A stretch of DNA of 64,000 nucleotides from Sphingomonas sediminicola (GTDB lineage: Bacteria; Pseudomonadota; Alphaproteobacteria; Sphingomonadales; Sphingomonadaceae), in NCBI RefSeq assembly GCF_014489515.1, contig NZ_CP060782.1, positions 1,488,001 to 1,552,000 of the forward strand, in the 5' to 3' direction. How positions within the stretch are numbered: the stretch's first letter is position 1; each line of letters starts with the position of its first letter. Made by a program: the position numbers and the translations under genes. The notes under the pieces were generated by a model. It was given only the letters and a program-made list of their open reading frames with translations, made no database searches and had not been told where the DNA came from. Of the stretch, positions 1-64,000 are shown piece after piece.

Positions 1-1989
1 CGGATCGTTAACGGTGACCTTGTCGAAGAACGCATCGATCGGACGGCGAAGCTGCGCCAGTGCTCGCATCGCTCCGGTGAAGTCCTCGGCCTCGACAGCC
101 TTGCTTGCTTGAGGGTCGGCTGCATCGAGCGCCTGAATGAGCGCCGCCTCTTCCGGCTCCAGCTCCTGCCCGCCTGAAGCCGCGGTCGACTCCCACTTCT
201 CCTTCTTCAGGATATTGGCCGCCCGCTTGTACGCCGTGAGCAGGTCCGCACCGTCTTCGCCTTCGACGAAGCTCTGCAGCGCCTTCACCCTCGCCAGAAG
301 CCGGACGAGATCATCCTCACCTCCAAGCGCAAACACCGCATCGATCAGGTCGTGTCGAACGCCAGCATCGCGCTGCTGCACCTTCAGACGATCAGCGAAG
401 AAGTCCAGAATGTCGGGCGCTGTCCGATCCAGTCGATGCGCGTCCGCAGCCTCTCCCGATTGACCGGCGCGGTTCGCCAATGTTCCGCGCACTGCGGTGA
501 TGAGCGGAAGCCGCAGCGAGTTGCGTACGATCAGCTCGATCGACGAGATTGCGGCTCTGCGAAGTGCGAATGGGTCCTTTGACCCGGTTGGCTTCAACTC
601 AACGCCAAAGAACGCGGAGATAGAATCCAACCTGTCGGCAAGCGCCAAAGCAATGGTCGCAGGCGATGTCGGAACGTTGTCACCCTGCCCCGCCGGCTTG
701 TAATGATCGCGGATAGCTTCGGCGACTGCCTTTGGCTCGCCCTGCCGCTCTGCGATGTAGCCACCGACGACGCCCTGCAACTCGGGGAACTCGCCGACCA
801 TGCCAGTGACGAGATCCGCCTTCGCCAGCCTTGCCGCGCGCTCAACCTGGCCTGCGTCCGCGTCCTTCACGACGCCTTCTTCGACCAGCCACCGAGCCAG
901 CTTCGCCACACGTTCGACCTTGTCGGCGATGGTCCCGAGCTTCTCGTGGAAGACGATCCCGGAGAGTTTCACGGCCTGCTCTTCGAGGGAAACCTTGAGG
1001 TCTTGCTCCCAGAAGAAGCGCGCGTCGGCAAGGCGCGCAGCGAGCACTCGGCGATTGCCTTCGACGATCGCCTCTCCGCCGTCCTTTGCATCGATGTTCG
1101 CGACGCAGACAAAGGCGGGCGCGAGCACTCCCAGGTCGTCCGTGCAGGCGAAATATTTCTGGTTCGTCCGCATGGTGAGGACGATCACCTCGCGCGGCAC
1201 GTCGAGATAGTCGGGATCGAAGCGCCCGAGCAAAGGCACCGGCCACTCGGTCAGGCCCGCATTCTCAACGACCAGCCCTTCGTCGGGGACGAGCTGCAGC
1301 TTCGCGTCCGCTGCCGCCTTCGCAGCACCGTCGCGGACGATCCGCTCGCGCTCTTCCTGATCGACGATCACGTGGCAGGCGCGCAGCTTCTGCGCATAAT
1401 CGTGCGCACCGCCGATGGTGATCGGACCCGGATGATGAAAGCGATGACCAACCGTCGTCGCCCCGGACGCAATATCGTCGATCTGCACCGGGACGATGTC
1501 CTCGCCAAGCAGGGCGACAATGCCGTGAAGCGGTCGCACCCAGCGCAGGGAGGCCGTGCTTTCCGATGCTGCACCCCAGCGCATCGACTTCGGCCACGGA
1601 AAGCCCGCGACGATTCTCTCGACGATCGGGCCGAGCAGGTCGCGCATCGCCTGCCCCGGCCTCTCGACCACCCCGAAATAGACGCCATCGCGGTCCTCGA
1701 GCCGTTCGCGTGTCAGACCCGTCTTGCGTAGGAACCCGTCGAGGGCCTGCTCCGGAGCGCTCGTCCGAGGACCCTTCAGCTCTTCGCTGACCGCCTGCGT
1801 TTCGAGCGGCAGGCCACGGGCAACCAGCGCAAGCCGTCGCGGCGTCGACCAGACGTCGATCGCTTCGGCCGCCACACCCAGCGCATCCAGTTCCTGCGCG
1901 ACCAGCCGAGCCAGGTCGTTCCGCGCTCCGGCCTGCATGCGTGCCGGGATCTCCTCGGACCGCAACTCAAGCAGGAAGTCCGCGCTCAC
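1..1989 (-). CDS. glyS: Glycyl-tRNA synthetase beta subunit, C-terminus cut by window edge
   Basis: Beta subunit of the heterotetrameric glycyl-tRNA synthetase, the tRNA-binding partner of GlyQ. The frame is open from a GTG at 1989 to position 1 (663 codons) without a stop, so the last residues lie outside the window. The N-terminus reads [20 protein letters not shown], the usual GlyS opening, and mid-protein [20 protein letters not shown] is a typical GlyS segment. The GTG start overlaps the glyQ stop in a GTGA tetranucleotide, so the pair is translationally coupled. Long open frames on the opposite strand here are composition shadows. Confidence 0.95.
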
Positions 1990-2846
1990 GCCTGCCACCC
2001 GTTGGTTTCCATCCAGGTCGCACACGCCGCCTTCGCGAGGTCGCGCACCCGGCCGATGTAGGCCTGCCTCTCGGCAACGGAGATCACGCCCCTCGCCTGC
2101 AGCGTGTTGAAGATGTGGCTGGCCTTGATCGCCTGCTCATAGGCCGGGATCGGCAGCTTGTTCGCGACGCAATTCTCGGCTTCGGCGGCGGCCTTGCGGA
2201 AGAGATCGAACAGGCTCTCCGTGTTGGCGACCTCGAAATTGTAGCGCGACAGCTCTTTCTCGTTCTCGAGGAAGACGTCACCGTAGCTCACGCCGGCATC
2301 GTTGAACTTGAGGTCGAAGACGTTGTCGGCGCCCTGGATGTACATCGCCAGCCGCTCGAGCCCGTAGGTCAGTTCACCTGAGACGGGCTTGCAGTCGAAG
2401 CCGCCAACCTGCTGGAAATAGGTGAATTGGGTGACTTCCATCCCGTCGCACCAGACTTCCCAGCCGAGCCCCCAGGCGCCGAGTGTCGGGCTCTCCCAAT
2501 CGTCCTCGACGAAACGGATGTCGTGCTTCAACGGATCGATCCCGATCTGGGCAAGGCTCCCGAGATAGAGTTGCTGAAGGTCCGGCGGGCTCGGCTTCAG
2601 CAATACCTGGTACTGATAGTAGTGCCCGAGCCGGTTCGGGTTCTCGCCATAGCGGCCGTCGGTTGGCCGCCGCGAAGGCTGGACGTAGGCCGCCTTCCAC
2701 GGGTTAGGCCCGAGCGCGCGCAACACCGTCGCCGGGTGGAACGTCCCCGCCCCCATCTCCATGTCGTACGGCTGCAGCAGCACGCACCCTTGCGCGCTCC
2801 AATAGCGATGCAACGTGAGGATCAGGTCCTGAAAGCTGAGGGCCAA
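1986..2846 (-). CDS. glyQ: Glycyl-tRNA synthetase alpha subunit
   Basis: Alpha (catalytic) subunit of glycyl-tRNA synthetase, charging tRNA-Gly in the cytoplasm. Recognised from [34 protein letters not shown] and [19 protein letters not shown]; about 286 residues, the normal family length. The frame is open further upstream to a TTG at 2915, but family homology begins only at LALSFQDL, so I placed the start at TTG 2846. No strong ribosome binding site decides it. A GTG near 2864 in another frame would also fit if one base is missing, as in many genes here. It is followed directly by glyS. Confidence 0.92.
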
Positions 2847-2978
2847 GGCGGTTCGCGTTTCACTGTTGGTCTGGAGTTTCCGCGAGGCTTTGGCGCATCC
2901 TCCGCGACCCGGCAAGTGGACGCCGGGCAGTTGCGTTCATACATCCGGGGTCAAGGAACGCGTCTCCAAAGGAATTCC

Positions 2979-3878
2979 ATGCTCTCCAAACTGATCCGGC
3001 GCGGGCTTGCAGCCCTTGGCCTTGCGACGATGGCCATTGCGCCGACGGCGACCGCACTCGCTCGTTCGAACAGCGGCCCTGCGTTGTGGCAGGTCTCCGA
3101 CAAGGACACGACGATCTACCTGTTCGGTACCATCCACCTCCTGCCGAAGGATTCCCGCTGGCGGACCCCGAAGTTCGAGAAGGCGGTGGAAGGCTCGCAA
3201 TCGCTCGTGCTTGAGACGCTGATCGACACGGCCAACCCGCAGCAGCTCGCCGGAATCATGGCCGCGCTCGGCTTCTCCAGCGGCCTTCCGCCGATCGCCA
3301 GCCGTGTGCCTGCGGACAAGCGCGCCGCGCTCGAAGCAGCAATCGCGAAGACCCAGATCCCGCGCCCGATGTTCGACCGGATGGAGACCTGGGCGGCCTC
3401 GTTCACTTTGCTCGGCGTGCAATTCCAGACGCTTGGAGTCGAAGGCGAACAGGGCGTCGAAGCAGTTCTGCGCCAGTCCTTCACCGCCGCCGGCAAGCCG
3501 GTCGGGCAGCTCGAGACGAACCAGGAGCAACTCACCTTCTTCGACCGGCTTCCCGAGGATGCGCAACGTCAGCTTCTCGAAGGCGCGATCGAGAACCCGG
3601 TCGAGATGAAGAAGCAGTTCGGCGACATGCTCCAGTCGTGGCTGAGCGGCGACGTCGACAAGATTGGCAATTCGTTCAACCGCGACCTGCAAAGCTCGCC
3701 CGAACTGAGGGCCGCGCTGCTCACCCGCCGCAACTTCAATTGGAGCCAGTGGATCGAGCGCAGGATGGCTCAGCCGGGCACTGTAATGGTCGCCGTCGGC
3801 GCCGGCCATCTGGCGGGCGAGTCATCGGTCCAGAAGTATCTCCAAAGCCGCGGTTACAAGGTAAAACGCCTGCAATAA
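2979..3878 (+). CDS. TraB/GumN-like exported protein
   Basis: Member of the TraB/GumN (PF01963) family, distantly related to the Tiki metalloproteases; the bacterial function is poorly defined. The 299-residue product starts with a signal peptide (residues 1-28, RR then a hydrophobic core ending ATALA). It then has the two family hallmarks: YLFGTIHLLP near residues 48-57, with the GxxH motif, and VAVGAGHLAGESSV near the C-terminus with a second conserved histidine. A Shine-Dalgarno AAGGA lies just before ATG 2979. A paralogue follows immediately downstream. Probably periplasmic or membrane-associated (inference). Confidence 0.85.
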   Translation: MLSKLIRRGLAALGLATMAIAPTATALARSNSGPALWQVSDKDTTIYLFGTIHLLPKDSRWRTPKFEKAVEGSQSLVLETLIDTANPQQLAGIMAALGFSSGLPPIASRVPADKRAALEAAIAKTQIPRPMFDRMETWAASFTLLGVQFQTLGVEGEQGVEAVLRQSFTAAGKPVGQLETNQEQLTFFDRLPEDAQRQLLEGAIENPVEMKKQFGDMLQSWLSGDVDKIGNSFNRDLQSSPELRAALLTRRNFNWSQWIERRMAQPGTVMVAVGAGHLAGESSVQKYLQSRGYKVKRLQ

Positions 3879-4120
3879 GCGGCCGGCGCTTCAGCTCGTC
3901 GCGAATTCTTCGCTTCCCGCTGTTTTTGCTAGACATTTCTTAATCACTCAGTGACCATCATTGCCGGGTATCGGGCTGGGGGCCACGATGAACCGGATAC
4001 TGGGACGCGCATTTGCGTGCAGGAGGCGAAACGGGGCGTTTAGGCGCCCGCGAACGCTGAATGATGTCCTGGTAACCGATGCGTCCCACCTCCCCCGCCG
4101 TCTGGGTGTGGAGACCTGGG

Positions 4121-4931
4121 ATGATTGCTGCGCTGATTGCCGCCGCGATTTCGACATCGGCACCTGCCGGACCACCCGTGCAGGCGTCGGTCCCGAACGC
4201 CCGCCCCGCGCTTTACGTCGTGAACGACGAAGACACGGTCATCTATCTCTTCGGCACCTTCCACGCGCTCGACGGCAAGAGCGAATGGTTCAACGACGAG
4301 GTCCGGACGGCCTTCAGCGGCTCTGACGAGTTGGTCCTTGAAACGCTCGTTCCGACATTTCTCCTCAAGAAGCCGCCCGTCCAACGGACGCCCCTCAGGG
4401 TCTCGGCATTCAGCCGGTGGGTCCCTTCGCGGGCTCTGCGTCCTTCCTGACGACCAGCAAGACAGTCATGTCGGCTGGGCGCTCGCAGGGCATGTCGACC
4501 GACCAGGGCGCAGACGCCGTCCTTCGCGAAGCCGCCGATGAAATCGGAATGCCGGTCGGCGGGCTCGAGAGCTTCGAGTTCCAGCTTGGGATGTTCGCCA
4601 GGATGCCCGGCGCCAAGGGCCTTCGAACCCCGAAGAGGCCGCCCGGACAAAAGCTTCCGTCGCGGCGATGCTCGAGCAGCTCCAGGCCGCCTGGAACCGC
4701 GGCGACATCGAGAGCTTCACGCCGATGCTGGAGCAGATGGAGGCGCGCTCGCCGGAAACGTACAAGCTGCTCTTCAACGACCGGAACAGCCGCTGGGCGC
4801 AATGGATCGCGCGCCGTCTACAGCAGCCGGGCGTGGTCTTCGTCGCGGTCGGCGCAGGCCATCTCGCAGGCAAGGACAGCGTCCAGCATAAACTGGGCCA
4901 ATACGGCATCCGAACCGCCCGGATTAACTGA
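4121..4931 (+). CDS. TraB/GumN-like protein, paralogue of upstream gene, interrupted by two frameshifts
   Basis: Second TraB/GumN-like gene. Three frames carry successive parts: ATG 4121 gives a signal peptide (MIAALIAAAISTSAPAG) and YLFGTFHALDGK; from about 4350 another frame gives GPFAGSASFLTTSKTVMSAG; from about 4615 a third gives LFNDRNSRWAQWIARR and VAVGAGHLAGKDSV before the TAA at 4931. Adding one base near 4352 and one near 4617 rebuilds a continuous protein of about 270 residues that aligns end to end with the neighbour. Both shifts match the one-base-deletion pattern seen across the window, so this may be an intact gene; true decay cannot be excluded for a non-essential paralogue. 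Confidence 0.7.
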
Positions 4932-5041
4932 CACCACCGTAACTTGCCTTAGAGGCGCCTCTAACCTATAGGCGCGCCCTTCCTGGCCATGGTCATCCCT
5001 GGAGGCGTGGCGGGAAGTAACTCTATCAAGGAATACGCAAC

Positions 5042-5722
5042 ATGAGCGATCAGCTGACGCTGCCCGCCGAGACGCGCGAACGGAACGGCAAGGGAGCCTC
5101 CCGTGAACTGCGTCGTGATGGACGGGTACCCGCCGTGGTTTACGGCCAGAAGAAGGACCCTCTTTCGATTCACGTCGAAGAGAAGCTCCTCTCCAAGATG
5201 CTTTCGAGTGGCCACTTCATGAACTCGGTCGTGATGGTCGAGGTTGGCGGAAAGCCGACCCGCACGCTGCCGAAGGCGGTGGACTTCCACCCCGTCACGA
5301 GCCGTCCGATCCACGTCGACTTCCTGCGCATCAGCGAGCACACCAAGGTGAACGTGAACGTTCCGGTCCGCTTCGACAATGAAGAGGACTCACCGGGCCT
5401 GAAGCGCGGCGGCGTTCTCAACGTTGTCCAGCACGAGCTCGAGCTGGTCTGCGACGCGGCGCACATCCCGAACGAGATCCACATCCCGCTCGACGGACTG
5501 GAGATCGGCGATTCGATCCACATCAGCCAAGTGAAGCTGCCTGACGGCGTATCCGTCGCCAATCAGGACGAAGACTTCACCGTCGCCACCATTGTCGCCC
5601 CGTCGGCGATGAAGGCCGAAGAGGAAGAAGCCGCGGCTGAGGGCGAGGTTCCGACCGTCGGTGAGGAAGGTGAAGAAGGCGAAGGCGAAGGCGGAGCTGC
5701 CGAGGGCGGCGAAGAAGCCTAA
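5042..5722 (+). CDS. rplY: 50S ribosomal protein L25/general stress protein Ctc
   Basis: Ribosomal protein bL25, which binds 5S rRNA. The 226-residue product has the N-terminal L25 domain ([20 protein letters not shown], residues 16-35), the C-terminal TL5/CTC beta domain (residues about 100-190), and a long acidic Glu/Gly-rich tail as in other alphaproteobacterial long-form L25 proteins. The start ATG 5042 follows a short leader (TATCAAGGAATACGCAAC) containing AAGGA. It is followed by a clear intrinsic terminator before pth; rplY-pth order is common in alphaproteobacteria. Confidence 0.97.
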
Positions 5723-5748
5723 GCTTCCTCAACTTGCGAATACGGAAG

Positions 5749-5781
5749 CCGCTCACCCGAAAGGGTGGGCGGTTTCTTTTT
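5749..5781 (+). terminator. Rho-independent terminator after rplY
   Basis: Ten-base stem arms (CCGCTCACCC and GGGTGGGCGG, one T-G wobble) around a GAAA tetraloop, followed by TTTCTTTTT. It lies 27 bases past the rplY stop and ahead of pth. Confidence 0.9.
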
Positions 5782-5808
5782 GTGGGCCGCTCACGCTAGG
5801 TGGACGCG

Positions 5809-6390
5809 ATGCAGATCTGGGTGGGCCTCGGAAATCCTGGCGCGAAATATGCGCTTCACCGACACAACGTCGGGATGATGGCTGCCGACATCATCGCCGA
5901 GGTGCATGGCTTCGGCCCCTGGACAAAGAAATTCCGAAGCCTGATCTCGGAAGGCCGGATCGGCCGCCACAAGGTGCTGCTGGTAAAGCCGCAGACCTTC
6001 ATGAACGACAGCGGCGACGCGGTTCAGCAGGCGCTGCACTTCTACAAGCTCGACGAGGAGGCGCTGACCGTCTTCCACGACGAACTCGACCTCGCACCGT
6101 TCAAGGTGAAGGTACGCGTCGGCGGCGGCCTGGCGGGCCACAACGGCCTCCGTTCGATCAATGCCTCGCTAGGCCCAGACTTCCGCCGCGTCCGCATCGG
6201 CATCGGCCACCCCGGCCCCGGCCAGAAGGAGAAGGTCACGCCGCACGTGCTTGGCAACTATCACAAAGCGGAGATGGAGGATCTCTCCGACATGCTGGCC
6301 GCGATCGCAGCCGAAGCAAACTGGCTGGCGGACGGTGACGAAGTGCGCTTCATGAGCGAAGTCGCCCGCCGGATGCAGGACGAGACATGA
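5809..6390 (+). CDS. pth: Peptidyl-tRNA hydrolase
   Basis: Pth releases tRNA from peptidyl-tRNAs that drop off the ribosome. The 193-residue product has MQIWVGLGNPGAKYALHRHN with the catalytic His in HRHNVG, PQTFMNDSG, and the HDELDL and GGGLAGHNGLRS signatures including the catalytic Asp. I chose ATG 5809 over the in-frame GTG 5800 because homology begins at MQIWVGLGNPG and AGGTGGA lies at a good distance. It overlaps the next gene by an ATGA, so the two are probably co-translated. Confidence 0.97.
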   Translation: MQIWVGLGNPGAKYALHRHNVGMMAADIIAEVHGFGPWTKKFRSLISEGRIGRHKVLLVKPQTFMNDSGDAVQQALHFYKLDEEALTVFHDELDLAPFKVKVRVGGGLAGHNGLRSINASLGPDFRRVRIGIGHPGPGQKEKVTPHVLGNYHKAEMEDLSDMLAAIAAEANWLADGDEVRFMSEVARRMQDET

Positions 6391-6986
6391 CCGTCCGTAA
6401 TCTCTTCGTGACCCCACTTTACGAAGCTCAGATTGCCGACGACGCATTGCTGGCGGAGCTAGCCCATTCAATCCGCAGCCTCGCCGAAGACGATGAGGCC
6501 GGACAGCGCTGGTCGAAGGAGCATCGCTATGTCGGCTACACCAGCTACGCGTCGCTCAATGACCTTCCGAAGCGCGACCCAGTCATCGGCGACCTGGCCA
6601 AGATCCTAACGAAGCACGCCGCGGCTTTCGCCGACGACTGCGCGTTCGATCTTCCACGCAAGCCGCGCCTCGACAGCCTCTGGGCGAACCTTCTACGCGG
6701 CTCGGGTCATCACAGCGCACACATCCATCCGCACAGCATCATCTCGGGAACGCTCTACGTGGAGGTGCCGAAAGGCTCCGGCGCGATCCGCTTCGAGGAT
6801 CCGCGGCTGCCGATGATGATGGCCGCCCCGACCCGCCAGGCAAACTCGCCGGAAAAGCTTCAGCCTTTCGTCGCGGTGGAGCCCTACCCCGGGCTCCTGC
6901 TCCTGTGGGAAAGCTGGCTTCGGCATGAAGTGCTGCCTGCCGCCGCGAAGGGCGACCGGCTCAGCATTTCCTTCAATTTCGCCTGA
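6387..6986 (+). CDS. Putative 2-oxoglutarate/Fe(II)-dependent oxygenase (TIGR02466-like)
   Basis: A 199-residue protein resembling the TIGR02466 group of putative 2OG-Fe(II) oxygenases. Visible iron and cofactor candidates are HIHPHS at 112-117, a second His near residue 181 in the LRHEV segment, and RLSISFN at the C-terminus, where the 2OG-binding Arg normally lies. The substrate is unknown. The start overlaps the pth stop (ATGA). Its TGA abuts the convergent alternative oxidase stop with no spacer: the two stop codons together form TGATCA. Confidence 0.7.
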   Translation: MTVRNLFVTPLYEAQIADDALLAELAHSIRSLAEDDEAGQRWSKEHRYVGYTSYASLNDLPKRDPVIGDLAKILTKHAAAFADDCAFDLPRKPRLDSLWANLLRGSGHHSAHIHPHSIISGTLYVEVPKGSGAIRFEDPRLPMMMAAPTRQANSPEKLQPFVAVEPYPGLLLLWESWLRHEVLPAAAKGDRLSISFNFA

Positions 6987-7673
6987 TCAGGCGGCCAGCT
7001 TGATCCCGGTGTCGTGGTACGGCGACGGCGCAATCCTGGCCTTGTCGACAGGCAGCCCGTCAAGCTCGTTGGCGAAGCCGTGGTTGACATCGCGATGGTG
7101 CGCCTCGTCCGCCCGGACGACCAGAACCACGTCCCGCAGAGTCGAGCCTTCCGGCAGGTTCCAGTAGCGCTTGGCGATCTCGGGCGCGGGCACGTTCTTG
7201 CTGCGCCCCTCATCGATCTCCTTGAGGTAGAGAGTGTAGCTCAGCACCGCCTCCTCCTCGAAATAGCCGACGATCCGGTGCGCAGTCTTCGAAGAGACCA
7301 GGTAGAGCGCGAAGAAGGCCAGGTAGAACACCCACTGGACGCCCATGATGACGAGGCGCTCGAACATGGTCGGCTTCGCAACCTCGATGAAGGTCATCAG
7401 GTGCATCCGCTCATTCTCGGCTTCGTCCATCAGGGTGCGGATCCAACCCTTGTCGTCGCACATGCGGCGGAGGCACTTGAGGTGGTTGATGGTCGCGCCG
7501 ACCATTCCGGGGACCGCCGCGACTGTTTCCAGGACAATCGCGCGATGGCCGTAGCGCTTGGCGAAAAAGGTATCGGCGCAGAAGCGCAGCATCTTGGTGA
7601 AGCCATAGGCAATTCGGTCCGAAACGCCGGTGGGCTGATGGTGGACTGACAGATCAACGATTGGGGCCGACAC
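6987..7673 (-). CDS. aox: Alternative (ubiquinol) oxidase
   Basis: Di-iron ubiquinol oxidase that bypasses complexes III and IV and reduces oxygen without proton pumping. All four AOX signatures are present in 228 residues: LETVAAVPGMV (Glu49), NERMHLM (Glu88, His91), FEEEAVLSYT (Glu139-141) and RADEAHHRDVNH (Glu190, His193), which supply the six iron ligands. Two hydrophobic helices lie near residues 50-65 and 107-127 (interfacial in known AOX). The start is GTG 7673 behind GGGAG; the nearby ATG 7680 is out of frame. A cytochrome bc1 operon at 16-19 kb shows that a cytochrome pathway also exists. Confidence 0.95.
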   Translation of the reverse strand: MSAPIVDLSVHHQPTGVSDRIAYGFTKMLRFCADTFFAKRYGHRAIVLETVAAVPGMVGATINHLKCLRRMCDDKGWIRTLMDEAENERMHLMTFIEVAKPTMFERLVIMGVQWVFYLAFFALYLVSSKTAHRIVGYFEEEAVLSYTLYLKEIDEGRSKNVPAPEIAKRYWNLPEGSTLRDVVLVVRADEAHHRDVNHGFANELDGLPVDKARIAPSPYHDTGIKLAA

Positions 7674-7778
7674 TCTTCATTCTCCCGTCTCTACAAACAG
7701 AAGCAGATGCGAGGGATCATCCCGGCATCTGCTCGGCGAGGGCGGATTAGAAGAGCGCCAGGCGCGCGTGGATAGAGG

Positions 7779-7807
7779 ATTATACGTACGCCCGGCGTAA
7801 CGCCGAC
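7779..7807 (-). promoter_or_regulatory. Candidate aox promoter with inverted repeat
   Basis: On the minus strand a perfect TATAAT (7784-7779) lies about 105 bases before the aox start. The expected -35 position has no good consensus but is overlapped by the palindrome CGGCGT-A-ACGCCG (7793-7805). A weak -35 with an overlapping dyad suggests a regulated promoter. The dyad also lies just after the gst stop, so a weak terminator role is an alternative. Confidence 0.4.
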
Positions 7808-7809
7808 CG

Positions 7810-8508
7810 TCAGTCCTTTGACGGGATCTTCAGGCCGCGCTGGACGGCAGGACGGTCGAGACCGCGCTCGAGCCACGCCTGAACGTTCTTCATCGGCGCG
7901 TAGTCCACCAGTTCGGCTGCATCATAGAAGGTGATCAGATTGCGGACCCATCCGAGCAGCGAGATGTCGGCGATGGTATAATCGTCCATCACCCATTCCC
8001 GGCCCGCGAGCCGGTTGTCGAGAACGTTCAGCAGCCGCTTTGACTCGTCGGCGTACCTCTGAAGCGGGCGTTTGTCCTCCCAGTGCCGTCCGGCGAACTT
8101 GTGAAAGAAACCGACCTGGCCAAAGAACGGACCGATGTGGCCGACCTGCCAGAACACCCACTGAAGCGTCTCGTAGCGGCGGGCTCCCTCCGGCAGAAGC
8201 ATACCCGTCTTGTCGGCGAGGTAGGTCAATATCGCTCCGGATTCGAACAGCGCGAGCGGCTTCCTGTCGGGCCCGTTCGGATCGATAATCGCCGGGATCT
8301 TCCCGTTCGGGTTCAGCGACAGGAATTCCGGGGTCCAGCTCTCATTGTCGCCGATCACGACCAGGTGAGGCTCGTACGGAAGCCCCGTTTCTTCCAGCAT
8401 TATCGAAGCCTTCACGCCGTTGGGCGAGTTGATGGAATAAAGCTGGAGGATGTCGGGATTCTCGGCCGGCCAGCGGCGCGAAATCGGGAATGCGGAGAGG
8501 TCGGCCAT
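7810..8508 (-). CDS. Glutathione S-transferase (YghU/YfcG-like)
   Basis: Cytosolic glutathione transferase of 232 residues. The thioredoxin-like N-terminal domain (about 18-105) contains YSINSPNGVKASIMLEE, NPNGKIPAI (cis-Pro loop) and FESGAILTYLADK (Glu-Ser glutathione gamma-glutamyl site). The all-helical C-terminal domain carries ADISLLGWV. The active-site loop SPNG without a catalytic Tyr or Cys resembles the YghU/YfcG disulfide-bond reductases. It lies on the same strand as aox, 136 bases upstream. Confidence 0.88.
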   Translation of the reverse strand: MADLSAFPISRRWPAENPDILQLYSINSPNGVKASIMLEETGLPYEPHLVVIGDNESWTPEFLSLNPNGKIPAIIDPNGPDRKPLALFESGAILTYLADKTGMLLPEGARRYETLQWVFWQVGHIGPFFGQVGFFHKFAGRHWEDKRPLQRYADESKRLLNVLDNRLAGREWVMDDYTIADISLLGWVRNLITFYDAAELVDYAPMKNVQAWLERGLDRPAVQRGLKIPSKD

Positions 8509-8663
8509 GAAGTTCAGCTAGGGAGCCGCTAGCGCTGTTGCAAACCGCTGTTGAGGAATTCCTCCGCCTTGCCTAAATGCCCGCCAAACCCCGTCATTCG
8601 AAACGCAGTGACGCGATCCAGCGGTGGATTGCCGCGCCACGATGACAAGATCTCGGAGTACTC

Positions 8664-9764
8664 ATGGGCTTTCGCTGCGGCATCGTCGGCCTGCCGAATG
8701 TCGGCAAATCCACGCTCTTCAATGCGCTGACCGAGACTGCGGCCGCGCAGGCGGCCAACTATCCATTCTGCACGATCGAGCCGAACGTCGGCCGCGTCGC
8801 TGTTCCGGATGAGCGGCTGGACCGCGTCCGCGACATTGCCAAGTCGGCCCAGGAAATCGAGACCCAAATCGAGTTCGTCGACATCGCCGGACTCGTCCGC
8901 GGCGCATCGCAGGGCGAAGGCCTCGGCAACCAGTTCCTCGCAAACATCCGCGAGGTTGACGCGATCATTCACGTCCTGCGCTGCTTCGAGGGCGGCGACG
9001 TGACCCACGTCGAGGGACGCGTCGATCCCATCGCCGATGCCGAAACGGTCGAGACGGAACTGATGCTCGCGGACCTCGACAGCCTCGAGCGCCGCGTGCC
9101 GAACCTCGTCAAGAAGGCGCAGCAGGGCGACAAGGAAGCGAAGATCGAGGCTTCCGTGCTCGGCCAGGCGCTCGATCTTTTGCGGGAATCCAAGCCCGCC
9201 CGCCTGACAAAGCCGAAGGACGCCGAAGAAGAAAGGGCCCTCGCCCGCGCTCAGCTTCTGACTGCGAAGCCCATTCTATACGTCTGCAATGTCGACGAAG
9301 GCGAAGCAGCAGCCGGCAACGCCCTATCCGAACGCGTGTTCGAGAAAGCAGCCGCGGAGGGCGCAAGGGCGGCCGTCATCTCCGCCGCGATCGAGGCAGA
9401 GATCGCTACTCTTCCAGCCGAGGAGCGCGACGCCTTCCTGTCGGACCTCGGCCTGCACGAAACCGGTCTCAACCGCATGATCCAGGCAGGTTACGAGCTT
9501 CTCGGCCTGATTACCTTCTTCACCGCCGGCCCGAAGGAGTCGCGCGCTTGGACGGTGCGCCGTGGCGCCAAGGCTCCGGAAGCGGCAGGCGTCATCCACT
9601 CGGACTTCGAGCGCGGCTTCATTCGCGCCGAGACCATCGCCTACGACGATTTCATCAAGTTCGGCGGAGAGACGGGCGCGAAGGAAGCGGGCAGAATGCG
9701 CGCGGAAGGCAAGGAGTATGTCGTGCAGGATGGCGACATCCTGCTCTTCCGCTTCAACGTCTAG
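8664..9764 (+). CDS. ychF: Ribosome-binding ATPase YchF
   Basis: Obg-superfamily P-loop protein that hydrolyses ATP and binds ribosomes. The 366-residue product shows [14 protein letters not shown] (P-loop, residues 8-21), [20 protein letters not shown] (switch/G3), NVDEGE in place of a canonical NKxD (ATP preference) and a C-terminal TGS domain ending [16 protein letters not shown]. Full length; ATG 8664. It stands alone on the plus strand after a 155-base gap in which I see no other gene. Confidence 0.97.
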
Positions 9765-9948
9765 CTTCGCGGAACAGCATCGCCGCAAGCAATCCGGTGA
9801 ACACCAAGGCGATCCAGCGGAGCGACTGCGAGATGTGCGTGCCTGCGACCGAGACATCGAAGCCGACGACAAGTCGGTAGAGGTGCGCCAGCGCGATCAG
9901 CAGGAAGATCGCCGCAGCGAACATCGTAAAGGGGCGTCGAGCAGTCAT
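9754..9948 (-). CDS. Small membrane protein, two predicted TM helices
   Basis: A 64-residue protein with two hydrophobic helices (about 8-27 and 38-57), function unknown. I chose ATG 9948 because AGGGAGGACGGC directly precedes it; the frame stays open to 10002 but that part has no start signal. The start overlaps the end of the PAP2 gene in an ATGA once the PAP2 frame is restored, so the pair is likely an operon. The 3' end overlaps the ychF 3' end by 11 bases, convergently. Confidence 0.65.
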
Positions 9949-10561
9949 GCCGTCCTCCCTGGGTTGAACCTCAGGCTTATAGCGTAAAGAAGCAGCGCCC
10001 ACACCAGCCCGTAGGACCAGCCCCCAATCACGTCGCTCGGCCAGTGTACGCCAAGAACGACCCGACTAAGCCCCACGAGGAGGGCAGCCAGGACGGCAAT
10101 ACCGAGCCATATCTGCCGCCGCTCCTGCGGGCCAGAAAGAGCGCGAGTGCGACGTAGGTCATCATCGCATTGGCGGAATGACCGCTAGGAAAGCTCAGGC
10201 TGTGAACGACGACCAAGTGCGGATCTTCCGCCGGGCGCATCCGGTTGAATTCATACTTCTGAACTTCCGTAATTGCCTTCCCCAGCAATGGACCGACGAC
10301 CAGGATGACCGCCGGCCAATGCTGCTTCCGAACGACCAGGACGAATCCCCCGATCACCGTGAGCAACGCCACAATGCGGCCGTCGCCCAACATGGTGATG
10401 AGCCGCGCAGAATCGGCCAGCGCCGGACGATGTCCGCCATAGACTTCGTTGAGAACGTCGCGGTCCATATTACCGGTGCCGAACAACAGCATGCTCAGCC
10501 AGACCAGCACGAGGCCGCCGACCAGTCCCAGGACCGGCTTGTTTAATCGGATTTCAGTCAC
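9945..10561 (-). CDS. PAP2-superfamily membrane phosphatase, one frameshift
   Basis: PAP2 (type 2 phosphatidic acid phosphatase) family integral membrane enzyme. Motif 1 appears as KYEFNRMRP and motif 2 as SFPSGHS. The third motif (SRVVLGVHWPSDVIGGW) is encoded in another frame from about 10125 to 9945. Adding one base near 10125 gives a continuous protein of about 205 residues with roughly five TM helices and all three motifs. Without the correction the frame stops at 10028 and lacks the catalytic His. Substrate unknown (lipid phosphate or undecaprenyl pyrophosphate). Confidence 0.8.
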
Positions 10562-10603
10562 GTCAGGCGCCCAACGCTGTCAGGCGCCTTCCTGCTCCCC
10601 GCC

Positions 10604-13213
10604 TTAGAACTTCGTGCCGACCCTGATACCGAGAGTACGCGGCCGGCCCGGGACGATGTGGACGTTCGTACAGATGCTGCACGACACAGAACGCGACAAT
10701 TGGTTGCGCTTGTCGAACACGTTCGTGGCGAACAACTCGACGCTGTACTTGCTCCAATCAAAGCCCGCGAACAGGTCGACCAATGTGTACGAAGGCAACG
10801 TCCCGGTCACGAGATTGTCGTCAATCCTGAGAGCCGAACGAGCCGAGCCCTGGTGGACAATCGCCACCTGTCCATGTGCCCTGCCCGGTCCGACGTTCCA
10901 GGTGTAGCGCGCGGTTCCAGTCACCTTGAACTTCGGAGTGACCGGAAGACGCGATCCCTTCGGTGCCGTGATTTCGTCGTCCGGCACGCCGTCACAGTTC
11001 GGCGCTGTGTCGGCGGCTATTGCGCAAATGTTCTGCTTGGTCTTGGCGTCGGTATATGCCGCCGCCGCGTTCAGCGTGAGCCCGCCGTGCACGTAATTGA
11101 TGTCGGTCTCAATACCGTTGATCCTGGCATCGCGGCCGTTCTGAACGACGGTCAGGCTGTTCTCACCAAGGAAACTGAACTGAAACTTCTTCCACTCCTG
11201 GTGATAGATGGCGCCGTTCCAACGCAGTGGTCCGAGTGTAGTCTTCCAGCCCAGCTCGTAGTTGATCAGGAAGTCCGGATCGTAAGGCGCGAGGCCCGGC
11301 TGCCGGTTGATGCCGCCAGGCCGGAAGCCCTTCGACCAGGTTGCATAGAACAACAGGCCCTCGCGCGGCTTCCAATTGCCGTTGAATCGATAGGTCCAAC
11401 CTGAATCCTTGCTCTGCTTCGGCTTCAGTTTCCCGTTTGCGAACGTCGCGACGTTGATGCACGGAGTGCCCGAGAGAACGCCGTCGAGGATGAGCGTCGT
11501 GTCGGTACCGTTGATCTGCGATTCCCGAAGCGTGTCGCCGCTGGTTGTGTAGCATTGAGCCACGCCGGTCTTGGTGCTGTACACCGCATTCGGCACGATC
11601 GACGGGTCTATAGGATCGCCGTTAGCGTCCTGAATAAACAGCGGGTCGCGTCCAAACCCGGCAAAACCGAACACGGTGTTGTCGAACTTGTACCAGCGGC
11701 CACCGCCGGTGAGCGTGATTTGCGGCGTTACGTCGAAGCTGGCTTCGCCGAAGATCGCATAGTCGCGATCGATACGCTTCTGCTTGGTCAGCCAGATCAG
11801 GCCGGGACGTCCATTGACCGACAGGCTATCAGCCAAATTATCGACGTGATATTCTTGGAGGATGTCGTTCGATTGGCGCTGGTAGAATGCGCCTGCGATC
11901 ACCCGGAACGGCTTGTCCGCCGGCGACGAAACGCGCAGCTCCTGGCTCATCTTTTTGAAGTTGTTGCCGCCCGTGATGTACTGGCGCGGATCGATCGGAT
12001 CGCCGTTATTATCGAAATAATACTGATAGTTCGCGATGCCGCCGTAGCTTTCGTAATAGGCATCATAGGCGTCCGCGTAATCAGTGTAATCATTGGTCCC
12101 GTGGTTCGGGCGATGCATGTAAGCACCGGCGTAGGTGATGTCGAAATTACCGACCTTGCCTTCGACGGTCAGCGCATATTGGGTGAACTTGTCCCGGCCC
12201 GGCTCTTTGCGGAACCGCTGGGTTTCCAGATCGCCTAGCCGCTCGTCGTAATACCAGACCCCGCGCGTCTTCGAATTCTGGTGCATGATCGTCGGGGTGA
12301 CGGTCCAATTCTCGTTGAGGTCGATCTTCAGCGCAGCGCGCCCGCCATAGGTGGTGTTGGTGTTGAAGTTCTTCTTTACGAAGGCCGCGTTGTCAGCGTG
12401 GAAGCCGTTTCGAACGCAGCCGATGGTGTCGCCTGTGTCGGGGTCGGTGACTACGTCGCCGCAATAATCGCGGGTCCCGCGAACGTTATCGATGTATCCT
12501 GCGTCACGCTGCCAGAAAGCGACACCGCGAAATGCGATGTTGTCCGACACGGGGAGGTTGATCATCCCTTCGAGGCTTCCGCCCACGCCGCCGTTCGCGA
12601 CCGTATTGAGCTCTGCATCAACCCTGCCATCGGTCACCCCGAGTTCGGGCTTGTTGGTGATGATGCGGATCGTGCCGGCTTCGCTCGATGCACCGTACAG
12701 GGTGCCCTGCGGGCCGGCGAGGCTCTCGATGCGGGCGATGTCGTAGATGTGGACGTCGAGCGTACCGCCGATGGTGGTGACCGGCTGCTCGTCGAGATAG
12801 GAGCCAACTGAAGGCAGCGAGCCAGTGTGGTTGCCATCTCCGCCCGTCGCGACGCCGCGCATGTAAACGACCGTGTAGCCCGGCGCCGCCGTTTGGAAGC
12901 TGACCGACGGCAGCTGCTTCGTGTAGTCCTCGAAGTTCGAGATGTTCAGCTGGTCGAGGCGGCGAGTGCCGATCGCCTGCACGCTAATCGGGACGTCCTG
13001 GAGATTCTCCTCGCGCTTCTGCGCGGTGACGATGATCTCGTCGGAGTCCGATGGCTGAGAGGCCGGAGTCGCAGCAGGCGCCGTCGGCGCGGGTGCCGCT
13101 TCAGGCGCTGTAGGTTGGGTTGTGTCGGTGGTAGTTTGTGCAAAGGCTGGCGTAGCGATCGCCGTCGTTGCGAGAAGTCCAAACGTAAAAGCGCGCAGTG
13201 TGCGAGCGGTCAT
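10604..13213 (-). CDS. TonB-dependent receptor
   Basis: Outer-membrane active transporter of 869 residues. A signal peptide (MTARTLRAFTFGLLATTAIA to AFAQ) is followed by a Thr/Ala/Pro-rich linker, EIIVTAQKREENLQDVPISV (start of plug domain), the plug with GPQGTLYGASSEAGTIRI, and a beta-barrel ending in VGTKF with the terminal Phe expected of Bam substrates. I chose ATG 13213 because the open frame upstream to 13258 is not signal-peptide-like. The ligand is unknown. The next minus-strand gene upstream is a TPR-sulfotransferase, a pairing I associate with sphingomonads. Confidence 0.93.
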   Translation of the reverse strand: MTARTLRAFTFGLLATTAIATPAFAQTTTDTTQPTAPEAAPAPTAPAATPASQPSDSDEIIVTAQKREENLQDVPISVQAIGTRRLDQLNISNFEDYTKQLPSVSFQTAAPGYTVVYMRGVATGGDGNHTGSLPSVGSYLDEQPVTTIGGTLDVHIYDIARIESLAGPQGTLYGASSEAGTIRIITNKPELGVTDGRVDAELNTVANGGVGGSLEGMINLPVSDNIAFRGVAFWQRDAGYIDNVRGTRDYCGDVVTDPDTGDTIGCVRNGFHADNAAFVKKNFNTNTTYGGRAALKIDLNENWTVTPTIMHQNSKTRGVWYYDERLGDLETQRFRKEPGRDKFTQYALTVEGKVGNFDITYAGAYMHRPNHGTNDYTDYADAYDAYYESYGGIANYQYYFDNNGDPIDPRQYITGGNNFKKMSQELRVSSPADKPFRVIAGAFYQRQSNDILQEYHVDNLADSLSVNGRPGLIWLTKQKRIDRDYAIFGEASFDVTPQITLTGGGRWYKFDNTVFGFAGFGRDPLFIQDANGDPIDPSIVPNAVYSTKTGVAQCYTTSGDTLRESQINGTDTTLILDGVLSGTPCINVATFANGKLKPKQSKDSGWTYRFNGNWKPREGLLFYATWSKGFRPGGINRQPGLAPYDPDFLINYELGWKTTLGPLRWNGAIYHQEWKKFQFSFLGENSLTVVQNGRDARINGIETDINYVHGGLTLNAAAAYTDAKTKQNICAIAADTAPNCDGVPDDEITAPKGSRLPVTPKFKVTGTARYTWNVGPGRAHGQVAIVHQGSARSALRIDDNLVTGTLPSYTLVDLFAGFDWSKYSVELFATNVFDKRNQLSRSVSCSICTNVHIVPGRPRTLGIRVGTKF

Positions 13214-13240
13214 GATTGCCCCCAATCGACCAATGTGTCC

Positions 13241-13271
13241 GCATAGCGGCAGAGCCACGACGGCTTGTCAA
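13241..13271 (-). promoter_or_regulatory. Candidate promoter of the TonB receptor gene
   Basis: On the minus strand a perfect TTGACA (13271-13266) is followed 18-19 bases later by GCTATGC (13247-13241), a weak -10, about 25 bases before ATG 13213. The spacing is a little long. Confidence 0.35.
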
Positions 13272-13324
13272 CGGCCAAACGTTGCGTAGCCGACACATAC
13301 TCGGCGAACTGTGACCTCGCCGCT

Positions 13325-14913
13325 TCAGAATGTGACCGGGGCGTCCGGATAAGCATTGAGAACCGGCCCCAATGCCTCCTTCAGCGGCCCGAGGTGCGGT
13401 TCGTATGAAATCCACTCCTCGGTCGCGTCGCGGTAGATTGGCCGGCGGACCTGCTCGGAGCTCGGAGTCCTCACCGCCCGGTCGGTTTCGTAGAACGACA
13501 GGCACGCCGGCTCGAACTCGAGTCCGCAATAATCGAGCAGCGCCCGAATCTCACGCTCGGTATCGTCGACCATCCGCTCGTAGATCACCCGGTGGACACG
13601 TCCCGGAAGGACATTGTCGACATGGGCCATCAGCCGGACATAGTCGGAGTAATAGCGGCCGAGATCTTCGAGGTCGTAGGTGAAGTCCTGCCCCGCGCGA
13701 AATGCTGGCGGTAATTCGAGAAGCAGCAGCCGAGCGGATGCCGCCGCGCATCGATGATCTTCGCATTGGGAAGCACGAGCTGGATGAACGGCACGAACGT
13801 CCAGTTGTTCGGCAGCTTGTCGACAAAGAACGGCCGATCAGTCCGGCGCTGCACAGCGCTTCGCTTCAGATACTCTTCTCCGGCTTCCTTCCGCTCTTCG
13901 ACACTGAGCCCGACCGCGGATGTCGGATAATTCCCTCTCCCGCGAGCGATCGCCGGCATGTCCGGCAGTTCGGACGTTCCCTCGACGAGGCTGTGCGAGG
14001 ACAGGATCTGCTCGACCAGGGTCGATCCGGCGCGAGGCATGCCAACGATGAAGATCGGGTCTGGGGCCGGGCTTCCGCCAGGGCTCTTCAGGACTTCGGC
14101 AGTGAAAAGCTCGATGCTTCGATCGACGAGCTGGCTCAAATGGCCGGCGTTGAACGGGTGGTATTTGCGCCGAAGCCTATTCCCCGCTTCGAGATGTGCG
14201 AAGGCGGTATCGCTCCGGCCAAGGTCGTGGTGCGCCTTGGCCAGCGCGAACTCGACATGGAACCGGTCGTCGTCCCTGAGGTCTGAGCGCCCGAGCGCTT
14301 GCTCCATCGCCGCAATGTCCCCCTCGGAGAAACGGACGGTCTTGAGATTGGCCAGGCTCCACCAGACTTCTCCAAGGGCCGGGTTTAGCTCGATCGCCCG
14401 GCGATAGGCCGCTATCGCCTCGTCCAGGCGCCCGACAGTTTTGAGCATGTGGCCATAGCTCATCAGCACTCGAGGCTGGTTCGGCGCGCGGTCCAGCACT
14501 TGCCGATAGAGTTCCAAAGCCTGCTCGAAATCACCGAGCCGACCGAGCGTGGCCGCCTTGAGGTTCAGGTGTCCGACGCGGTCGGGTTCCGCCTCGAATA
14601 TTTCGTCGAGCAGCCCGAGCGCTTCCGACGGTCGCCCGAGCCGCCCCAGGACCATCGCGAGGTTCGCTCGCGCGGCGGTAAAATTCGGGTCGATCTCCAG
14701 TGCGCGCCGCAACAGTGTTTCGGAATCCTTGAGCCGTCCGATGCGCGCCGCCAGTTCGGCGAGCATGCGGATCGCGCGAACGTCGAACGGATCGTCCTGC
14801 AGGTGCGGCTTCAGCAAGCGCTCGGCTACGTCGAGGCGATTCTCGTTGAGCGCGGCCGCGGCCTCGATGAGCCGCGGATGCCAATGCCCTGCCCTTGTTG
14901 CCTCGGTCCCCAC
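13325..14913 (-). CDS. TPR-repeat sulfotransferase, one frameshift
   Basis: N-terminal TPR repeats (about residues 20-250; e.g. AELAARIGRLKDSETLLRRA and YGHMLKTVGRLDEAIAAYRR) fused to a sulfotransferase domain with the 5'-PAPS loop FIVGMPRAGSTLVEQIL and KLPNNW. From about 13690 the C-terminal part (DLGRYYSDYVRLMAHVDN to YPDAPVTF) continues in another frame; one extra G in the GGGG run after FAR restores the usual FARGQDFTYDL sequence. The start is uncertain: GTG 14913 is used, TTG 14949 is possible. Sulfate-acceptor substrate unknown. It faces the maoC gene head to head. Confidence 0.82.
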
Positions 14914-14975
14914 GCCTGTTTCGTAGCCTGCCCTTTGGCCTCGCGCCAAGCGGTACTGCCAGCTATGCGCTGCCG

Positions 14976-15428
14976 ATGCGTTATTTCGAGGATCTGGAAA
15001 TCGGGGCCGAGACCTACTTCGGCTCGTATGCAGTCACTCGCGAGGAAGTCCTGGAGTTCGCGCGGAAATACGATCCGCAGCCTTTCCACCTTTCCGACGA
15101 GGCAGCGGCCAGGACGCACTTCGGGCGCCTCGCGGCAAGCGGTTGGCACACTTGTGCGATGACAATGGCGGTGATCGCCCGCCACGTCGTCGAGGAAGAG
15201 CAGGCCGGCCTCGGCTCGCCGGGCGTCGACGAGCTCCGGTGGCTGAAGCCCGTCTATCCGGGCGACACGCTTCACGTCCGCGGAAAGATCATTGAAACAC
15301 GGCCTTCGCAGTCGAAGCCGCATCTAGGGTCGTTCCGAACGGAGACGACGGTCACCAACCAGGACGACGTCCCGGTTATGCGATTCGCGTCGATCGTGCT
15401 GATCCTGCGCCGGCCAGACCAAGCCTGA
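14976..15428 (+). CDS. MaoC-like dehydratase
   Basis: Hot-dog-fold hydratase/dehydratase of 150 residues of the R-specific enoyl-CoA hydratase type. The acid-base segment KYDPQPFHLSDEAA (candidate Asp and His) and ASGWHTCAMTM are visible, as is ELRWLKPVYPGDTLHV. I chose ATG 14976 because MRYFEDLEIG is the usual family start; the open frame upstream from 14895 is unlike the family. Substrate unknown. Confidence 0.85.
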   Translation: MRYFEDLEIGAETYFGSYAVTREEVLEFARKYDPQPFHLSDEAAARTHFGRLAASGWHTCAMTMAVIARHVVEEEQAGLGSPGVDELRWLKPVYPGDTLHVRGKIIETRPSQSKPHLGSFRTETTVTNQDDVPVMRFASIVLILRRPDQA

Positions 15429-15469
15429 AGTAAACGCCGGAGCGGCACGCAGCCGCCTCGGCGATTGTC

Positions 15470-16096
15470 TTAGTCGTTGTCGACCTTGTGGTTGCGGCCG
15501 CCGCGATTGTTGCGTCGCTGCTGCTGAAGCTCGGTCTGGACGGTCTGCCGCTGTTGCTGGCGCTCGATCCGCATCTGCTGGCGTTCGCTGCGAACCTGCT
15601 GCTGCTCGATCTGCACCTGGCGGCGCACGTCGGGCCGATCGCGGAACGTCTGATTGTTGACCTGACGAACGGTCTGGTTGGTCGTCGGCGTCCGATTCTG
15701 GAAATCTGCCCAGTTCTCGATCACCGGAGCAACGCCGCCCGTCGAGCTAGCAGTGCCGCGACGACGCTCCCAATAGCGGCGCTGGGCGTCTGACCACCGT
15801 GTGCGGTTACGGTACTGATCGTACACGTAATAGCCGGTGCCCGGATAATAGTAGCCGTCGTACCAGCCGTAGTACGGCGAGCCGTAGCCATAGCCGTAGG
15901 GCGACCCGTAGCCCGCATAACCGTACGGGTAGCCGCCACCGTAGTAGCCGTTCCCGTAATAGGGGTCGCCGTAACCGTAGCCGTCGCCGTAACCGACGCC
16001 AACGCCGAGCCCGCCGTACGGGCCATAGGCGCAGCCGCTGAGGCCAACACCCGCAGCAATCGCCAATGCGGCAGTCTTAAGATTGAATACGCTCAT
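15470..16096 (-). CDS. Gly/Tyr-rich lipoprotein with basic Gln-rich tail
   Basis: A 208-residue putative lipoprotein. The signal sequence ends in the lipobox LSGC (Cys22). Residues 23-90 are almost entirely Gly, Tyr, Pro, Asp and Ser, built from short GYG/PYYG units, followed by a segment around WSDAQRRYWERRR and a C-terminal Gln/Arg-rich region (residues 160-200, e.g. IEQQQVRSERQQ) likely to be helical. ATG 16096 follows AAAGGAG. Similar low-complexity lipoproteins occur in sphingomonads, but I know no function. Confidence 0.75.
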   Translation of the reverse strand: MSVFNLKTAALAIAAGVGLSGCAYGPYGGLGVGVGYGDGYGYGDPYYGNGYYGGGYPYGYAGYGSPYGYGYGSPYYGWYDGYYYPGTGYYVYDQYRNRTRWSDAQRRYWERRRGTASSTGGVAPVIENWADFQNRTPTTNQTVRQVNNQTFRDRPDVRRQVQIEQQQVRSERQQMRIERQQQRQTVQTELQQQRRNNRGGRNHKVDND

Positions 16097-16206
16097 GATA
16101 CATCTCCAAGCAAAGGAGTTACCAGCGCATTCTGCTTTATGAGGTGAATGGCGACTGAACTAAGTCGCTGAAACACGGTGGGAAATCACAGGCCGCCAAA
16201 TGCAGC

Positions 16207-16232
16207 AAAAGGGGCCGCGCGGACGCGGCCCC
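16207..16232 (-). terminator. Intrinsic terminator after petC
   Basis: Perfect 9-base arms GGGGCCGCG/CGCGGCCCC with a 4-base loop at 16211-16232, followed on the minus strand by TTTT. It starts 6 bases beyond the petC stop and ends the bc1 operon. Confidence 0.8.
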
Positions 16233-16237
16233 AATGC

Positions 16238-17160
16238 TTAGCCCGTGACGCCGGCCTTACGCTTGGCGCTCCGTGCCTTAGCCTGGTTCTTCGGATCGAG
16301 CGGGCCCGTCGCGCGGACGACCGCCTTTTCGCCATACCAGATATTCCGGTACGCGAGGTAACCGAAGACAGTCGCGAACAGCAGAAACACTACGACAGCA
16401 AGACCCGTCGCGTGGCGCTTCTCGAGCTTTGGCTCGGCCGTCCACACGAGGAACGCCGCGACGTCCTTCGCCATCTGGTCGACCGTCGGCTTCGGATTGC
16501 CCGGAGCATAGGTGACCTGCCCGTCGCTCGTAAGCGGCTGCGGCATGGCGAGGTTCAGGTTCGCGAAGTACGGGTTGTAGTGCAGGCCCTGCGGCGTCTT
16601 CGAGGCCGGGAACTTCTGGATGAGCTCCGCCGGCTGCTGGCGATAGCCGGTCAGCAGCGAGTAGACGTACGCAGCGCCACCCTCACGAGCCTTGGTGATC
16701 AGCGAAAGATCGGGCGGAAGGGCGTTGTTATTCGCCGCGCGAGCCGCAGTCTCGTTCGCATAGGGGCTCGGGAAGCGGTCGGACGGCAGCGCCTTGCGCG
16801 TCGACGCTTCACCCGTCTCCGGATTCACCGTCGGAACTTCGGTCTGCCACTGGTTGGCGATCGCCTTCACCTCGGCCTCGTTGTAGCCGAGCGCTTCCAG
16901 GTCGTGGAACGCGACCAGGTTCAGGCTGTGACAAGCCGAGCAGACTTCCTTGTAGATCTGGAAGCCGCGCTGGACCTGCTTGCGGTCGAACTTGCCGAAC
17001 GGCCCGTCGCTCGCGAGCTGCAGGTGCTTCGGATGCAGGTGGAACTCCTCCTCAGCCGTCGCCGGGGCGGGCTGGTGAGGTACGTCGACACGTTGCTGAA
17101 GAACGAGATCAGCAAGACCACCGAGAATACGGCGCCGACCAGGCCCAGGATGTAACGCAT
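16238..17160 (-). CDS. petC: Cytochrome c1 of the bc1 complex, one frameshift
   Basis: Haem-c subunit of ubiquinol:cytochrome c oxidoreductase. The signal anchor (MRYILGLVGAVFSVVLLI) begins at ATG 17160; from about 17070 the mature part (PAPATAEEEFHLHPKHLQLA) is in another frame, and one extra C in the AGCCCGCCCC stretch joins them. The haem motif is CSACHSLN, the axial Met is in NLNLAMPQPL, and a C-terminal membrane anchor (GLAVVVFLLFATVFGYLAY) is followed by a basic tail. Third gene of petA-petB-petC, 14 bases after petB, with a terminator right after it. Confidence 0.93.
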
Positions 17161-17174
17161 TCGCTTCTGTCCCC

Positions 17175-18485
17175 CTACTCGGCGATCGCCGTGGCGCCGC
17201 GCCGAGGCATAATGCCCGCGGGCGCTGCTTCCCTCTTCTCACCGTGCAGCGCCGACGAGCTGATCGAGTCCGGCAGCGGAAGCGTCCGCTCGAACGCCGA
17301 CACCAGCGGCAGGATGATGAGGAAGTGCGCGAAATAATAAGCTGCGGCCAACTGGCTGATCGCCACATACAGCGGTGTGGCAGGAGCGCCGCCGCAGAAG
17401 CCAAGGATCAGGACGTCCAGCACCAGCAGCAGGAAAAAGCGCTTGAACACCGGACGGTACGATCCCGAGCGAACCGGCGACTTGTCGAGCCATGGCAGGA
17501 AGAACAGGATCAGGATCGAGCTGAACATCGCCAGCACGCCCCACAGCTTCGCCGGCAGGATGAAGTCGACGGTGAAAGCGCGAAGGATCGCGTAGAACGG
17601 CCAGAAGTACCATTCGGGAACGATGTGCGCAGGCGTCGCCAGCGGATTCGCAGGAATGTAATTGTCCGGGTGCCCGAGATAGTTCGGCGCGAAATAGACG
17701 AACAGAGCAAACACCGTCAGGAATGCCGCGGCCGCCCAGCCGTCCTTCGCCGTGTAGAACGGGTGAAACGGAAGCGTGTCCTTTTCTTCCTTCACGTCGA
17801 CGCCGGTCGGGTTGCTCGATCCGGGGATGTGAAGCGCCCAGATGTGCAGGATCACGACCGCCGCGATCACGAACGGCAGCAGGTAGTGAAGCGAGAAGAA
17901 GCGGGTCAGCGCTGCTTGGTCAGGAGCATAGCCGCCCAGCAGCCAGACGCGGACGGGCTCGCCGACCAGCGGGAATGCCGAGAAGAAGCCGGTGATGACC
18001 TGCGCACCCCAGTAGCTCATCTGGCCCCAGGGAAGGACGTAGCCCATGAACGCCGTCGCCATCATCAGCAGGTAGATGACGAGGCCGAGCATCCACACCA
18101 GCTCACGCGGCGCCTTGTACGATCCGTAGTAGAGCCCGCGGAAGATGTGGATGTAGGTGACGATGAAGAAGAAGCTCGCGCCGTTCATGTGGATGTAGCG
18201 GAGCGCCCAGCCGGCGTTCACGTCGCGCATGATGTGCTCGACGGAATTGAAGGCTCCGTCCGCGCTTGCGTAATACCACATGGCCAGGACGATGCCGGTG
18301 ACGATCTGGATCGTCAGGAACAGGCCGGCGAGGACGCCGAAGTTCCACCAGTAGTTGAGGTTGCGCGGAACCGGATAGCCGCCCCCTATCGCGCCGTAGA
18401 CGAGGCGCGGAAGCGGAAGACGTTCGTCCAGCCAGCGCATCAGCGGCGCCTTCGGTTCGTACTGTTTTGCCCAGGCAAAGCTCAT
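17175..18485 (-). CDS. petB: Cytochrome b of the bc1 complex
   Basis: Membrane core subunit carrying both haems b and the Qo and Qi quinone sites. The 436-residue product has the expected eight or so helices, the Qo-site motif [27 protein letters not shown] with the conserved helix-C segment, and histidine pairs for the haems (e.g. [20 protein letters not shown]). It begins 17 bases after petA and is uninterrupted, unlike petC. Confidence 0.97.
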
Positions 18486-18502
18486 TTTACGGCTCTTTCC
18501 CC

Positions 18503-19075
18503 TCAGCCGATGCGAACGGTCGTGTCGGATACGAATTCATAGTTGGGAACCATCAGGTTCTTCGGCGCGGGCCCCTGACGGATACGTGCGGCCGTGTCGT
18601 AGGCCGAACCGTGGCACGGGCAGAAATAACCGCCGAACGGTCCGCGATTCTCGCCCTCACCGGTGCCAAGCGGCACGCAGCCAAGGTGCGTGCAGACGCC
18701 GAGCGTGATCAGCCAGTTGGTCTTGCCGGGCTTGGTCCGCTCGGCGAGCGACTGCGGATCGCGAAGCTCGGACAGCGGAACCGCATTGGCGGCCTGGATC
18801 TCGGCCGGAGTCAGGTTGCGGATGAACACCGGCTGCTTGCGCCAAACGGTCTTGATGGCCTGTCCCGGAGCGATCTTCGAGATGTCGACCTCGGTCGACG
18901 CCAGTGCGAGCACGTCGGCCGGCGGATTCATCTGAGTAATCAGCGGGAGCGCGACCGCCACGACGCCCATCCCGGCGAAGCTCACGGCTGCGACGTTCAG
19001 GAAATCCCTGCGGCGTGCGCCGCCTTCCGTTTCAGCCGGGTCCGAACCCTGAGCGGATTGTTCCAGCGTGGCCAT
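18503..19075 (-). CDS. petA: Rieske iron-sulfur subunit of the bc1 complex
   Basis: Rieske [2Fe-2S] protein of 190 residues. A Tat-type N-terminus ([14 protein letters not shown]) leads into the membrane anchor. The cluster ligands are in [10 protein letters not shown] and CPCHGSAYD, giving two Cys and two His plus the bridging disulfide Cys pair. ATG 19075 gives a normal-length protein; the frame is open for a further 600 bases but without homology. First gene of the bc1 operon and divergent from hemF (175-base gap, which must hold both promoters). Confidence 0.97.
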
Positions 19076-19250
19076 GCTTCCCCTTGTAACGCCCAAGATT
19101 GACGCGATGTGCTGCACGTGCCCGACAGGCACATAACGAATTCGCCCGAGAGAGGACCTCAAGGGCGAGTGGCGGGCCTGATAGCGAGGCGTTTCGGGGC
19201 TGCCAAGGGCACAATTGGCATTCGCGCGCACGACGCTATGTGAGCGGTCC

Positions 19251-20114
19251 ATGCTCGAACTCGACGAACAGCAGCAGGCGGCGCGCGACTGGTTCGAATC
19301 GCTGCGCAATCGCATCTGCGCCGCCTTCGAGGAGATCGAGCGCGAGCACGGCAGCGAGGCTTCCTTCCAGTTCACTCCGTGGGAGCGCACCGACCCCGGC
19401 GAAGGTCCGGGTGGCGGCGGAGTCCGCGGCCAGATGAACGGAAAGATCTTCGAGAAGGTCGGCGTAAACGTTTCGACCGTTGGCGGCAGCTTCTCGCCCG
19501 AATTCGCCGCGAGCATCCACGGAGCATCGGAGGATCCGCGATTCTTCGCGACCGGAATCAGTCTCGTCGCGCACATGGCCAATCCGCACGTCCCCGCAGT
19601 CCACATGAACACGCGGTTCCTGACGACGACCAAACGCTGGTTCGGCGGAGGCGCCGACCTCAACCCCGCCATCCCTTACGTGGAAGACACGGAAGCCTTT
19701 CACGCCAGGCTCCGCGCCGCCTGCGCGGCTCACGATCCCACCTTCTATCCGCGCTTTTCCAAGTGGGCGGAGGACTATTTCTTCATTCCACATCGGGGCG
19801 TCCCGCGCGGCGTCGGCGGCATTTTCTACGACCATCTCGAATGTTTCGAGCCTGGCGAGGGGCCGACGTTCGACGCCAATTTCGCCTTCACCCGGGATGT
19901 CGGCGAAGCGTTCCTGGACGCCTTCCCGAAGATCGTCCGAAAGCGCGTGGACACGCCGTTCACCGAGGAAGACATGCGGCGCCTCCTCGAATTCCGCGGC
20001 CGCTACGTCGAATTCAACCTGCTCTACGATCGCGGCACCTTGTTCGGGCTGAAGACCGGCGGGAACATCGACGCCATCCTGATGAGCCTGCCGCCGCTGG
20101 CGGCCTGGAAATGA
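19251..20114 (+). CDS. hemF: Oxygen-dependent coproporphyrinogen III oxidase
   Basis: Converts coproporphyrinogen III to protoporphyrinogen IX using O2, a late haem step. The 287-residue product contains WERTDPGEGPGGGGVRGQM, SLVAHMANPHVPAVHMNTRF, KRWFGGGADLNPAIPY, FFIPHRGVPRGVGGIFYDH and RGRYVEFNLLYDRGT, all HemF hallmarks. ATG 19251 chosen over an upstream in-frame start at 19215 from homology. Overlaps the GNAT gene by ATGA. Placed next to the bc1 operon, fitting haem supply. Confidence 0.97.
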   Translation: MLELDEQQQAARDWFESLRNRICAAFEEIEREHGSEASFQFTPWERTDPGEGPGGGGVRGQMNGKIFEKVGVNVSTVGGSFSPEFAASIHGASEDPRFFATGISLVAHMANPHVPAVHMNTRFLTTTKRWFGGGADLNPAIPYVEDTEAFHARLRAACAAHDPTFYPRFSKWAEDYFFIPHRGVPRGVGGIFYDHLECFEPGEGPTFDANFAFTRDVGEAFLDAFPKIVRKRVDTPFTEEDMRRLLEFRGRYVEFNLLYDRGTLFGLKTGGNIDAILMSLPPLAAWK

Positions 20115-20691
20115 GCTACGAGAAGGTCGCTGACGGCGAGCTCGCCGCCGTCGTCACTTTCCTCGAGATGCGCGAATCACCTCGCGCTGATGTCCCCCCT
20201 TCCCCGCTCTCCCTCCGCCGAAGCGAATATCCCCGGCCTGACGATTACCGGGAGCTGTTCCGCAAGGTCGGGCCCGCTGGCTGTGGTTCTCACGCCTGGT
20301 CATGGACGACGCAGCGCTGGCGGCCATCATCCAGCACTCTGCGGTGGAGCTCTTCACGGTCGTCGACGAAAGCGGCAGCGAGGTCGGCATGCTCGAACTG
20401 GATTACCGCGAGCCCGGAGAGTGCGAGCTGTCTTTCGTCGGACTGGTCCCCGAACTGTCAGGGCAAGGCCACGGCCGCTGGCTGCTGGCCGAGGCGATCA
20501 GCCGGGCGTGGCGGGAAGGTGTGTCCCGCGTCCACGTCCACACCTGCACGCTCGATCACCCCGCAGCGCTCAGCGCCTACCGGCGGGCCGGATTCGTGCC
20601 GTACCGCCGCTCTGTCGAGCGCTTCCCGGACCCTCGCCTGCTCGGCTTCCTGCCGCGGGACTGCGCGCCGCAGATCCCCCTGATCGGCTAG
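20111..20691 (+). CDS. GNAT-family N-acetyltransferase, one frameshift
   Basis: Acetyltransferase of the GNAT fold. The N-terminal part (MSYEKVADGELAAVVTFLEM to YRELFRKVG) runs from ATG 20111; from about 20272 the frame changes and continues WLWFSRLVMDDAAL, then LSFVGLVPELSGQGHGRWLL (acetyl-CoA pyrophosphate loop, Q/GxGxG/A variant), HTCTLDHPAALSAYRRAGF. One extra base in GGGCCC joins them into about 193 residues. The start overlaps the hemF stop; the end overlaps the convergent membrane-protein gene by 4 bases. Acceptor substrate unknown. Confidence 0.8.
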
Positions 20692-21511
20692 CGCAGCGCT
20701 TCCTCGATATTCTCGCTCTGCCCGGCCGCCTGGGCATAGACCCGGGCGAGCATCACCGAGGCGAGGATTGAAAAGGCCCCCTGCGCCGCCCCCGCGAAGG
20801 AAGCGAGGATCAGTGCCCCGATCGACATCGGCTCGATCGAGGGGCTGAACATGCGGGCAAGCAAACCGCCGACCACTCCGGCCGCCATCATCAGGATCAG
20901 GGTCGCGACGATCAGCAGCAGGATGAAACCTAGAAGGCGCCAGTAGTTTCCGGAGGTGAGGCGCCAGCTCCGCTTGATGATCGCCAGCGGACCGATGTTC
21001 TCGGCGCTCGCAACCGGCGAGACCAGGGTGAAGCGCACCGAAATAATAAGCGCCGCAAGCCCGATGATCCCGAACATCAGCGCGGCCGGACCACTGGGCG
21101 GGCCGCTCAAATGTTCGAGGTCGACTCCCAGCCCCAGAGACAGGATGATGATCAGCGGTACCGCTAGGATAGCCAAGCCGACGATCAGAAGAACGACCGC
21201 TCCCAAAGCCGACGGAAAGCGCCGCGCGCCGTGTCCGATGGCCGCCCCGACCGTCGTCGAAGGCCCGAGGGCAAGGCGGATGAGGGCAAGCTGACCAATC
21301 AGTGAAATGAGCGCGACGGCCAACCGTAGCAGTTGCATCGAAGCCGGCGCATCGGCGCCCACTGTCGCTTGCGGGGCGAGACGATTCCGACGACGACCTC
21401 TGGGAGGACGATCAGTGCAAGGGCGACCGAAACGAGAAGTCCGCCGTCACGCCGAAAGATTTCTCGCGTCTCGTCCCAAGCCCGCGAGATCGAAAGGCTG
21501 CTTGCCACCAC
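20688..21511 (-). CDS. Multi-pass membrane protein, GPDPase-membrane-domain-like, one frameshift
   Basis: Integral membrane protein with about six helices and small-residue-rich composition, similar in style to the glycerophosphoryl diester phosphodiesterase membrane domain (PF10110); no catalytic domain is present. The N-terminus ([20 protein letters not shown], then [18 protein letters not shown]) is in one frame from 21511; from about 21355 ([20 protein letters not shown] onward) in another; one extra C in the CCCC run joins them, giving about 274 residues. Function unknown. Confidence 0.65.
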
Positions 21512-21604
21512 GTACCCCTATTCCTGTTGCCGCCTGGTTATGCGGGCATGCGCTCCGCTTGCAACGCGCTTGCGGTGAAGGCGGCCAGAGGCCATCTGCC
21601 GCCC

Positions 21605-22267
21605 GTGGAGACGATCGACCAAGTAGAATGGCGCGTCAGTGAGGGCATCATTCCCTATGAGGAGGCTCGCGGGTTCATGGAGCAGCGCGCCGCGGCAATC
21701 CGCGCCGGGGAAGCCGCCGAATGCGTCTGGCTGCTCGAACATCCGCCTCTGTTCACCGCCGGCACGAGCGCCGACCCCGCCGAGCTATTCAATCCGTCGG
21801 GCTTCCCCGTCTACGATGCAGGTCGCGGCGGCCGCTACACCTATCACGGACCCGGCCAACGCGTCGGCTATGTCATGCTCGACCTCGAAAAGCGTGGTCG
21901 CGACGTCCGCCGCCTTGTCCATTCCCTCGAAGGCTGGATTATTGCTTCCCTCGCCGATCTCGGCGTCTCAGCCCATCGCGCGGAGGGCCGGATCGGCATC
22001 TGGGTCGGCGAAGGCGGCGAAGAGGCGAAAATCGCCGCGCTGGGCATCCGCATCAAGCGCTGGGTGACCCTCCACGGCTTCTCGATCAACGTGTCGCCGG
22101 ACCTCTCGCACTTTGGCGGGATCGTCCCCTGCGGCATCAGCGAGTTCGGCGTGACGAGCCTTCAGGCGCTCGGCAAAGAAATGCCGATGACGCGCGTTGA
22201 TGACAGTCTGAGACGTGCTTTTCCGCTGTTTATCAAAGACTTGTCACAGTCGTGCAAAGTAGCTTGA
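21605..22267 (+). CDS. lipB: Octanoyl-[ACP]:protein N-octanoyltransferase
   Basis: Transfers octanoyl from acyl-carrier protein to lipoyl domains. Features: [46 protein letters not shown] with the catalytic Lys, [19 protein letters not shown], and the catalytic Cys in [14 protein letters not shown]. Homology starts at VEWRVSEG, so GTG 21605 ([12 protein letters not shown], about 220 residues) is preferred; ATG 21548 is the alternative and would leave only 36 bases to the divergent gene. Confidence 0.93.
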
Positions 22268-22354
22268 TGGCGGCGGACGCTTCAGACTATTGTGCGCGCG
22301 ATTTGTGAGGTGGGCGCCGCTCACTTTCAGATCGGATAATCTAGGGAGTTTTGA

Positions 22355-22612
22355 ATGCGTGCTCTTATCCTGGTCGCCGGTGCGGCCCTGGCGGTTTCGG
22401 CTTGCAGCAGCAACGAAGCCGCAGACAACACGATGAACGTTGACAACCTCGCTGTCGACAACCTGGTCGTTAACGACACGGGTATGGACGCGAATATGGA
22501 CATGAACGCGACTGCCGATGCGAATGCAGCAGCCGACGCAGCCAATACCGCTGCCGACGCCGCGAACACCGCAGCCGACGCCGCGAACAGCGCCGCGAAC
22601 AACGCGATGTAA
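22355..22612 (+). CDS. Small Ala/Asn-rich lipoprotein
   Basis: An 85-residue lipoprotein: signal sequence with lipobox VSAC (Cys17), then an Asp/Asn/Met/Val-rich middle and three seven-residue repeats ADAANT/SA near the C-terminus (residues 60-80) that would form a small helix. ATG 22355 follows GGGAG. A second small lipoprotein with similar composition lies 97 bases downstream, after a terminator. No known function. Confidence 0.7.
   Translation: MRALILVAGAALAVSACSSNEAADNTMNVDNLAVDNLVVNDTGMDANMDMNATADANAAADAANTAADAANTAADAANSAANNAM
22532..22594 (+). repeat. Three tandem 21-base coding repeats
   Basis: Three consecutive 21-base units encoding ADAANTA, ADAANTA, ADAANSA at the 3' end of the small lipoprotein gene. 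The repeat differs at synonymous sites between units, so it is not a fresh duplication. Confidence 0.75.
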
Positions 22613-22648
22613 TTCGACGGCTCTCCGTTTGGAGTGCCGACGACTTAA

Positions 22649-22682
22649 GAGGCTGCCGGTTCGTCCGGCAGCCTCTTTTTTT
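22649..22682 (+). terminator. Strong intrinsic terminator between the two lipoprotein genes
   Basis: Perfect 11-base arms GAGGCTGCCGG/CCGGCAGCCTC with a 5-base TTCGT loop and a run of seven T. It terminates the first lipoprotein gene; the second starts 28 bases later, so a separate promoter or readthrough is needed. Confidence 0.93.
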
Positions 22683-22709
22683 GGCTGTCGCGAGCGGTAT
22701 GGAGAATAC

Positions 22710-23030
22710 ATGAGACGTTTGTTTCTTATCGCCGGCGCTGCGGTCGCGCTGAGCGCCTGCGGCGGCAAAGGCGAGGTCGCCGAGAACGGGAGCCTGGCTG
22801 AGAACCTCTCGTTCGATTCGAAGCCCGCAAATGATGCCAGCGCGCTTGAAGCGGTGGAAGCAGAGGGCTCCAGACTTGCGGCCGCCGAAGGGGCCAACGA
22901 GGTCGAAGCTGACAATTCCGCCGAATTGAACGCGGTCAAGAACGCCCCCGCGAAGGCGGACAAGGGCGACTCAAATTCCGCTGCGAATGCGGACCAGGCC
23001 GACACGAACGCCGCCGGAAATTCGGACTAG
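22710..23030 (+). CDS. Small Ala/Glu/Asn-rich lipoprotein
   Basis: A 106-residue lipoprotein with signal peptide MRRLFLIAGAAVALSAC (lipobox LSAC, Cys17). The mature part is charged and low in complexity (Ala, Asn, Asp, Glu, Lys), without recognisable domains. ATG 22710 follows GGAG. The open frame extends upstream through the terminator but has no start signal there. It is convergent with queE, whose stop begins 2 bases after this stop. Confidence 0.7.
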   Translation: MRRLFLIAGAAVALSACGGKGEVAENGSLAENLSFDSKPANDASALEAVEAEGSRLAAAEGANEVEADNSAELNAVKNAPAKADKGDSNSAANADQADTNAAGNSD

Positions 23031-23031
23031 G

Positions 23032-23663
23032 CTAAGGCAGGCCGATCAGTTTGTGCGACTGCAATGAAAGGCGCCATTTGGGGCGATCCATCACCAGTCG
23101 GATCGCCGCATCGAGCGCCTGTTCGCGCGCCTCGCAATCCATCGGTTGAATGAGGAAGTTGGCGAAGTTCCAGCTTTCGAATTCCGCCGGATCCACGCCC
23201 TCCTGGGGCCAGACCAGCTTCAACTCATCGCCGCTGCGCTGAACGACATCGGTCCCGGCCTTCGGGCTGATGCACAGCCAGTCGATGCCCTCGACGGCGG
23301 GCAGCGTTCCATTGCTTTCGACGGCAATTCGGAAGCCGCGATCGTGCAGGGCGTCGATGAGGGCCGGGTCGAGCTGGAGCATCGGTTCGCCGCCGGTGAT
23401 CACCACCAGCCGCGCCCCTTCCTCCGCACCCCATGTGGCCAGCGCCCGCTCCGCCAGCGAATCGGCGTCGGCGAACTTGCCGCCCCCTCACCGTCCGTGC
23501 CGACGAAATCCGTGTCGCAGAAATGGCATGGGGCCGTCGCGCGATCCTGCTCGCGACCCGACCACAGATTGCACCCGGCGAACCGCAGAAAGACTGCCCG
23601 ACTGCCCGATTGGACCCCCTCGCCCTGGAGGGTGAGGAAGCATTCCTTGACTGCGTACGCCAT
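23032..23663 (-). CDS. queE: 7-carboxy-7-deazaguanine synthase, one frameshift
   Basis: Radical-SAM enzyme that makes the 7-deazaguanine core of queuosine. ATG 23663 gives MAYAVKECFLTLQGEGVQSG and FLRFAGCNLWSG; the cluster cysteines are in GC...APCHFC with the C-x14-C-x2-C spacing of QueE. From about 23485 the frame shifts to KFADADSLAERALATWG and VVITGGEPMLQLDPALIDAL. One extra G in the GGGGG run joins both parts (about 210 residues). The start shares one base with the queC stop (TGATG). Confidence 0.9.
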
Positions 23664-24369
23664 CAGGCTTCGTCCGTGACCGCCGCGTAACGCGTTGGGT
23701 CGGTGATCCCGGCCTCGGCAAAGCCTTTCGCCCGCAACCGACACGCGTCGCAAAGTCCGCAATGGCTGCCATCCGGCAAGGGATCGTAGCAGCTATGGCT
23801 TAGCGCGGCGTCGAGCCCGAGCCTTTGTGCTTCGCGCGCAATGTCGGCCTTGGTCATATGCTGTAGCGGGGCGTGAATCGTGAACTCGCGTCCTTCGGTA
23901 CCCGCCTTGGTCGCAAGCCGCGCGAGCGCCTCGAATCCCTCGATGAACTCCGGCCGGCAGTCGGGATAGCCGGAATAGTCGAGCGCATTGACGCCGATGA
24001 ACAGGTCGCGTGAGCCTTCGGCCTCGCCCCAGCCCAGCGCGAGGCTCAGGAAGATGAGATTGCGGGCCGGCACGTAGGTCACGGGTATCCCGGGCTGCAC
24101 GCCGTCCTTGGGAACGGATTCGTCGCTGGTCAGGGCCGAGCCGCCAAAGGCGCGCAAATCCAGCGGAAGAACGATGTGCCGATCGGCCAGCGCGGAGGCG
24201 ATTCGCCTCGCCGCCTCGAGCTCGACGCGATGGCGCTGGTTGTAGTCGACCGTCAGCGCGAGGACCGAATAGCCCTGCTCCCGCGCCAGCGCGGCGCAAA
24301 CCATGGAATCGAGCCCCCCGAAAGGAGCACGACCGCTTTTCGTCCATGGCCTATCTGCGTTGCCGCCAT
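23663..24369 (-). CDS. queC: 7-cyano-7-deazaguanine synthase, one frameshift
   Basis: ATP-dependent amidation and dehydration of CDG to preQ0 in queuosine synthesis. ATG 24369 gives MAATQIGHGRKAVVLLSGG (PP-loop SGGxDS), interrupted in the GGGGGG run near 24316; the other frame continues LDSMVCAALAREQGYSV to the stop at 23663. One more G rebuilds SGGLDS exactly. The zinc site CYDPLPDGSHCGLCDAC is present. Co-directional and overlapping with queE. Confidence 0.93.
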
Positions 24370-24396
24370 GGCCGCGCATCTAGGCGGTGATCGGCG

Positions 24397-24432
24397 ACAA
24401 AAGAAGGGCCGCCCACCGGTGGTGAGCGGCCC
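24397..24432 (-). terminator. Hairpin with T-rich tail, minus strand
   Basis: GGGCCGC...GCGGCCC arms with an inner CACC/GGTG pairing at 24406-24432, followed on the minus strand by TTCTTTTG. It lies about 105 bases beyond the DUF3617-like gene and 28 bases before queC, so it probably separates the two. Confidence 0.6.
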
Positions 24433-24536
24433 AGTTCCGGGACAAAGCCCGTTTGGGAGGAAAGCGTGCCGAATCCGGCACAACCCTTTCCTACCTCATG
24501 CTGGTTAAACCCTTGCTTAATGAACCGGGAATTTTC

Positions 24537-24926
24537 TCAGCAATTCCCAACTCTTCGTGCCTGGAGCACGTAGTGGAACGGCGCGTTGCCGGAAATTCCC
24601 TGGGTTTCGATCCGCAATGCGCGCGGAGTGATCAGGTCGACGGTCGATTGTCCAAAAGCGCCACCCGCGCACGTGTAATGGATCTCGGCGCGGCGCTGTT
24701 GATCGCGGACGATGTCGCGCGCGCAATTCGCACGCAGATGCTCGAACTGGGCCAGGACGACGGGGTCGGGAACGCAGACGCTGCGACGGAATTCGTTACC
24801 ACGGCTGACTTCCCATAAGCCGCCGGTCGTCTGGCTGAAGATCGTCGGACGAACGGCAGCCGCCAGGCCGAGGAGCGCCAATGCTGCCCCCGCCACTCGG
24901 ACTGTCGTTCTCAAAGGTCGCTTCAT
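24537..24926 (-). CDS. Exported DUF3617-like protein
   Basis: A 129-residue protein with an N-terminal signal (RTTVRVAGAALALLGLAAAV) and the GLWEVS segment typical of DUF3617 (PF12276) proteins, with four or five Cys in the mature region that may form disulfides. ATG 24926 has no strong ribosome binding site. Function unknown; probably periplasmic. Confidence 0.65.
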   Translation of the reverse strand: MKRPLRTTVRVAGAALALLGLAAAVRPTIFSQTTGGLWEVSRGNEFRRSVCVPDPVVLAQFEHLRANCARDIVRDQQRRAEIHYTCAGGAFGQSTVDLITPRALRIETQGISGNAPFHYVLQARRVGNC

Positions 24927-24977
24927 CGTGCACCATTTAGCACGAAACCATTAACAAGAGGGAGACGGTTCAATGGC

Positions 24978-25879
24978 TCAGGACACATCTTCCAACGTGA
25001 TCGGGAAGCTCTGCGAGCAAAACGCGCAGTCCACCGTGATGAACCCGTCCGGCCCGACCATCGCTTCGCGCTCCTCTTCCGGGAAGCGCGCGATCACTGA
25101 ACGCACATAGTCCGGATCGCACCGGCAGCCCTTTCGCAGGTGCACGGGCGTGTAGGTGCGGACCTCGGCCTCCTCGTGGAACAGCCGCCAGATGAGGTCG
25201 TCGAGAGGAAGATCGGGATCGACCAGTTCCCCTCCTTCACCGAACCGGCGAGAATCGCGACGTGCGGCCAGTCCGGATGGTCGAGCTGCGTGTGGATTCG
25301 CTCGCGCCCCTCCTCGCCTTCCGGCAGGTGCTGGAAGAGGATTCCACCGGCAATCCACTTCCCATCGTGCTTCTCGGCGTTGAGCCTCACCAGGCTCGGA
25401 ATCTGCTCCGACTGGGCGAAGTAGCTCTGCGCCGCGTGAGCCAGGCTGTCGCCCTCGAGCGGCACGATACCCTGGTAACGCTCGTTGCTGAGCGGCTGGT
25501 CGAACGTGATTGCGAGATAGCCCTTCCCGAACAGGGCAAATAGCGACGGATTCGGGCCCGCGTCGGCAAGCCGCTCCGGGTCGTGTCGGACGTACCCGCG
25601 AAGCTCTCCACCGAGATAATCGCAGACCAGAAGGTCGATTGCGCCATTCTCCGTTTGCGCCTGGAGCGTCATCTGTCCCTGCGGATCCTTCAACAGGGTA
25701 CCGAGCAGCGCGGTCAGCGTCAGCGCCTCGGCAAGCAGTCGCTCGACGACCGGCGGATAATTGTGGTTGGCCAGAATCTCATCGAGCACAGGCCCGATGC
25801 GCGCAGCGCGGCCACGGGCGTCACGCGCCGGGATCGTGACGCCGATCGCGACGTCAAGGGACAGTTTTTCTGCGGGCAT
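24978..25879 (-). CDS. hslO: Redox-regulated chaperone Hsp33, one frameshift
   Basis: Holdase chaperone activated by oxidation. The main fold runs from ATG 25879 (MPAEKLSLDVAIGVTIPARD) through NHNYPPVVERLLAEAL and GKGYLAITFD. From about 25232 the C-terminal zinc region is in another frame, beginning GELVDPDLPLDDLIWRLFHE. One extra G in the GGGG run joins them (about 300 residues). The zinc cysteines are GCRCDPDYV and CAFC, the CxC...CxxC switch. It lies 39 bases after argD on the same strand. Confidence 0.93.
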
Positions 25880-25918
25880 GACGCCTAGATAGGAGCCGGT
25901 TGGCCGCCTTCCAACTGC

Positions 25919-27109
25919 TCAGGCAGCCGCGGCAGGAACCTCATATTGCGCTGCGGCCGCGGACAGGCCTTCGACGAATTCCTTGATATGGCCCTCGTCG
26001 ATGACCAGCGGCGGAAGGACGCGCATGACATTGTCGCCGGCGGCGACCGTCAGCAGGCCCTGGCCGCGAAGCCAATTCACGAAGGCGCGGCTGTCCGTCT
26101 TCATCTTGATCCCGAGCATCAGGCCCTTGCCGCGGACGCTCTCGAAGATGTGATCGTGGTTGGGGATCATCTGCTCGAGCGCGGAGCGCAGGCGCTCGCC
26201 CATCTGGCGGACGTTCGCGAGGAATTCCTCGTTGGCGACCACGTCGAACACGGCCTGCCCCGCCGCCATCGCCAGCGGGTTACCGCCGTAGGTCGATCCG
26301 TGCGTACCGATGACCATGCCGCTGGCGGCCTTCTCGGTTGCGAGGCAGGCGCCGAGCGGGAAGCCGCCGCCAATGCCCTTGGCCGACGCCATGATGTCCG
26401 GCTCCACGCCATACTGCTCGTAGGCATAGAGCGTGCCGGTACGGGCGACGCCGCACTGCACCTCGTCGAACACCAGCATCAGGTCCTTCTCGTCGCAAAC
26501 GGCGCGAAGGCCGGCAATGAACTCGTGGCTGGCCGGACGGATGCCCCCCTCGCCCTGGACCGGCTCAAGCAGGAAGCCCGCCGTATTCTCGTCGACCGCG
26601 GCCAGCGCTGCGTCGAGATTGTCGAACTCGACGACCTTAAAGCCCGGAAGCAGCGGCGCGAAACCGTCGCGAAGCTTCTCCTGATTGGTCGCGCTGATCG
26701 TCGCCATCGTCCGCCCATGGAAGGCGTTCGAGAAGGTGATCAGGTCGTGCTTGTGCGGATTGCCCTTGGCATGATGGTAGCGGCGCGCCGTCTTAATCGC
26801 GCACTCGACGGCTTCCGCGCCGGAGTTGGTGAAGAAGACAGTGTCGGCGAAGGTCAGGTCGACCAGCCGCTGCGCGAACGCCTCGCCTTGCGGGCTGCCG
26901 TACAGGTTCGACACGTGCATCAGCGTCGCGGCCTGCTTCTGGATCGCCTCGGTCAGGTGCGGATGACCGTGGCCGAGAAGGTTCACCGCGATGCCCGAGG
27001 CGAAGTCGAGATATTTCTCGCCATTCTCGCCGTAGAGATAGACGCCTTCGCCTCGAACCGGCCTCACCTCGCAACGAGGATAAACGGGCATGAGCGGAGT
27101 GATGGCCAT
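25919..27109 (-). CDS. argD: Acetylornithine/aspartate aminotransferase
   Basis: PLP-dependent class III aminotransferase of arginine synthesis (possibly also succinyldiaminopimelate transamination). The 396-residue product shows DFASGIAVNLLGHGHP, FFTNSGAEAVECAIKTARRY, FHGRTMATISAT, DEVQCGVARTGTLYAYE and the PLP Lys in ASAKGIGGGFPLGACLA. Full length and unbroken. I would expect argF between argD and hslO in many alphaproteobacteria; it is not here. Confidence 0.93.
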   Translation of the reverse strand: MAITPLMPVYPRCEVRPVRGEGVYLYGENGEKYLDFASGIAVNLLGHGHPHLTEAIQKQAATLMHVSNLYGSPQGEAFAQRLVDLTFADTVFFTNSGAEAVECAIKTARRYHHAKGNPHKHDLITFSNAFHGRTMATISATNQEKLRDGFAPLLPGFKVVEFDNLDAALAAVDENTAGFLLEPVQGEGGIRPASHEFIAGLRAVCDEKDLMLVFDEVQCGVARTGTLYAYEQYGVEPDIMASAKGIGGGFPLGACLATEKAASGMVIGTHGSTYGGNPLAMAAGQAVFDVVANEEFLANVRQMGERLRSALEQMIPNHDHIFESVRGKGLMLGIKMKTDSRAFVNWLRGQGLLTVAAGDNVMRVLPPLVIDEGHIKEFVEGLSAAAAQYEVPAAAA

Positions 27110-27183
27110 CTCGGGCGGGTCCTTCTGTGGTCTGTGGGATACGGCTGATTACCGGCTCGGCGCTATAGCCAGACGGCCGACAA

Positions 27184-27218
27184 AGGAAAAGGCGCGCCGG
27201 GGACTGCCGGGCGCGCCT
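27184..27218 (-). terminator. Intrinsic terminator, minus strand
   Basis: Nine-base arms AGGCGCGCC/GGCGCGCCT (27190-27218) with an inner GG/CC extension, followed on the minus strand by TTTTCCTTTG. It starts 24 bases beyond the coiled-coil protein gene and lies upstream of argD. Confidence 0.75.
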
Positions 27219-27242
27219 CTCGTTTGGACCTAGCGAAGACGC

Positions 27243-27722
27243 TTAGTCGTGGCGGTAACCACCGTCGTCTTCCCACCGGTCATTCCGACCGTCACGGTCG
27301 CGATCCGACCAGTTGTCACGCCGGTCATTCCGACCCCAACGATTGCCATCGCGAGCTTCGTACGCAACTCGCTGCTCAAGGCGGTTGATTCGATAGTTGA
27401 TCGAATTCGCCTCGTTCGGGTTCAGGCCGTTGCGGGCCATGTATCGAAGCTGGCGCTCGATATCGCGCGACTCATTGCGAAGGCGATAGGCTTCGCGTTC
27501 GCTCAGGATATTGCGCTGGTCGAGACGGCTGATCTGCCGCTGAACCTGGTCGATATGCGCCTGCAGGCTGCGGACATGCCCGTAATTGTTGTAGCCATAG
27601 GCATTACCGTACGGCGCCTGCTGACCCGGATAGTATTGGCCCGGGTAGTTCTGAGCCGAAGCCGGCGCGGCGAATGCGAGAGCCGAGGCGGCTGCAGCAA
27701 CCGTGAAAAGAACTTTACGCAT
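27243..27722 (-). CDS. Secreted protein with central coiled coil
   Basis: A 159-residue exported protein: signal peptide MRKVLFTVAAAASALAFA to ASAQ, a short Tyr/Gly/Pro/Gln-rich segment (NYPGQYYPGQQAPYG), a central helical region (about 50-120, e.g. VRSLQAHIDQVQRQISRLD) with coiled-coil spacing, and a tail rich in Arg/Asp/Trp/Asn. AGGAG precedes ATG 27722. No known function; periplasmic or surface-associated by inference. Confidence 0.7.
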   Translation of the reverse strand: MRKVLFTVAAAASALAFAAPASAQNYPGQYYPGQQAPYGNAYGYNNYGHVRSLQAHIDQVQRQISRLDQRNILSEREAYRLRNESRDIERQLRYMARNGLNPNEANSINYRINRLEQRVAYEARDGNRWGRNDRRDNWSDRDRDGRNDRWEDDGGYRHD

Positions 27723-27914
27723 TGTGGCTCTCCTACTGAGCGTTGAATGCGCATCTTCTGGGCCATTGCTGTTGCCCGCACCCTGAACGCGTCAGTTATC
27801 AGCCGTTCAATTTCGTAAACGAGGCCTAGGCGGTATTGTAAGGTCGAACTCCCTGCGTGGAGAACGGTCCTGGTCTCTCTCAGCCGCTCAATTCTCTCGC
27901 TTTCCATTATCAGC

Positions 27915-28451
27915 ATGGCGGCGGGCAATGTGTCCGCAGCATCTACCGAGCTGATGGTCGCGGACTTCGATTCGGGCCACAAACCGAACAATCTCGGCGG
28001 TGAATTCGGCTGCTGGATCAAGGATCCTGGCGATCCCATGCAGGGCTGCATCGAATCATTCGATCGCGGCGCCAACGGGAACGCATTGCGGATCATCTAC
28101 AGCGTGGATTCGGACAAGCCCGCCTTCGGTGGCTTGTGGATGCGGCTGCAGAATCTCGATGCGGCGAAGTTCGATACGCTGGCACTTCGAGTCAAAGGCG
28201 ATGCCGGCATGGGTTACACCAAAGTCTTCAAGGTCGAACTCAAGGACGCCATGGACGTGGGCAGTCACTATTACGTGCGCGGCATCACCGATCAGTGGCA
28301 GGACATCACCATCCCCCTGAAAGATTTCGAAGGGATGGCAAACCCCAGGAAGCTCAAGGAACTTGTCCTCGTCATCGAGGATACGACCGCAACCGCGAAA
28401 CGTGGCGTGATCTACCTCGATGACGTGCGGTTCACGAAGACCGGCTCGTAG
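27915..28451 (+). CDS. Exported carbohydrate-binding-like (CBM11/CIA30-type) protein
   Basis: The 178-residue product opens LMVADFDSGHKPNNLGGEFG and contains GGLWMRL, DTLALRVKGDAG, FKVELKD and QWQDITIPLKDF, then VIYLDDVRF. This beta-sandwich pattern matches the CBM11/complex-I intermediate-associated protein 30 superfamily. The coding frame appears to continue upstream into a signal peptide (LVSLSRSILSLSIISMAAG to VSAAS), but I find no ATG, GTG or TTG before the next stop. The true start may be non-standard or hidden by a missing base; ATG 27915 is only the first standard start. Function unknown. Confidence 0.55.
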   Translation: MAAGNVSAASTELMVADFDSGHKPNNLGGEFGCWIKDPGDPMQGCIESFDRGANGNALRIIYSVDSDKPAFGGLWMRLQNLDAAKFDTLALRVKGDAGMGYTKVFKVELKDAMDVGSHYYVRGITDQWQDITIPLKDFEGMANPRKLKELVLVIEDTTATAKRGVIYLDDVRFTKTGS

Positions 28452-28454
28452 GGC

Positions 28455-29291
28455 CTACTGCTTGATTTTCCAGCCGCGCTTCAGGAGCGAATAGCAGAGA
28501 GCCCAAAGCGCAACGTTCACCGCGAGAAGTGCTGTCGCTCCAATCACGATCGGCGAATCGCTGATCCCAAGAAACCCGTACCGGAATCCCGAGATCACGT
28601 AGAAGAACGGGTTGGCGTGGCTGATCGCCCGGAACGAGGGCGCGAGTTGCTCGACCGAATAGAAAGTGCCGGACAGCAACGACAATGGGGTCACCACGAA
28701 ATTCGTCACCGCTGCCGCATGATCGAACTTGTCGGCCCACAGCGATGTGAGGAGGCCGAGGAAGCTGAGCAGCAGCGCGCCCATCAGGCCAAACCAGAAG
28801 GCCCACAGCGGATGCTCGACGCCAACGTGAACGCCGGGCCACAAAAGCATCGCCAGCCAGACCGCGCAGCCGACCAGGAAAGCCCTCGTCACCGCCGCTC
28901 CCACGAGTCCCGCAATCAGCTCGCCGGTCGATAGCGGCGGCATCAGATAGTCGACGATGTTCCCCTGCATCTTGCCGACCAGCAGCGAGAAGCTAGCATT
29001 GGCGAAGGCGTTCTGGATCATCGCCATGACGATCAGGCCCGGAGCGATGAAATCGGCGAAGTTGACTCCCATCACGGTACGTCCGCCGCGGCCCAATGCC
29101 ACCGTGAAAATCGCCAGGTAAAGAAGCGTCGTGATGGCCGGCGCCCAGACCGTCTGCATCTGGACCTTGAAGAACCGGCGCACCTCCTTGATATAAAGGG
29201 TCTTGAGCCCGCCCCAGTTGACGCCGTGCAATATCGGCTCTCCTGGTGGCGTTTGAACCCAGATTGGAGATTGCTCGCTCGGAGTGGTCAC
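28455..29291 (-). CDS. ABC-2 type transporter permease
   Basis: Membrane subunit (278 residues, six helices) of an ABC-2 exporter. Segments FIAPGLIVMAMIQNAFANAS, DYLMPPLSTGELI and PLSLLSGTFYSVEQL are typical. GTG 29291 (MTTPSEQSPIWVQTPPGEP) is the most likely start; the open frame continues 600 bases upstream under gcrA but as a shadow. No ATP-binding subunit gene is next to it, so the partner must be encoded elsewhere. Divergent from gcrA (63-base gap). Confidence 0.85.
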   Translation of the reverse strand: MTTPSEQSPIWVQTPPGEPILHGVNWGGLKTLYIKEVRRFFKVQMQTVWAPAITTLLYLAIFTVALGRGGRTVMGVNFADFIAPGLIVMAMIQNAFANASFSLLVGKMQGNIVDYLMPPLSTGELIAGLVGAAVTRAFLVGCAVWLAMLLWPGVHVGVEHPLWAFWFGLMGALLLSFLGLLTSLWADKFDHAAAVTNFVVTPLSLLSGTFYSVEQLAPSFRAISHANPFFYVISGFRYGFLGISDSPIVIGATALLAVNVALWALCYSLLKRGWKIKQ

Positions 29292-29354
29292 GCGGGTGCG
29301 CCTATCGGTTGGCGCTTGTCGCGGCAAGCCGAGCGGCATTGGAGAAGCATTTAG

Positions 29355-30014
29355 ATGTCGTGGACTGAAGAGCGGATTGAGCGCCTGAAGGCGATGTGGA
29401 CGGAAGGCGCGACCGCCAGCCAGATCGCCGACGAGCTTGGGGGCGTCAGCCGCAACGCGGTCATCGGCAAGGCGCATCGCCTCGGCCTCGAAGCCCGTCC
29501 GTCGCCCGTGAAGCCGGGCGAAGAGAAAGAGCATCGCAGTCCCGCCGCCGCCGCGCCAACGCCGAAGCCCGCTCCGGCCGAGCGTCCCGCGCCTCGCCCG
29601 GCAGCGGCTGCCGCCGCGCCCGAGCAGGCAGCGCCCGCTCATCCGGCGCCGCAGCGCCAGCGCGCCCAGTCCGACAATATTCAGTACCGCTCGATCGGTC
29701 CGGGCGGCTTTATCCGCCAGGGCCCAGGCGACCAGCAGGCGCCGATTCCGCCCGCTCCACCGCGCCGGCTCGTTCCAGCCAAGCCGAGCCCCGAGGTCGC
29801 CGACAAGACGAGCCTGCTCGATCTCAACGACCGCATCTGCAAGTGGCCGATGGGTCACCCCGGCGAGCCCGACTTCCACTTCTGCGGCAACGCCTCGAAC
29901 CCAGGCTTCCCGTATTGCGTCGAGCATTGCGGAGTGGCCTACCAGGCGCAGCTTCCGCGCCGCGACCGTCGCCCGCCGCCACCGCTTCCGTTCGGCGGCC
30001 CCCGCGTCCGCTAA
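29355..30014 (+). CDS. gcrA: Cell-cycle regulator GcrA
   Basis: Alphaproteobacterial sigma70 cofactor that acts at promoters carrying CcrM-methylated GANTC sites. The 219-residue product starts MSWTEERIERLKAMWTEGAT, an HTH-like DNA-binding domain (1-48, with SRNAVIGKAHRLGL), followed by a long Ala/Pro-rich linker (55-140) and the conserved C-terminal sigma-binding domain with CKWPMGHPGEPDFHFCGN and FPYCVEHC. The linker is longer than I would expect for Caulobacter GcrA (173 residues overall, from memory). Confidence 0.95.
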   Translation: MSWTEERIERLKAMWTEGATASQIADELGGVSRNAVIGKAHRLGLEARPSPVKPGEEKEHRSPAAAAPTPKPAPAERPAPRPAAAAAAPEQAAPAHPAPQRQRAQSDNIQYRSIGPGGFIRQGPGDQQAPIPPAPPRRLVPAKPSPEVADKTSLLDLNDRICKWPMGHPGEPDFHFCGNASNPGFPYCVEHCGVAYQAQLPRRDRRPPPPLPFGGPRVR

Positions 30015-30017
30015 AGC

Positions 30018-32722
30018 CTAGCGCGCGTCCGCGAGGGCGCGCTCTTGAGCTTTCAGGAAAGTTCGAAGCGCCGCGCGTGCTGCCGGCCATCCCTTGTCGT
30101 GCTCGAGAGGGATGTGGTTTTCGGAATCGATCATCACCAGCTCCGATTTCCGGATCTGCGCTGCCAGCGTCTCGGAGCAGCTTGGCGGGATGATCCGGTC
30201 CCCGCGGCTGTGCATGATCAAGGTCGGCGCCTCGATCTTCGCCAGTAGGGGTCGCAGGTCGATGGTCCTGAAGACGTCCTGCAATTGCTCGCTCAGCACG
30301 CTGATCGTTCCGAGGCGGTCCACGAACCAGTCCATCATCTCGTTGCTCGCGTCGGGCCAGTAGAGCGCGCCGAGCATACGAGCGAACGAAACCCGGTCGC
30401 TCGGCGCATAGCCGCGACCGAGATTGAGCAGGGTCTCACGCCGCTGGATCTCCTCGGGATCAGCCCGTACTCCGAAGCCTTCGGCATAGCCCCCGACCAG
30501 GACCATCCTCCGGACCCGCTCCGGAAAGCGCGCTGCGAATGCGATCGCGACGAGAACGCCATGGGACATCCCGAAGATGTCGAACGTCTCCAACTCCGCG
30601 TCGTCCACGACGGCGATGAAGTCCTCAAGTAGCGACTCGAAGTCCCAGCGCTGCGGATCCGGGTCCGACAGGCCGACGCCGCGCATATCCGACCGGATCA
30701 GGCGCCGCCCGCGCAACGCCTCTTCCATCCAGTGGCTCCAGGTCGGAGCAGCAAAGTCCTTCTCAACCTGATGAAACCAGACCGCGGGCATGGCCATGGG
30801 GAAGCCATCGCCCACGCTGGACCATGCGATCTTCGCGCCATCCGAGGAAGTGCAGACCTCATTCTGCTCCGCCGTCTTCGCCTCCGCGATCACGGCATCG
30901 CTCCCCTCGCCCTCGGACTTCAGGAACTGCCGAGCGTGCTTCACGAACTCGTGCCACCCTGGCTCCTTCTCCAGAAGGAGGTGATTCTCGCCGTCGATCG
31001 GGATGAAGGTCGCGCCCGGGATGTGCTGGGCCAAATATTCGCCTGCGGTGAACGGCACGACCTGGTCGTCCCGCGAATGGAAGATCAGGGTCGGGACCGT
31101 GACTTTCGGCAATAGGTCGCGGACGTCGATCAGCGACAGCGCACGCTGCAGCTTCACAGCATTCTCCGGCGAGCAGCTGACCCGCTGCATCTCGTTCCAC
31201 CACTTGATCTGCTCCGGCGTACCTTCCGGAATGTAGAGGCTCGTGAAGACCTGACGGTAGGTCGGGTGGTCCGAGCCCCAGCCGACCTCCGTCAGCTTGA
31301 GTAGCGCCTCGCGCCGGGCGATCTCCCCGGGATCACCGCGCGCCGCCCACCCTGCCGAATAGCCGCCGAGAATCAGCAGCCGGCGCACCTTCTCCGGATG
31401 GCGGACCGCATAGGCGATCGCCACGGCGGCGCCCTGGCTGATGGCAAGCAGGTCGAAGCTTTCGAGGCCGGTCGTCTCGACCACGCATTCGAGGTCGTCG
31501 ACGAAGGCGTCAAAAGAGATTTCCGGCGTATCCCAGTCGGACAGGCCGTTCGCGCGCTCATCGTAGCGGATCAAAGTATGGCCGCGCGTGAACTCGTGGA
31601 GCCAGTGCTTCCAGACCGGGCTCTTCCAATCATGCTCGAGGTGATTGAGCCAGTTGGCCGCTTTCACCAGCGGCGGCCCCTCGCCCATCACCGAATAGGC
31701 CAGGCGGGTGCCATCTTTGGCCATCGCATGACGGACGAGCTGCTTCGGAAGGCCAATGCGCTGGGCCTCGCCGCGCGACTTCGCGTCTTCCTCAAACTGG
31801 CGGCGCCAGGTCGCTGGAGGCACTCCGTATTCGCGCTTGAAGGCACGGGTGAACGCGGCTTCCGAATTGAAGCCGACTGAATAGGCCACGTTCGATGCGT
31901 TCTGCTTGCCGTCCCGAAGCATGTTCGCGGCCATGCGCATCCGCCACCGCGCGCAGTAACGCATTGGAGGCTCGCCGATCAGCTCGGCGAACTTCTCGCC
32001 CAGGACGGTTCGCGAAACGCCCGCCTCGCGCGCGAGGCTTTCGACATCAAGGTCCTCGGCGTAGCGGCTGTGGATAATCGACAGCGCCTTGGTCACTGCC
32101 GGGTCCGTCAGTCCGCGAAGCCAGCCGCTCGCGCCGAACGGCAGGTGATCGACATATTCCCGGACGGCCTGCGTCAGGAATAGCTCGGCAAGTTTCGCCA
32201 CGACTTCCGAAGATGGTTTCTGCTCGGCCAGGAAGCGCATCGACGTGTCGAGCCATTCGGCCTCCCCCCAACGATCTTTAGGGTCAGGAGCGGTGGAAGA
32301 GCATCGAGAAGGGGATGGTCGCTGCTGTTCGCGGCCTCGAGGAAGCCGCACCACACTTCGGCCTTCGCACCGTCGGTCCCGGTCGAGACCCGGTGGACCC
32401 CATCGGCCGTAATCTTGCTAATTTCGTTCGCGTCCGTCGGGGGAAGGCCGGCCCTGCTCGCCAACCTATGAGGTTCATTTCGCGGAATGATGGCGACGGA
32501 GCCCGCTTCAAGTGTCACCGGAGCCATGCCCTCGACTTCGACGATCAGCTTGCCCGAGCGAACATAGTGATAGCTGATGAGCTTGTCGGGCACCGGGAAG
32601 AAGGGCTCGAAATGCCCGGGGGTGAACTCGGCGGCGACGCAAAAGTCTCCACTGAACTCCCCGTCGACGACCACGCCCCCTCTGAGGCGAAGCGAGCTCA
32701 GGATATCGTCCAGAACGTCCAT
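30018..32722 (-). CDS. AraC-type regulator (cupin + HTH) fused to two alpha/beta-hydrolase domains, one frameshift
   Basis: A composite protein of about 900 residues once one base is added in the GGGGGG run near 32270. Order: N-terminal cupin_6-type sensor domain (1-150; MDVLDDILSSLRLRGGVVVD, AGSVAIIPRNEPHRL); AraC HTH pair (about 207-308; DVESLAREAGVSRTVLGEKF and VAYSVGFNSEAAFTRAFKRE); alpha/beta-hydrolase 1 (about 335-605; nucleophile AISQG, acid HSRDDQ, His in GENHLL); hydrolase 2 (about 625-895; GMSHG, HSRGDR, SENHIPL). Both triads look intact. Cytoplasmic by inference. ATG 32722 follows GGAG. Divergent from the AurF-like operon, which it may regulate. I know alpha/beta hydrolases of this type fused to other DNA-binding domains, but a duplicated copy on an AraC regulator seems unusual. 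Confidence 0.85.
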
Positions 32723-32736
32723 CGATAGCTCCGCGG

Positions 32737-32750
32737 CGCATACGTATGCG
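32737..32750. promoter_or_regulatory. Perfect 14-base palindrome upstream of the AraC-hydrolase gene
   Basis: CGCATACGTATGCG is self-complementary over all 14 bases and ends 15 bases upstream of ATG 32722. Its position at the regulator's own start suggests an autoregulatory operator (inference). Confidence 0.45.
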
Positions 32751-32845
32751 GCGTTTCAGTCAAGTTATCCGGCAAGCCGGTCATGTTTGCAAACGAGTCG
32801 CAAGTGTAGAGACCGCATCATCGAGTTGAAAGCCCGTCCAGTTGG

Positions 32846-32867
32846 TTCGGAAAGCATTGCTTCCGAA
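32846..32867. promoter_or_regulatory. Inverted repeat TTCGGAA-N8-TTCCGAA
   Basis: Seven-base arms separated by 8 bases that are themselves nearly symmetrical (AGCATTGC). It lies 42 bases before the small ORF at 32909 that heads the AurF-like cluster, a position suited to a transcription-factor site. Confidence 0.45.
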
Positions 32868-32908
32868 GACGTGGCTTCTTGTACCTAGAAAAATCAAGGG
32901 GATCTGAA

Positions 32909-33025
32909 ATGCCAAGTATTGAAAGGGATATACGTGCGCGAAGAGCAGTGGTGCTCTTCTTCGCCGTTGTTTCCGGGGTCTCTGCAGTTGCGACTGCGGT
33001 GATGCCCGCGATTGTACACGCTTAA
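32909..33025 (+). CDS. 38-residue membrane or secreted peptide
   Basis: Short frame from ATG 32909, preceded by AAGGGGAT, to TAA 33025. It encodes a basic N-terminus (ERDIRARRA) followed by one hydrophobic stretch (VVLFFAVVSGVSAVATAVM) and ends AIVHA, so it looks like a single-pass membrane peptide or a bare signal peptide. It stops 19 bases before the AurF-like gene and is probably co-transcribed. Could be a leader peptide; function unknown. Confidence 0.5.
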   Translation: MPSIERDIRARRAVVLFFAVVSGVSAVATAVMPAIVHA

Positions 33026-33044
33026 GTCAAACCAAGGGAATATC

Positions 33045-33949
33045 ATGTATCACGACTTCAACTATGAAGCGACGCTCTCATCGTCGCTTAGGGCCCAGTG
33101 GCAGCTCGACGACGTCCTTCGGGAAGACCAGGAGCTGGATTTCAGCCGTAACTTCATGCCGGAGAGCCTGGCTCGCACCGGCGCGATCAGCAGCCTGAAT
33201 GCTTTCGAGCAAAAGGTCCTGAACCAGATCTCGGCCCACCAGTATCTGACGATCTTCGGGGTGGTCGAGGAATTCATCCTTCCGTTCCTGCTCGATCATG
33301 CTCGTCCGCACTTGCTCAACGACGACTGGCGCGTCCGCGCGATCCTCAACTTCGCGAGCGAGGAAGCGAAGCACATCCACCTGTTCAAGCGCTATCATGC
33401 GGCGTTCGCACGGGGCTTCCCGGTCGAATGCGAAATGATCGGTCCGTCCGAGGCGATCGGCGCGGAAGTGCTCCGCCACGACCCGCTCGCGGTCGGTCTC
33501 GTCATTCTGATGATCGAGTGGATGACCCAGCAGCACTACCTGGGCAGCATCAAGGACGATGGCGACATCGACCCGCTGTTCAAGAGCCTGATGAAGAATC
33601 ACTGGGTCGAAGAAGCCCAGCACGCGAAGCTCGACACCCTGATCGTCGACGCTCTTGCGGAAGGCCGTACCGAGGAGGAGATCGACGCCGCAATCGACGA
33701 GTTCTTCGAGATCGGGGGTTCCTCGACAACGGACTGAAAGCCCAGGCCGCCTACAATCTAGACGCGCTCGAGAAGGTGATCGGCCGCAAGCTCGAGGACC
33801 GCGCGGAGATTGAGGAGCAGCAGCACCAGGCCGCACGCTGGACCTACATCGGTTCCGGCATGGTCCACGAGCGCTTCAAGGCGACGCTTCTGAACATCTC
33901 GGCGAACGCCGCGGCCCGCATGGCGGAAGCCGCTCCCGTCTTCGCCTGA
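33045..33949 (+). CDS. AurF-like di-iron N-oxygenase family protein, one frameshift
   Basis: Ferritin-like di-iron protein, about 301 residues after adding one G in the GGGGG run near 33717. Ligand spacing matches p-aminobenzoate N-oxygenase AurF (PF11583): Glu75/76 (GVVEEF), Glu107-x2-His110 (ASEEAKH), Glu158 (IEWM), His186-x3-Glu190-x2-His193 (NHWVEEAQH). C-terminal part (NGLKAQAAYNLDALEKVIGR to AAPVFA) is in the second frame. AAGGGA precedes ATG 33045. Followed by osmC-like and methyltransferase genes. It may oxidise an amine or another small molecule; the substrate cannot be read from sequence. Confidence 0.75.
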
Positions 33950-33976
33950 ACCCGATGAACCCAAAGGAGAATGTGA

Positions 33977-34540
33977 ATGTTGGACACCGTAAAGAATGCG
34001 CCCGTGAACGGGCTCGACCTCGAAGCCCTCGGCGAAGTCGTCGAAGCGATCGAGAAGGACTCGTCAAAGGGCATCGTCGGCTTTGACGTCGTCACCCGCT
34101 GGAAAGGCCAGACGCGCAGCGAGACGACCGTGACCGGCTTCGACATCGGCGGCGAGCGCGTCGAGCGCAGCCACAAGATCGTTGCCGACGAGCCGTACGA
34201 GCTGCTCGGCGCCGACACCGCCCCGAACCCGCAGGAACTGCTGATGGCGGCGTTCAATGCCTGCATCACCGTTGGTTACGTCGCCGGTGCGTCGCTCAAG
34301 GGAATCACGCTGGAATCGCTCGAGATCCGCACCAAGGGTCAACTCGACCTGCGCGGCTTCCTCGGCCTCAGCGACGCGGTGCCCCCGGGCTACGAGCACG
34401 TCGACTACGAAGTCGTCATCAAGGGTGACGGATCGGCCGCGGATTTCGAGGAGATCCACCAGACGGTCATGAAGACGTCGCCCAACTACTTCAACATGAG
34501 CCGTCCGATCAAATTGAACGGAACGCTCAGCGTCGGCTGA
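33977..34540 (+). CDS. OsmC-family protein
   Basis: A 187-residue OsmC/Ohr-fold protein. The peroxidatic-type Cys lies in MAAFNACITVGYVAGA, at the start of the central helix, after GADTAPNPQELL. The second conserved Cys of true OsmC/Ohr peroxidases appears to be absent (the region reads SPNYFNMSRP), so peroxidase activity is uncertain. ATG 33977 follows AAAGGAGAATGTGA. It lies 27 bases after the AurF-like gene and 56 before the methyltransferase, clearly one cluster. Confidence 0.85.
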   Translation: MLDTVKNAPVNGLDLEALGEVVEAIEKDSSKGIVGFDVVTRWKGQTRSETTVTGFDIGGERVERSHKIVADEPYELLGADTAPNPQELLMAAFNACITVGYVAGASLKGITLESLEIRTKGQLDLRGFLGLSDAVPPGYEHVDYEVVIKGDGSAADFEEIHQTVMKTSPNYFNMSRPIKLNGTLSVG

Positions 34541-34596
34541 CGCACGATACGGCGCCGCGTCTCCGGGCGCGGCGCCACTCAATAAGGGGTGTGAGA

Positions 34597-35430
34597 ATGT
34601 CAGACCTGGTTATCGATAAGATCAATCCGAACAAGGCCCTTTGGGAAAAGGGCGACTTCACCCGCATCGCCGACACGATGCGGCAGAGCGGCGAGGAGCT
34701 CGTGAGCACGCTCGGCATCACGCCGAGCATGAACGTGCTGGACCTCGGCTGCGGCGACGGAACGACCGCCCTTCCGGCCGCGAAGCTCGGCGCAACCGTC
34801 ACCGGCGTCGACATTGCGGCCAACCTCGTTGCTGCAGGCAATAAGCGCGCTGCCTCGGCCGGCCTCACCAACCTTCACTTCCGCGAAGGCGATGCGTCGA
34901 ACCTCGAGGGCATCGATTCCGACAAGTACGACCTGGTCGTCAGCATCTTCGGTGCGATGTTCGCCCCTCGGCCGTTCGACGTGGCCAAGGAGATGGTCCG
35001 CGTCACCAAGCCCGGCGGCCGCATCGTCATGGGCAACTGGATCCCCGGCGACCCGACGCTCGTCGCTCAGATCCTGAAGATCAGCGCCGCCTACACTCCA
35101 CCCCCGCCCGAGGGCTTCGTTTCGCCGATGACCTGGGGCGACGAAAACCAGGTCCGCGAGCGCTTTGAGACCGCAGGAATCAAGCCGGAGAACGTCGGTT
35201 TCGAGCGGGTGACATGGCTCTTCCGTCTGCCGGGACCGCCGCGCGAGCTGCTGGCGACCTTCCGCGACTATTACGGTCCGACCATGAACGCCTTCGAAGC
35301 GGCCTCGAAGGCTGGCCGAGCCGATCAGCTGGAGGCCGAGCTCATGGCCCTGTTCGAGTCCCAGAACCGCGGCGGCGACAGCACGGAAGTGCCCGCCACC
35401 TTCCTCAAAGTCACAGCAAAGAAAGGCTGA
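34597..35430 (+). CDS. Class I SAM-dependent methyltransferase
   Basis: A 277-residue methyltransferase with the motif I loop VLDLGCGDGTTALP, acidic motif II GATVTGVDIA, DLVVSIFGAMFAPRP and a post-II segment VTKPGGRIVMGNW (UbiE/Methyltransf_11 style). ATG 34597 with AGGGGTG seven bases upstream is preferred to GTG 34591. Third enzyme of the AurF-like cluster. The C-terminal third (residues 185-277) has FRDYYGPTMNAFEAA, seen in sphingomonad-type relatives; the methyl acceptor is unknown. Confidence 0.85.
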   Translation: MSDLVIDKINPNKALWEKGDFTRIADTMRQSGEELVSTLGITPSMNVLDLGCGDGTTALPAAKLGATVTGVDIAANLVAAGNKRAASAGLTNLHFREGDASNLEGIDSDKYDLVVSIFGAMFAPRPFDVAKEMVRVTKPGGRIVMGNWIPGDPTLVAQILKISAAYTPPPPEGFVSPMTWGDENQVRERFETAGIKPENVGFERVTWLFRLPGPPRELLATFRDYYGPTMNAFEAASKAGRADQLEAELMALFESQNRGGDSTEVPATFLKVTAKKG

Positions 35431-35452
35431 GCGCTCGCGCCCGGGAAACTCC

Positions 35453-35863
35453 ATGCTCCACGCACTCATCGAACGCACGAACCGCCAGTTCCTCGATCGG
35501 CCCAACCGACGCCACGAGCGGCATCGTATTTCACCGCGCCCGCGCACTTCGCCGTCGCTGCCGCATTCCTCGGCCGCGAGCCGGTTCGCGGAGACCTGCG
35601 CCGGGATCGGCGGAACAACGATGCTTCACGACCTGATGCCGGACATCGTCACCGTTACCTTCGGCGCCAGGACCAAGGAGATCCACGCCCGGCTCAAATC
35701 GCGCGGGTGGAAATCCGTCGGTCTCGGTGATTGGCAGGGCGAGCGCGTGCTGGGCGTCTCATTCGGCGGTGATCGCCGGGCGAACTGCACCGCCGACGAT
35801 CTGGTCGAAGCGTTGATTACCGTGGTCGGCGAGATGGAGATCGCCGAGACCCGGATCTGGTAA
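35453..35863 (+). CDS. Hypothetical protein at the end of the AurF-like cluster
   Basis: A 136-residue product with no family I recognise. The N-terminal 50 residues are Arg/His/Pro/Ser-rich and low in complexity; the C-terminal part (VTVTFGARTKEIHARLKSRG, GDWQGERVLGVSFGGD, LVEALITVVGEMEIAE) looks like a compact alpha/beta domain. Starts 22 bases after the methyltransferase and is followed by a strong terminator. A missing base in the N-terminal half could hide a different sequence; an internal ATG at 35621 (MLHDLMPD) is an alternative start. Confidence 0.5.
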   Translation: MLHALIERTNRQFLDRPNRRHERHRISPRPRTSPSLPHSSAASRFAETCAGIGGTTMLHDLMPDIVTVTFGARTKEIHARLKSRGWKSVGLGDWQGERVLGVSFGGDRRANCTADDLVEALITVVGEMEIAETRIW

Positions 35864-35911
35864 CTCCCCGCGTCGGCTCTCCCCTCGACACCCCCCGCCG
35901 ACGCAAAAAGG

Positions 35912-35952
35912 AAGGCCCCGGAGCGCGATCACGCTCCGGGGCCTTTTCTTTT
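35912..35952 (+). terminator. Strong intrinsic terminator ending the AurF-like cluster
   Basis: Perfect 14-base arms AAGGCCCCGGAGCG/CGCTCCGGGGCCTT with a CGATCA loop, then TTCTTTT. The opposite strand also has a T-rich end (CTTTTTGCG), so it may act for hsp20 as well. Confidence 0.93.
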
Positions 35953-35967
35953 CGCTAAGCCAATGCC

Positions 35968-36477
35968 TTACGCGTGCTCAGCCTCGGCATCCACTGTCTG
36001 CTTCGAAGCAGGCTTCTCACCGCCCTCGATTGCAGACTGCTTGCCCTCGGCACCGCCGATGTCGATCTTCCGCGGCTTCATCGCCTCGGGGATCTCACGC
36101 ACCAGCTCGATTGCTAGCAGGCCGTCCTTCAGGTCCGCACCGCGCACCTGGATATGGTCGGCGAGCGCGAAACGCCGCTCGAACGAGCGCGTCGCAATCC
36201 CGCGATACACATAGTCCTGGCCGCGGTTCTCCGACTCCTCGCTCTTCTTGCCGCTGACGAGCAGCACGTTCTGCTGGGCAGTGATGTCGATCTCTTCGGG
36301 CTTGAAGCCAGCGACGGCCAGCTCGATGCGATACTCGTTGTCGCCAAGCTTGATCAGGTCGAACGGGGGATAGTTCTCCTGGGTCTGGCTGGCGCTGCTG
36401 TTCTCGAGCATGTCAAACAGCCGGTCGAAGCCGACGGTGGAACGCCGGAACGGCGCAAAGTCGAAAGCACTACGCAT
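35968..36477 (-). CDS. Small heat-shock protein Hsp20 (IbpA-like)
   Basis: Alpha-crystallin-domain holdase of 169 residues. N-terminus MRSAFDFAPFRRSTVGFDRL is typical of IbpA-like proteins; the alpha-crystallin domain spans about 40-130 (YRIELAVAGFKPEEID, LLVSGKK, YRGIATRSFERRFALAD, LKDGLLAIELVREIPE); the C-terminal tail is long and acidic/Ala-rich, with RKIDIGG in place of a classic IxI. GGAGGACAAG precedes ATG 36477. It is a typical sigma32-dependent gene, but I did not find a clear heat-shock promoter. Confidence 0.92.
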   Translation of the reverse strand: MRSAFDFAPFRRSTVGFDRLFDMLENSSASQTQENYPPFDLIKLGDNEYRIELAVAGFKPEEIDITAQQNVLLVSGKKSEESENRGQDYVYRGIATRSFERRFALADHIQVRGADLKDGLLAIELVREIPEAMKPRKIDIGGAEGKQSAIEGGEKPASKQTVDAEAEHA

Positions 36478-36661
36478 GTCTTGTCCTCCAATTTGAGCAA
36501 CAAGGCGGGCTTGGGCATGAGGCCTCGGCCCCGTCACCGGACCCGTGTGGCGCCCGGCACAGTGGATTTGGAAACGCCCTTTCCAATTTCAAGCCTGTGG
36601 AAAACACCTAGTCGCAAGCTTGGCACGGCTTGAATCCGCGCCCTATAGCTGTTCCCACATC

Positions 36662-38655
36662 ATGGCAGACCTGTTCGCTTCCCCCGCCGCTGCGCCCTCA
36701 CCTGAAAGCTACGACGCTTCCTCGATCGAGGTCCTTGAGGGCCTGGAGCCCGTCCGCCGCCGCCCCGGCATGTACATCGGCGGCACCGACGCCCGGGCGC
36801 TCCACCACCTCGCCGCCGAGGTCATCGACAATGCGATGGACGAGGCGGTCGCCGGTCACGCCAGCCGCATCGAGGTCACGCTCGAGCCGGGCAACCGCCT
36901 GACCGTCTTCGACAACGGCCGCGGCATTCCCGTCGACCCGCACCCGAAGTATCCGGGCAAGTCCGCGCTCGAGGTCATCATGACCACCCTCCACTCGGGC
37001 GGTAAGTTCGAGGGCAAGGCGTACAGCACCTCCGGCGGCCTCCACGGCGTCGGCGTCAGCGTCGTCAACGCGCTCTCGACCGAGACGATCATCGAGGTTG
37101 CCCGAGACAAGAAACTCTACCGCCAGGCCTTCTCCAGGGGCGTCGCCACCTCCCCGCTCGCAGAGGTCGGCGCTGCCCCAACAGGCGCGGCACCACCGTC
37201 ACCTTCACCCCCGACCCGGAGATCTTCGGCGCCGAGTCCAACTTCGACCCCGGCCGCCTCCTCCGCCTCGTCCGCTCCAAGGCCTATCTCTTCGCGGGCG
37301 TCGAGATCCGCTGGCGCTGCGACCCGTCGCTCGCCTCCGCCGACGTCCCCGAAAGCGCTACCTTCCAGTTCCCCGGCGGCCTCGCCGACAGTCTCGCGCA
37401 GCAGATCGGCGACCGCCCCGCCGTCACCAACCAGCCCTTCGTCGGCAAGCAGGACTTCCCCGCAGCCGACGGCGCGTCGCAGGGCAGCGCCGAATGGGCG
37501 GTCGCCTGGCCGCTCTATTCGGACGGCTCCGAAAGCTATTACTGCAACACCATCCCCACGCCCGACGGCGGCACGCACGAAGCGGGCCTTCGCGCCGCTT
37601 TGACTAAGGGCCTGCGCGCCTTCGGAGAGCTGGTCGGCAACAAGAAGGCGAAGGAGATTACAGCCGACGACGTCTTCAACGGCGTCGAGCTGATGCTGTC
37701 GGTGTTCATCCGCAACCCGCACTTCCAGAGCCAGACCAAGGACCGCCTCACCAGCCTCGAGGCCGCGCGTTTCGTCGAGAATGCGGTCCGCGACCATTTC
37801 GACCATTACCTCGCCGACAATATGGACCGCGGCCGCGCTCTTCTCGGCTCGATCCTCGAGCGGATGGAGGAGCGCCTCCGCCGCCGCGCAGAGCGCGAGG
37901 TCAAACGCAAGACCGCGACCAGCGCCCGCAAGCTCCGCCTCCCCGGCAAGCTCACCGACTGCTCGTCCGACGATCCCGAAGGCACCGAATTGTTTATCGT
38001 CGAAGGCGACAGCGCCGGCGGCTCGGCTAAGCAGGCGCGCGACCGCAAGACGCAGGCGATCCTCCCCATCCGCGGCAAGATCCTCAACGTCGCCAGCGCT
38101 ACCGCCGACAAGATCCGCGCCAATACGGAAATCGCCGACCTCAACCTCGCTCTGGGCTGCGGCAACCGCGACAAGTTCGACGAGGATTCGCTGCGCTACG
38201 AAAAGATCATCATCATGACCGACGCGGACGTAGACGGCGCCCACATCGCGACCTTGCTGATGACCTTCTTCTTCCAGGAAATGCCGGAGCTGGTCCGCCG
38301 CGGCCACCTCTTTCTCGCCCAGCCGCCGCTCTACCGCCTGACCGCCGGAGCGAAGACGCTTTACGCCCGCGACGACGCCCACCGCGCCGAGCTCGAAGCG
38401 ACCGAGTTCAAGGGCAAGAAGGTCGAGGTCAGCCGCTTCAAGGGCCTCGGCGAGATGAACCCGAACCAGCTCAAGGAAACCACCATGGACCCGAAGACGC
38501 GGTCCATGCTGAAGGTGACGCTCCCGTCAGCCTATGAGGATCGGCAGCCGGTCAAGGACCTGGTCGAACGCCTGATGGGCAAGGACCCGGCGGAACGCTT
38601 CAAGTTCATCCAGTCGCGAGCGAGCGCGGTGGATGAAGAGGAGATTGATGCTTAG
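36662..38655 (+). CDS. parE: DNA topoisomerase IV subunit B, one frameshift
   Basis: ATPase subunit of topoisomerase IV, which decatenates daughter chromosomes. GHKL features: EVIDNAMDEAVAG, DNGRGIPVDPHP, STSGGLHGVGVSVVNALS; TOPRIM features: EGDSAGGSAKQARDR, TDADVDGAHI. RANTEIADLNLALGCG favours ParE over GyrB. After GVATSPLAEVGAAP the frame breaks near 37175 and resumes RRGTTVTFTPDPEIFGAESN; one extra C in CCCC gives PNRRGTTV. About 664 residues. ATG 36662 starts MADLFASPAA. Confidence 0.95.
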
Positions 38656-38814
38656 CTAATACAGCTAGCGTCAGCGAAGAAATTCATAATTGCCAAGCGT
38701 ATTTTAATTGGCGTGTTCTTCTTGGCTGCAATTGCAGTTGCATACCTCCTTGTGATGACAGGAACGGGCGGCACTGCTGCACGTTTTGCCGGCACAAAAA
38801 GGATGGAGATTGGA

Positions 38815-39411
38815 ATGCGTTTCGGAGCACTCGTTTTGGCAGGCGCTTTGCCTTTTGCGCTTGCCGCCTGCGGTCAGAGCGAGACAGCGACCACAGCCGA
38901 AGCGAACGACGCAACGGCGGCAAATGAAGTCGCTTCCGCCAACGACAGCGCTCCCGTCGCCGCGTCCGGCGCCCAGGGTTTCGTCAACACAGTCGCCGCC
39001 AGCGACCGGTTCGAAATCGAGACGTCGAAGCTCGTCCCCAGCTCGGCAGCTTCGGCGCAGGTGATGGATTTCGCCAAGCAGCTGATCGCGGCTCACACCG
39101 CCTCGACTGCCAAGCTGAAAGCCATTGTCGCGAAGGACCCGTCCGGCATCGTCATCGACGATCAGCTGAGCACCGCCCAGCAGGCCACCCTCGAGGACAT
39201 GAAATCGAAGAAGGGCTATATCTTCGACGCGGCCTATCTGGCGGCGCTGGCGCACGGCCACGACCAGACCCTGACCAAGCTTAAGAATTACGCGGCGTCA
39301 GGCGACAATCCCGCGCTCAAGGAGTTCGCCGCAGGGCTAATCCCGACCGTTTCCGAGCACCTTGAGAAGGCTAGGACCCTGACCGGAAAGATCGGCCCTC
39401 ACGCCCAATGA
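38815..39411 (+). CDS. DUF4142 lipoprotein
   Basis: A 198-residue DUF4142 (PF13628) protein with a lipoprotein signal ending LAAC (Cys18), a short Ala/Thr/Glu-rich linker and a helical ferritin-like domain from about residue 50 (GFVNTVAASDRFEIETSKLV, VMDFAKQLIAAHTASTAKLK, AAYLAALAHGHDQTLTKLKN). ATG 38815 has GGAGATTGGA upstream; the open frame begins earlier at 38713 without support. Biochemical role unknown; probably an inner- or outer-membrane lipoprotein in the periplasm. Confidence 0.8.
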   Translation: MRFGALVLAGALPFALAACGQSETATTAEANDATAANEVASANDSAPVAASGAQGFVNTVAASDRFEIETSKLVPSSAASAQVMDFAKQLIAAHTASTAKLKAIVAKDPSGIVIDDQLSTAQQATLEDMKSKKGYIFDAAYLAALAHGHDQTLTKLKNYAASGDNPALKEFAAGLIPTVSEHLEKARTLTGKIGPHAQ

Positions 39412-39430
39412 CGGTCGCCGACCTGCGCGA

Positions 39431-41335
39431 CTACGGAAAGTTCAATTTCGCGATCAAAGACGCATATCGCGGATCGTTGCGGATCGGGTCCATGAACGGG
39501 TCCTTGCGCAAGCCCGTCAGCCCGGGATCTCGTACACGCAGCGCCTCGTCGAGAGCCGCGAAAGCCTCTGACATTTCTCCGCGCTGCGCATGAACTTCCG
39601 CGATCTGATAGATCGCCGACAAGCCGTAGAGCCGCCTCGCTTTTTCCAAGAGCATCGTCGAGGCCGCATGATCGCCACCCCGCTCCGCGGCGATTGCCCT
39701 GCTGGCCAGTCCGTAGAGATCGTCGGGCGGCAATCGGGAATAGGCCGCCTCGGCCTCGTCGAGCCTGCCGAGAAGCAAAAGCGAGTCGCCCATGACGGAG
39801 ATGGTCGGCTCTCGATCGGGAACCAACTTCAAAGCAATCTGCGCCGCTTTGAGGGCATCGTTGTAGCGATGAGCGTAGAACAGCATCCGCGCCTTGGTGC
39901 CATGAGCTCGCGGATTGAGCGGATCGAGAGCGATGAACCTGTCGGCGAGGTCTCGCGCTTCCGCGCTAAATCCGAGAGCCCCGAGGAAGAACACATAATT
40001 CGCCAAGGACTCCCCATCAGCGCCGGGGAGAGAATTGGCTCTTCGGAATTCCGCCAGCGCTCCTCGAAAATCGAGGCGATACCAGCGTACGAAGGCCAAC
40101 GCCGAATGCCCGTTCGTAAGGTTCGGAGCGAGCTGGATTGCCCGCCTCGCGAACGCCTCGGCGTCGGCGAATCCCTTATCCCAGTCGGCAAAATTTGATT
40201 CGGAGCCGGTAAGCTCCGTGAGCACCACGGCCTTTCGGGCGTAGGCCTTTGCGTAGTTCGGATCGTTTTGGATAGCGGCGTCATAGAGTGTGATTGCCCG
40301 GCGGAACGTTCCCACATTGGGGCTGGATTGGAGGACCGCCTCAGCCTGGAGGAACAGGTCGTGCGCCTTCTGGTTGGCGCTTCCACCGACGGAAAGTTCA
40401 CCGACACCGTCCTCCGCGAGCGTCAGACTAAGCGCTTGCGCGACCTGATTGGCGATTTCGGTCTGGATCCGGAGCGTGTCCCCGATCGGCCTGTCATAGA
40501 CCTGCGACCAGCGTTCGCTGCCGTCTCCCCCGTCGACGAGCTGAGCGGTGATACGGATCATCTCGGACGACCGTCTCACGCTTCCAGTGACAATGTCCCC
40601 CACTCCCAGCGTGCTCGCAGCGGCCCTAGCGTCGACATCGCGAACCAGCTCCGAAGAGGTGCGTGCGATCACCTTGAGCCCGGGAATGCGGGACAGGGCG
40701 CTGCGAAGCTCTTCCGCAATGCCGTCCGAAAAATAGGCTTGGTCCGGATCGCCGCTGAGATTGGCAAACGGGAGCACGGCAATGCTGTTGGATTCGCCGG
40801 CGCTTCGCCTGCCAAACACGAACCAGGTTCCGGATGCTAACGCTAGGGTCGCCGCTGCGCCGCCAACCACGAGAGCGCGCCTGCCGACAACCGGCCGGTG
40901 CGTAGACGCTGGCCCTCGAGGCCGCTCACCGGCAATAATCCCGCGCGTAGCCGCAAGCACTGCTTGGTACCGCCGGTCGGCCGGGTCGCCTTTCCAGCCC
41001 TTGATCTTAATGGCCTGGACTTCACCGAACCCGAGCGGCGGGGCGACGTCGTCGATACAGACGGGGAGATAGGTGCCCCGCCGCCTCGCCCGCTCCGCTT
41101 CGTCGCGGACGAATTCGCCTTCCGGGCCGACCGACCGCCTGCTCCACGCAACGATGACGCACTTCGCGGCTTCCAGCTGCTCCTGGATTTCCTGCCGCCA
41201 GCTGCTACCACCGCCGATGTCGGCGTCCCACCAGACGCTCAGACCTTCGCTTTCAAGTGATTTGACGAGCGGCGCCAGCCGAGCGCGGTCCTCGGCCTTA
41301 TAGGATACGAAAATGTCCGCATCTGACCCGGGCAC
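39431..41335 (-). CDS. TIR-TM-FlgO/TolB-like-TPR protein
   Basis: A 634-residue multidomain protein. TIR domain (6-135) with box 1 DIFVSYKAED, SVWWDADIGGGSSW and Glu49 in WRQEI at the place of the catalytic Glu of NADase TIRs. A single TM helix (154-175) follows, then a FlgO/TolB-N-like domain (184-300; SIAVLPFANLSGDPDQAYFS, DGIAEELRSALS), then TPR repeats (330-620). The predicted topology puts TIR in the cytoplasm and the TPRs in the periplasm. GTG 41335 with GGGGG upstream. No partner effector gene is adjacent. Signalling or NAD-consuming defence is inference. Confidence 0.85.
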   Translation of the reverse strand: MPGSDADIFVSYKAEDRARLAPLVKSLESEGLSVWWDADIGGGSSWRQEIQEQLEAAKCVIVAWSRRSVGPEGEFVRDEAERARRRGTYLPVCIDDVAPPLGFGEVQAIKIKGWKGDPADRRYQAVLAATRGIIAGERPRGPASTHRPVVGRRALVVGGAAATLALASGTWFVFGRRSAGESNSIAVLPFANLSGDPDQAYFSDGIAEELRSALSRIPGLKVIARTSSELVRDVDARAAASTLGVGDIVTGSVRRSSEMIRITAQLVDGGDGSERWSQVYDRPIGDTLRIQTEIANQVAQALSLTLAEDGVGELSVGGSANQKAHDLFLQAEAVLQSSPNVGTFRRAITLYDAAIQNDPNYAKAYARKAVVLTELTGSESNFADWDKGFADAEAFARRAIQLAPNLTNGHSALAFVRWYRLDFRGALAEFRRANSLPGADGESLANYVFFLGALGFSAEARDLADRFIALDPLNPRAHGTKARMLFYAHRYNDALKAAQIALKLVPDREPTISVMGDSLLLLGRLDEAEAAYSRLPPDDLYGLASRAIAAERGGDHAASTMLLEKARRLYGLSAIYQIAEVHAQRGEMSEAFAALDEALRVRDPGLTGLRKDPFMDPIRNDPRYASLIAKLNFP

Positions 41336-41403
41336 CGCATCCCCCGCGCAACGTCGGCCTTACGAGTTTACGGCAGGACTGCGGTTTAACAAGCGGCTGA
41401 CAA

Positions 41404-43492
41404 TCAGCCTGCTTGCGAGGAGTCGCCGCTGAGATAGTTCGGTCGCATGACCTTCGCGCCTTTCGGCAAGGGAGCCGCGGCGACCTGGAGAAGCTTGAGG
41501 TCGAACTTTTCGGCGAACTGCACACCGAACTGCGTACCCTTCGCCCACACGATCTTTCCGGCGATTACGCCGCCGGCGCCGAAATCGAGCCCGATGTCCG
41601 TACCGACCTCGACCTCGTCGCGGCACTCGACCAGGGCGCCTCCGCTGGAGATGTTTCGCAGTCGCGCGCCCTTCACTCGACCATGATAGTGAAGCAATGC
41701 CGCGCGAATGATGCGGATGCGCGGTTCGCGCTGGATCAGATGGGCATCCGGTCGGGTAGCAGCGCCTTTCGCCGCAAGCTCCGCAGCCTCTTCAGCCGGC
41801 ATCGGCTTGCCGAAATAATAGCCCTGGATGAGCGAGCAGCCGAGATTGCGGATCAGCATCAACTCTTCCTGCGTCTCGACGCCTTCGGCCGTCGTCTCCA
41901 TTTGCAGGTCGGCCGCGAGGCCCACCATCGCTTTGATCAGCGCCGCGTTCCGGCTTTCGGGCCCGAGGCACCGCGAACGAAGGACTGGTCGATCTTGATC
42001 TTGTCGAACGGAACCCGAAGCAAATAGCTGAGCGACGAATAGCCCGTGCCGAAGTCGTCCAGCGCGAGCTTCACGCCGATCTTCTTCAGATTGTGGATCA
42101 TCTCATGGACGTGCTCGTCGTTGCTTAGGAACACGCCTTCGGTGATCTCGAGCTCCAGCCGTTTCGCGGCCAACCCGGTCTCGTTGAGCACCGCCCGCAC
42201 AGTCGAGGGAAGCGACGGCAGCTTGAATTGGACGGGGACATGTTCACCGCGACCGAAACCTGTGGCGGCCAGTTCGTAGCCTCAGCGCAGGCGGTCCGAA
42301 GCACCCATTCGCCGATCTCGTTGATGAGCCCGATTTCCTCAGCAAGCGGGATGAACAGCGCCGGACTAACCGCTCCATGCTCGGGGTGGTCCCAGCGGAT
42401 CAGGGCCTCGAACCCGGTCACCTTCTCGCTCGATGCATCGACGCTGGGCTGGAAGACGACCCTCAGTTGGCCTTTCTCGAGTGCGACGCGCAGGTCGGAT
42501 TCCATCCGCTGCCGCTCGCGGGCCGTTTCGTGCATCTCCGGCGCGAAGAAGCGGAAACATCCCTTGCCCGCGGCCTTGGCTGCGTACAGTGCAAGGTCGG
42601 CGTCGCGCATCAAATCGTCGGACGTGCGGTCGTCATAGTCGGATGTGACGATCCCGACCGACGCGCCGATCGAAACCGCGGTCCCGTTGATCGTATACGG
42701 GCGCGAGAGGCTGTCGATGATCCCCTGGGCGAGCCGCGACAGGTCTTCCTTGGACGACGTGGATGGAAGCACCACCTCGAACTCGTCGCCGCCGAGTCGG
42801 CCGACCTGCCCAAACTTGCCGATGACGTCGCGAAGCCGGAGCGACACAAGCCGGAGCAGGGTGTCGCCCGCAGGATGGCCCAGCGTATCGTTCACCGCCT
42901 TGAACCGGTCGAGGTCGAGCAGGAAGACGGAGCAACGGTGCTTGCGGCGGGCCGCTCCGACCAGCGCATCGTCCAGCGCCCGGCGCAGCGCTTCACGGTT
43001 CGCGAGTCCAGTCAGCGAATCCTGCCGGGCGAGCCGATCGAGCTCGACTTCCGATTGCCGAACCTTGGTCAGGTCGGATGCAAAGCCGCGGTAGCCGAAG
43101 AAGCGTCCGACCTCGTCGTGGACGGGTCGGCCGGAAATCGACCACCAAATCTCATTCTTCGTTTTCGCCCGGACGATGAGGTCCTGGAACGCCACGTGTG
43201 ACAGGAGGTAGAAGCCGAGGCTCCTTTCGGAGGTCGCGCTTCCGTCCGCGGTTTCCGTCGAGATCAGATCTGTGAAAGGCCGATCGATCAGCTCGGCGGG
43301 CTCCCGGCCGAGAGCAGTGGCAACGCTGTCGCTGATGTAGGACAGAGTACCCTCGCGGCCGGTCTCCCAGAACCAGCCTTTCTCGCTACTTTCGAATTCC
43401 TGGATCAGCCCTTCTGCCCGTGAGTTCGACGGACGCGACTCTTCATGCGAAGAGCTGCTCCCCGTCCTCAACAGGTTTCTAATGCTCGCCAC
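41404..43492 (-). CDS. PAS-GGDEF-EAL-PilZ cyclic-di-GMP protein, two frameshifts
   Basis: Cyclic-di-GMP enzyme of about 697 residues after two single-base additions (near 42228 and 41950). PAS domain (30-145), GGDEF domain with intact RLGGDEFEVVLPS, EAL domain with GFEALIRWDHPEHG, DDFGTGYSSLSYL and TTAEGVETQEEL, then a C-terminal PilZ domain (IRAALLHYHGRVKGARLRNI, SSGGALVEC). Both active-site signatures look complete, so synthesis, hydrolysis or both are possible, with PilZ as product sensor. GTG 43492 start; the nearby ATG 43496 is out of frame. The TIR protein gene lies 68 bases downstream. Confidence 0.88.
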
Positions 43493-43571
43493 TCATTACT
43501 CCAGTCGCGCTGAAGCCTAGAAGATTGTGGTTTAAATTGAGTTAGTTTCCATCCGGTAACGGAGTGAATTT

Positions 43572-44858
43572 GTGCCATCGATCGATGCTACCGGCCATCG
43601 ACCTGTTTCTCGCGGCTCGCTCGCGATCGCCGCCTTTTCGACAATCGTCGAATGGTATGATTTTACGCTCTACCTCTATTTCGCGACCGTTTTGGCGCGC
43701 GTCTTTTTCGGGCCGGGCGAGGCATCGCTGCTGGTCGCGCTAGGCGGGTTCGCGATCGCCTATCTGATGCGGCCGCTCGGCGCGGTCTTCTTCGGCCATA
43801 TCGGCGACCGCCGGGGCCGGCGGCACATGCTCCTGCTGTCGGTCACGCTCATGACGGCGGCCATGCTCGCGACCGCTTTACTTCCAACTTACGCCCAGAT
43901 CGGTCCTGCCGCGGGGTTGCTCCTGATCCTCCTCCGCTGCGTGATGGGGTTCTCGGTCGGCGGAGAATATACCGGCGTCGTCGCCTATCTGCTGGAAGGC
44001 GCTGCACCGCACCGGCGGGGCCTCATAGCCTCCTCCGCCTCGGCGGCAAGCGAGGTCGGCGCGTTGCTTGCCGTCGGCGTATCGGCGCTAACCGTCGCGT
44101 CGATGAGCGAAGCGGACCTCGCGAGTTGGGGCTGGCGGATTCCCTTCTTCGTGGGCGCGGCGCTCGCAGGAACCGTGTGGATCGCCCGATCGACCATGGA
44201 GGAGTCACCGGAGTTCCATCGGCAGGTCAGGGAGCGGACCATCCCCGAAAGCCCCCTGCGCCACAGCTTCGGCAATCATCGCGGAGCGATCGGCCGCGCC
44301 TTCGCAATCTCGGCGCTCGGGTCAATCACTTATTACGTCGGCATCACCTATGTGCCGGCCTTCATGACTTCAGCGGGCGCGCTCAGCGAAAAAGTGTCGC
44401 TTTGGCTGTCTACGATCGCGGCTGTGATGGTGATTCTCGTCACGCCGCTCGTCGGGATCCTGTCCGACCGCATCGGCCGAAAACCGGTTCTCATCTCGCT
44501 CGCAGTTGGAAGCGCTCTTCTTCCCGCGACCATGTTCGCGCTGATGGCGAGTGGGTCCCATCTTCAGGCCCTGGCAGGTGCCCTGGTGCTCGCCTCGCTC
44601 GCCGGAGGCGTCAGCGCTGTTGGCGCGGTGGCCACCGCCGAGCAATTCCCCGGCGAGGCCCGAGTTACCGGCCTTGCTCTCGGCGCGACGATGGCGACCG
44701 CGATTTTCGGCGGCCTGACGCCCTATGCCGCACAATTGCTGGTCGAGCGGACAGGCTGGGAGATGGCGCCGGGAGCAATGATCGCCCTCGTGAGTCTGTG
44801 TGTTTTGCCCATCTTCCTGATCATGAAGGAAACCGCTCCCCCGGTAGGACAGCGATGA
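43572..44858 (+). CDS. MFS transporter, metabolite:H+ symporter (MHS/ProP-like)
   Basis: Twelve-helix major facilitator of 428 residues. Signatures of the MHS family: TIVEWYDFTLYLYFATVLAR, GHIGDRRGRRHML (loop 2-3 motif A), CVMGFSVGGEYTGVVAYLLE and GILSDRIGRKPVL. GTG 43572 has GGAG upstream. It overlaps the HAD gene by ATGA, so a phosphorylated or organic-acid substrate handled by both is possible (inference). Confidence 0.9.
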   Translation: MPSIDATGHRPVSRGSLAIAAFSTIVEWYDFTLYLYFATVLARVFFGPGEASLLVALGGFAIAYLMRPLGAVFFGHIGDRRGRRHMLLLSVTLMTAAMLATALLPTYAQIGPAAGLLLILLRCVMGFSVGGEYTGVVAYLLEGAAPHRRGLIASSASAASEVGALLAVGVSALTVASMSEADLASWGWRIPFFVGAALAGTVWIARSTMEESPEFHRQVRERTIPESPLRHSFGNHRGAIGRAFAISALGSITYYVGITYVPAFMTSAGALSEKVSLWLSTIAAVMVILVTPLVGILSDRIGRKPVLISLAVGSALLPATMFALMASGSHLQALAGALVLASLAGGVSAVGAVATAEQFPGEARVTGLALGATMATAIFGGLTPYAAQLLVERTGWEMAPGAMIALVSLCVLPIFLIMKETAPPVGQR

Positions 44859-45529
44859 ACACGGCCTTCCTCTTCGACCTCGACGGGACGCTCGTCGACA
44901 GCGTCTACAACCATGTCCGCGCCTGGCATTTGGCACTGCGCGAGGAAGGCATCGAGCTGTCCGTCTGGCGAATCCACAGGAAAATCGGGATGAGCGGCGG
45001 TCTGTTCACGCACCAGCTCCTCCGTGAGGTCGGCCGGGAGATCGACAAGGAAACGATCGATCGCCTGCGCAAGCGCCACGCGGAGAAGTTCGTCGAGTTG
45101 TCCGAGGATGTCGCCCCGCTTCCCGGCGCGGTGAAGCTTCTGAAGGAGCTGACGCGCCTCGAACTGCCGTGGGCCATCGCGACCAGCGGGCGGATGGAGA
45201 CCGCGCGGTCCAACCTCGAAAGCGTCGGCGTGGACCCCGACAAGGCGGTCGTCGTCACCCGCGACCAGGTAAAATACGCCAAGCCGGACCCCGACCTTTT
45301 CGTCGAAGCCGCAAGGCGGCTCGGGACGACGACCACCGGCTCATACGTTATCGGAGACAGCATCTGGGACATGATTGCCGCTGCCCGTTGCGGGGCGCTT
45401 GGCATCGGACTGCTGTCAGGCGGCTACGGCCGCGACGAGCTGGAGCGGTCGGGCGCCATCAGGGTCTACGACGACCCTGCCGACTTGCTCGTGCATCTGG
45501 ATGAGATCGCGCCAAGGACGCGCGACTAA
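44855..45529 (+). CDS. HAD-family phosphatase (phosphoglycolate phosphatase-like)
   Basis: A 224-residue HAD hydrolase: motif I FLFDLDGTLVDSVYNH (nucleophile Asp and acid Asp), motif II AIATSGRMET, motif III Lys in VKYAKPDPDLFVEAARRLG, motif IV VIGDSIWDMIAAARCGA. Alpha-helical cap in residues 16-80. The ATG overlaps the MFS stop. The 3' end overlaps the convergent ugd gene by 4 bases. Substrate not predictable: phosphoglycolate or sugar phosphates are possible. Confidence 0.88.
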   Translation: MNTAFLFDLDGTLVDSVYNHVRAWHLALREEGIELSVWRIHRKIGMSGGLFTHQLLREVGREIDKETIDRLRKRHAEKFVELSEDVAPLPGAVKLLKELTRLELPWAIATSGRMETARSNLESVGVDPDKAVVVTRDQVKYAKPDPDLFVEAARRLGTTTTGSYVIGDSIWDMIAAARCGALGIGLLSGGYGRDELERSGAIRVYDDPADLLVHLDEIAPRTRD

Positions 45530-46839
45530 TCGATCCGGCCGCGGCCGAGCCCAATGTAAGAGAGGCCCGCTTCTTCCGCGTCGGCACGGTTGTAGACGTT
45601 GCGCAGATCCACGATGAGCTTGCCCCGCATCGATTTGGCGAAGCGATCCAGATCAAGGCCGCGGAACTCGTCCCACTCGGTCACGACAACGAGGGCATCG
45701 GCATCCTTCGCTGCCCCGTAGGCGTCCTTCGCGAATTCTGCGCCCGGCAAAAGTTTGCGGGCATTTCCGGCAGCAACCGGATCATAAGCTGAAATACTTG
45801 CGCCCATTTCGAGGAGTTTGGTCACCAGCGGGATCGAGGGCGCATCCCTCATGTCGTCGGTGTTCTGCTTGAATGCCAGCCCGAGGATGGCGATGCGCTT
45901 GCCCTTGGCGCTGCCACCGAGGGCCTTGGCAACCCGGTCGGCCATGCTCGCCTTGCGATCGTCATTCACCTCGACGACCGTCTTCACAATGCGCTGCTCG
46001 ACACCCGCATCTGCCGCCGTCTGTAGCAGCGCCAGCGTATCCTTGGGAAAGCAGCTTCCACCGTAGCCAGGCCCGGGGTGCAGGAACTTTGGTCCGATGC
46101 GGTTGTCGAGGCCAATGCCGCGCGCGACATCGTGCACGTCTGCATCCACCGCTTCGCAGAGATTGGCCATCTCGTTGATGAAGCTGATCTTCATCGCGAG
46201 GAAGGCGTTCGCCGCATATTTGATCAGCTCGGAAGTACGGCGGCCGGTGAACAGCAAAGGCGCCTGGTTCAGGAACAACGGACGATAGATTTCGCGGAGC
46301 ACTTCGCGGGCCCTCTCGTCCTCTGCACCGACGACAATGCGGTCCGGAATCTTGAAGTCGCGGATCGCGGCTCCTTCGCGCAGGAACTCGGGGTTCGACG
46401 CAACCGTCGTGCCGGCGGGCGCGCCTTCCTCGGCCAGGAGCTCGGTAATGCGGTCGCCGGTGCCAACCGGAACGGTCGACTTGGTGACGACGACGACCGG
46501 ACCCTTCAGGACTTTGGCAAGCTCCCGGACCGCCTCGAAAACGTAAGTCAGGTCGGCGTGGCCGTCGCCGCGGCGCGCCGGAGTTCCGACAGCGATGAAG
46601 ACCGCCTCGGCTCCTTGGACGCCTTCAGCAAGATCGGTCGTAAAGTTGAGCCGCCCGCGCTCGACATTGGCCTTCACCAGGGACTCGAGGCCCGGCTCCC
46701 ATATCGGCATGATGCCATTCTTCAGCGCCTCGATCTTCTTCGAATCCTTGTCGATGCAGGTCACTTCGTGGCCAAAATCGGCAAGGCAGGCGCCGGATAC
46801 GAGCCCAACATAGCCGGTGCCAATCATCGCAATGCGCAT
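45526..46839 (-). CDS. ugd: UDP-glucose 6-dehydrogenase
   Basis: Oxidises UDP-glucose to UDP-glucuronate for exopolysaccharide or LPS. The 437-residue product has the NAD loop MIGTGYVGLVSGACLADFGH, NPEFLREGAAIRDF, KYAANAFLAMKISFINEMAN, the catalytic Cys in GPGYGGSCFPKDT, and LAFKQNTDDMRDAPS. Full length and unbroken. RBS GGAG precedes ATG 46839. No other polysaccharide genes are adjacent. Confidence 0.96.
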   Translation of the reverse strand: MRIAMIGTGYVGLVSGACLADFGHEVTCIDKDSKKIEALKNGIMPIWEPGLESLVKANVERGRLNFTTDLAEGVQGAEAVFIAVGTPARRGDGHADLTYVFEAVRELAKVLKGPVVVVTKSTVPVGTGDRITELLAEEGAPAGTTVASNPEFLREGAAIRDFKIPDRIVVGAEDERAREVLREIYRPLFLNQAPLLFTGRRTSELIKYAANAFLAMKISFINEMANLCEAVDADVHDVARGIGLDNRIGPKFLHPGPGYGGSCFPKDTLALLQTAADAGVEQRIVKTVVEVNDDRKASMADRVAKALGGSAKGKRIAILGLAFKQNTDDMRDAPSIPLVTKLLEMGASISAYDPVAAGNARKLLPGAEFAKDAYGAAKDADALVVVTEWDEFRGLDLDRFAKSMRGKLIVDLRNVYNRADAEEAGLSYIGLGRGRID

Positions 46840-46982
46840 TCTTCACTCCTGGGGAGGGGCTGAGCGGGCGCGTCTTAGACGGCAGTTCCGCCCATTGCCA
46901 GCGAGCGGTTCGACGGCTCCACTTATGGGACGGTCAGTCGTTTTTGTGAGCATCGCCACAGCCGCGAGCGTATTGAAGCGCT

Positions 46983-47552
46983 ATGAAACTCGATCTCGAC
47001 CGCGCCGTCCTCCTCCCCATCGACATGCAGCAGGCTTTCGACGGTCCGTCATGGCCGCGCCGCTGGAACAACAAGGTGGATGAGAATGGACTGGCCCTAC
47101 TCGCCGCGTGGCGCGCCGCCGGACGGCCGATCATCCACGTGCGGCATGATTCCGTTCAGCCGGGCTCGTCGCTCGCTCCTGGCGCTCCCGGAAATGCCTT
47201 CCGCCCCGGGTTCGAACCGCAAAAAGGCGAGCAGCTGGTCACCAAGAGCGTGAACTCTGCCTTCATCGGAACCGACCTCGACCTCAGGCTGAAGCGGCTT
47301 GGCGCGAAGCATGTCGTCACGTTCGGGATTTCGACCGACATGTGCGTGTCGACCACCGTTCGAACGGGCGCGAACATGGGCTGGGACATGATCCTGGTGC
47401 CCGATGCCAGCGATTGCTTCGACCTGCCGGACGGCCACGGCGGCACGATCGCGGCTGAAGATGTCCAGCGTGCGCACGTGGCGACTTTGGGCTTCGAGTT
47501 TGCGCGTTTGATGCCGACGGCCGAGCTGACGGGTCTGCGCGTCGCTGCCTAG
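46983..47552 (+). CDS. Isochorismatase-like cysteine hydrolase
   Basis: A 189-residue member of the isochorismatase-like (nicotinamidase-related) hydrolases. Catalytic candidates: Asp in LLPIDMQQAF, Lys in VTKSVNSAFIGTDL, and the nucleophilic Cys in FGISTDMCVSTTVRTG. No separate lid domain. Probable amidase or imino-hydrolase activity; substrate unknown. Divergent from ugd with a 143-base gap in which I see no gene. Confidence 0.85.
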   Translation: MKLDLDRAVLLPIDMQQAFDGPSWPRRWNNKVDENGLALLAAWRAAGRPIIHVRHDSVQPGSSLAPGAPGNAFRPGFEPQKGEQLVTKSVNSAFIGTDLDLRLKRLGAKHVVTFGISTDMCVSTTVRTGANMGWDMILVPDASDCFDLPDGHGGTIAAEDVQRAHVATLGFEFARLMPTAELTGLRVAA

Positions 47553-47588
47553 ATTGCCGAGAAACGTGTCGTAGGACATTCTCGCTGC

Positions 47589-47921
47589 ATGGCAGTGCAT
47601 CCTCTCGACGCAATGCAGTCCGCGCCGGATCACCACGACGTCCTCTACGAAAACGAAAAAGTCAGGATCCTGGACACACGCCTGGCTGCCGACGATCGTA
47701 CGCCCGTCCACGCGCATGAGTGGCCGGCCGCGCTGTACGTGTTGAGCTGGAGCGATTTCATCCGGCGAGACGATCAGGGCAACATTCTTGCCGACAGCCG
47801 CGGCAAGCCGGCGCCTGCCGCCGGAGAGGCTCTATGGATCGAGCCCTTGCCTCCGCACTATGTGGAAAACGTCGGGTCTTCGGACCTGCACATCATCGCC
47901 GTCGAGGTAAAATCATCTTAA
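47589..47921 (+). CDS. Small cupin-like protein
   Basis: A 110-residue single-domain protein with a cupin-like fold pattern: ENEKVRILDTRLAADDRTPV, the metal-binding candidate VHAHEWPAALYV (two His), and EPLPPHYVENVGSSDLHIIA. Starts 37 bases after the hydrolase and may be co-transcribed. Function unknown. Confidence 0.65.
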   Translation: MAVHPLDAMQSAPDHHDVLYENEKVRILDTRLAADDRTPVHAHEWPAALYVLSWSDFIRRDDQGNILADSRGKPAPAAGEALWIEPLPPHYVENVGSSDLHIIAVEVKSS

Positions 47922-47966
47922 GCCTCGATTCAGCCGCACTTTTTCACTAAGGGCGCTCCCTTCCCG

Positions 47967-49363
47967 ATGGAAACGACAACTCTGCCTCGACCCCCGCGCG
48001 TGGGCCTGGTGTCGCTTGGCTGTCCCAAGGCTTTGGTCGACAGCGAGCGGATCATCACCAAGCTACGCGCTGACGGATACCAGATGTCGCCCGATTATGC
48101 GGGCGCGGACGTCGTGCTCGTGAACACCTGCGGCTTCCTCGATTCCGCAAAGGAAGAGAGTTTGGAAGCGATCGGTGAGGCCATCGCCGAGAACGGCCGC
48201 GTCGTCGTCACGGGTTGCATGGGCAATGAGGCGGATGTCATCCGCAAGCGCTTCCCGGATGTGCTCGCGATCACCGGGCCGCAGCAGTACGAGGAAGTGG
48301 TTTCGGCGGTTCATGAAGCAGCGCCCCCTGCCCCTTCGCCCTATCTAGACCTAGTCCCGGAAGCGGGCTGAAGCTGACACCGCGCCACTACAGCTACTTG
48401 AAGATTTCAGAGGGCTGCAATCACCGCTGCAGCTTCTGCATCATCCCGAGCATCCGCGGCGACCTCGTCAGCCGTCGCCCCGACGCGATCCTCCGCGAGG
48501 CGGAAAAGCTGATCGAGGCGGGCACGAAGGAGCTGCTCGTCATCAGCCAGGACACGTCGGCCTATGGCGTCGACATCCGCCACCAGCCGCGCATGTGGAA
48601 AGGCGAGGAAGTCCGCGCTCACATGACCGACCTGTCGCGTGAGCTTGGCAAGCTCGGCGCGTGGGTGCGGCTGCACTACGTCTATCCCTATCCGCACGTC
48701 GACCAGGTCATCCCGCTAATGGCTGAGGGACTGGTCCTCCCCTACCTCGACATCCCATTCCAGCACGCGAGCCCGAAGGTGCTTCGCTCGATGAAGCGGC
48801 CTGCGAATGAAGCGAAGGTGCTCGAACGGCTGAGGAGCTGGCGCTTGATAGTGCCCGACATGGCGGTTCGCTCGTCCTTCGTCGTCGGCTTCCCCGGCGA
48901 GACGGAAGAGGATTTCCAGTACCTGCTCACCTGGCTCGAAGAAGCGCAGCTCGACCGCGTCGGCGCATTCAAGTTCGAGCCGGTATCAGGTGCTGCGGCG
49001 AACACCCTCCCCGACCCCGTGCCGGAGGAAGTGAAGCAGGAGCGCTACGACCGCGTGATGGAGATTTCCGCTCGCATCAGCGCCGAGAAGCTGGCCGCCA
49101 AGGTCGGCAAGACGATCGAGGTGCTGATTGATCGGGTGGATGAAGTTCCTCCGCCGGAGGAAGGCGCGGACAGGGGTCATTTCGATGCTCCCCATCCTCA
49201 ACATCATCATGGCATCGGCGCGACAGGCCGCTCGAAGGCCGATGCGCCGGAGATCGATGGGGAAGTTCACTTGCGTGACGCTGGCCACCTGTCGCCCGGC
49301 GACATCGTCAGCGTAAAGGTCGAGGACAGCGACGAGCACGATTTGTTCGGAGTGCCGGCTTAG
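47967..49363 (+). CDS. rimO: Ribosomal protein S12 methylthiotransferase, one frameshift
   Basis: Radical-SAM methylthiotransferase acting on Asp of ribosomal protein S12. The UPF0004 domain has its cluster cysteines in [19 protein letters not shown] and TGCMGNEAD. After LVPEAG the frame breaks near 48370 and resumes [20 protein letters not shown]; one extra G in GGG joins it. The radical-SAM triad is CNHRCSFC. The C-terminal TRAM domain carries an unusual insertion (residues about 400-420, containing [12 protein letters not shown]). About 466 residues. The stop overlaps the convergent PilZ gene by 4 bases. Confidence 0.95.
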
Positions 49364-49818
49364 TCCTTTTTCTGGTTGAGACGATCGATCGCCTGGTCGA
49401 CGGCCTTCGTCACCCGCCGGATCGCGAACGACAAGGCTTCGAGCTCGATCAGCGCCTTTTCGACGACCTCGGCATTAGGGGCCTTCTGGTTCTCGGACGG
49501 GCTTCGCAAGAGCGCCGCGCTGACGGCCGCCGTCGAAACGGATTGGGTGAATTTGCACCCGAAGAAGCGTCCGCTGCTCCACGCAACTTCAGCCTGTGCC
49601 GTTCCCGCTTCGGGAATGACCACCTCGAGAAGCTCGCCTGCAACCAGGTCGATCGGGCTTTCGACGAGCAGGCCCTCTTCCGAGAGATCGTGGATCACGA
49701 CCTGAGTCTGCGAGGTCGAGGCGCTGACTCCTTCCACCTCCAGGCGAAGCTTGCGGCGGCTGGCCGACCTACGTTCGCCCTTGTCGGGTTCGGTATCGAG
49801 TTGGGCGCGCAAAGACAT
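49360..49818 (-). CDS. PilZ-domain protein
   Basis: A 152-residue protein with an N-terminal PilZ domain (15-100): the c-di-GMP motifs appear as RRSASRRKL (RxxxR type) and [12 protein letters not shown] ([D/N]xSxxG type). The C-terminal third ([20 protein letters not shown]) is helical. Likely a cyclic-di-GMP receptor; the target is unknown. A second PilZ domain in the window sits on the GGDEF-EAL protein at 41.4-43.5 kb. Confidence 0.85.
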
Positions 49819-49927
49819 TCGGGCGAAGCTGGCCCGTCATGGCTAAGAAGAGGTTAACATGCTTGGCCGTTTGGCTTGGCAGTCGGGCATTTCGCCTGTT
49901 CGTGCATCCCGCTAAGGCGTCGGACCC

Positions 49928-51339
49928 ATGACCGACTTCAATTCCCTGCTCGTGGCGGACCGCGGCCAGAAGGCGCATCCGATTCATCTCGTCGACAAGA
50001 ACAGCTTCGAGGATTGGGCGAAGACCCGCCCGGCCGAGGATCTCGCGCTCCTCAAGGCCCACCGGTTCGACGGGAAGACGGGTTTCGCTTTCGTCATCCT
50101 CCCGCGAAAGGCGGACGAGCTGGAAGTCGTGAGCGCGGTCGCGGACACCGAGTCGCTGTCACCCTGGTGTCTGGCGAAACTCGGCGAAAGCCTGCCCGAG
50201 GGACCTACAAGCTTGCATCGGGAGAGCCCGGCCAGGCAGCGCTCGGCTGGTTGCTCGCGCAGCACCGCCTCGAAGCCTACCGCTCTAAAAACGACGAGCC
50301 GGAACGCGGCCCACGCATCCTGGTGACGGGCGAACCGGCAAGGGTCGACCCGACCGTCCGGCAGGCGGAAGCGGTATCGCTGGTTCGCGATCTGGTGGAC
50401 ACGCCGGCTGGCGACCTCGGCCCGGCCGAACTTGAAAAGGCCGTGAGACAGGTCGCCGAACTGATCGGCGCCGAGATTCGAGTCACCTCCGGCAAGGACC
50501 TCGACGAAGGCTATCCCCTTATCGCTGCGGTCGGGCGCGCGGCGACGGCGGAGCGTGCGCCGCGCCTGATCGAGCTGGAATGGGGACGCCCGGATCACCC
50601 GCGCGTGGCCGTGATCGGCAAGGGCGTCTGTTTCGACAGCGGCGGCCTCGATCTCAAGCCGGCCAGCGGAATGCGGCTTATGAAGAAGGACATGGGCGGA
50701 GCAGCCCACGCCCTCGCGCTCGCAAGGCTCGTTGCGGGAGAGCGGCTTCCTGTCCGGCTCCATCTCCTGATTCCGGCTGTCGAGAATGCCGTGTCCGGCA
50801 ATGCCCTGCGGCCGGGAGACATCGTGAAGTCCCGCCAAGGGCTTCACGTCGAGATCGATAATACGGATGCAGAGGGCCGGCTGGTCCTCGCCGATGCGTT
50901 GACCAAGGCAGGCGAGAGCGAGCCCGAGCTGATCGTGGACTTTGCAACGCTTACGGGCGCGGCGCGGGTTGCGCTGGGCCCGGACCTCCCTGCCCTTTTC
51001 TCCAACAATGACGAGCTGGCGGACCAGCTGGCTCGCTCGGGCAAAGAAATTGCGGATCCTACATGGCGGATGCCCATCTGGGACGCTTACGAGGAGATGC
51101 TGAAGAGCGATGTCGCGGACCTGGCCAATGCGGCCGGATCGCCGATGGCCGGGGCGGTCGTCGCCACAATGTTCCTCAAGCGCTTCGTGCCCAAAGAGAC
51201 CCCTTGGGCCCATCTCGATACCTATGCGTGGCGGGACAAGGCCAAGCCGGGGCGCCCCAAGGGAGGCGAAGCCCTTGGGCTAAGGGCATTTTTCGCCGTC
51301 CTAGAAGAACGTTACCGACCGCTACCGACCCAACGGTAA
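49928..51339 (+). CDS. pepA: M17-family leucyl aminopeptidase, one frameshift
   Basis: Di-zinc aminopeptidase. ATG 49928 gives an N-terminal domain (MTDFNSLLVADRGQKAHPIH); near 50205 the frame breaks and resumes TYKLASGEPGQAALGWLLAQ; one extra G in GAGGGA joins them (about 470 residues). Catalytic features: GKGVCFDSGGLDLKP, MKKDMGGAAH, and the M17 signature NTDAEGRLVLADAL, then DFATLTGAARVALG. The symbol is by family; sphingomonads often carry more than one M17 enzyme. Confidence 0.9.
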
Positions 51340-51447
51340 CAGCCCTTTTTGCGGTCTTCCGGTCCTAAAACCGGACCGCACCTGCAACATTTCGGCAACT
51401 CACCTGTTTACTTGCCCATCACGGGATGGACGGGAGAGAGAGCCGAA

Positions 51448-51822
51448 ATGGGCGACGAATCGCTAGCTGGTTGGATGCGGGCGCTTATCGCCTATGTCCG
51501 ATCTGGCGAGCCGGACCTCACCAACCGGCAAATGGCCCTCCTGATGATGGTCTATCTGACGCCCGGGCCCCATACGGTCCGCGGCCTCGCCAAGGTGCTT
51601 GGCGTGTCCAAGCCCGTCGTCACCCGCGCCTTGAACACCTTGGGTACCCTCGGTTATCTGCGCCGCGAACGTGATCAGGACGATCGAAGAAACGTGTTCG
51701 TCGTCCGCACCAGCAACGGGGCGAACTTTCTTGAAGGGTTCAAACGAAACCTCCGCGAGAGCGACCGGCTCGCCTCGCACCGGCCGGTCATCGGACAGCA
51801 GCCGGCCTACGCGCACCGTTAG
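51448..51822 (+). CDS. MarR-like winged-helix protein
   Basis: A 124-residue HTH protein: ALLMMVYLTPGPHTVRGLAK and LGVSKPVVTRALNTLGTLGY form the helix-turn-helix, followed by a wing with RRERDQDDRRNVFVV. Close to MarR family length if the N-terminus MGDESLAGWMRALIAYVRSG is right (ATG 51448 preceded by GAGAGAG). The frame is open further upstream to 51349 without support. Ligand and targets unknown. Confidence 0.75.
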   Translation: MGDESLAGWMRALIAYVRSGEPDLTNRQMALLMMVYLTPGPHTVRGLAKVLGVSKPVVTRALNTLGTLGYLRRERDQDDRRNVFVVRTSNGANFLEGFKRNLRESDRLASHRPVIGQQPAYAHR

Positions 51823-52126
51823 CGGGTTCGCCCTCAGCGGCCGTTCGAGCCCGCCCGATCCAGCCTCCCACGCCTATCGCCCAGACCTCGCCGACGTCGC
51901 GCTCGCCGGTCAGGTCATCGCGTCGCACTATGCGGAGCCGATCGACAAGATCGTTATCGCCAATTCACCGCTACGCATTGCAGCGTCCGATGAAGCGGAG
52001 GAGCTCGCGGAGTTGGAGGTCGACGACCCGTTCAGCATGCTCGACGACACGCTCGGCTGGGCATGGGGCTATGCGGGGCGGGATCGCAGGGTCGGCTACG
52101 TCCGCTCGGAAGCGCTGAGCGGCTAG
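51815..52126 (+). CDS. SH3-like domain fragment of an NlpC/P60 protein, start not visible
   Basis: The frame contains FALSGRSSPPD, YRPDLADVALAGQVIASHYA, then an SH3b-like segment (DDTLGWAWGYAGRDRRVGYV) and stops at TAG 52126. This resembles the N-terminal part of sphingomonad C40 (NlpC/P60) peptidases, but the catalytic domain is missing: mltG ends one base later on the other strand. No ATG, GTG or TTG is visible near the expected start; the first supported codon is about 51815, overlapping the MarR-like stop. Truncated gene or stand-alone SH3 protein. Confidence 0.45.
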   Translation, partial: TVSGFALSGRSSPPDPASHAYRPDLADVALAGQVIASHYAEPIDKIVIANSPLRIAASDEAEELAELEVDDPFSMLDDTLGWAWGYAGRDRRVGYVRSEALSG

Positions 52127-53095
52127 CTACATCTCGCCGCGCTGGCGGCGGATCGCATACCAACGCTGAACATTGGCCTGATGCTGCTGTAGCGTGTCAG
52201 CGAACACATGTCCCCCGGTGCCGTCCGCGACGAAGTAGAGCGCCTTCGTCTGCTCCGGATTCAGGACCGCGGCGATGCTTTCCTTACCCGGATTGGCGAT
52301 GGGTCCCATCGGTAGGCCGGGCTCGCGATACGTATTGTAGCCGGTAATGGCCATTAGCTCCGACTTTTTGATCCTTCGGCCGAGCGGCTTGCCCTTGGTA
52401 ATCGGGTAGATGACGGTCGGGTCGGCATCGAGCTTCATGCCGATGCGCAGGCGATTGCAGTAAACGCCCGCCACCATCCGGCGCTCGGACGCCTTCCCGG
52501 TTTCCTTCTCGACGATCGAGGCCAAGATGACGACCTCCTGCCGTGACGCGACGGGGCAGTTCGCGGGCTTCCTGAGCAGCTGGTCGAGAGTCTTCGTCAT
52601 TGCCACTTGCATCCGAGCGACGACCGCCGCTCGGCTTTCATCGCGCTCATAGCTGTAGCTGTCGGGCAGAACCGAACCTTCAGCGATCGTCGGTGTGGGG
52701 CCGGTCAGGAATGGGTTTGCCGCCAGTTTCTCCTGGACGATGATCGACGGCATTCCCTCCGTGACGGTGATCAGCCGCAGCAAGGGCTTGCCGTGTTGGA
52801 GCAAGTCGAGAATGCTCGCAGCGCTGGCGCCCTTCGGAATCTCGAATTCGCCGGCCTGAACCGGATCGGCGCCACCGAACAGCCGGGCACCGACTTTGAA
52901 GCGCCGTGCGGAAGATATAAGTTTCGCCTTTTCGAGCTGACCGGCGACCGCCGCGACGCTCGATCCTTCCTCCACGGTGAAGTCTGAAACCCGCGCGCTA
53001 GGTCCCGGGCCGTACCAGCCGTAAAGCAGTATCGCGACGGGGATGCCCACCGCGATAGCAATCCCCAGCGCCAGGCGGCGCCAGAGAGTGCGCAT
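52127..53095 (-). CDS. mltG: Endolytic murein transglycosylase
   Basis: Cleaves nascent peptidoglycan strands. The 322-residue product has an N-terminal membrane anchor (LALGIAIAVGIPVAILLY), a LysM-like region (FTVEEGSSVAAVAGQLEKA) and the YceG/MltG domain with the catalytic Glu in ILASIVEKETGKASERRMVA, NRLRIGMKLDADPTVIY and NTYREPGLPMGPIANPG. Its ATG shares one base with the fabF stop (TAATG), giving the acpP-fabF-mltG order common in proteobacteria. Confidence 0.95.
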   Translation of the reverse strand: MRTLWRRLALGIAIAVGIPVAILLYGWYGPGPSARVSDFTVEEGSSVAAVAGQLEKAKLISSARRFKVGARLFGGADPVQAGEFEIPKGASAASILDLLQHGKPLLRLITVTEGMPSIIVQEKLAANPFLTGPTPTIAEGSVLPDSYSYERDESRAAVVARMQVAMTKTLDQLLRKPANCPVASRQEVVILASIVEKETGKASERRMVAGVYCNRLRIGMKLDADPTVIYPITKGKPLGRRIKKSELMAITGYNTYREPGLPMGPIANPGKESIAAVLNPEQTKALYFVADGTGGHVFADTLQQHQANVQRWYAIRRQRGEM

Positions 53096-54354
53096 TAGAC
53101 GGCCTTCATGATCAGCGAGGCGTTCGTGCCGCCGAAGCCGAAGCTGTTGTTGAGGACGGCGCGGACGGAGCGTTCCTTCGCCTTGTGTGGAACGAGGTCG
53201 ACGCCGGCGGTGCCCTCACTAGGATTGTCGAGGTTGAGCGTCGGCGGGACGATCTGGTCGCGAAGCGCGAGGATGCAGAAGATGCTCTCCACCGCACCGG
53301 CGCCGCCGAGAAGGTGGCCGATGGCCGACTTGGTCGAGCTCATCGAGACGGTGCCGATGGCATTGCCGAACAGTCGGCGGACAGCCCCGAGCTCCAATTC
53401 GTCGCCGAGCGGCGTCGAAGTGCCGTGCGCGTTGATATAGTCGATATCGGACGGCTGCAGGCCCGACTTCTTCAGCGCCATTTCCATCGACCGATAGCCA
53501 CCCGATCCTTCGGGGTGCGGCGCGGTCACGTGATAGGCGTCGCCCGAAAGTCCGTAGCCGACAACCTCGGCGTAGATCTTCGCGCCGCGGCGCTTCGCAT
53601 GCTCATATTCCTCGAGCACGACGACGCCGGAGCCCTCGCCCATGACAAAACCGTCGCGATCCTTGTCGTAGGGACGGCTCGCCTTCTCGGGCTGGTCGTT
53701 GAACGCCGTCGACAGTGCGCGAGCTTGCGCGAAACCGGCGATTCCGATTGGGCAGATGGTCGCCTCCGCGCCGCCGGCGAGCATGATGTCGGCATCGTCG
53801 TCGCGGATCATCCGCGCGGCGTCGCCGATCGAGTGCGCACCGGTCGAGCAAGCCGTTACGACCGCATGATTCGGGCCCATCAGGCCATACTTGATCGAGA
53901 CCTGTCCGGAGATGAGGTTGATCAGGCGGCCATGAACGAAGTGCGGGCTGACGCGGCCCGGCCCCTTCTCGTGAAGGACGAGGCTTTCGCTCTCGATCCC
54001 CGGAAGACCGCCGATGCCCGAGCCGATGGAGACCCCGGCGCGAAGGCGGGTCGTTTCGTCCATGTCGGTGAGGCCCGCGTCCTCGATCGCCTGACCGGCC
54101 GCATCGATCCCGTAGATGATGAACGGGTCGACCTGACGCTGGACCTTGTGATCGACGCGCTTCGACGGGTCGAAGCCATATTCGTGATCGGTCGGCTTTA
54201 CCTCACAGGCGATCCGGCATTTCTGGTCGCTGGCGTCGAAATGGGTGATCGGCCCGGCGCCGCTTTTGCTCGCAAGGATATTCTTCCAGGTCGTTTCAAC
54301 GTCGCCGCCAAGCGGCGTTACGAGGCCGAGACCAGTCACCACGACACGGCGCAT
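53095..54354 (-). CDS. fabF: Beta-ketoacyl-ACP synthase II
   Basis: Condensing enzyme of fatty-acid elongation, 419 residues. Catalytic Cys in VVTACSTGAHSIGDA; catalytic His residues in NAHGTSTPLGD and SAIGHLLGGAGAVE; C-terminal NSFGFGGTNASLIM. N-terminus MRRVVVTGLGLVTPLGGDVE. Full length and unbroken. It lies between acpP and mltG; the 107-base gap to acpP contains a hairpin. Confidence 0.97.
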   Translation of the reverse strand: MRRVVVTGLGLVTPLGGDVETTWKNILASKSGAGPITHFDASDQKCRIACEVKPTDHEYGFDPSKRVDHKVQRQVDPFIIYGIDAAGQAIEDAGLTDMDETTRLRAGVSIGSGIGGLPGIESESLVLHEKGPGRVSPHFVHGRLINLISGQVSIKYGLMGPNHAVVTACSTGAHSIGDAARMIRDDDADIMLAGGAEATICPIGIAGFAQARALSTAFNDQPEKASRPYDKDRDGFVMGEGSGVVVLEEYEHAKRRGAKIYAEVVGYGLSGDAYHVTAPHPEGSGGYRSMEMALKKSGLQPSDIDYINAHGTSTPLGDELELGAVRRLFGNAIGTVSMSSTKSAIGHLLGGAGAVESIFCILALRDQIVPPTLNLDNPSEGTAGVDLVPHKAKERSVRAVLNNSFGFGGTNASLIMKAV

Positions 54355-54384
54355 GTCTTCACTCCACTATAGACATCAAAAACA

Positions 54385-54416
54385 AACGGCCTCCCGACAG
54401 GCTGCGGGAAGCCGTT
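54385..54416 (-). terminator. Hairpin with T-rich tail between acpP and fabF
   Basis: Arms AACGGC-C-TCCCG and CGGGA-A-GCCGTT pair with a single C-A mismatch around a 9-base loop. On the minus strand it is followed by TGTTTTTGATG. It could attenuate transcription from acpP into fabF, lowering fabF relative to the abundant acpP message. Confidence 0.6.
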
Positions 54417-54461
54417 CGTACCGCCAGCATCAAATGCAGCGGCGGCAGTTATCGGACCCGA

Positions 54462-54698
54462 TCAGCCCTTGTTCTGCTCGATATAGTCGATCGCGTCCTT
54501 AACAGTGCTGATCTTCTCGGCTGCATCGTCGGGAATCTCGACACCGAATTCCTCTTCGAACGCCATCACCAGCTCGACGATGTCGAGGCTGTCGGCGCCG
54601 AGATCGTCGATGAAGCTCGCGTCCTCGGTAACCTTGTCAGCTTCGACACCGAGATGTTCGACGACGATCTTCTTCACCCGATCGGCAGTCTCGCTCAT
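54462..54698 (-). CDS. acpP: Acyl carrier protein
   Basis: Acidic 78-residue ACP with the 4'-phosphopantetheine Ser in [21 protein letters not shown]-terminus [33 protein letters not shown] precedes ATG 54698, an optimal ribosome binding site consistent with high expression. First gene of acpP-fabF-mltG. Confidence 0.98.
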
Positions 54699-54810
54699 GG
54701 AAGATTCCTCCGTTTTCTGATTTTGGCCTGCCCTAGCCCCGCAGTTGTTTCCCGGCAAGTAGCGCAAATCAGGGTTCCGCTACTGCCCGTGGACGCTACG
54801 GAGGGCTGGA

Positions 54811-55284
54811 TTGAGGGATGAACGCTTGAACGGAGGGAATGCCTCACGACCGCTGACACCCGGCGAAATCGTGCTCGCCCGATCGATGTTCGGCGACGCG
54901 ATCGACTACGGCCGCGTAAGGATGGTGCGGCGCAAGTGGTGGCCGTTCCAGCCCCAGAGCGTGGCGATGGCTCCGATGGGCAACATCCATTTTCATCCCC
55001 ATTCCGACCTTTGGTCCGAGGATTTCTCGCGCGAGCCGCTCCATCGGCAAGGCCTATTCATCCATGAATTGACCCACGTGTGGCAGACTCAGAAGCGCGG
55101 GCGTTTCTACCTTCCGCTCATGCGCCATCCGTTCTGCAGATACGGCTACGACCTCGAGCCCGGACGGCGGTTCGAGGACTATGGCCTTGAGCAGCAAGCC
55201 GAAATCGTCCGCCACCGCTTTCTTGCCGACCATGGGCGCGCGCTGACCATCTGCCCGCCGCGCGAAATCCTGCCGTTTTACTAG
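54811..55284 (+). CDS. Vgr-related HExxH protein
   Basis: About 150 residues, resembling proteins named 'vgr related' in sphingomonad genomes (from memory). It contains FIHELTHVWQTQKRG, an HExxH zinc-protease-type motif as in DUF4157 proteins, but the third ligand is not obvious. N-terminal half: LTPGEIVLARSMFGDAIDYG. The start is uncertain: TTG 54811 or TTG 54826; the ATG 54819 is out of frame. No type VI secretion genes are nearby despite the name. Confidence 0.6.
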   Translation: MRDERLNGGNASRPLTPGEIVLARSMFGDAIDYGRVRMVRRKWWPFQPQSVAMAPMGNIHFHPHSDLWSEDFSREPLHRQGLFIHELTHVWQTQKRGRFYLPLMRHPFCRYGYDLEPGRRFEDYGLEQQAEIVRHRFLADHGRALTICPPREILPFY

Positions 55285-55409
55285 GAAAATTGCCGTGTCA
55301 CCCGGCAGCAACACAGAGGGGACAAAGCTGACACATTTGTTAGCCTCGGTTCCCATACACGGCCGTTCCGCCTAATCATTACGGGTCCGCGCAAACAAAG
55401 GGGCTTTCT

Positions 55410-58002
55410 ATGCGCCGCTCGGCAATTCTTCTCGTCGGCACCGCTGCCGTCGCACTCGCAACACCGTCATTCGCCCAAACCGCTCCGGAGGCGACCGCGC
55501 AAGCGGCAAACCAGCCCGAAGACATGCAGGGCGACGAAATCATCGTCACGGCGACCAAGCGCGCCACGACGGTCCAGGACGTTCCCTTCTCGATCAACGC
55601 ACAGACCGAGCAGGACATCCAGCGCGCGAACGCCCAGACTATCGAGGACTTGAGCCGCAACATCGCGGGCCTCACCGTCCAAAACCTCGGGCCGGGCCAG
55701 AGCCAGGTTTCCGTGCGCGGCGTCTCGGCCGGCCAAATCGTCCGCGACCAGCCGGGCGTGAAGGAGCAGGTCGGCGTCTATCTCGACGAGAGCGTGATCT
55801 CGCTCTCGCTGTTCACACCCGACCTCGATCTTTTCGATCTGAACCGCGTCGAAACCCTTCGCGGCCCTCAGGGCACTCTGTTCGGTTCGGGATCGGTCGG
55901 CGGCACCATCCGCTACATCACCAACCAGCCGAAGCTCGGCACGACCGAGGGCTTGGTCGAGGCCAATATCAACACCGTCGACGAAAGCGACATCGGCTAT
56001 CACATGAAGGGCGCGATCAACGTGCCTTTGGGTGACACCGCCGCGTTACGCGCAGTCGCCTACGGCACCAAATATGCCGGCTTCATCGACGCGGCCGGCC
56101 CCGCCGGCGGAAAGAATATCAACGACGGCAGCCGCGTCGGCGGCCGCGTTGCGGTGTTGTGGGAACCCACGGCGAATATCCGCATCACGCCGCGCGTCGT
56201 CTACCAGCAGATTCGGGCAGACGGCTTCAACCGCGAAGAGCATTACAACCTCTTCGACAACCAGTTCACGACGACTGGCGGCGACCTGATCGGAAAACGC
56301 AAGCAGTACCTGCGGCTTCGCGAGAAGTTCAAGGACGACACGCTCCTCGCCGACCTGACGGCAGCCGTCGACCTTGGCGGCGTCGAGCTCACCTCGGTCA
56401 CCAGCTACATCAATCGCGACATCCTGGTCAGCCGCGACGCATCGGCGCTCACGGCCTCCGTCTATGTCTCGTTCGCGGGCGCCGCTCCCTTGCGATCGGC
56501 GGCGCGGATCTGGCCTCCAATCTCCGCGACACCACCAAGTTGAAGACGTGGACGCAGGAACTCCGCCTCGCCTCAACCGGCAGCGGGCCGTTCCAGTGGG
56601 TCTTCGGCGGATTCTATTCGAAGGTCGACCGCAAGTATGCCCAGCGGCTCCCAACTCCGGGCTCAGATGAGTTCGGTCAGGACTTCCTCGACGTGATCGC
56701 GCCGGGAGTAGATATCGCGGACACGCGCAACGGCTTCCCGGCAGATTCGCCGTACAACGCCGACCTTCCATACGACATCAAGCAAGGCGCCCTGTTCGGC
56801 GAAGCGAGCTACGACTTCGGCCAGTTCAAGCTGACCGCAGGCGGACGCTACTACGACTTCAAAGAAACCCGCGACTTCATCTCGGGCGGCATCTTCGCCA
56901 ACGGCGACACCCGCATCGGCGACAAGACCAAGTCGAACGGCTTCAACCCGCGCGTGATTGCGACGTGGGAGCCGACCAACAATCTCAGCGTCAACGTCCA
57001 GGCGGCGAAGGGCTTCCGGCTTGGCGGCATCAACGATCCGCTCAACCTCCCGCTCTGCAGCGCGCAGGACGTTTCCATCTACGGCCCATTCCAGTCGAAC
57101 TCGTACGACGATGAATCGCTGTGGAACTACGAGGCCGGCGTGAAGTATCAGCGTCGCGGCATCACGTTCAATGCGGCGGCCTTCACCAGCCAGATCAGGG
57201 ATTTGCAGGTCACGGTGGACGCCGGAAGCTGCTCGTCGCGCATCGTGCTCAACGTTCCGAAGGCCCATACGGTGGGCTTCGAGGCTGAGTTTGCGGCGCA
57301 TCCGGCACCGGGTCTCGAGCTCTCGCTTGCGGGCAGCATCGTCAGCGCCGAGTTCGACTCAACCGTGCCTGAACCGTTGGCAACCCGGACCGGCATTCGG
57401 AAGGGCAACCGCCTGCCGACCGTTCCGAAATACCAGCTGGCTGCGAGCGCAACCTATGGCACGCGCTTCAGCGACAATGCCGATTGGTATGCGACTGCAA
57501 GCTATCAGTACGTCGGCAGCCGATACACGCAGCCGAGCGACCAGGAGCCTGGTGCCGGCTTCGTCGGCAATGCCTTGTTCTACGATCCGATCACCGGCGA
57601 CTTCGGCTCGGGCGTCAACGACTTCGGCTCGCTGAGGCTCAAGGCATACAATCTGGTCAACCTGTCGACCGGAATCGAATGGGACAGTGGCCTAGAGCTC
57701 GTCGCCTACGTCCAAAACCTGTTCGACACGAACCCGAAGCTGTCATTCGACCGCGAGCGCGGCATGCGCGCCCGTATCGGCTACAACATCGGAACCCCTC
57801 GTACGATCGGCCTGACCGCCCGGTACAAGTTCAGGGAAGCACCGCCGGTAGCGGCTCCGCCGCCGCCTCCTCCGCCCCGCCGCCTCCGCCGCCTCCGGCG
57901 ACGCAGACCTGCGCGGACGGATCGGTGATCCTGGCGACCGAGGCCTGCCCGGTTCCGCCGCCTCCTCCTCCGCCGCCGCCACCGGCTCCGGAACGCGGTT
58001 GA
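55410..58002 (+). CDS. TonB-dependent receptor with Pro-rich C-terminal tail, two frameshifts
   Basis: Outer-membrane TonB receptor of about 864 residues. Signal peptide MRRSAILLVGTAAVALATPS to FAQ; plug start EIIVTATKRATTVQDVPFSI; plug RVETLRGPQGTLFGSGSVGG; barrel. The frame breaks near 56488 (after SFAGAAPL, continuing DLASNLRDTTKLKTW) and again near 57880; each needs one extra base. The last barrel strand is LTARYKF, after which a tail continues: poly-Pro, ATQTCADGSVILATEACP, poly-Pro, APERG. Without the second correction the tail is Arg-rich and stops at 57928. Ligand unknown; followed by a Tat-exported oxidoreductase. Confidence 0.87.
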
Positions 58003-58012
58003 TCGGACTGGG

Positions 58013-59283
58013 ATGAGCAACGGCGAAGCTTCAGCCAAGCCGAAGTTCAAGGTATCGCGCCGCTCGCTCCTACAGGGGGCGGGCGGCGCTGCCGTTTTGG
58101 CGGCTGGGAGTTCGGCGATGGCACAAGGGAAGAAGGGTGAGCATGTCGCCATTGTAGGGGCTGGCGTGTTCGGTTCCTGGACCGCTCATCACCTCCAGAA
58201 TGCCGGGCACCGAGTTACCCTGATCGACGCTTGGGGCGCATCGCACAGCCGGGCTTCGTCCGGAGGCGAATCCCGCCTGACCCGCGCCGCGTACGGCAAG
58301 GACGCGATCTACACGCGGTTCGCGTCCGAGAGCCTCCCGCAATGGCAGGCGCTGAGCGCAGTCTCGGGACTGCCAATCCTCATCCCGTGCGGAGTTTTGT
58401 TCTTCAGCGCTGTGGAAGACGATTATTTCCGCGGCAGCATGGAAGTGCACAAGCAGCTCAGCCTGCCGATCGAGCAGATGGACCGTGCGACGATGCAGCG
58501 CCGCTTCCCGATGATCGACTTCACCGGGATCGAGTTCGGTCTGTTCGAGGCGAAGTTCGGTGCACTGATGGCGCGGCGTTCGGTGCAAACGCTCGTCGAC
58601 CGCTTCGTCCGGGCCGGCGGCGAATGTCGGCTGGGGTCTGCACTACCTATTCACGCGGGCGGCTCGAGGCTCAATGGCGTTAAGCTCCAGTCGGGCGAGA
58701 CCCTGATGGCGGACCGTTATGTCTTCGCGCTCGGTCCGTGGCTGCCGAAAATCTTCCCAGATGTGCTCGGCAAGAAGATTTTCGCCACCCGTCAGGAAGT
58801 CTTTTATTTCGCAAAGCCGGCCGGCGACAAAAGCTATTCTCCCGAAGCGATGCCCGGATGGGCGGACTTCAACGACGGGGACATCTTCTACGGGTTCCCA
58901 GACCTCGAGAACCGCGGGCGAAGTTCGCCCATGACAAGCATGGCGTCCTAGTCGATCCGGATACGCATGATCGCCGCCCTACGCAGGCGGCTCTCGACGA
59001 GATCATCGCCTTCCGCGACCGCCGCTTCCCGGGATTGCGCAATGCTCCGCTCATCGGAGCGGAAGTCTGTCAGTACGAGAACAGCTCGAACGGCGATTTC
59101 CTGATCGACACGCACCCAAGCCTGTCGAACGTGCTGCTCGTCGGCGGCGGGTCAGGACACGGCTTCAAGCACGGCCCGGAGGTCGGACGCTATGCCGCTT
59201 CGCGCCTCTTCGGAGCGTTGAAGGAAGAACCGCGCTTCAGCCTCTCCACCAAGGGCGAGACCCAGCACCGCGAGGTCCATTAG
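58013..59283 (+). CDS. Tat-exported FAD-dependent oxidoreductase (DAO/sarcosine-oxidase-like), one frameshift
   Basis: Flavoprotein of about 423 residues of the DAO superfamily. Tat signal SRRSLLQGAGGAAVLAAG; dinucleotide-binding motif VAIVGAGVFGSWTAHHLQNA; SHSRASSGGESRLTRAAYG; FALGPWLPKIF. Near 58920 the frame breaks after LENRG and resumes KFAHDKHGVLVDPD, ending LVGGGSGHGFKHGPEVGRYA. One extra base in GGG joins them. It lies 10 bases after the TonB receptor gene, suggesting the receptor imports the amine or related compound this enzyme oxidises (inference). Confidence 0.85.
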
Positions 59284-59834
59284 TCGGGCTTGCGAGCCAC
59301 CCCGACGAGCGCGGGCCGCAGCAGGCGATCCTTGAGCATGTAGCCGGGCTGCATTTCCTGGACGATCGTGCCCGGTTCGGCGTCCCCGTCCGGGATCTCC
59401 ATCATCGCCTGGTGCCTGTGCGGGTCCAGCTGCTCGCCGAGGGCGGCGATGCGGGTGATGCCGTGACGGGTGAAGACCGCCTCCAGCTCGCGCGCAGTCG
59501 ATTCCATCCCCGCGAGGAAGCTGCTTGCCACCTTGTCGTCCCGAAGCTCTTTAGACACCGCGTCGAGAGCCCGTTCGAGGTGATCCTTGATGGCGAGCAT
59601 GTCGCGAGCGAACTGCGTGGTCGCATAGTTCGCAGCCTGCTGCTTTTCCGTTTCCAGCCGGCGGCGCACGTTCTGGATTTCCGCGGCAGCGTAAAGCGCC
59701 TTGCTGTTCGCTTCCTCCAGGGCAGCTTCGAGCTCCGCAACGCGGTCGTGCTCGGCGACCTCGGGCGCGCCTTCAGCGGTTTCGCGGCGGATTTCCTCCG
59801 CTTCTTCTCCAAGTTTGTCGTCGTTCTCGTTCAT
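59280..59834 (-). CDS. grpE: Nucleotide exchange factor GrpE
   Basis: DnaK co-chaperone, 184 residues. Long N-terminal coiled coil (VAELEAALEEANSKALYAAA, EIQNVRRRLETEKQQAANYA) and C-terminal beta domain (HQAMMEIPDGDAEPGTIVQE, GYMLKDRLLRPALVGVARKP). The ATG overlaps the hrcA stop (ATGA), and the 3' end overlaps the convergent oxidoreductase by 4 bases. Confidence 0.97.
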   Translation of the reverse strand: MNENDDKLGEEAEEIRRETAEGAPEVAEHDRVAELEAALEEANSKALYAAAEIQNVRRRLETEKQQAANYATTQFARDMLAIKDHLERALDAVSKELRDDKVASSFLAGMESTARELEAVFTRHGITRIAALGEQLDPHRHQAMMEIPDGDAEPGTIVQEMQPGYMLKDRLLRPALVGVARKPD

Positions 59835-60865
59835 GCCATCAGTCTCGTAAGGGCCTTCGCCGTGAAGTCTACCATTGGGATGACGCGCGCGTAGTTCAAG
59901 CGCGTGGGGCCGATGACGCCGACAACGCCGACAACGTCGCCCTGGCTCCCGCGATAAGGCGCGGCGATCACCGACGAGCCCGAAAGGGCGAACATCCGGT
60001 TCTCGCTGCCGATGAAGATACGGCAGCCCGGAGCATCGCGTGCGCCTTCGAGCAGGCGGGCGATTTCCTGCCTGTTCTCAAGCTCTTCAAGCAGGCTTCG
60101 AACGCGTTCGAGGTCGGCCGCGGCATTGTCGTCGATCAGGTTCGCCTGCCCGCGGACGATCAACACTGGGCGCCGCGCGTGATCTTCGCTCCAGGCGGCG
60201 AGGCCCGATGCGATCAACTCGGCGGCGGCGCGATCCAGCGCTTCGCGGCGGTCGCGAATTTCCGCCAGGAGCCGCGCCTGCGCCTCCTGAAGCGTCAGCC
60301 CGGACAGGCGCGCATTGATGAAGTTGGTGACCTCGTTCAGCGCTTCCGAACTCGTCACGCCGTCGAGATTGACGATCCGATTCTCGATATTCCCGTCGGC
60401 GCCGACGAGTACGGCCAGCGCGCGATCCGGCCCGAGCGGCACCAGTCCAAGCTGCTTCAGCCGCATCTCGCTTTTCGGAGCCAGGACCACGCCCGCCGCC
60501 TGCGACAGTCCTGAGAGTGCCGCAGAGGCGGCTGCAAGCGCATCCTCGACCGGTTGGTCGCGGGCGATCTGCCGCTCGATCTCGCGCCGCTCGCGCGGAT
60601 CGGGTGCAGCGACCTGCATGATGCCGTCGACGAACAGCCTCAGCCCCGTCTCGGTCGGAATCCGTCCGGCGGACGTGTGCGGATGGGTGAGCAGGCCCCG
60701 CTCCTCCAGATCCTGCATCACGCCCCGGATCGAAGCCGGCGACAAGTTCACGGTCCCGGTGAGCGTCTTTGACCCAACCGGAATCCCGCGCTCGAGATAG
60801 GCTTCGACCACACGGCCGAAGATCTCGCGCATCCGATCGCTAAGCTCGCCGATATGCTGGGCCAT
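59831..60865 (-). CDS. hrcA: Heat-inducible transcription repressor HrcA
   Basis: Repressor of groESL/grpE-type genes through CIRCE. The 344-residue product has the winged-helix N-terminus (FGRVVEAYLERGIPVGSKTL, SPASIRGVMQDLEERGLL) and the C-terminal GSENRMFALSGSSVIAAPYR, VIGPTRLNYARVIPMVDF. I looked for CIRCE (TTAGCACTC-N9-GAGTGCTAA) in the 73 bases upstream and did not see it. Divergent from rph. Confidence 0.97.
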   Translation of the reverse strand: MAQHIGELSDRMREIFGRVVEAYLERGIPVGSKTLTGTVNLSPASIRGVMQDLEERGLLTHPHTSAGRIPTETGLRLFVDGIMQVAAPDPRERREIERQIARDQPVEDALAAASAALSGLSQAAGVVLAPKSEMRLKQLGLVPLGPDRALAVLVGADGNIENRIVNLDGVTSSEALNEVTNFINARLSGLTLQEAQARLLAEIRDRREALDRAAAELIASGLAAWSEDHARRPVLIVRGQANLIDDNAAADLERVRSLLEELENRQEIARLLEGARDAPGCRIFIGSENRMFALSGSSVIAAPYRGSQGDVVGVVGVIGPTRLNYARVIPMVDFTAKALTRLMA

Positions 60866-60938
60866 TCCAGTCCCGCATCTAGGATTGGCGTGCCGCCCGG
60901 TCTAGGGGAGCCCACGAATCCACCATCAGGAGCACCCA

Positions 60939-61655
60939 ATGCGCCCGAGCGGCCGCGCCCCCGACCAAATGCGAACTCTGACCTTCGAGCCCGGCTTCAC
61001 CCGCCACGCGGAAGGCTCATGCCTCGTCTCATTCGGCGATACGCGCGTGCTCGTAACTGCGTCGATCGACGACAAGGTCCCGCCCTTTCTCCGCGGTAAA
61101 GGACAGGGTTGGGTCACCGCCGAATACGGCATGCTTCCTCGCGCCACCCACACGCGCGGCAATCGTGAAGCGGCCAAGGGCAAGCAGTCGGGCCGGACCC
61201 AGGAAATCCAGCGACTGATCGGTCGCAGCCTTCGCGCCGTGGTCGACCTTCCGAAACTCGGCGAGCGGCAGATAATCGTCGATTGCGACGTGATCCAGGC
61301 CGACGGTGGAACCCGCACCGCATCGATCTCGGGCGCATGGGTCGCGCTTCGAATCGCGGTGGACAAGCTGATTGCGTCTAAGTCCGTCGCCGAAGATCCC
61401 ATCCGGACGCAGGTCGCGGCGGTCAGTTGCGGTATCCATCAGGGAACCGCAGTGCTCGATCTCGATTACGACGAGGACAGCACGGCGGGGTCGGACGGCA
61501 ACTTCGTCCTGACCGCCGACGGCGCGATCGTGGAGGCGCAGTTGACGGCTGAAGGCGAAACCTTCGACGAAGAGGGCCTGTTGAGACTGCTTCGCCTCGC
61601 GCGCATCGGCTGCACCGAAATCTTCGCCGCACAGCTCAAGGCCGCCGGCCGGTGA
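60939..61655 (+). CDS. rph: Ribonuclease PH
   Basis: Phosphorolytic 3'-5' exoribonuclease that trims tRNA 3' ends. The 238-residue product begins [20 protein letters not shown] and includes [38 protein letters not shown] and [20 protein letters not shown]. Full length and unbroken. First gene of rph-rdgB-hemW, each overlapping the next by 4 bases. Confidence 0.97.
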
Positions 61656-62260
61656 GGCCGATCGGCGACAAGCTTGTCATTGCGACGCACAATCCGGGCA
61701 AGCTTCGAGAGATCGCGGATCTCGTCGAACCGCTCGGTATAACCTGCGTAAGCGCGAAGGATTTGGATCTTCCGGAGCCCGAGGAGATCGGGAACACGTT
61801 CGTCGACAATGCCGATTTGAAGGCCCGCGAGGCGGCCGACCTCTCGGGCCTTCCCGCCCTCGCCGATGACAGCGGACTTTGCGTCGATGCTCTCCAGGGC
61901 TCGCCGGGCATCTTCTCCGCGCGCTGGGCGGAAGACGAGCAGGGCAATCGCGACTGGATGCGCGCAATGGAGCGCGTCTGGCGCGAGGTCGAGGCAGCCG
62001 GCCCTGACGCCGGCCACGACGCCCACTTCGCCTGTGCGCTGGCGATCGCATGGCCGAACGACGGTCAGGTCGAGAATTTCGAAGGACGCGTCGATGGCAC
62101 TTTGACCTGGCCGCCGCGCGGCGCCAACGGATTCGGATACGACCCGATTTTCGTCGCGAATGGTCGCGAGGTGACGTTCGGCGAGATGGATCCGGCTGAA
62201 AAGCACGGCATCAGCCACCGCGCCGACGCCTTCCGGAAGCTGGTGAAAGCGCTGAAGTGA
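61652..62260 (+). CDS. rdgB: dITP/XTP pyrophosphatase (RdgB/HAM1)
   Basis: Removes non-canonical purine nucleotides (dITP, XTP). The 202-residue product shows [46 protein letters not shown] and [36 protein letters not shown]. The GTG start at 61652 overlaps the rph stop (GTGA). Confidence 0.97.
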
Positions 62261-63393
62261 CCGTCGAGCCTCTGGCGCTTTACGTCCACTGGCCGTTCTG
62301 TGTCAGTAAATGCCCCTATTGCGACTTCAACAGCCACGTCCGGTCGACCATCGACCAGAATGAATGGCGCGACGCGCTGCTCGCCGACCTCGCCTACGAA
62401 GCGAGCTTGCTCCCCTACCGGCGCCTGACCTCGATCTTCTTCGGCGGTGGCACACCATCTCTGATGGACCCAGCAACCGTATCCGCCATCATCGGCCGTG
62501 CGCGCGAGCACTGGCAGGCCTCGGAAGACATCGAGATCACGCTCGAGGCGAATCCGAACTCAGTGGAAGCTGATCGCTTTGCGGACCTTGCTGCAGCAGG
62601 CGTCAATCGCCTGTCACTTGGGCTCCAGAGCTTTGACGACACCGCCCTCGCGTTCCTCGGACGAGCTCACTCAGCCGACGAAGGACATCGCGCTCTCGAT
62701 ATCGCCCAGAAGCACTTCCCGCGCGTCAGCTTCGATCTGATTTATGCCTTGCCGGGGGACACGGAGACGAGTTGGGCCAAGACGCTCGACTGCGCGCTCG
62801 AAAAGGGCACGTCGCATCTGTCGCTCTACCAACTGACCATCGAGCCGGGGACGCGATTTGCTTCGATGGTCGCAAAGCACGAGTTTGAACCGCTCGACTG
62901 CGACGAAGCGGCTGGCCTGTACGAAGTGACCTGGGAGCGTACGTCCGCCGCCGGCATCCCGGCATACGAAGTCAGCAACCACGCGCGTGCCGGCCAGGAG
63001 AGCCGCCACAACCTCACCTACTGGCGCTACGGCGATTATGCCGGCGTGGGACCCGGAGCGCACGGACGGAGGCTCGGCAAGCGCACGGTTCGGCATCGCA
63101 AACCCGAGAACTTCCTGTCCGGGATGAAGCGGAACGGTCACGGCATGGTCGAGGAAGAAATGCTCGATCCGCGTGAGGCAGCCGACGAAGCCTTGGTCAT
63201 GGGCTTGAGACTGTCGGAAGGCATCGATCCCGCAGCATTGTCCGATCGGTTCGGGAGGCCGGTCGTCGATGACCCCGCCGTGGAGCGCCTCTTCGCTTCG
63301 GGCCATCTGGAGCGCGAAGGCGGTCGTCTTCGCGCAACGGCGTCGGGCCGTCTGCTGCTCGACCGCGTGCTTGCGGAGATTGCCGCGGACTAG
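62257..63393 (+). CDS. hemW: Haem chaperone HemW (radical-SAM, formerly HemN-like)
   Basis: HemW family radical-SAM protein with a role in haem delivery to respiratory enzymes. [20 protein letters not shown] has the CxxxCxxC cluster; [23 protein letters not shown] and SLGLQSFDD follow; CVSKCPYC is HemW-type and the N-terminal extra Cys of true HemN is missing. 378 residues; GTG 62257 overlaps the rdgB stop. It fits beside a bc1 complex that needs haem. Confidence 0.95.
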
Positions 63394-63396
63394 ACC

Positions 63397-63714
63397 TTAC
63401 TGCGGATCGTTCGCGTAGTGATCAGCTGCCATCGACAGGAAATCCTCGATTTGGAATTCCGCGTCGGATTCCGACTGCTTCTTTGACACCTTGTTCTTGG
63501 AATCGAACGCCCAGACCGCTGACTTGAAGCTCGTCTCCTGCGCCGAGCATTTCTGCCGAACGAAGGCGGTGAAGCCGTCGTTCGTCACCTTCGCGCTTTT
63601 TGCTTCGACGGTGGCTTGCTTGATGCAGGTCCTGAGCGCGGTTCGGGCGCCATCCGCGGCCGCCGTCTGAAACGCCGCCGCAAAAATTGCCGATGCGATC
63701 GCCAACTCGAACAT
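63397..63714 (-). CDS. Small exported protein of unknown function
   Basis: A 105-residue protein with a short N-terminal signal (MFELAIASAIFAAAFQTAAA) and a mature part with two Cys (RTCIKQATVEAKSAKV, VRQKCSAQETSFKSAVWAFD) that may form a disulfide. It sits on the minus strand within the rph-rdgB-hemW-rsmI run; its stop is 3 bases after the hemW stop. GGAG lies upstream of ATG 63714. I recognise no family. Confidence 0.65.
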   Translation of the reverse strand: MFELAIASAIFAAAFQTAAADGARTALRTCIKQATVEAKSAKVTNDGFTAFVRQKCSAQETSFKSAVWAFDSKNKVSKKQSESDAEFQIEDFLSMAADHYANDPQ

Positions 63715-63839
63715 GACCCTCTCCCCAAGGCCTTAGGTACTGAAGATGAACCTATTCTCTCTGGTTTAAAAGAGCCTAGCGATACGGGGTTAAACGTAGC
63801 TTGCATGGGCGCCACCGCGGGTGCGATGCACGGTCGGGA

Positions 63840-64000
63840 ATGGACGAAGATCGGCTACCGCCCGGGCTCTACATCGTTGCGACGCCGATCGGGAACCTCG
63901 GCGATCTGACGCCGCGCGCGGCAGACGTGCTCCGGCGCGCGGATCTCGTGCTGGCGGAAGACAAAAGAGTGACTGCCAAGCTGCTGGCCCATTCGGGCGC
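63840..64000 (+). CDS. rsmI: 16S rRNA 2'-O-ribose methyltransferase RsmI, cut by window edge
   Basis: N-terminal 53 residues of the RsmI family, which methylates C1402 of 16S rRNA. ATG 63840 gives [20 protein letters not shown] and [15 protein letters not shown], matching the conserved ATPIGNLGD and AEDxR segments (AEDKR here). The rest lies beyond position 64000. Confidence 0.93.

Follow-up and report, generated by a model that had tools for sequence, protein, structure and literature searches.

A sphingomonad genome carries what is apparently a switchable module, in which an iron enzyme related to AurF, and so to oxygenases of antibiotic biosynthesis, and a one-cysteine OsmC-type protein are found together with a likely chemical sensor. 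The window analyzed here is a stretch of 64,000 nucleotides, and all coordinates are positions within this whole window, not in the genome. The initial annotation had described co-directional genes starting at 33045, 33977, 34597 and 35453, and all four open reading frames were found again, running in one direction, as were the methyltransferase, the one-cysteine OsmC protein and the divergent, hydrolase-bearing regulator named there. (The same interval also holds a 38-codon gene, at 32909–33025 on the forward strand, that had been overlooked.) The real unit, as judged from the sequences compared, exceeds these four genes: it consists of the divergent regulator, a 45-bp operator-like site, a microprotein of about 38 amino acids, the AurF-like enzyme, the one-cysteine OsmC protein and, optionally, the methyltransferase.

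The linkage of these genes was followed in 62 loci from relatives, of which one, L122, is a C-terminal fragment and was left out, giving 61; all were picked for carrying the AurF-like gene, several genomes contributed two, and four of ten plasmid matches were included. A co-directional OsmC gene adjoins the AurF-like gene in 36 of the 61 loci (24 of 28 within the family and 12 of 33 outside it, one of the latter on a Nostoc plasmid), so that the linkage suggested by the initial annotation is kept in relatives. With three OsmC-family genes in this genome of 2.76 Mb, about 0.0017 such neighbors would be expected per locus by chance. The linkage is thus far above chance, with the reservation that the loci are related and therefore do not represent 61 independent events. 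In three loci, including that of Nostoc, the OsmC gene lies upstream rather than downstream. A hydrolase of the regulator's family is found upstream in 31 of the 61 loci (22/28 in the family, 9/33 in the others), and one or other of the two partners is present in 44. Neither is nearby in the remaining 17, and in 11 loci the OsmC gene, the hydrolase and a divergent AraC gene are all absent, so the AurF-like enzyme can also be found where these partners are missing. Its gene occurs in 19 of 71 genomes of the genus, which fits the expectation for an accessory function.

Toward the 3' end the unit becomes less constant. The class I SAM methyltransferase (34597..35430, forward strand; Pfam Methyltransf_11, 71.7 bits; all NCBIfam matches below their cut-offs among the 25 of 67 listed) lies downstream and co-directional in only 9 of the 61 loci. 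The fourth gene (35453..35863, forward strand) encodes a small hypothetical protein with a sub-threshold match to DUF6356 (16.9 against 24.4 bits); of 28 loci, tblastn detected it in two, L040 (74% over 136 aa) and L046 (59% over 132 aa), and it was rejected as a core gene. Both genes are therefore accessory, so that fewer than the four genes first described remain in the core, which nevertheless reaches out to the regulator, the operator-like site and the microprotein. An intrinsic terminator separates the operon from a convergent HSP20 gene (35968–36537; PF00011, 73.5 bits). Its perfect 14-base stem, noted earlier, was recovered as 14 perfect pairs at 35912–35945, scored as 16 pairs at 35910..35947, and is one of four terminator-like sites in the scanned stretch, which is no excess over shuffled sequences (mean 3.6).

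The regulator is encoded on the reverse strand, where its C-terminal part (30018..32354) comprises an AraC-type helix-turn-helix (about 31797–32036; HTH_18, 71.3 bits) followed by two alpha/beta-hydrolase domains (about 30900–31757 and 30045–30869; Abhydrolase_1, 122.9 bits). The N-terminal Cupin_6 part (32174..32722; 91.2 bits) is in another frame, but L042 and L046, among other relatives, have it in frame with the helix-turn-helix, in one-frame fusions of 905 and 896 aa, respectively. Among the loci, the hydrolase is constant while its DNA-binding partner varies, with four kinds occurring beside the same AurF-like enzyme: AraC with Cupin_6; Trans_reg_C (L017, L100, L102, L106 and L116); BTAD, identified by Pfam in L109 and shared, to judge from blastp similarity at E 3.3e-44 or better, by seven further N-termini; and GerE/LuxR (L065 and L066). 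No fusion between a hydrolase and a DNA-binding domain was seen in L112. In nine rows the divergent Cupin_6-AraC gene is present but no hydrolase was detected with it, and a tenth, L124, encodes its hydrolase separately. When the labels AraC_Hyd, BTAD_Hyd and TRC_Hyd are placed on the tree, each requires at least four changes on well-supported branches, and the clustering of the Trans_reg_C label is not above that of shuffles, where L066 and L102 were counted as having none despite their fusions, and L124 was counted as AraC_Hyd despite its separate hydrolase gene.

What does the hydrolase do in such a protein? Its attachment to four kinds of DNA-binding domain suggests that it is the sensor of the regulator. 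The catalytic triad is largely kept in 40 aligned rows (Ser in 37, Asp in 37 and His in 38); among these rows are that of the window and a small number of hydrolases encoded close to the locus without being part of the regulator. Its solved relatives are led by an uncharacterized hydrolase (3.3e-22), followed by arylesterases (from 2.1e-16), then RsbQ (2.8e-14) and the strigolactone receptor D14 (1.4e-11). Because the first two outrank RsbQ and D14, the domain may also be an ordinary esterase. It shares with these two receptors the fold family, by sequence, and the Ser-Asp-His triad; unlike them, it is fused to a DNA-binding domain and adjoins an AurF-like gene, and it is the fusions that point to a receptor role here. 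Compared with AraC/Cupin_6 regulators, which likewise have Cupin_6 and HTH_18 domains and a site made up of two half-sites at a spacing of 21 bp, this group adds one or two C-terminal hydrolase domains. All NCBIfam matches of the regulator fall below their cut-offs.

Between the regulator and the operon lies a conserved site (32749..32793) with the half-sites CAGTCA and CGGTCA, 21 bp apart, found by aligning 13 upstream regions selected from 29; it is a putative operator. The pattern had a single match per genome, at this locus, in all nine genomes searched, and its reversed control had none in the nine. Since all nine genomes were selected as carriers of the module, and their own upstream regions supplied the pattern, the result speaks for the uniqueness of the site, not its presence, and more diverged sites would escape. 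The 38-codon gene follows. Of 29 loci (the window and 28 others), 25 have a small open reading frame ahead of the AurF-like gene; its product is hydrophobic in 24 of the 25, and dN was lower than dS in all nine pairs tried; the product is probably a single-span membrane microprotein.

Why would these parts be kept together? The most likely answer is an inducible module that oxidatively processes or detoxifies a small molecule. More specifically, we would put at about even the chance that the locus is a stand-alone, ligand-induced module for the oxidative processing of a small molecule, with the hydrolase-fused regulator as its receptor. The order of steps that we infer begins with sensing: the regulator's hydrolase, receptor-like in the manner of RsbQ or D14, would bind a small molecule resembling an ester or lactone, and might slowly cleave it as well. 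The ligand-bound fusion would then switch on the facing promoter through the conserved double half-site, and induction would yield the microprotein along with the products of the genes behind it. The AurF-related diiron oxygenase would oxidize the inducer, or a compound accompanying it, while the one-cysteine OsmC protein would handle a peroxide or electrophile arising from the oxidation. In several species of the group, the methyltransferase would presumably cap the product.

The enzyme itself is a predicted AurF-like, ferritin-type diiron protein. The N-terminal 230 codons (33045..33737, forward strand) contain all of the predicted iron ligands, and the C-terminal part follows in a shifted frame (33716..33949, forward strand), as traced by tblastn with intact relatives and a profile match to positions 225–301. 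PF11583 (AurF), and not another ferritin-like family, is its best Pfam match, at 38.9 bits against a cut-off of 29.6; three intact relatives score 35.2–39.4 bits, and the Nostoc copy (22.0) and the G103 relative (27.2) fall below. With hhalign, the match to an alignment of seven PF11583 proteins, the first of them a clear homologue of AurF, reached E 8.5e-7. On the other hand, solved AurF was not reached in the PDB up to E 10 by phmmer or profile search, and what did appear there, alphaRep repeats together with R2-type and unrelated proteins, was put down to chance or superfamily-level similarity. NCBIfam has no family for the protein. An AlphaFold model of an intact relative, made from an alignment of six rows, reached a pLDDT of 42, too low for use.

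The predicted ligands E75/E76, E107, H110, E158, H186, E190 and H193 are invariant in all 28 aligned intact relatives. In type and order (E, ExxH, E, HxxxExxH) they agree with the N-oxygenases AurF, CmlI and DnfA, as printed for DnfA (Glu88, Glu123, His126, Glu182, His209, Glu213 and His216) in PMC9478400. The initial annotation had gone further and claimed that AurF spacing is matched residue by residue. This holds for E107–H110 and H186–E190–H193, and E75, E107, H110, H186, E190 and H193 align with AurF-type ligand residues in the profile alignment; in the same alignment, however, E158 is one residue off the third-helix Glu (E196 in AurF), and the E158–H186 distance is 28, one longer than the 27 of DnfA as printed in PMC9478400. 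The second shell differs too. In 59 of 62 rows a Glu directly precedes both the second and the sixth ligand (EExxH, HxxEExxH), the exceptions being one Glu/Asp, one Asp/Asp and one fragment without the motifs, whereas AurF has an Asp pair, D135 and D226, according to PMC12101540. The family is further set apart from these N-oxygenases by a C-terminal block that all 28 relatives conserve and that lies outside the Pfam AurF match, and by other partner genes. The dimetal halogenases CylC and NocO are also AurF-like ferritin-type proteins, if distant ones, with three His (PMC12101540), and have the printed motifs QExxH and HxxDExxH; Gln at the first CylC motif position was found in none of the 62 rows, and even the Nostoc copy has EESKH and HWLEEAQH.

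These details bear on whether the locus could be a small biosynthetic cluster, in which the AurF-like enzyme would act as an N-oxygenase on an amine (or, like CylC-type relatives, halogenate or hydroxylate carbon), the methyltransferase would modify the product, and this product would be a signal with the hydrolase regulator as its receptor. The invariant AurF-type ligands speak for it, especially as PMC12101540 describes the mode with three His and four carboxylates as one that, among ferritin-like oxygenases, is largely confined to N-oxygenases; so do the adjoining methyltransferase and the Nostoc copy, which has an amino-acid adenylation gene at a distance of about 3 kb, beyond two transposases. 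We nevertheless consider such a cluster unlikely, given the rarity of the methyltransferase, second-shell residues unlike those of both AurF and CylC, and no recurrent synthetase, carrier or transporter evident among the neighbors, which were scanned by eye as well as with the window genes and a handful of domain profiles. Nor is the nitrogen-containing substrate envisaged by the initial annotation established: beyond the ligand set no feature specific to N-oxygenases was seen, the second-shell acids differ, PDB sequence searches miss solved AurF, and three-His relatives include halogenases (PMC12101540). A PF11583 match alone was rejected as proof of N-oxygenation, since 26 of 299 Pseudomonadota genomes were matched, 13 of them above the cut-off, and several of the proteins by eye resemble other ferritin-type families. 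We judge that the module more probably detoxifies or inactivates a small molecule than makes one.

The OsmC-family protein (33977..34540, forward strand; PF02566, 56.4 bits against a cut-off of 27.5) raises another question, that of oxidative stress. The usual Ohr/OsmC peroxidase cycle uses two reactive cysteines. Here, Cys96 is present in all 37 aligned rows, window included, and Ser168 occupies the position of the second cysteine in the same 37; by eye, the genome's other two OsmC-family proteins have both cysteines in the usual motifs. All NCBIfam matches are below their cut-offs, and at E 0.001 the sole solved match in the PDB was 2OPL (88.5 bits, E 4e-24), deposited as a hypothetical protein, which likewise keeps the first cysteine and has Ser-Pro where the second usually falls. 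In an oxidative-stress module, the AurF-like protein would scavenge iron or peroxide, the OsmC protein would clear organic hydroperoxides, and the regulator would sense oxidized lipids or reactive chlorine. Such a role is in line with the OsmC family membership and with NCBIfam matches of two Cupin_6-AraC parts to the chlorine sensor RclR, weak as these are (16.2 and 57.2 bits, cut-off 400). It is improbable, however, for an OsmC protein without the second cysteine and an enzyme whose extra His ligand follows AurF and not the ferritins, and we know of no alpha/beta hydrolase acting as a redox sensor.

Could the genes be decaying? The AurF-like frame is broken at about 33716–33720, where tblastn with intact relatives switches frames (33716–33719) and the last 75 or so residues run on in another frame to 33949, and the regulator is likewise divided between two frames. 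The essential gene parE and other genes in the window are broken in the same manner, and in the L040 assembly breaks of this kind affect parE as well as the regulator, whose hydrolase and helix-turn-helix parts are in separate frames. A biological frameshift was therefore rejected, an assembly error being the simpler cause. The notion of chance neighbors or a decaying remnant, suggested by the two frameshifted genes, is largely refuted and very improbable, given this simpler cause, the uninterrupted AurF-like gene in 28 of 28 relatives and the linkage in 36 of 61 loci.

Beyond ligand-induced oxidative processing, a more far-reaching proposal can be made, if only tentatively and with some doubt: that an undescribed class of one-component sensors, a receptor-like alpha/beta hydrolase with interchangeable AraC, OmpR-type, BTAD and LuxR domains, is paired with a new AurF-like subfamily (EExxH/HxxEExxH), a one-cysteine OsmC protein and a membrane microprotein to form a complete sense-and-oxidize system, possibly for a lactone-type signal. 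Literature searches joining AurF with OsmC; AurF-like, diiron and N-oxygenase; hydrolase, OsmC, AraC and diiron; and OsmC, ferritin-like, AraC and Sphingomonas all found nothing, a weak negative in each case, subscription papers being thinly covered.

AurF-like enzymes carry out rare chemistry, making nitro groups or N2 from hydroxylamine, and the related CylC line chlorinates C–H bonds. In this module, such an enzyme is accompanied by one operator-like site and by what is apparently a chemical sensor of its own, so that a simple reporter screen could reveal the inducer, and hence a strong clue to the substrate. The little-studied one-cysteine OsmC proteins gain a recurrent partner, and the varied fusions suggest that bacterial transcription factors can use alpha/beta hydrolases as exchangeable sensor domains.

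The AurF-like oxygenase cluster that the initial annotation proposed at 32909..35863 is real and larger than described: it is a recurrent, putative sense-and-oxidise module built around a distinct AurF-like subfamily. The four genes start where they had been placed (33045, 33977, 34597 and 35453), and their family assignments hold, the first being AurF-type (Pfam AurF PF11583, 38.9 bits against a cut-off of 29.6), the second OsmC (Pfam, 56.4 bits) and the third a class I methyltransferase (Pfam, 71.7 bits). (The fourth matches DUF6356 in Pfam below threshold.) The terminator has its perfect 14-bp stem, for which the scan reported 16 pairs at 35910-35947; terminator-like sites taken together show no excess here (4 vs. 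a shuffle mean of 3.6).

The AurF-like frame does begin at 33045 on the forward strand, but its stop at 33737 is not the end of the gene, since the relatives' proteins run on in another frame. These are 300-304 aa long (314 in one) and uninterrupted in 28/28 loci, and by comparison with them the rest of the protein lies in the other frame, from about 33716 to 33949; the ligand residues originally named are all upstream of the break. Cross-frame comparison with relatives finds the regulator split in the same manner, between its cupin and HTH parts; parE is broken near 37183, and further genes are broken near 23481, 25214 and 41952-42236. (The splits, each a single frame in at least one relative, span 23478-23484, 25214-25229, 32264-32315, 33716-33720, 37174-37189 and 41952-42236.) ParE is essential, and with its gene broken too, faulty assembly is the simplest account of the breaks. 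The genome is a single contig of 2.76 Mb, 90.6% complete, in which the window occupies 1488001-1552000, with Sphingomonas daechungensis, S. hankyongi and S. alba among its named close relatives; indel errors seem to be common in its assembly, and other broken genes in the window should be treated with caution. Comparable breaks occur in the regulator and parE of L040, a relative's locus (L numbers denote such loci).

Is the enzyme an AurF N-oxygenase? Among 28 intact relatives, aligned at 54-84% identity to the first row, E75, E76, E106, E107, H110, E158, H186, E189, E190 and H193 are invariant. Profile-profile alignment with seven PF11583 proteins, the lead one of which matches solved AurF (2.3e-25) and 5HYG (1.9e-32; presumably CmlI) by phmmer, gave a probability of 91.5 (E 8.5e-7). 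In it, E75, E107, H110, H186, E190 and H193 fall on AurF-type ligand residues, extra His included, and E158 is one residue away from the corresponding Glu. Among ferritin-like oxygenases, the three-His/four-carboxylate mode of AurF is largely unique to N-oxygenases, according to PMC12101540. The ExxH and HxxxExxH spacings are identical to those of DnfA (PMC9478400), while the longer spacings, 35, 56 and 27 residues in DnfA and 31, 48 and 28 here, are similar but not equal. The motifs EExxH and HxxEExxH occur in 59/62 rows (the exceptions being L119, with E/D, L124, with D/D, and L122, a fragment), whereas AurF has D135 and D226 as second-shell acids and CylC-type halogenases have QExxH and HxxDExxH (PMC12101540). 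A near-C-terminal block (A263, R265, T267, G270, S271, G272, H275, F278), invariant in 28/28, is not covered by Pfam, whose match stops at residue 198-213 in the three relatives looked at. On these grounds the protein is classed as AurF-like, in a distinct subfamily, rather than as an AurF N-oxygenase, and N-oxygenation is a possible activity.

The protein is present in 19/71 genus, 9/199 family, 25/385 class (one a fragment) and 7/398 phylum genomes; the samples partly overlap, and the genome of the window is counted in every one. Another 10 hits are plasmid records, from Caballeronia, Novosphingobium, Cupriavidus, Nostoc and Paraburkholderia. A 61-row tree divides with good support into two halves: one of 40 rows, holding the window's relatives plus Nostoc, and a more distant one of 21.

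A co-directional OsmC gene adjoins the AurF-like gene in 36/61 loci (33 downstream, 3 upstream), a hydrolase of the regulator's family lies within 3.5 kb upstream in 31, a divergent AraC domain is found in 26 and a downstream methyltransferase in 9; OsmC, hydrolase and divergent AraC are all absent in 11/61. OsmC occurs in 24/28 loci from the bacterial family vs. 12/33 others, and the hydrolase in 22/28 vs. 9/33. Novosphingobium US6-1 has OsmC directly downstream and a divergent Cupin_6-AraC gene. On a Nostoc carneum plasmid (L063, the OsmC and AurF-like pair at 6248-7903), OsmC is directly upstream, with transposases and an amino-acid adenylation gene nearby. L041 and L060 have the methyltransferase right behind the AurF-like gene, and OsmC was not found there, as though the methyltransferase stood in its place. 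The OsmC protein is of a one-Cys type: 37/37 sequences, window included, have Cys96 and, where a second Cys would normally be, a Ser; by eye, the genome's two other OsmC-family proteins keep both Cys of the usual motifs. At E 0.001 a single solved relative came up, 2OPL, which is likewise one-Cys and was deposited as hypothetical.

An upstream block with two similar half-sites 21 bp apart (CAGTCA and CGGTCA in the window) is common to the window and 12 relatives. A 45-bp pattern, allowing up to 3 mismatches, matched exactly once per genome, at the module locus, in 9/9 genomes picked for having the module, and its reversed control gave 0 matches. A TA pair just downstream of the block, invariant in 13/13 rows, may be part of a -10 element; a generic sigma-70 scan did not find a promoter. 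The interval searched between site and enzyme holds a small ORF of 28-60 codons in 25/29 loci (the window, at 32909-33025, and 24/28 others), mostly encoding a hydrophobic microprotein of ~38 aa. It is strongly hydrophobic in 24/25 (18-residue hydropathy >1.6, reached by 4.5% of shuffles), L052 being the exception. Over 36-38 codons, dN was below dS in 9/9 pairs compared (0.17 and 1.44 for the window vs. L040), and the microprotein gene is apparently the operon's first.

In the window and 14 family loci, the regulator joins Cupin_6 and an AraC HTH to one or two alpha/beta hydrolases, HTH and hydrolase sharing a frame in 13/14 family loci and lying in different frames in L040. Two tandem hydrolase domains follow AraC in the window, L040, L042, L045, L046 and L047, and one in other AraC-type relatives. 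Hydrolases of the same family are also fused to Trans_reg_C (L017, L100, L102, L106, L116), to a C-terminal LuxR domain (L065, L066) and to a BTAD-type activator, recognised by Pfam in L109 and by 37-44% blastp identity to L109 over 210-250 aa in L014, L015, L016 and L053-L056. L125 has a divergent protein of ~811 aa upstream, its N-terminus OmpR-type DNA-binding-like by eye, in which a hydrolase was not detected. Six regulator labels require 17 changes on the tree, where shuffled labels average 32.7 and 0/200 shuffles got down to 17, and regulator types are therefore partly inherited; the hydrolase fusions to AraC, BTAD and Trans_reg_C (AraC_Hyd, BTAD_Hyd, TRC_Hyd) each need at least 4 forced changes. 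Among 40 hydrolase rows the triad is kept as Ser in 37, Asp in 37 and His in 38. The first domain's best solved matches are an uncharacterised hydrolase and arylesterases, then RsbQ, then the strigolactone receptor D14.

What would such a module do? Since the hydrolase is constant while the DNA-binding domains vary, and one operator-like site is conserved, the sequences suggest that the hydrolase is a ligand sensor switching on the adjacent AurF-like gene. The enzyme would then oxidise a small molecule, and a peroxide or electrophile formed might be reduced or trapped by OsmC through its single thiol, the methyltransferase being an occasional addition. This reading does not depend on the enzyme being an N-oxygenase. 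No synthetase, carrier protein or transporter was evident as a recurrent neighbour when the surroundings were scanned with the window's genes, a few profiles and by eye; a module that acts on a compound from outside or made by the host would thus be likelier than a complete pathway of biosynthesis. The sense-and-oxidise module is apparently uncharacterised so far, and no description of such a regulatory setting for this variant of a known enzyme type was found in the literature searched.
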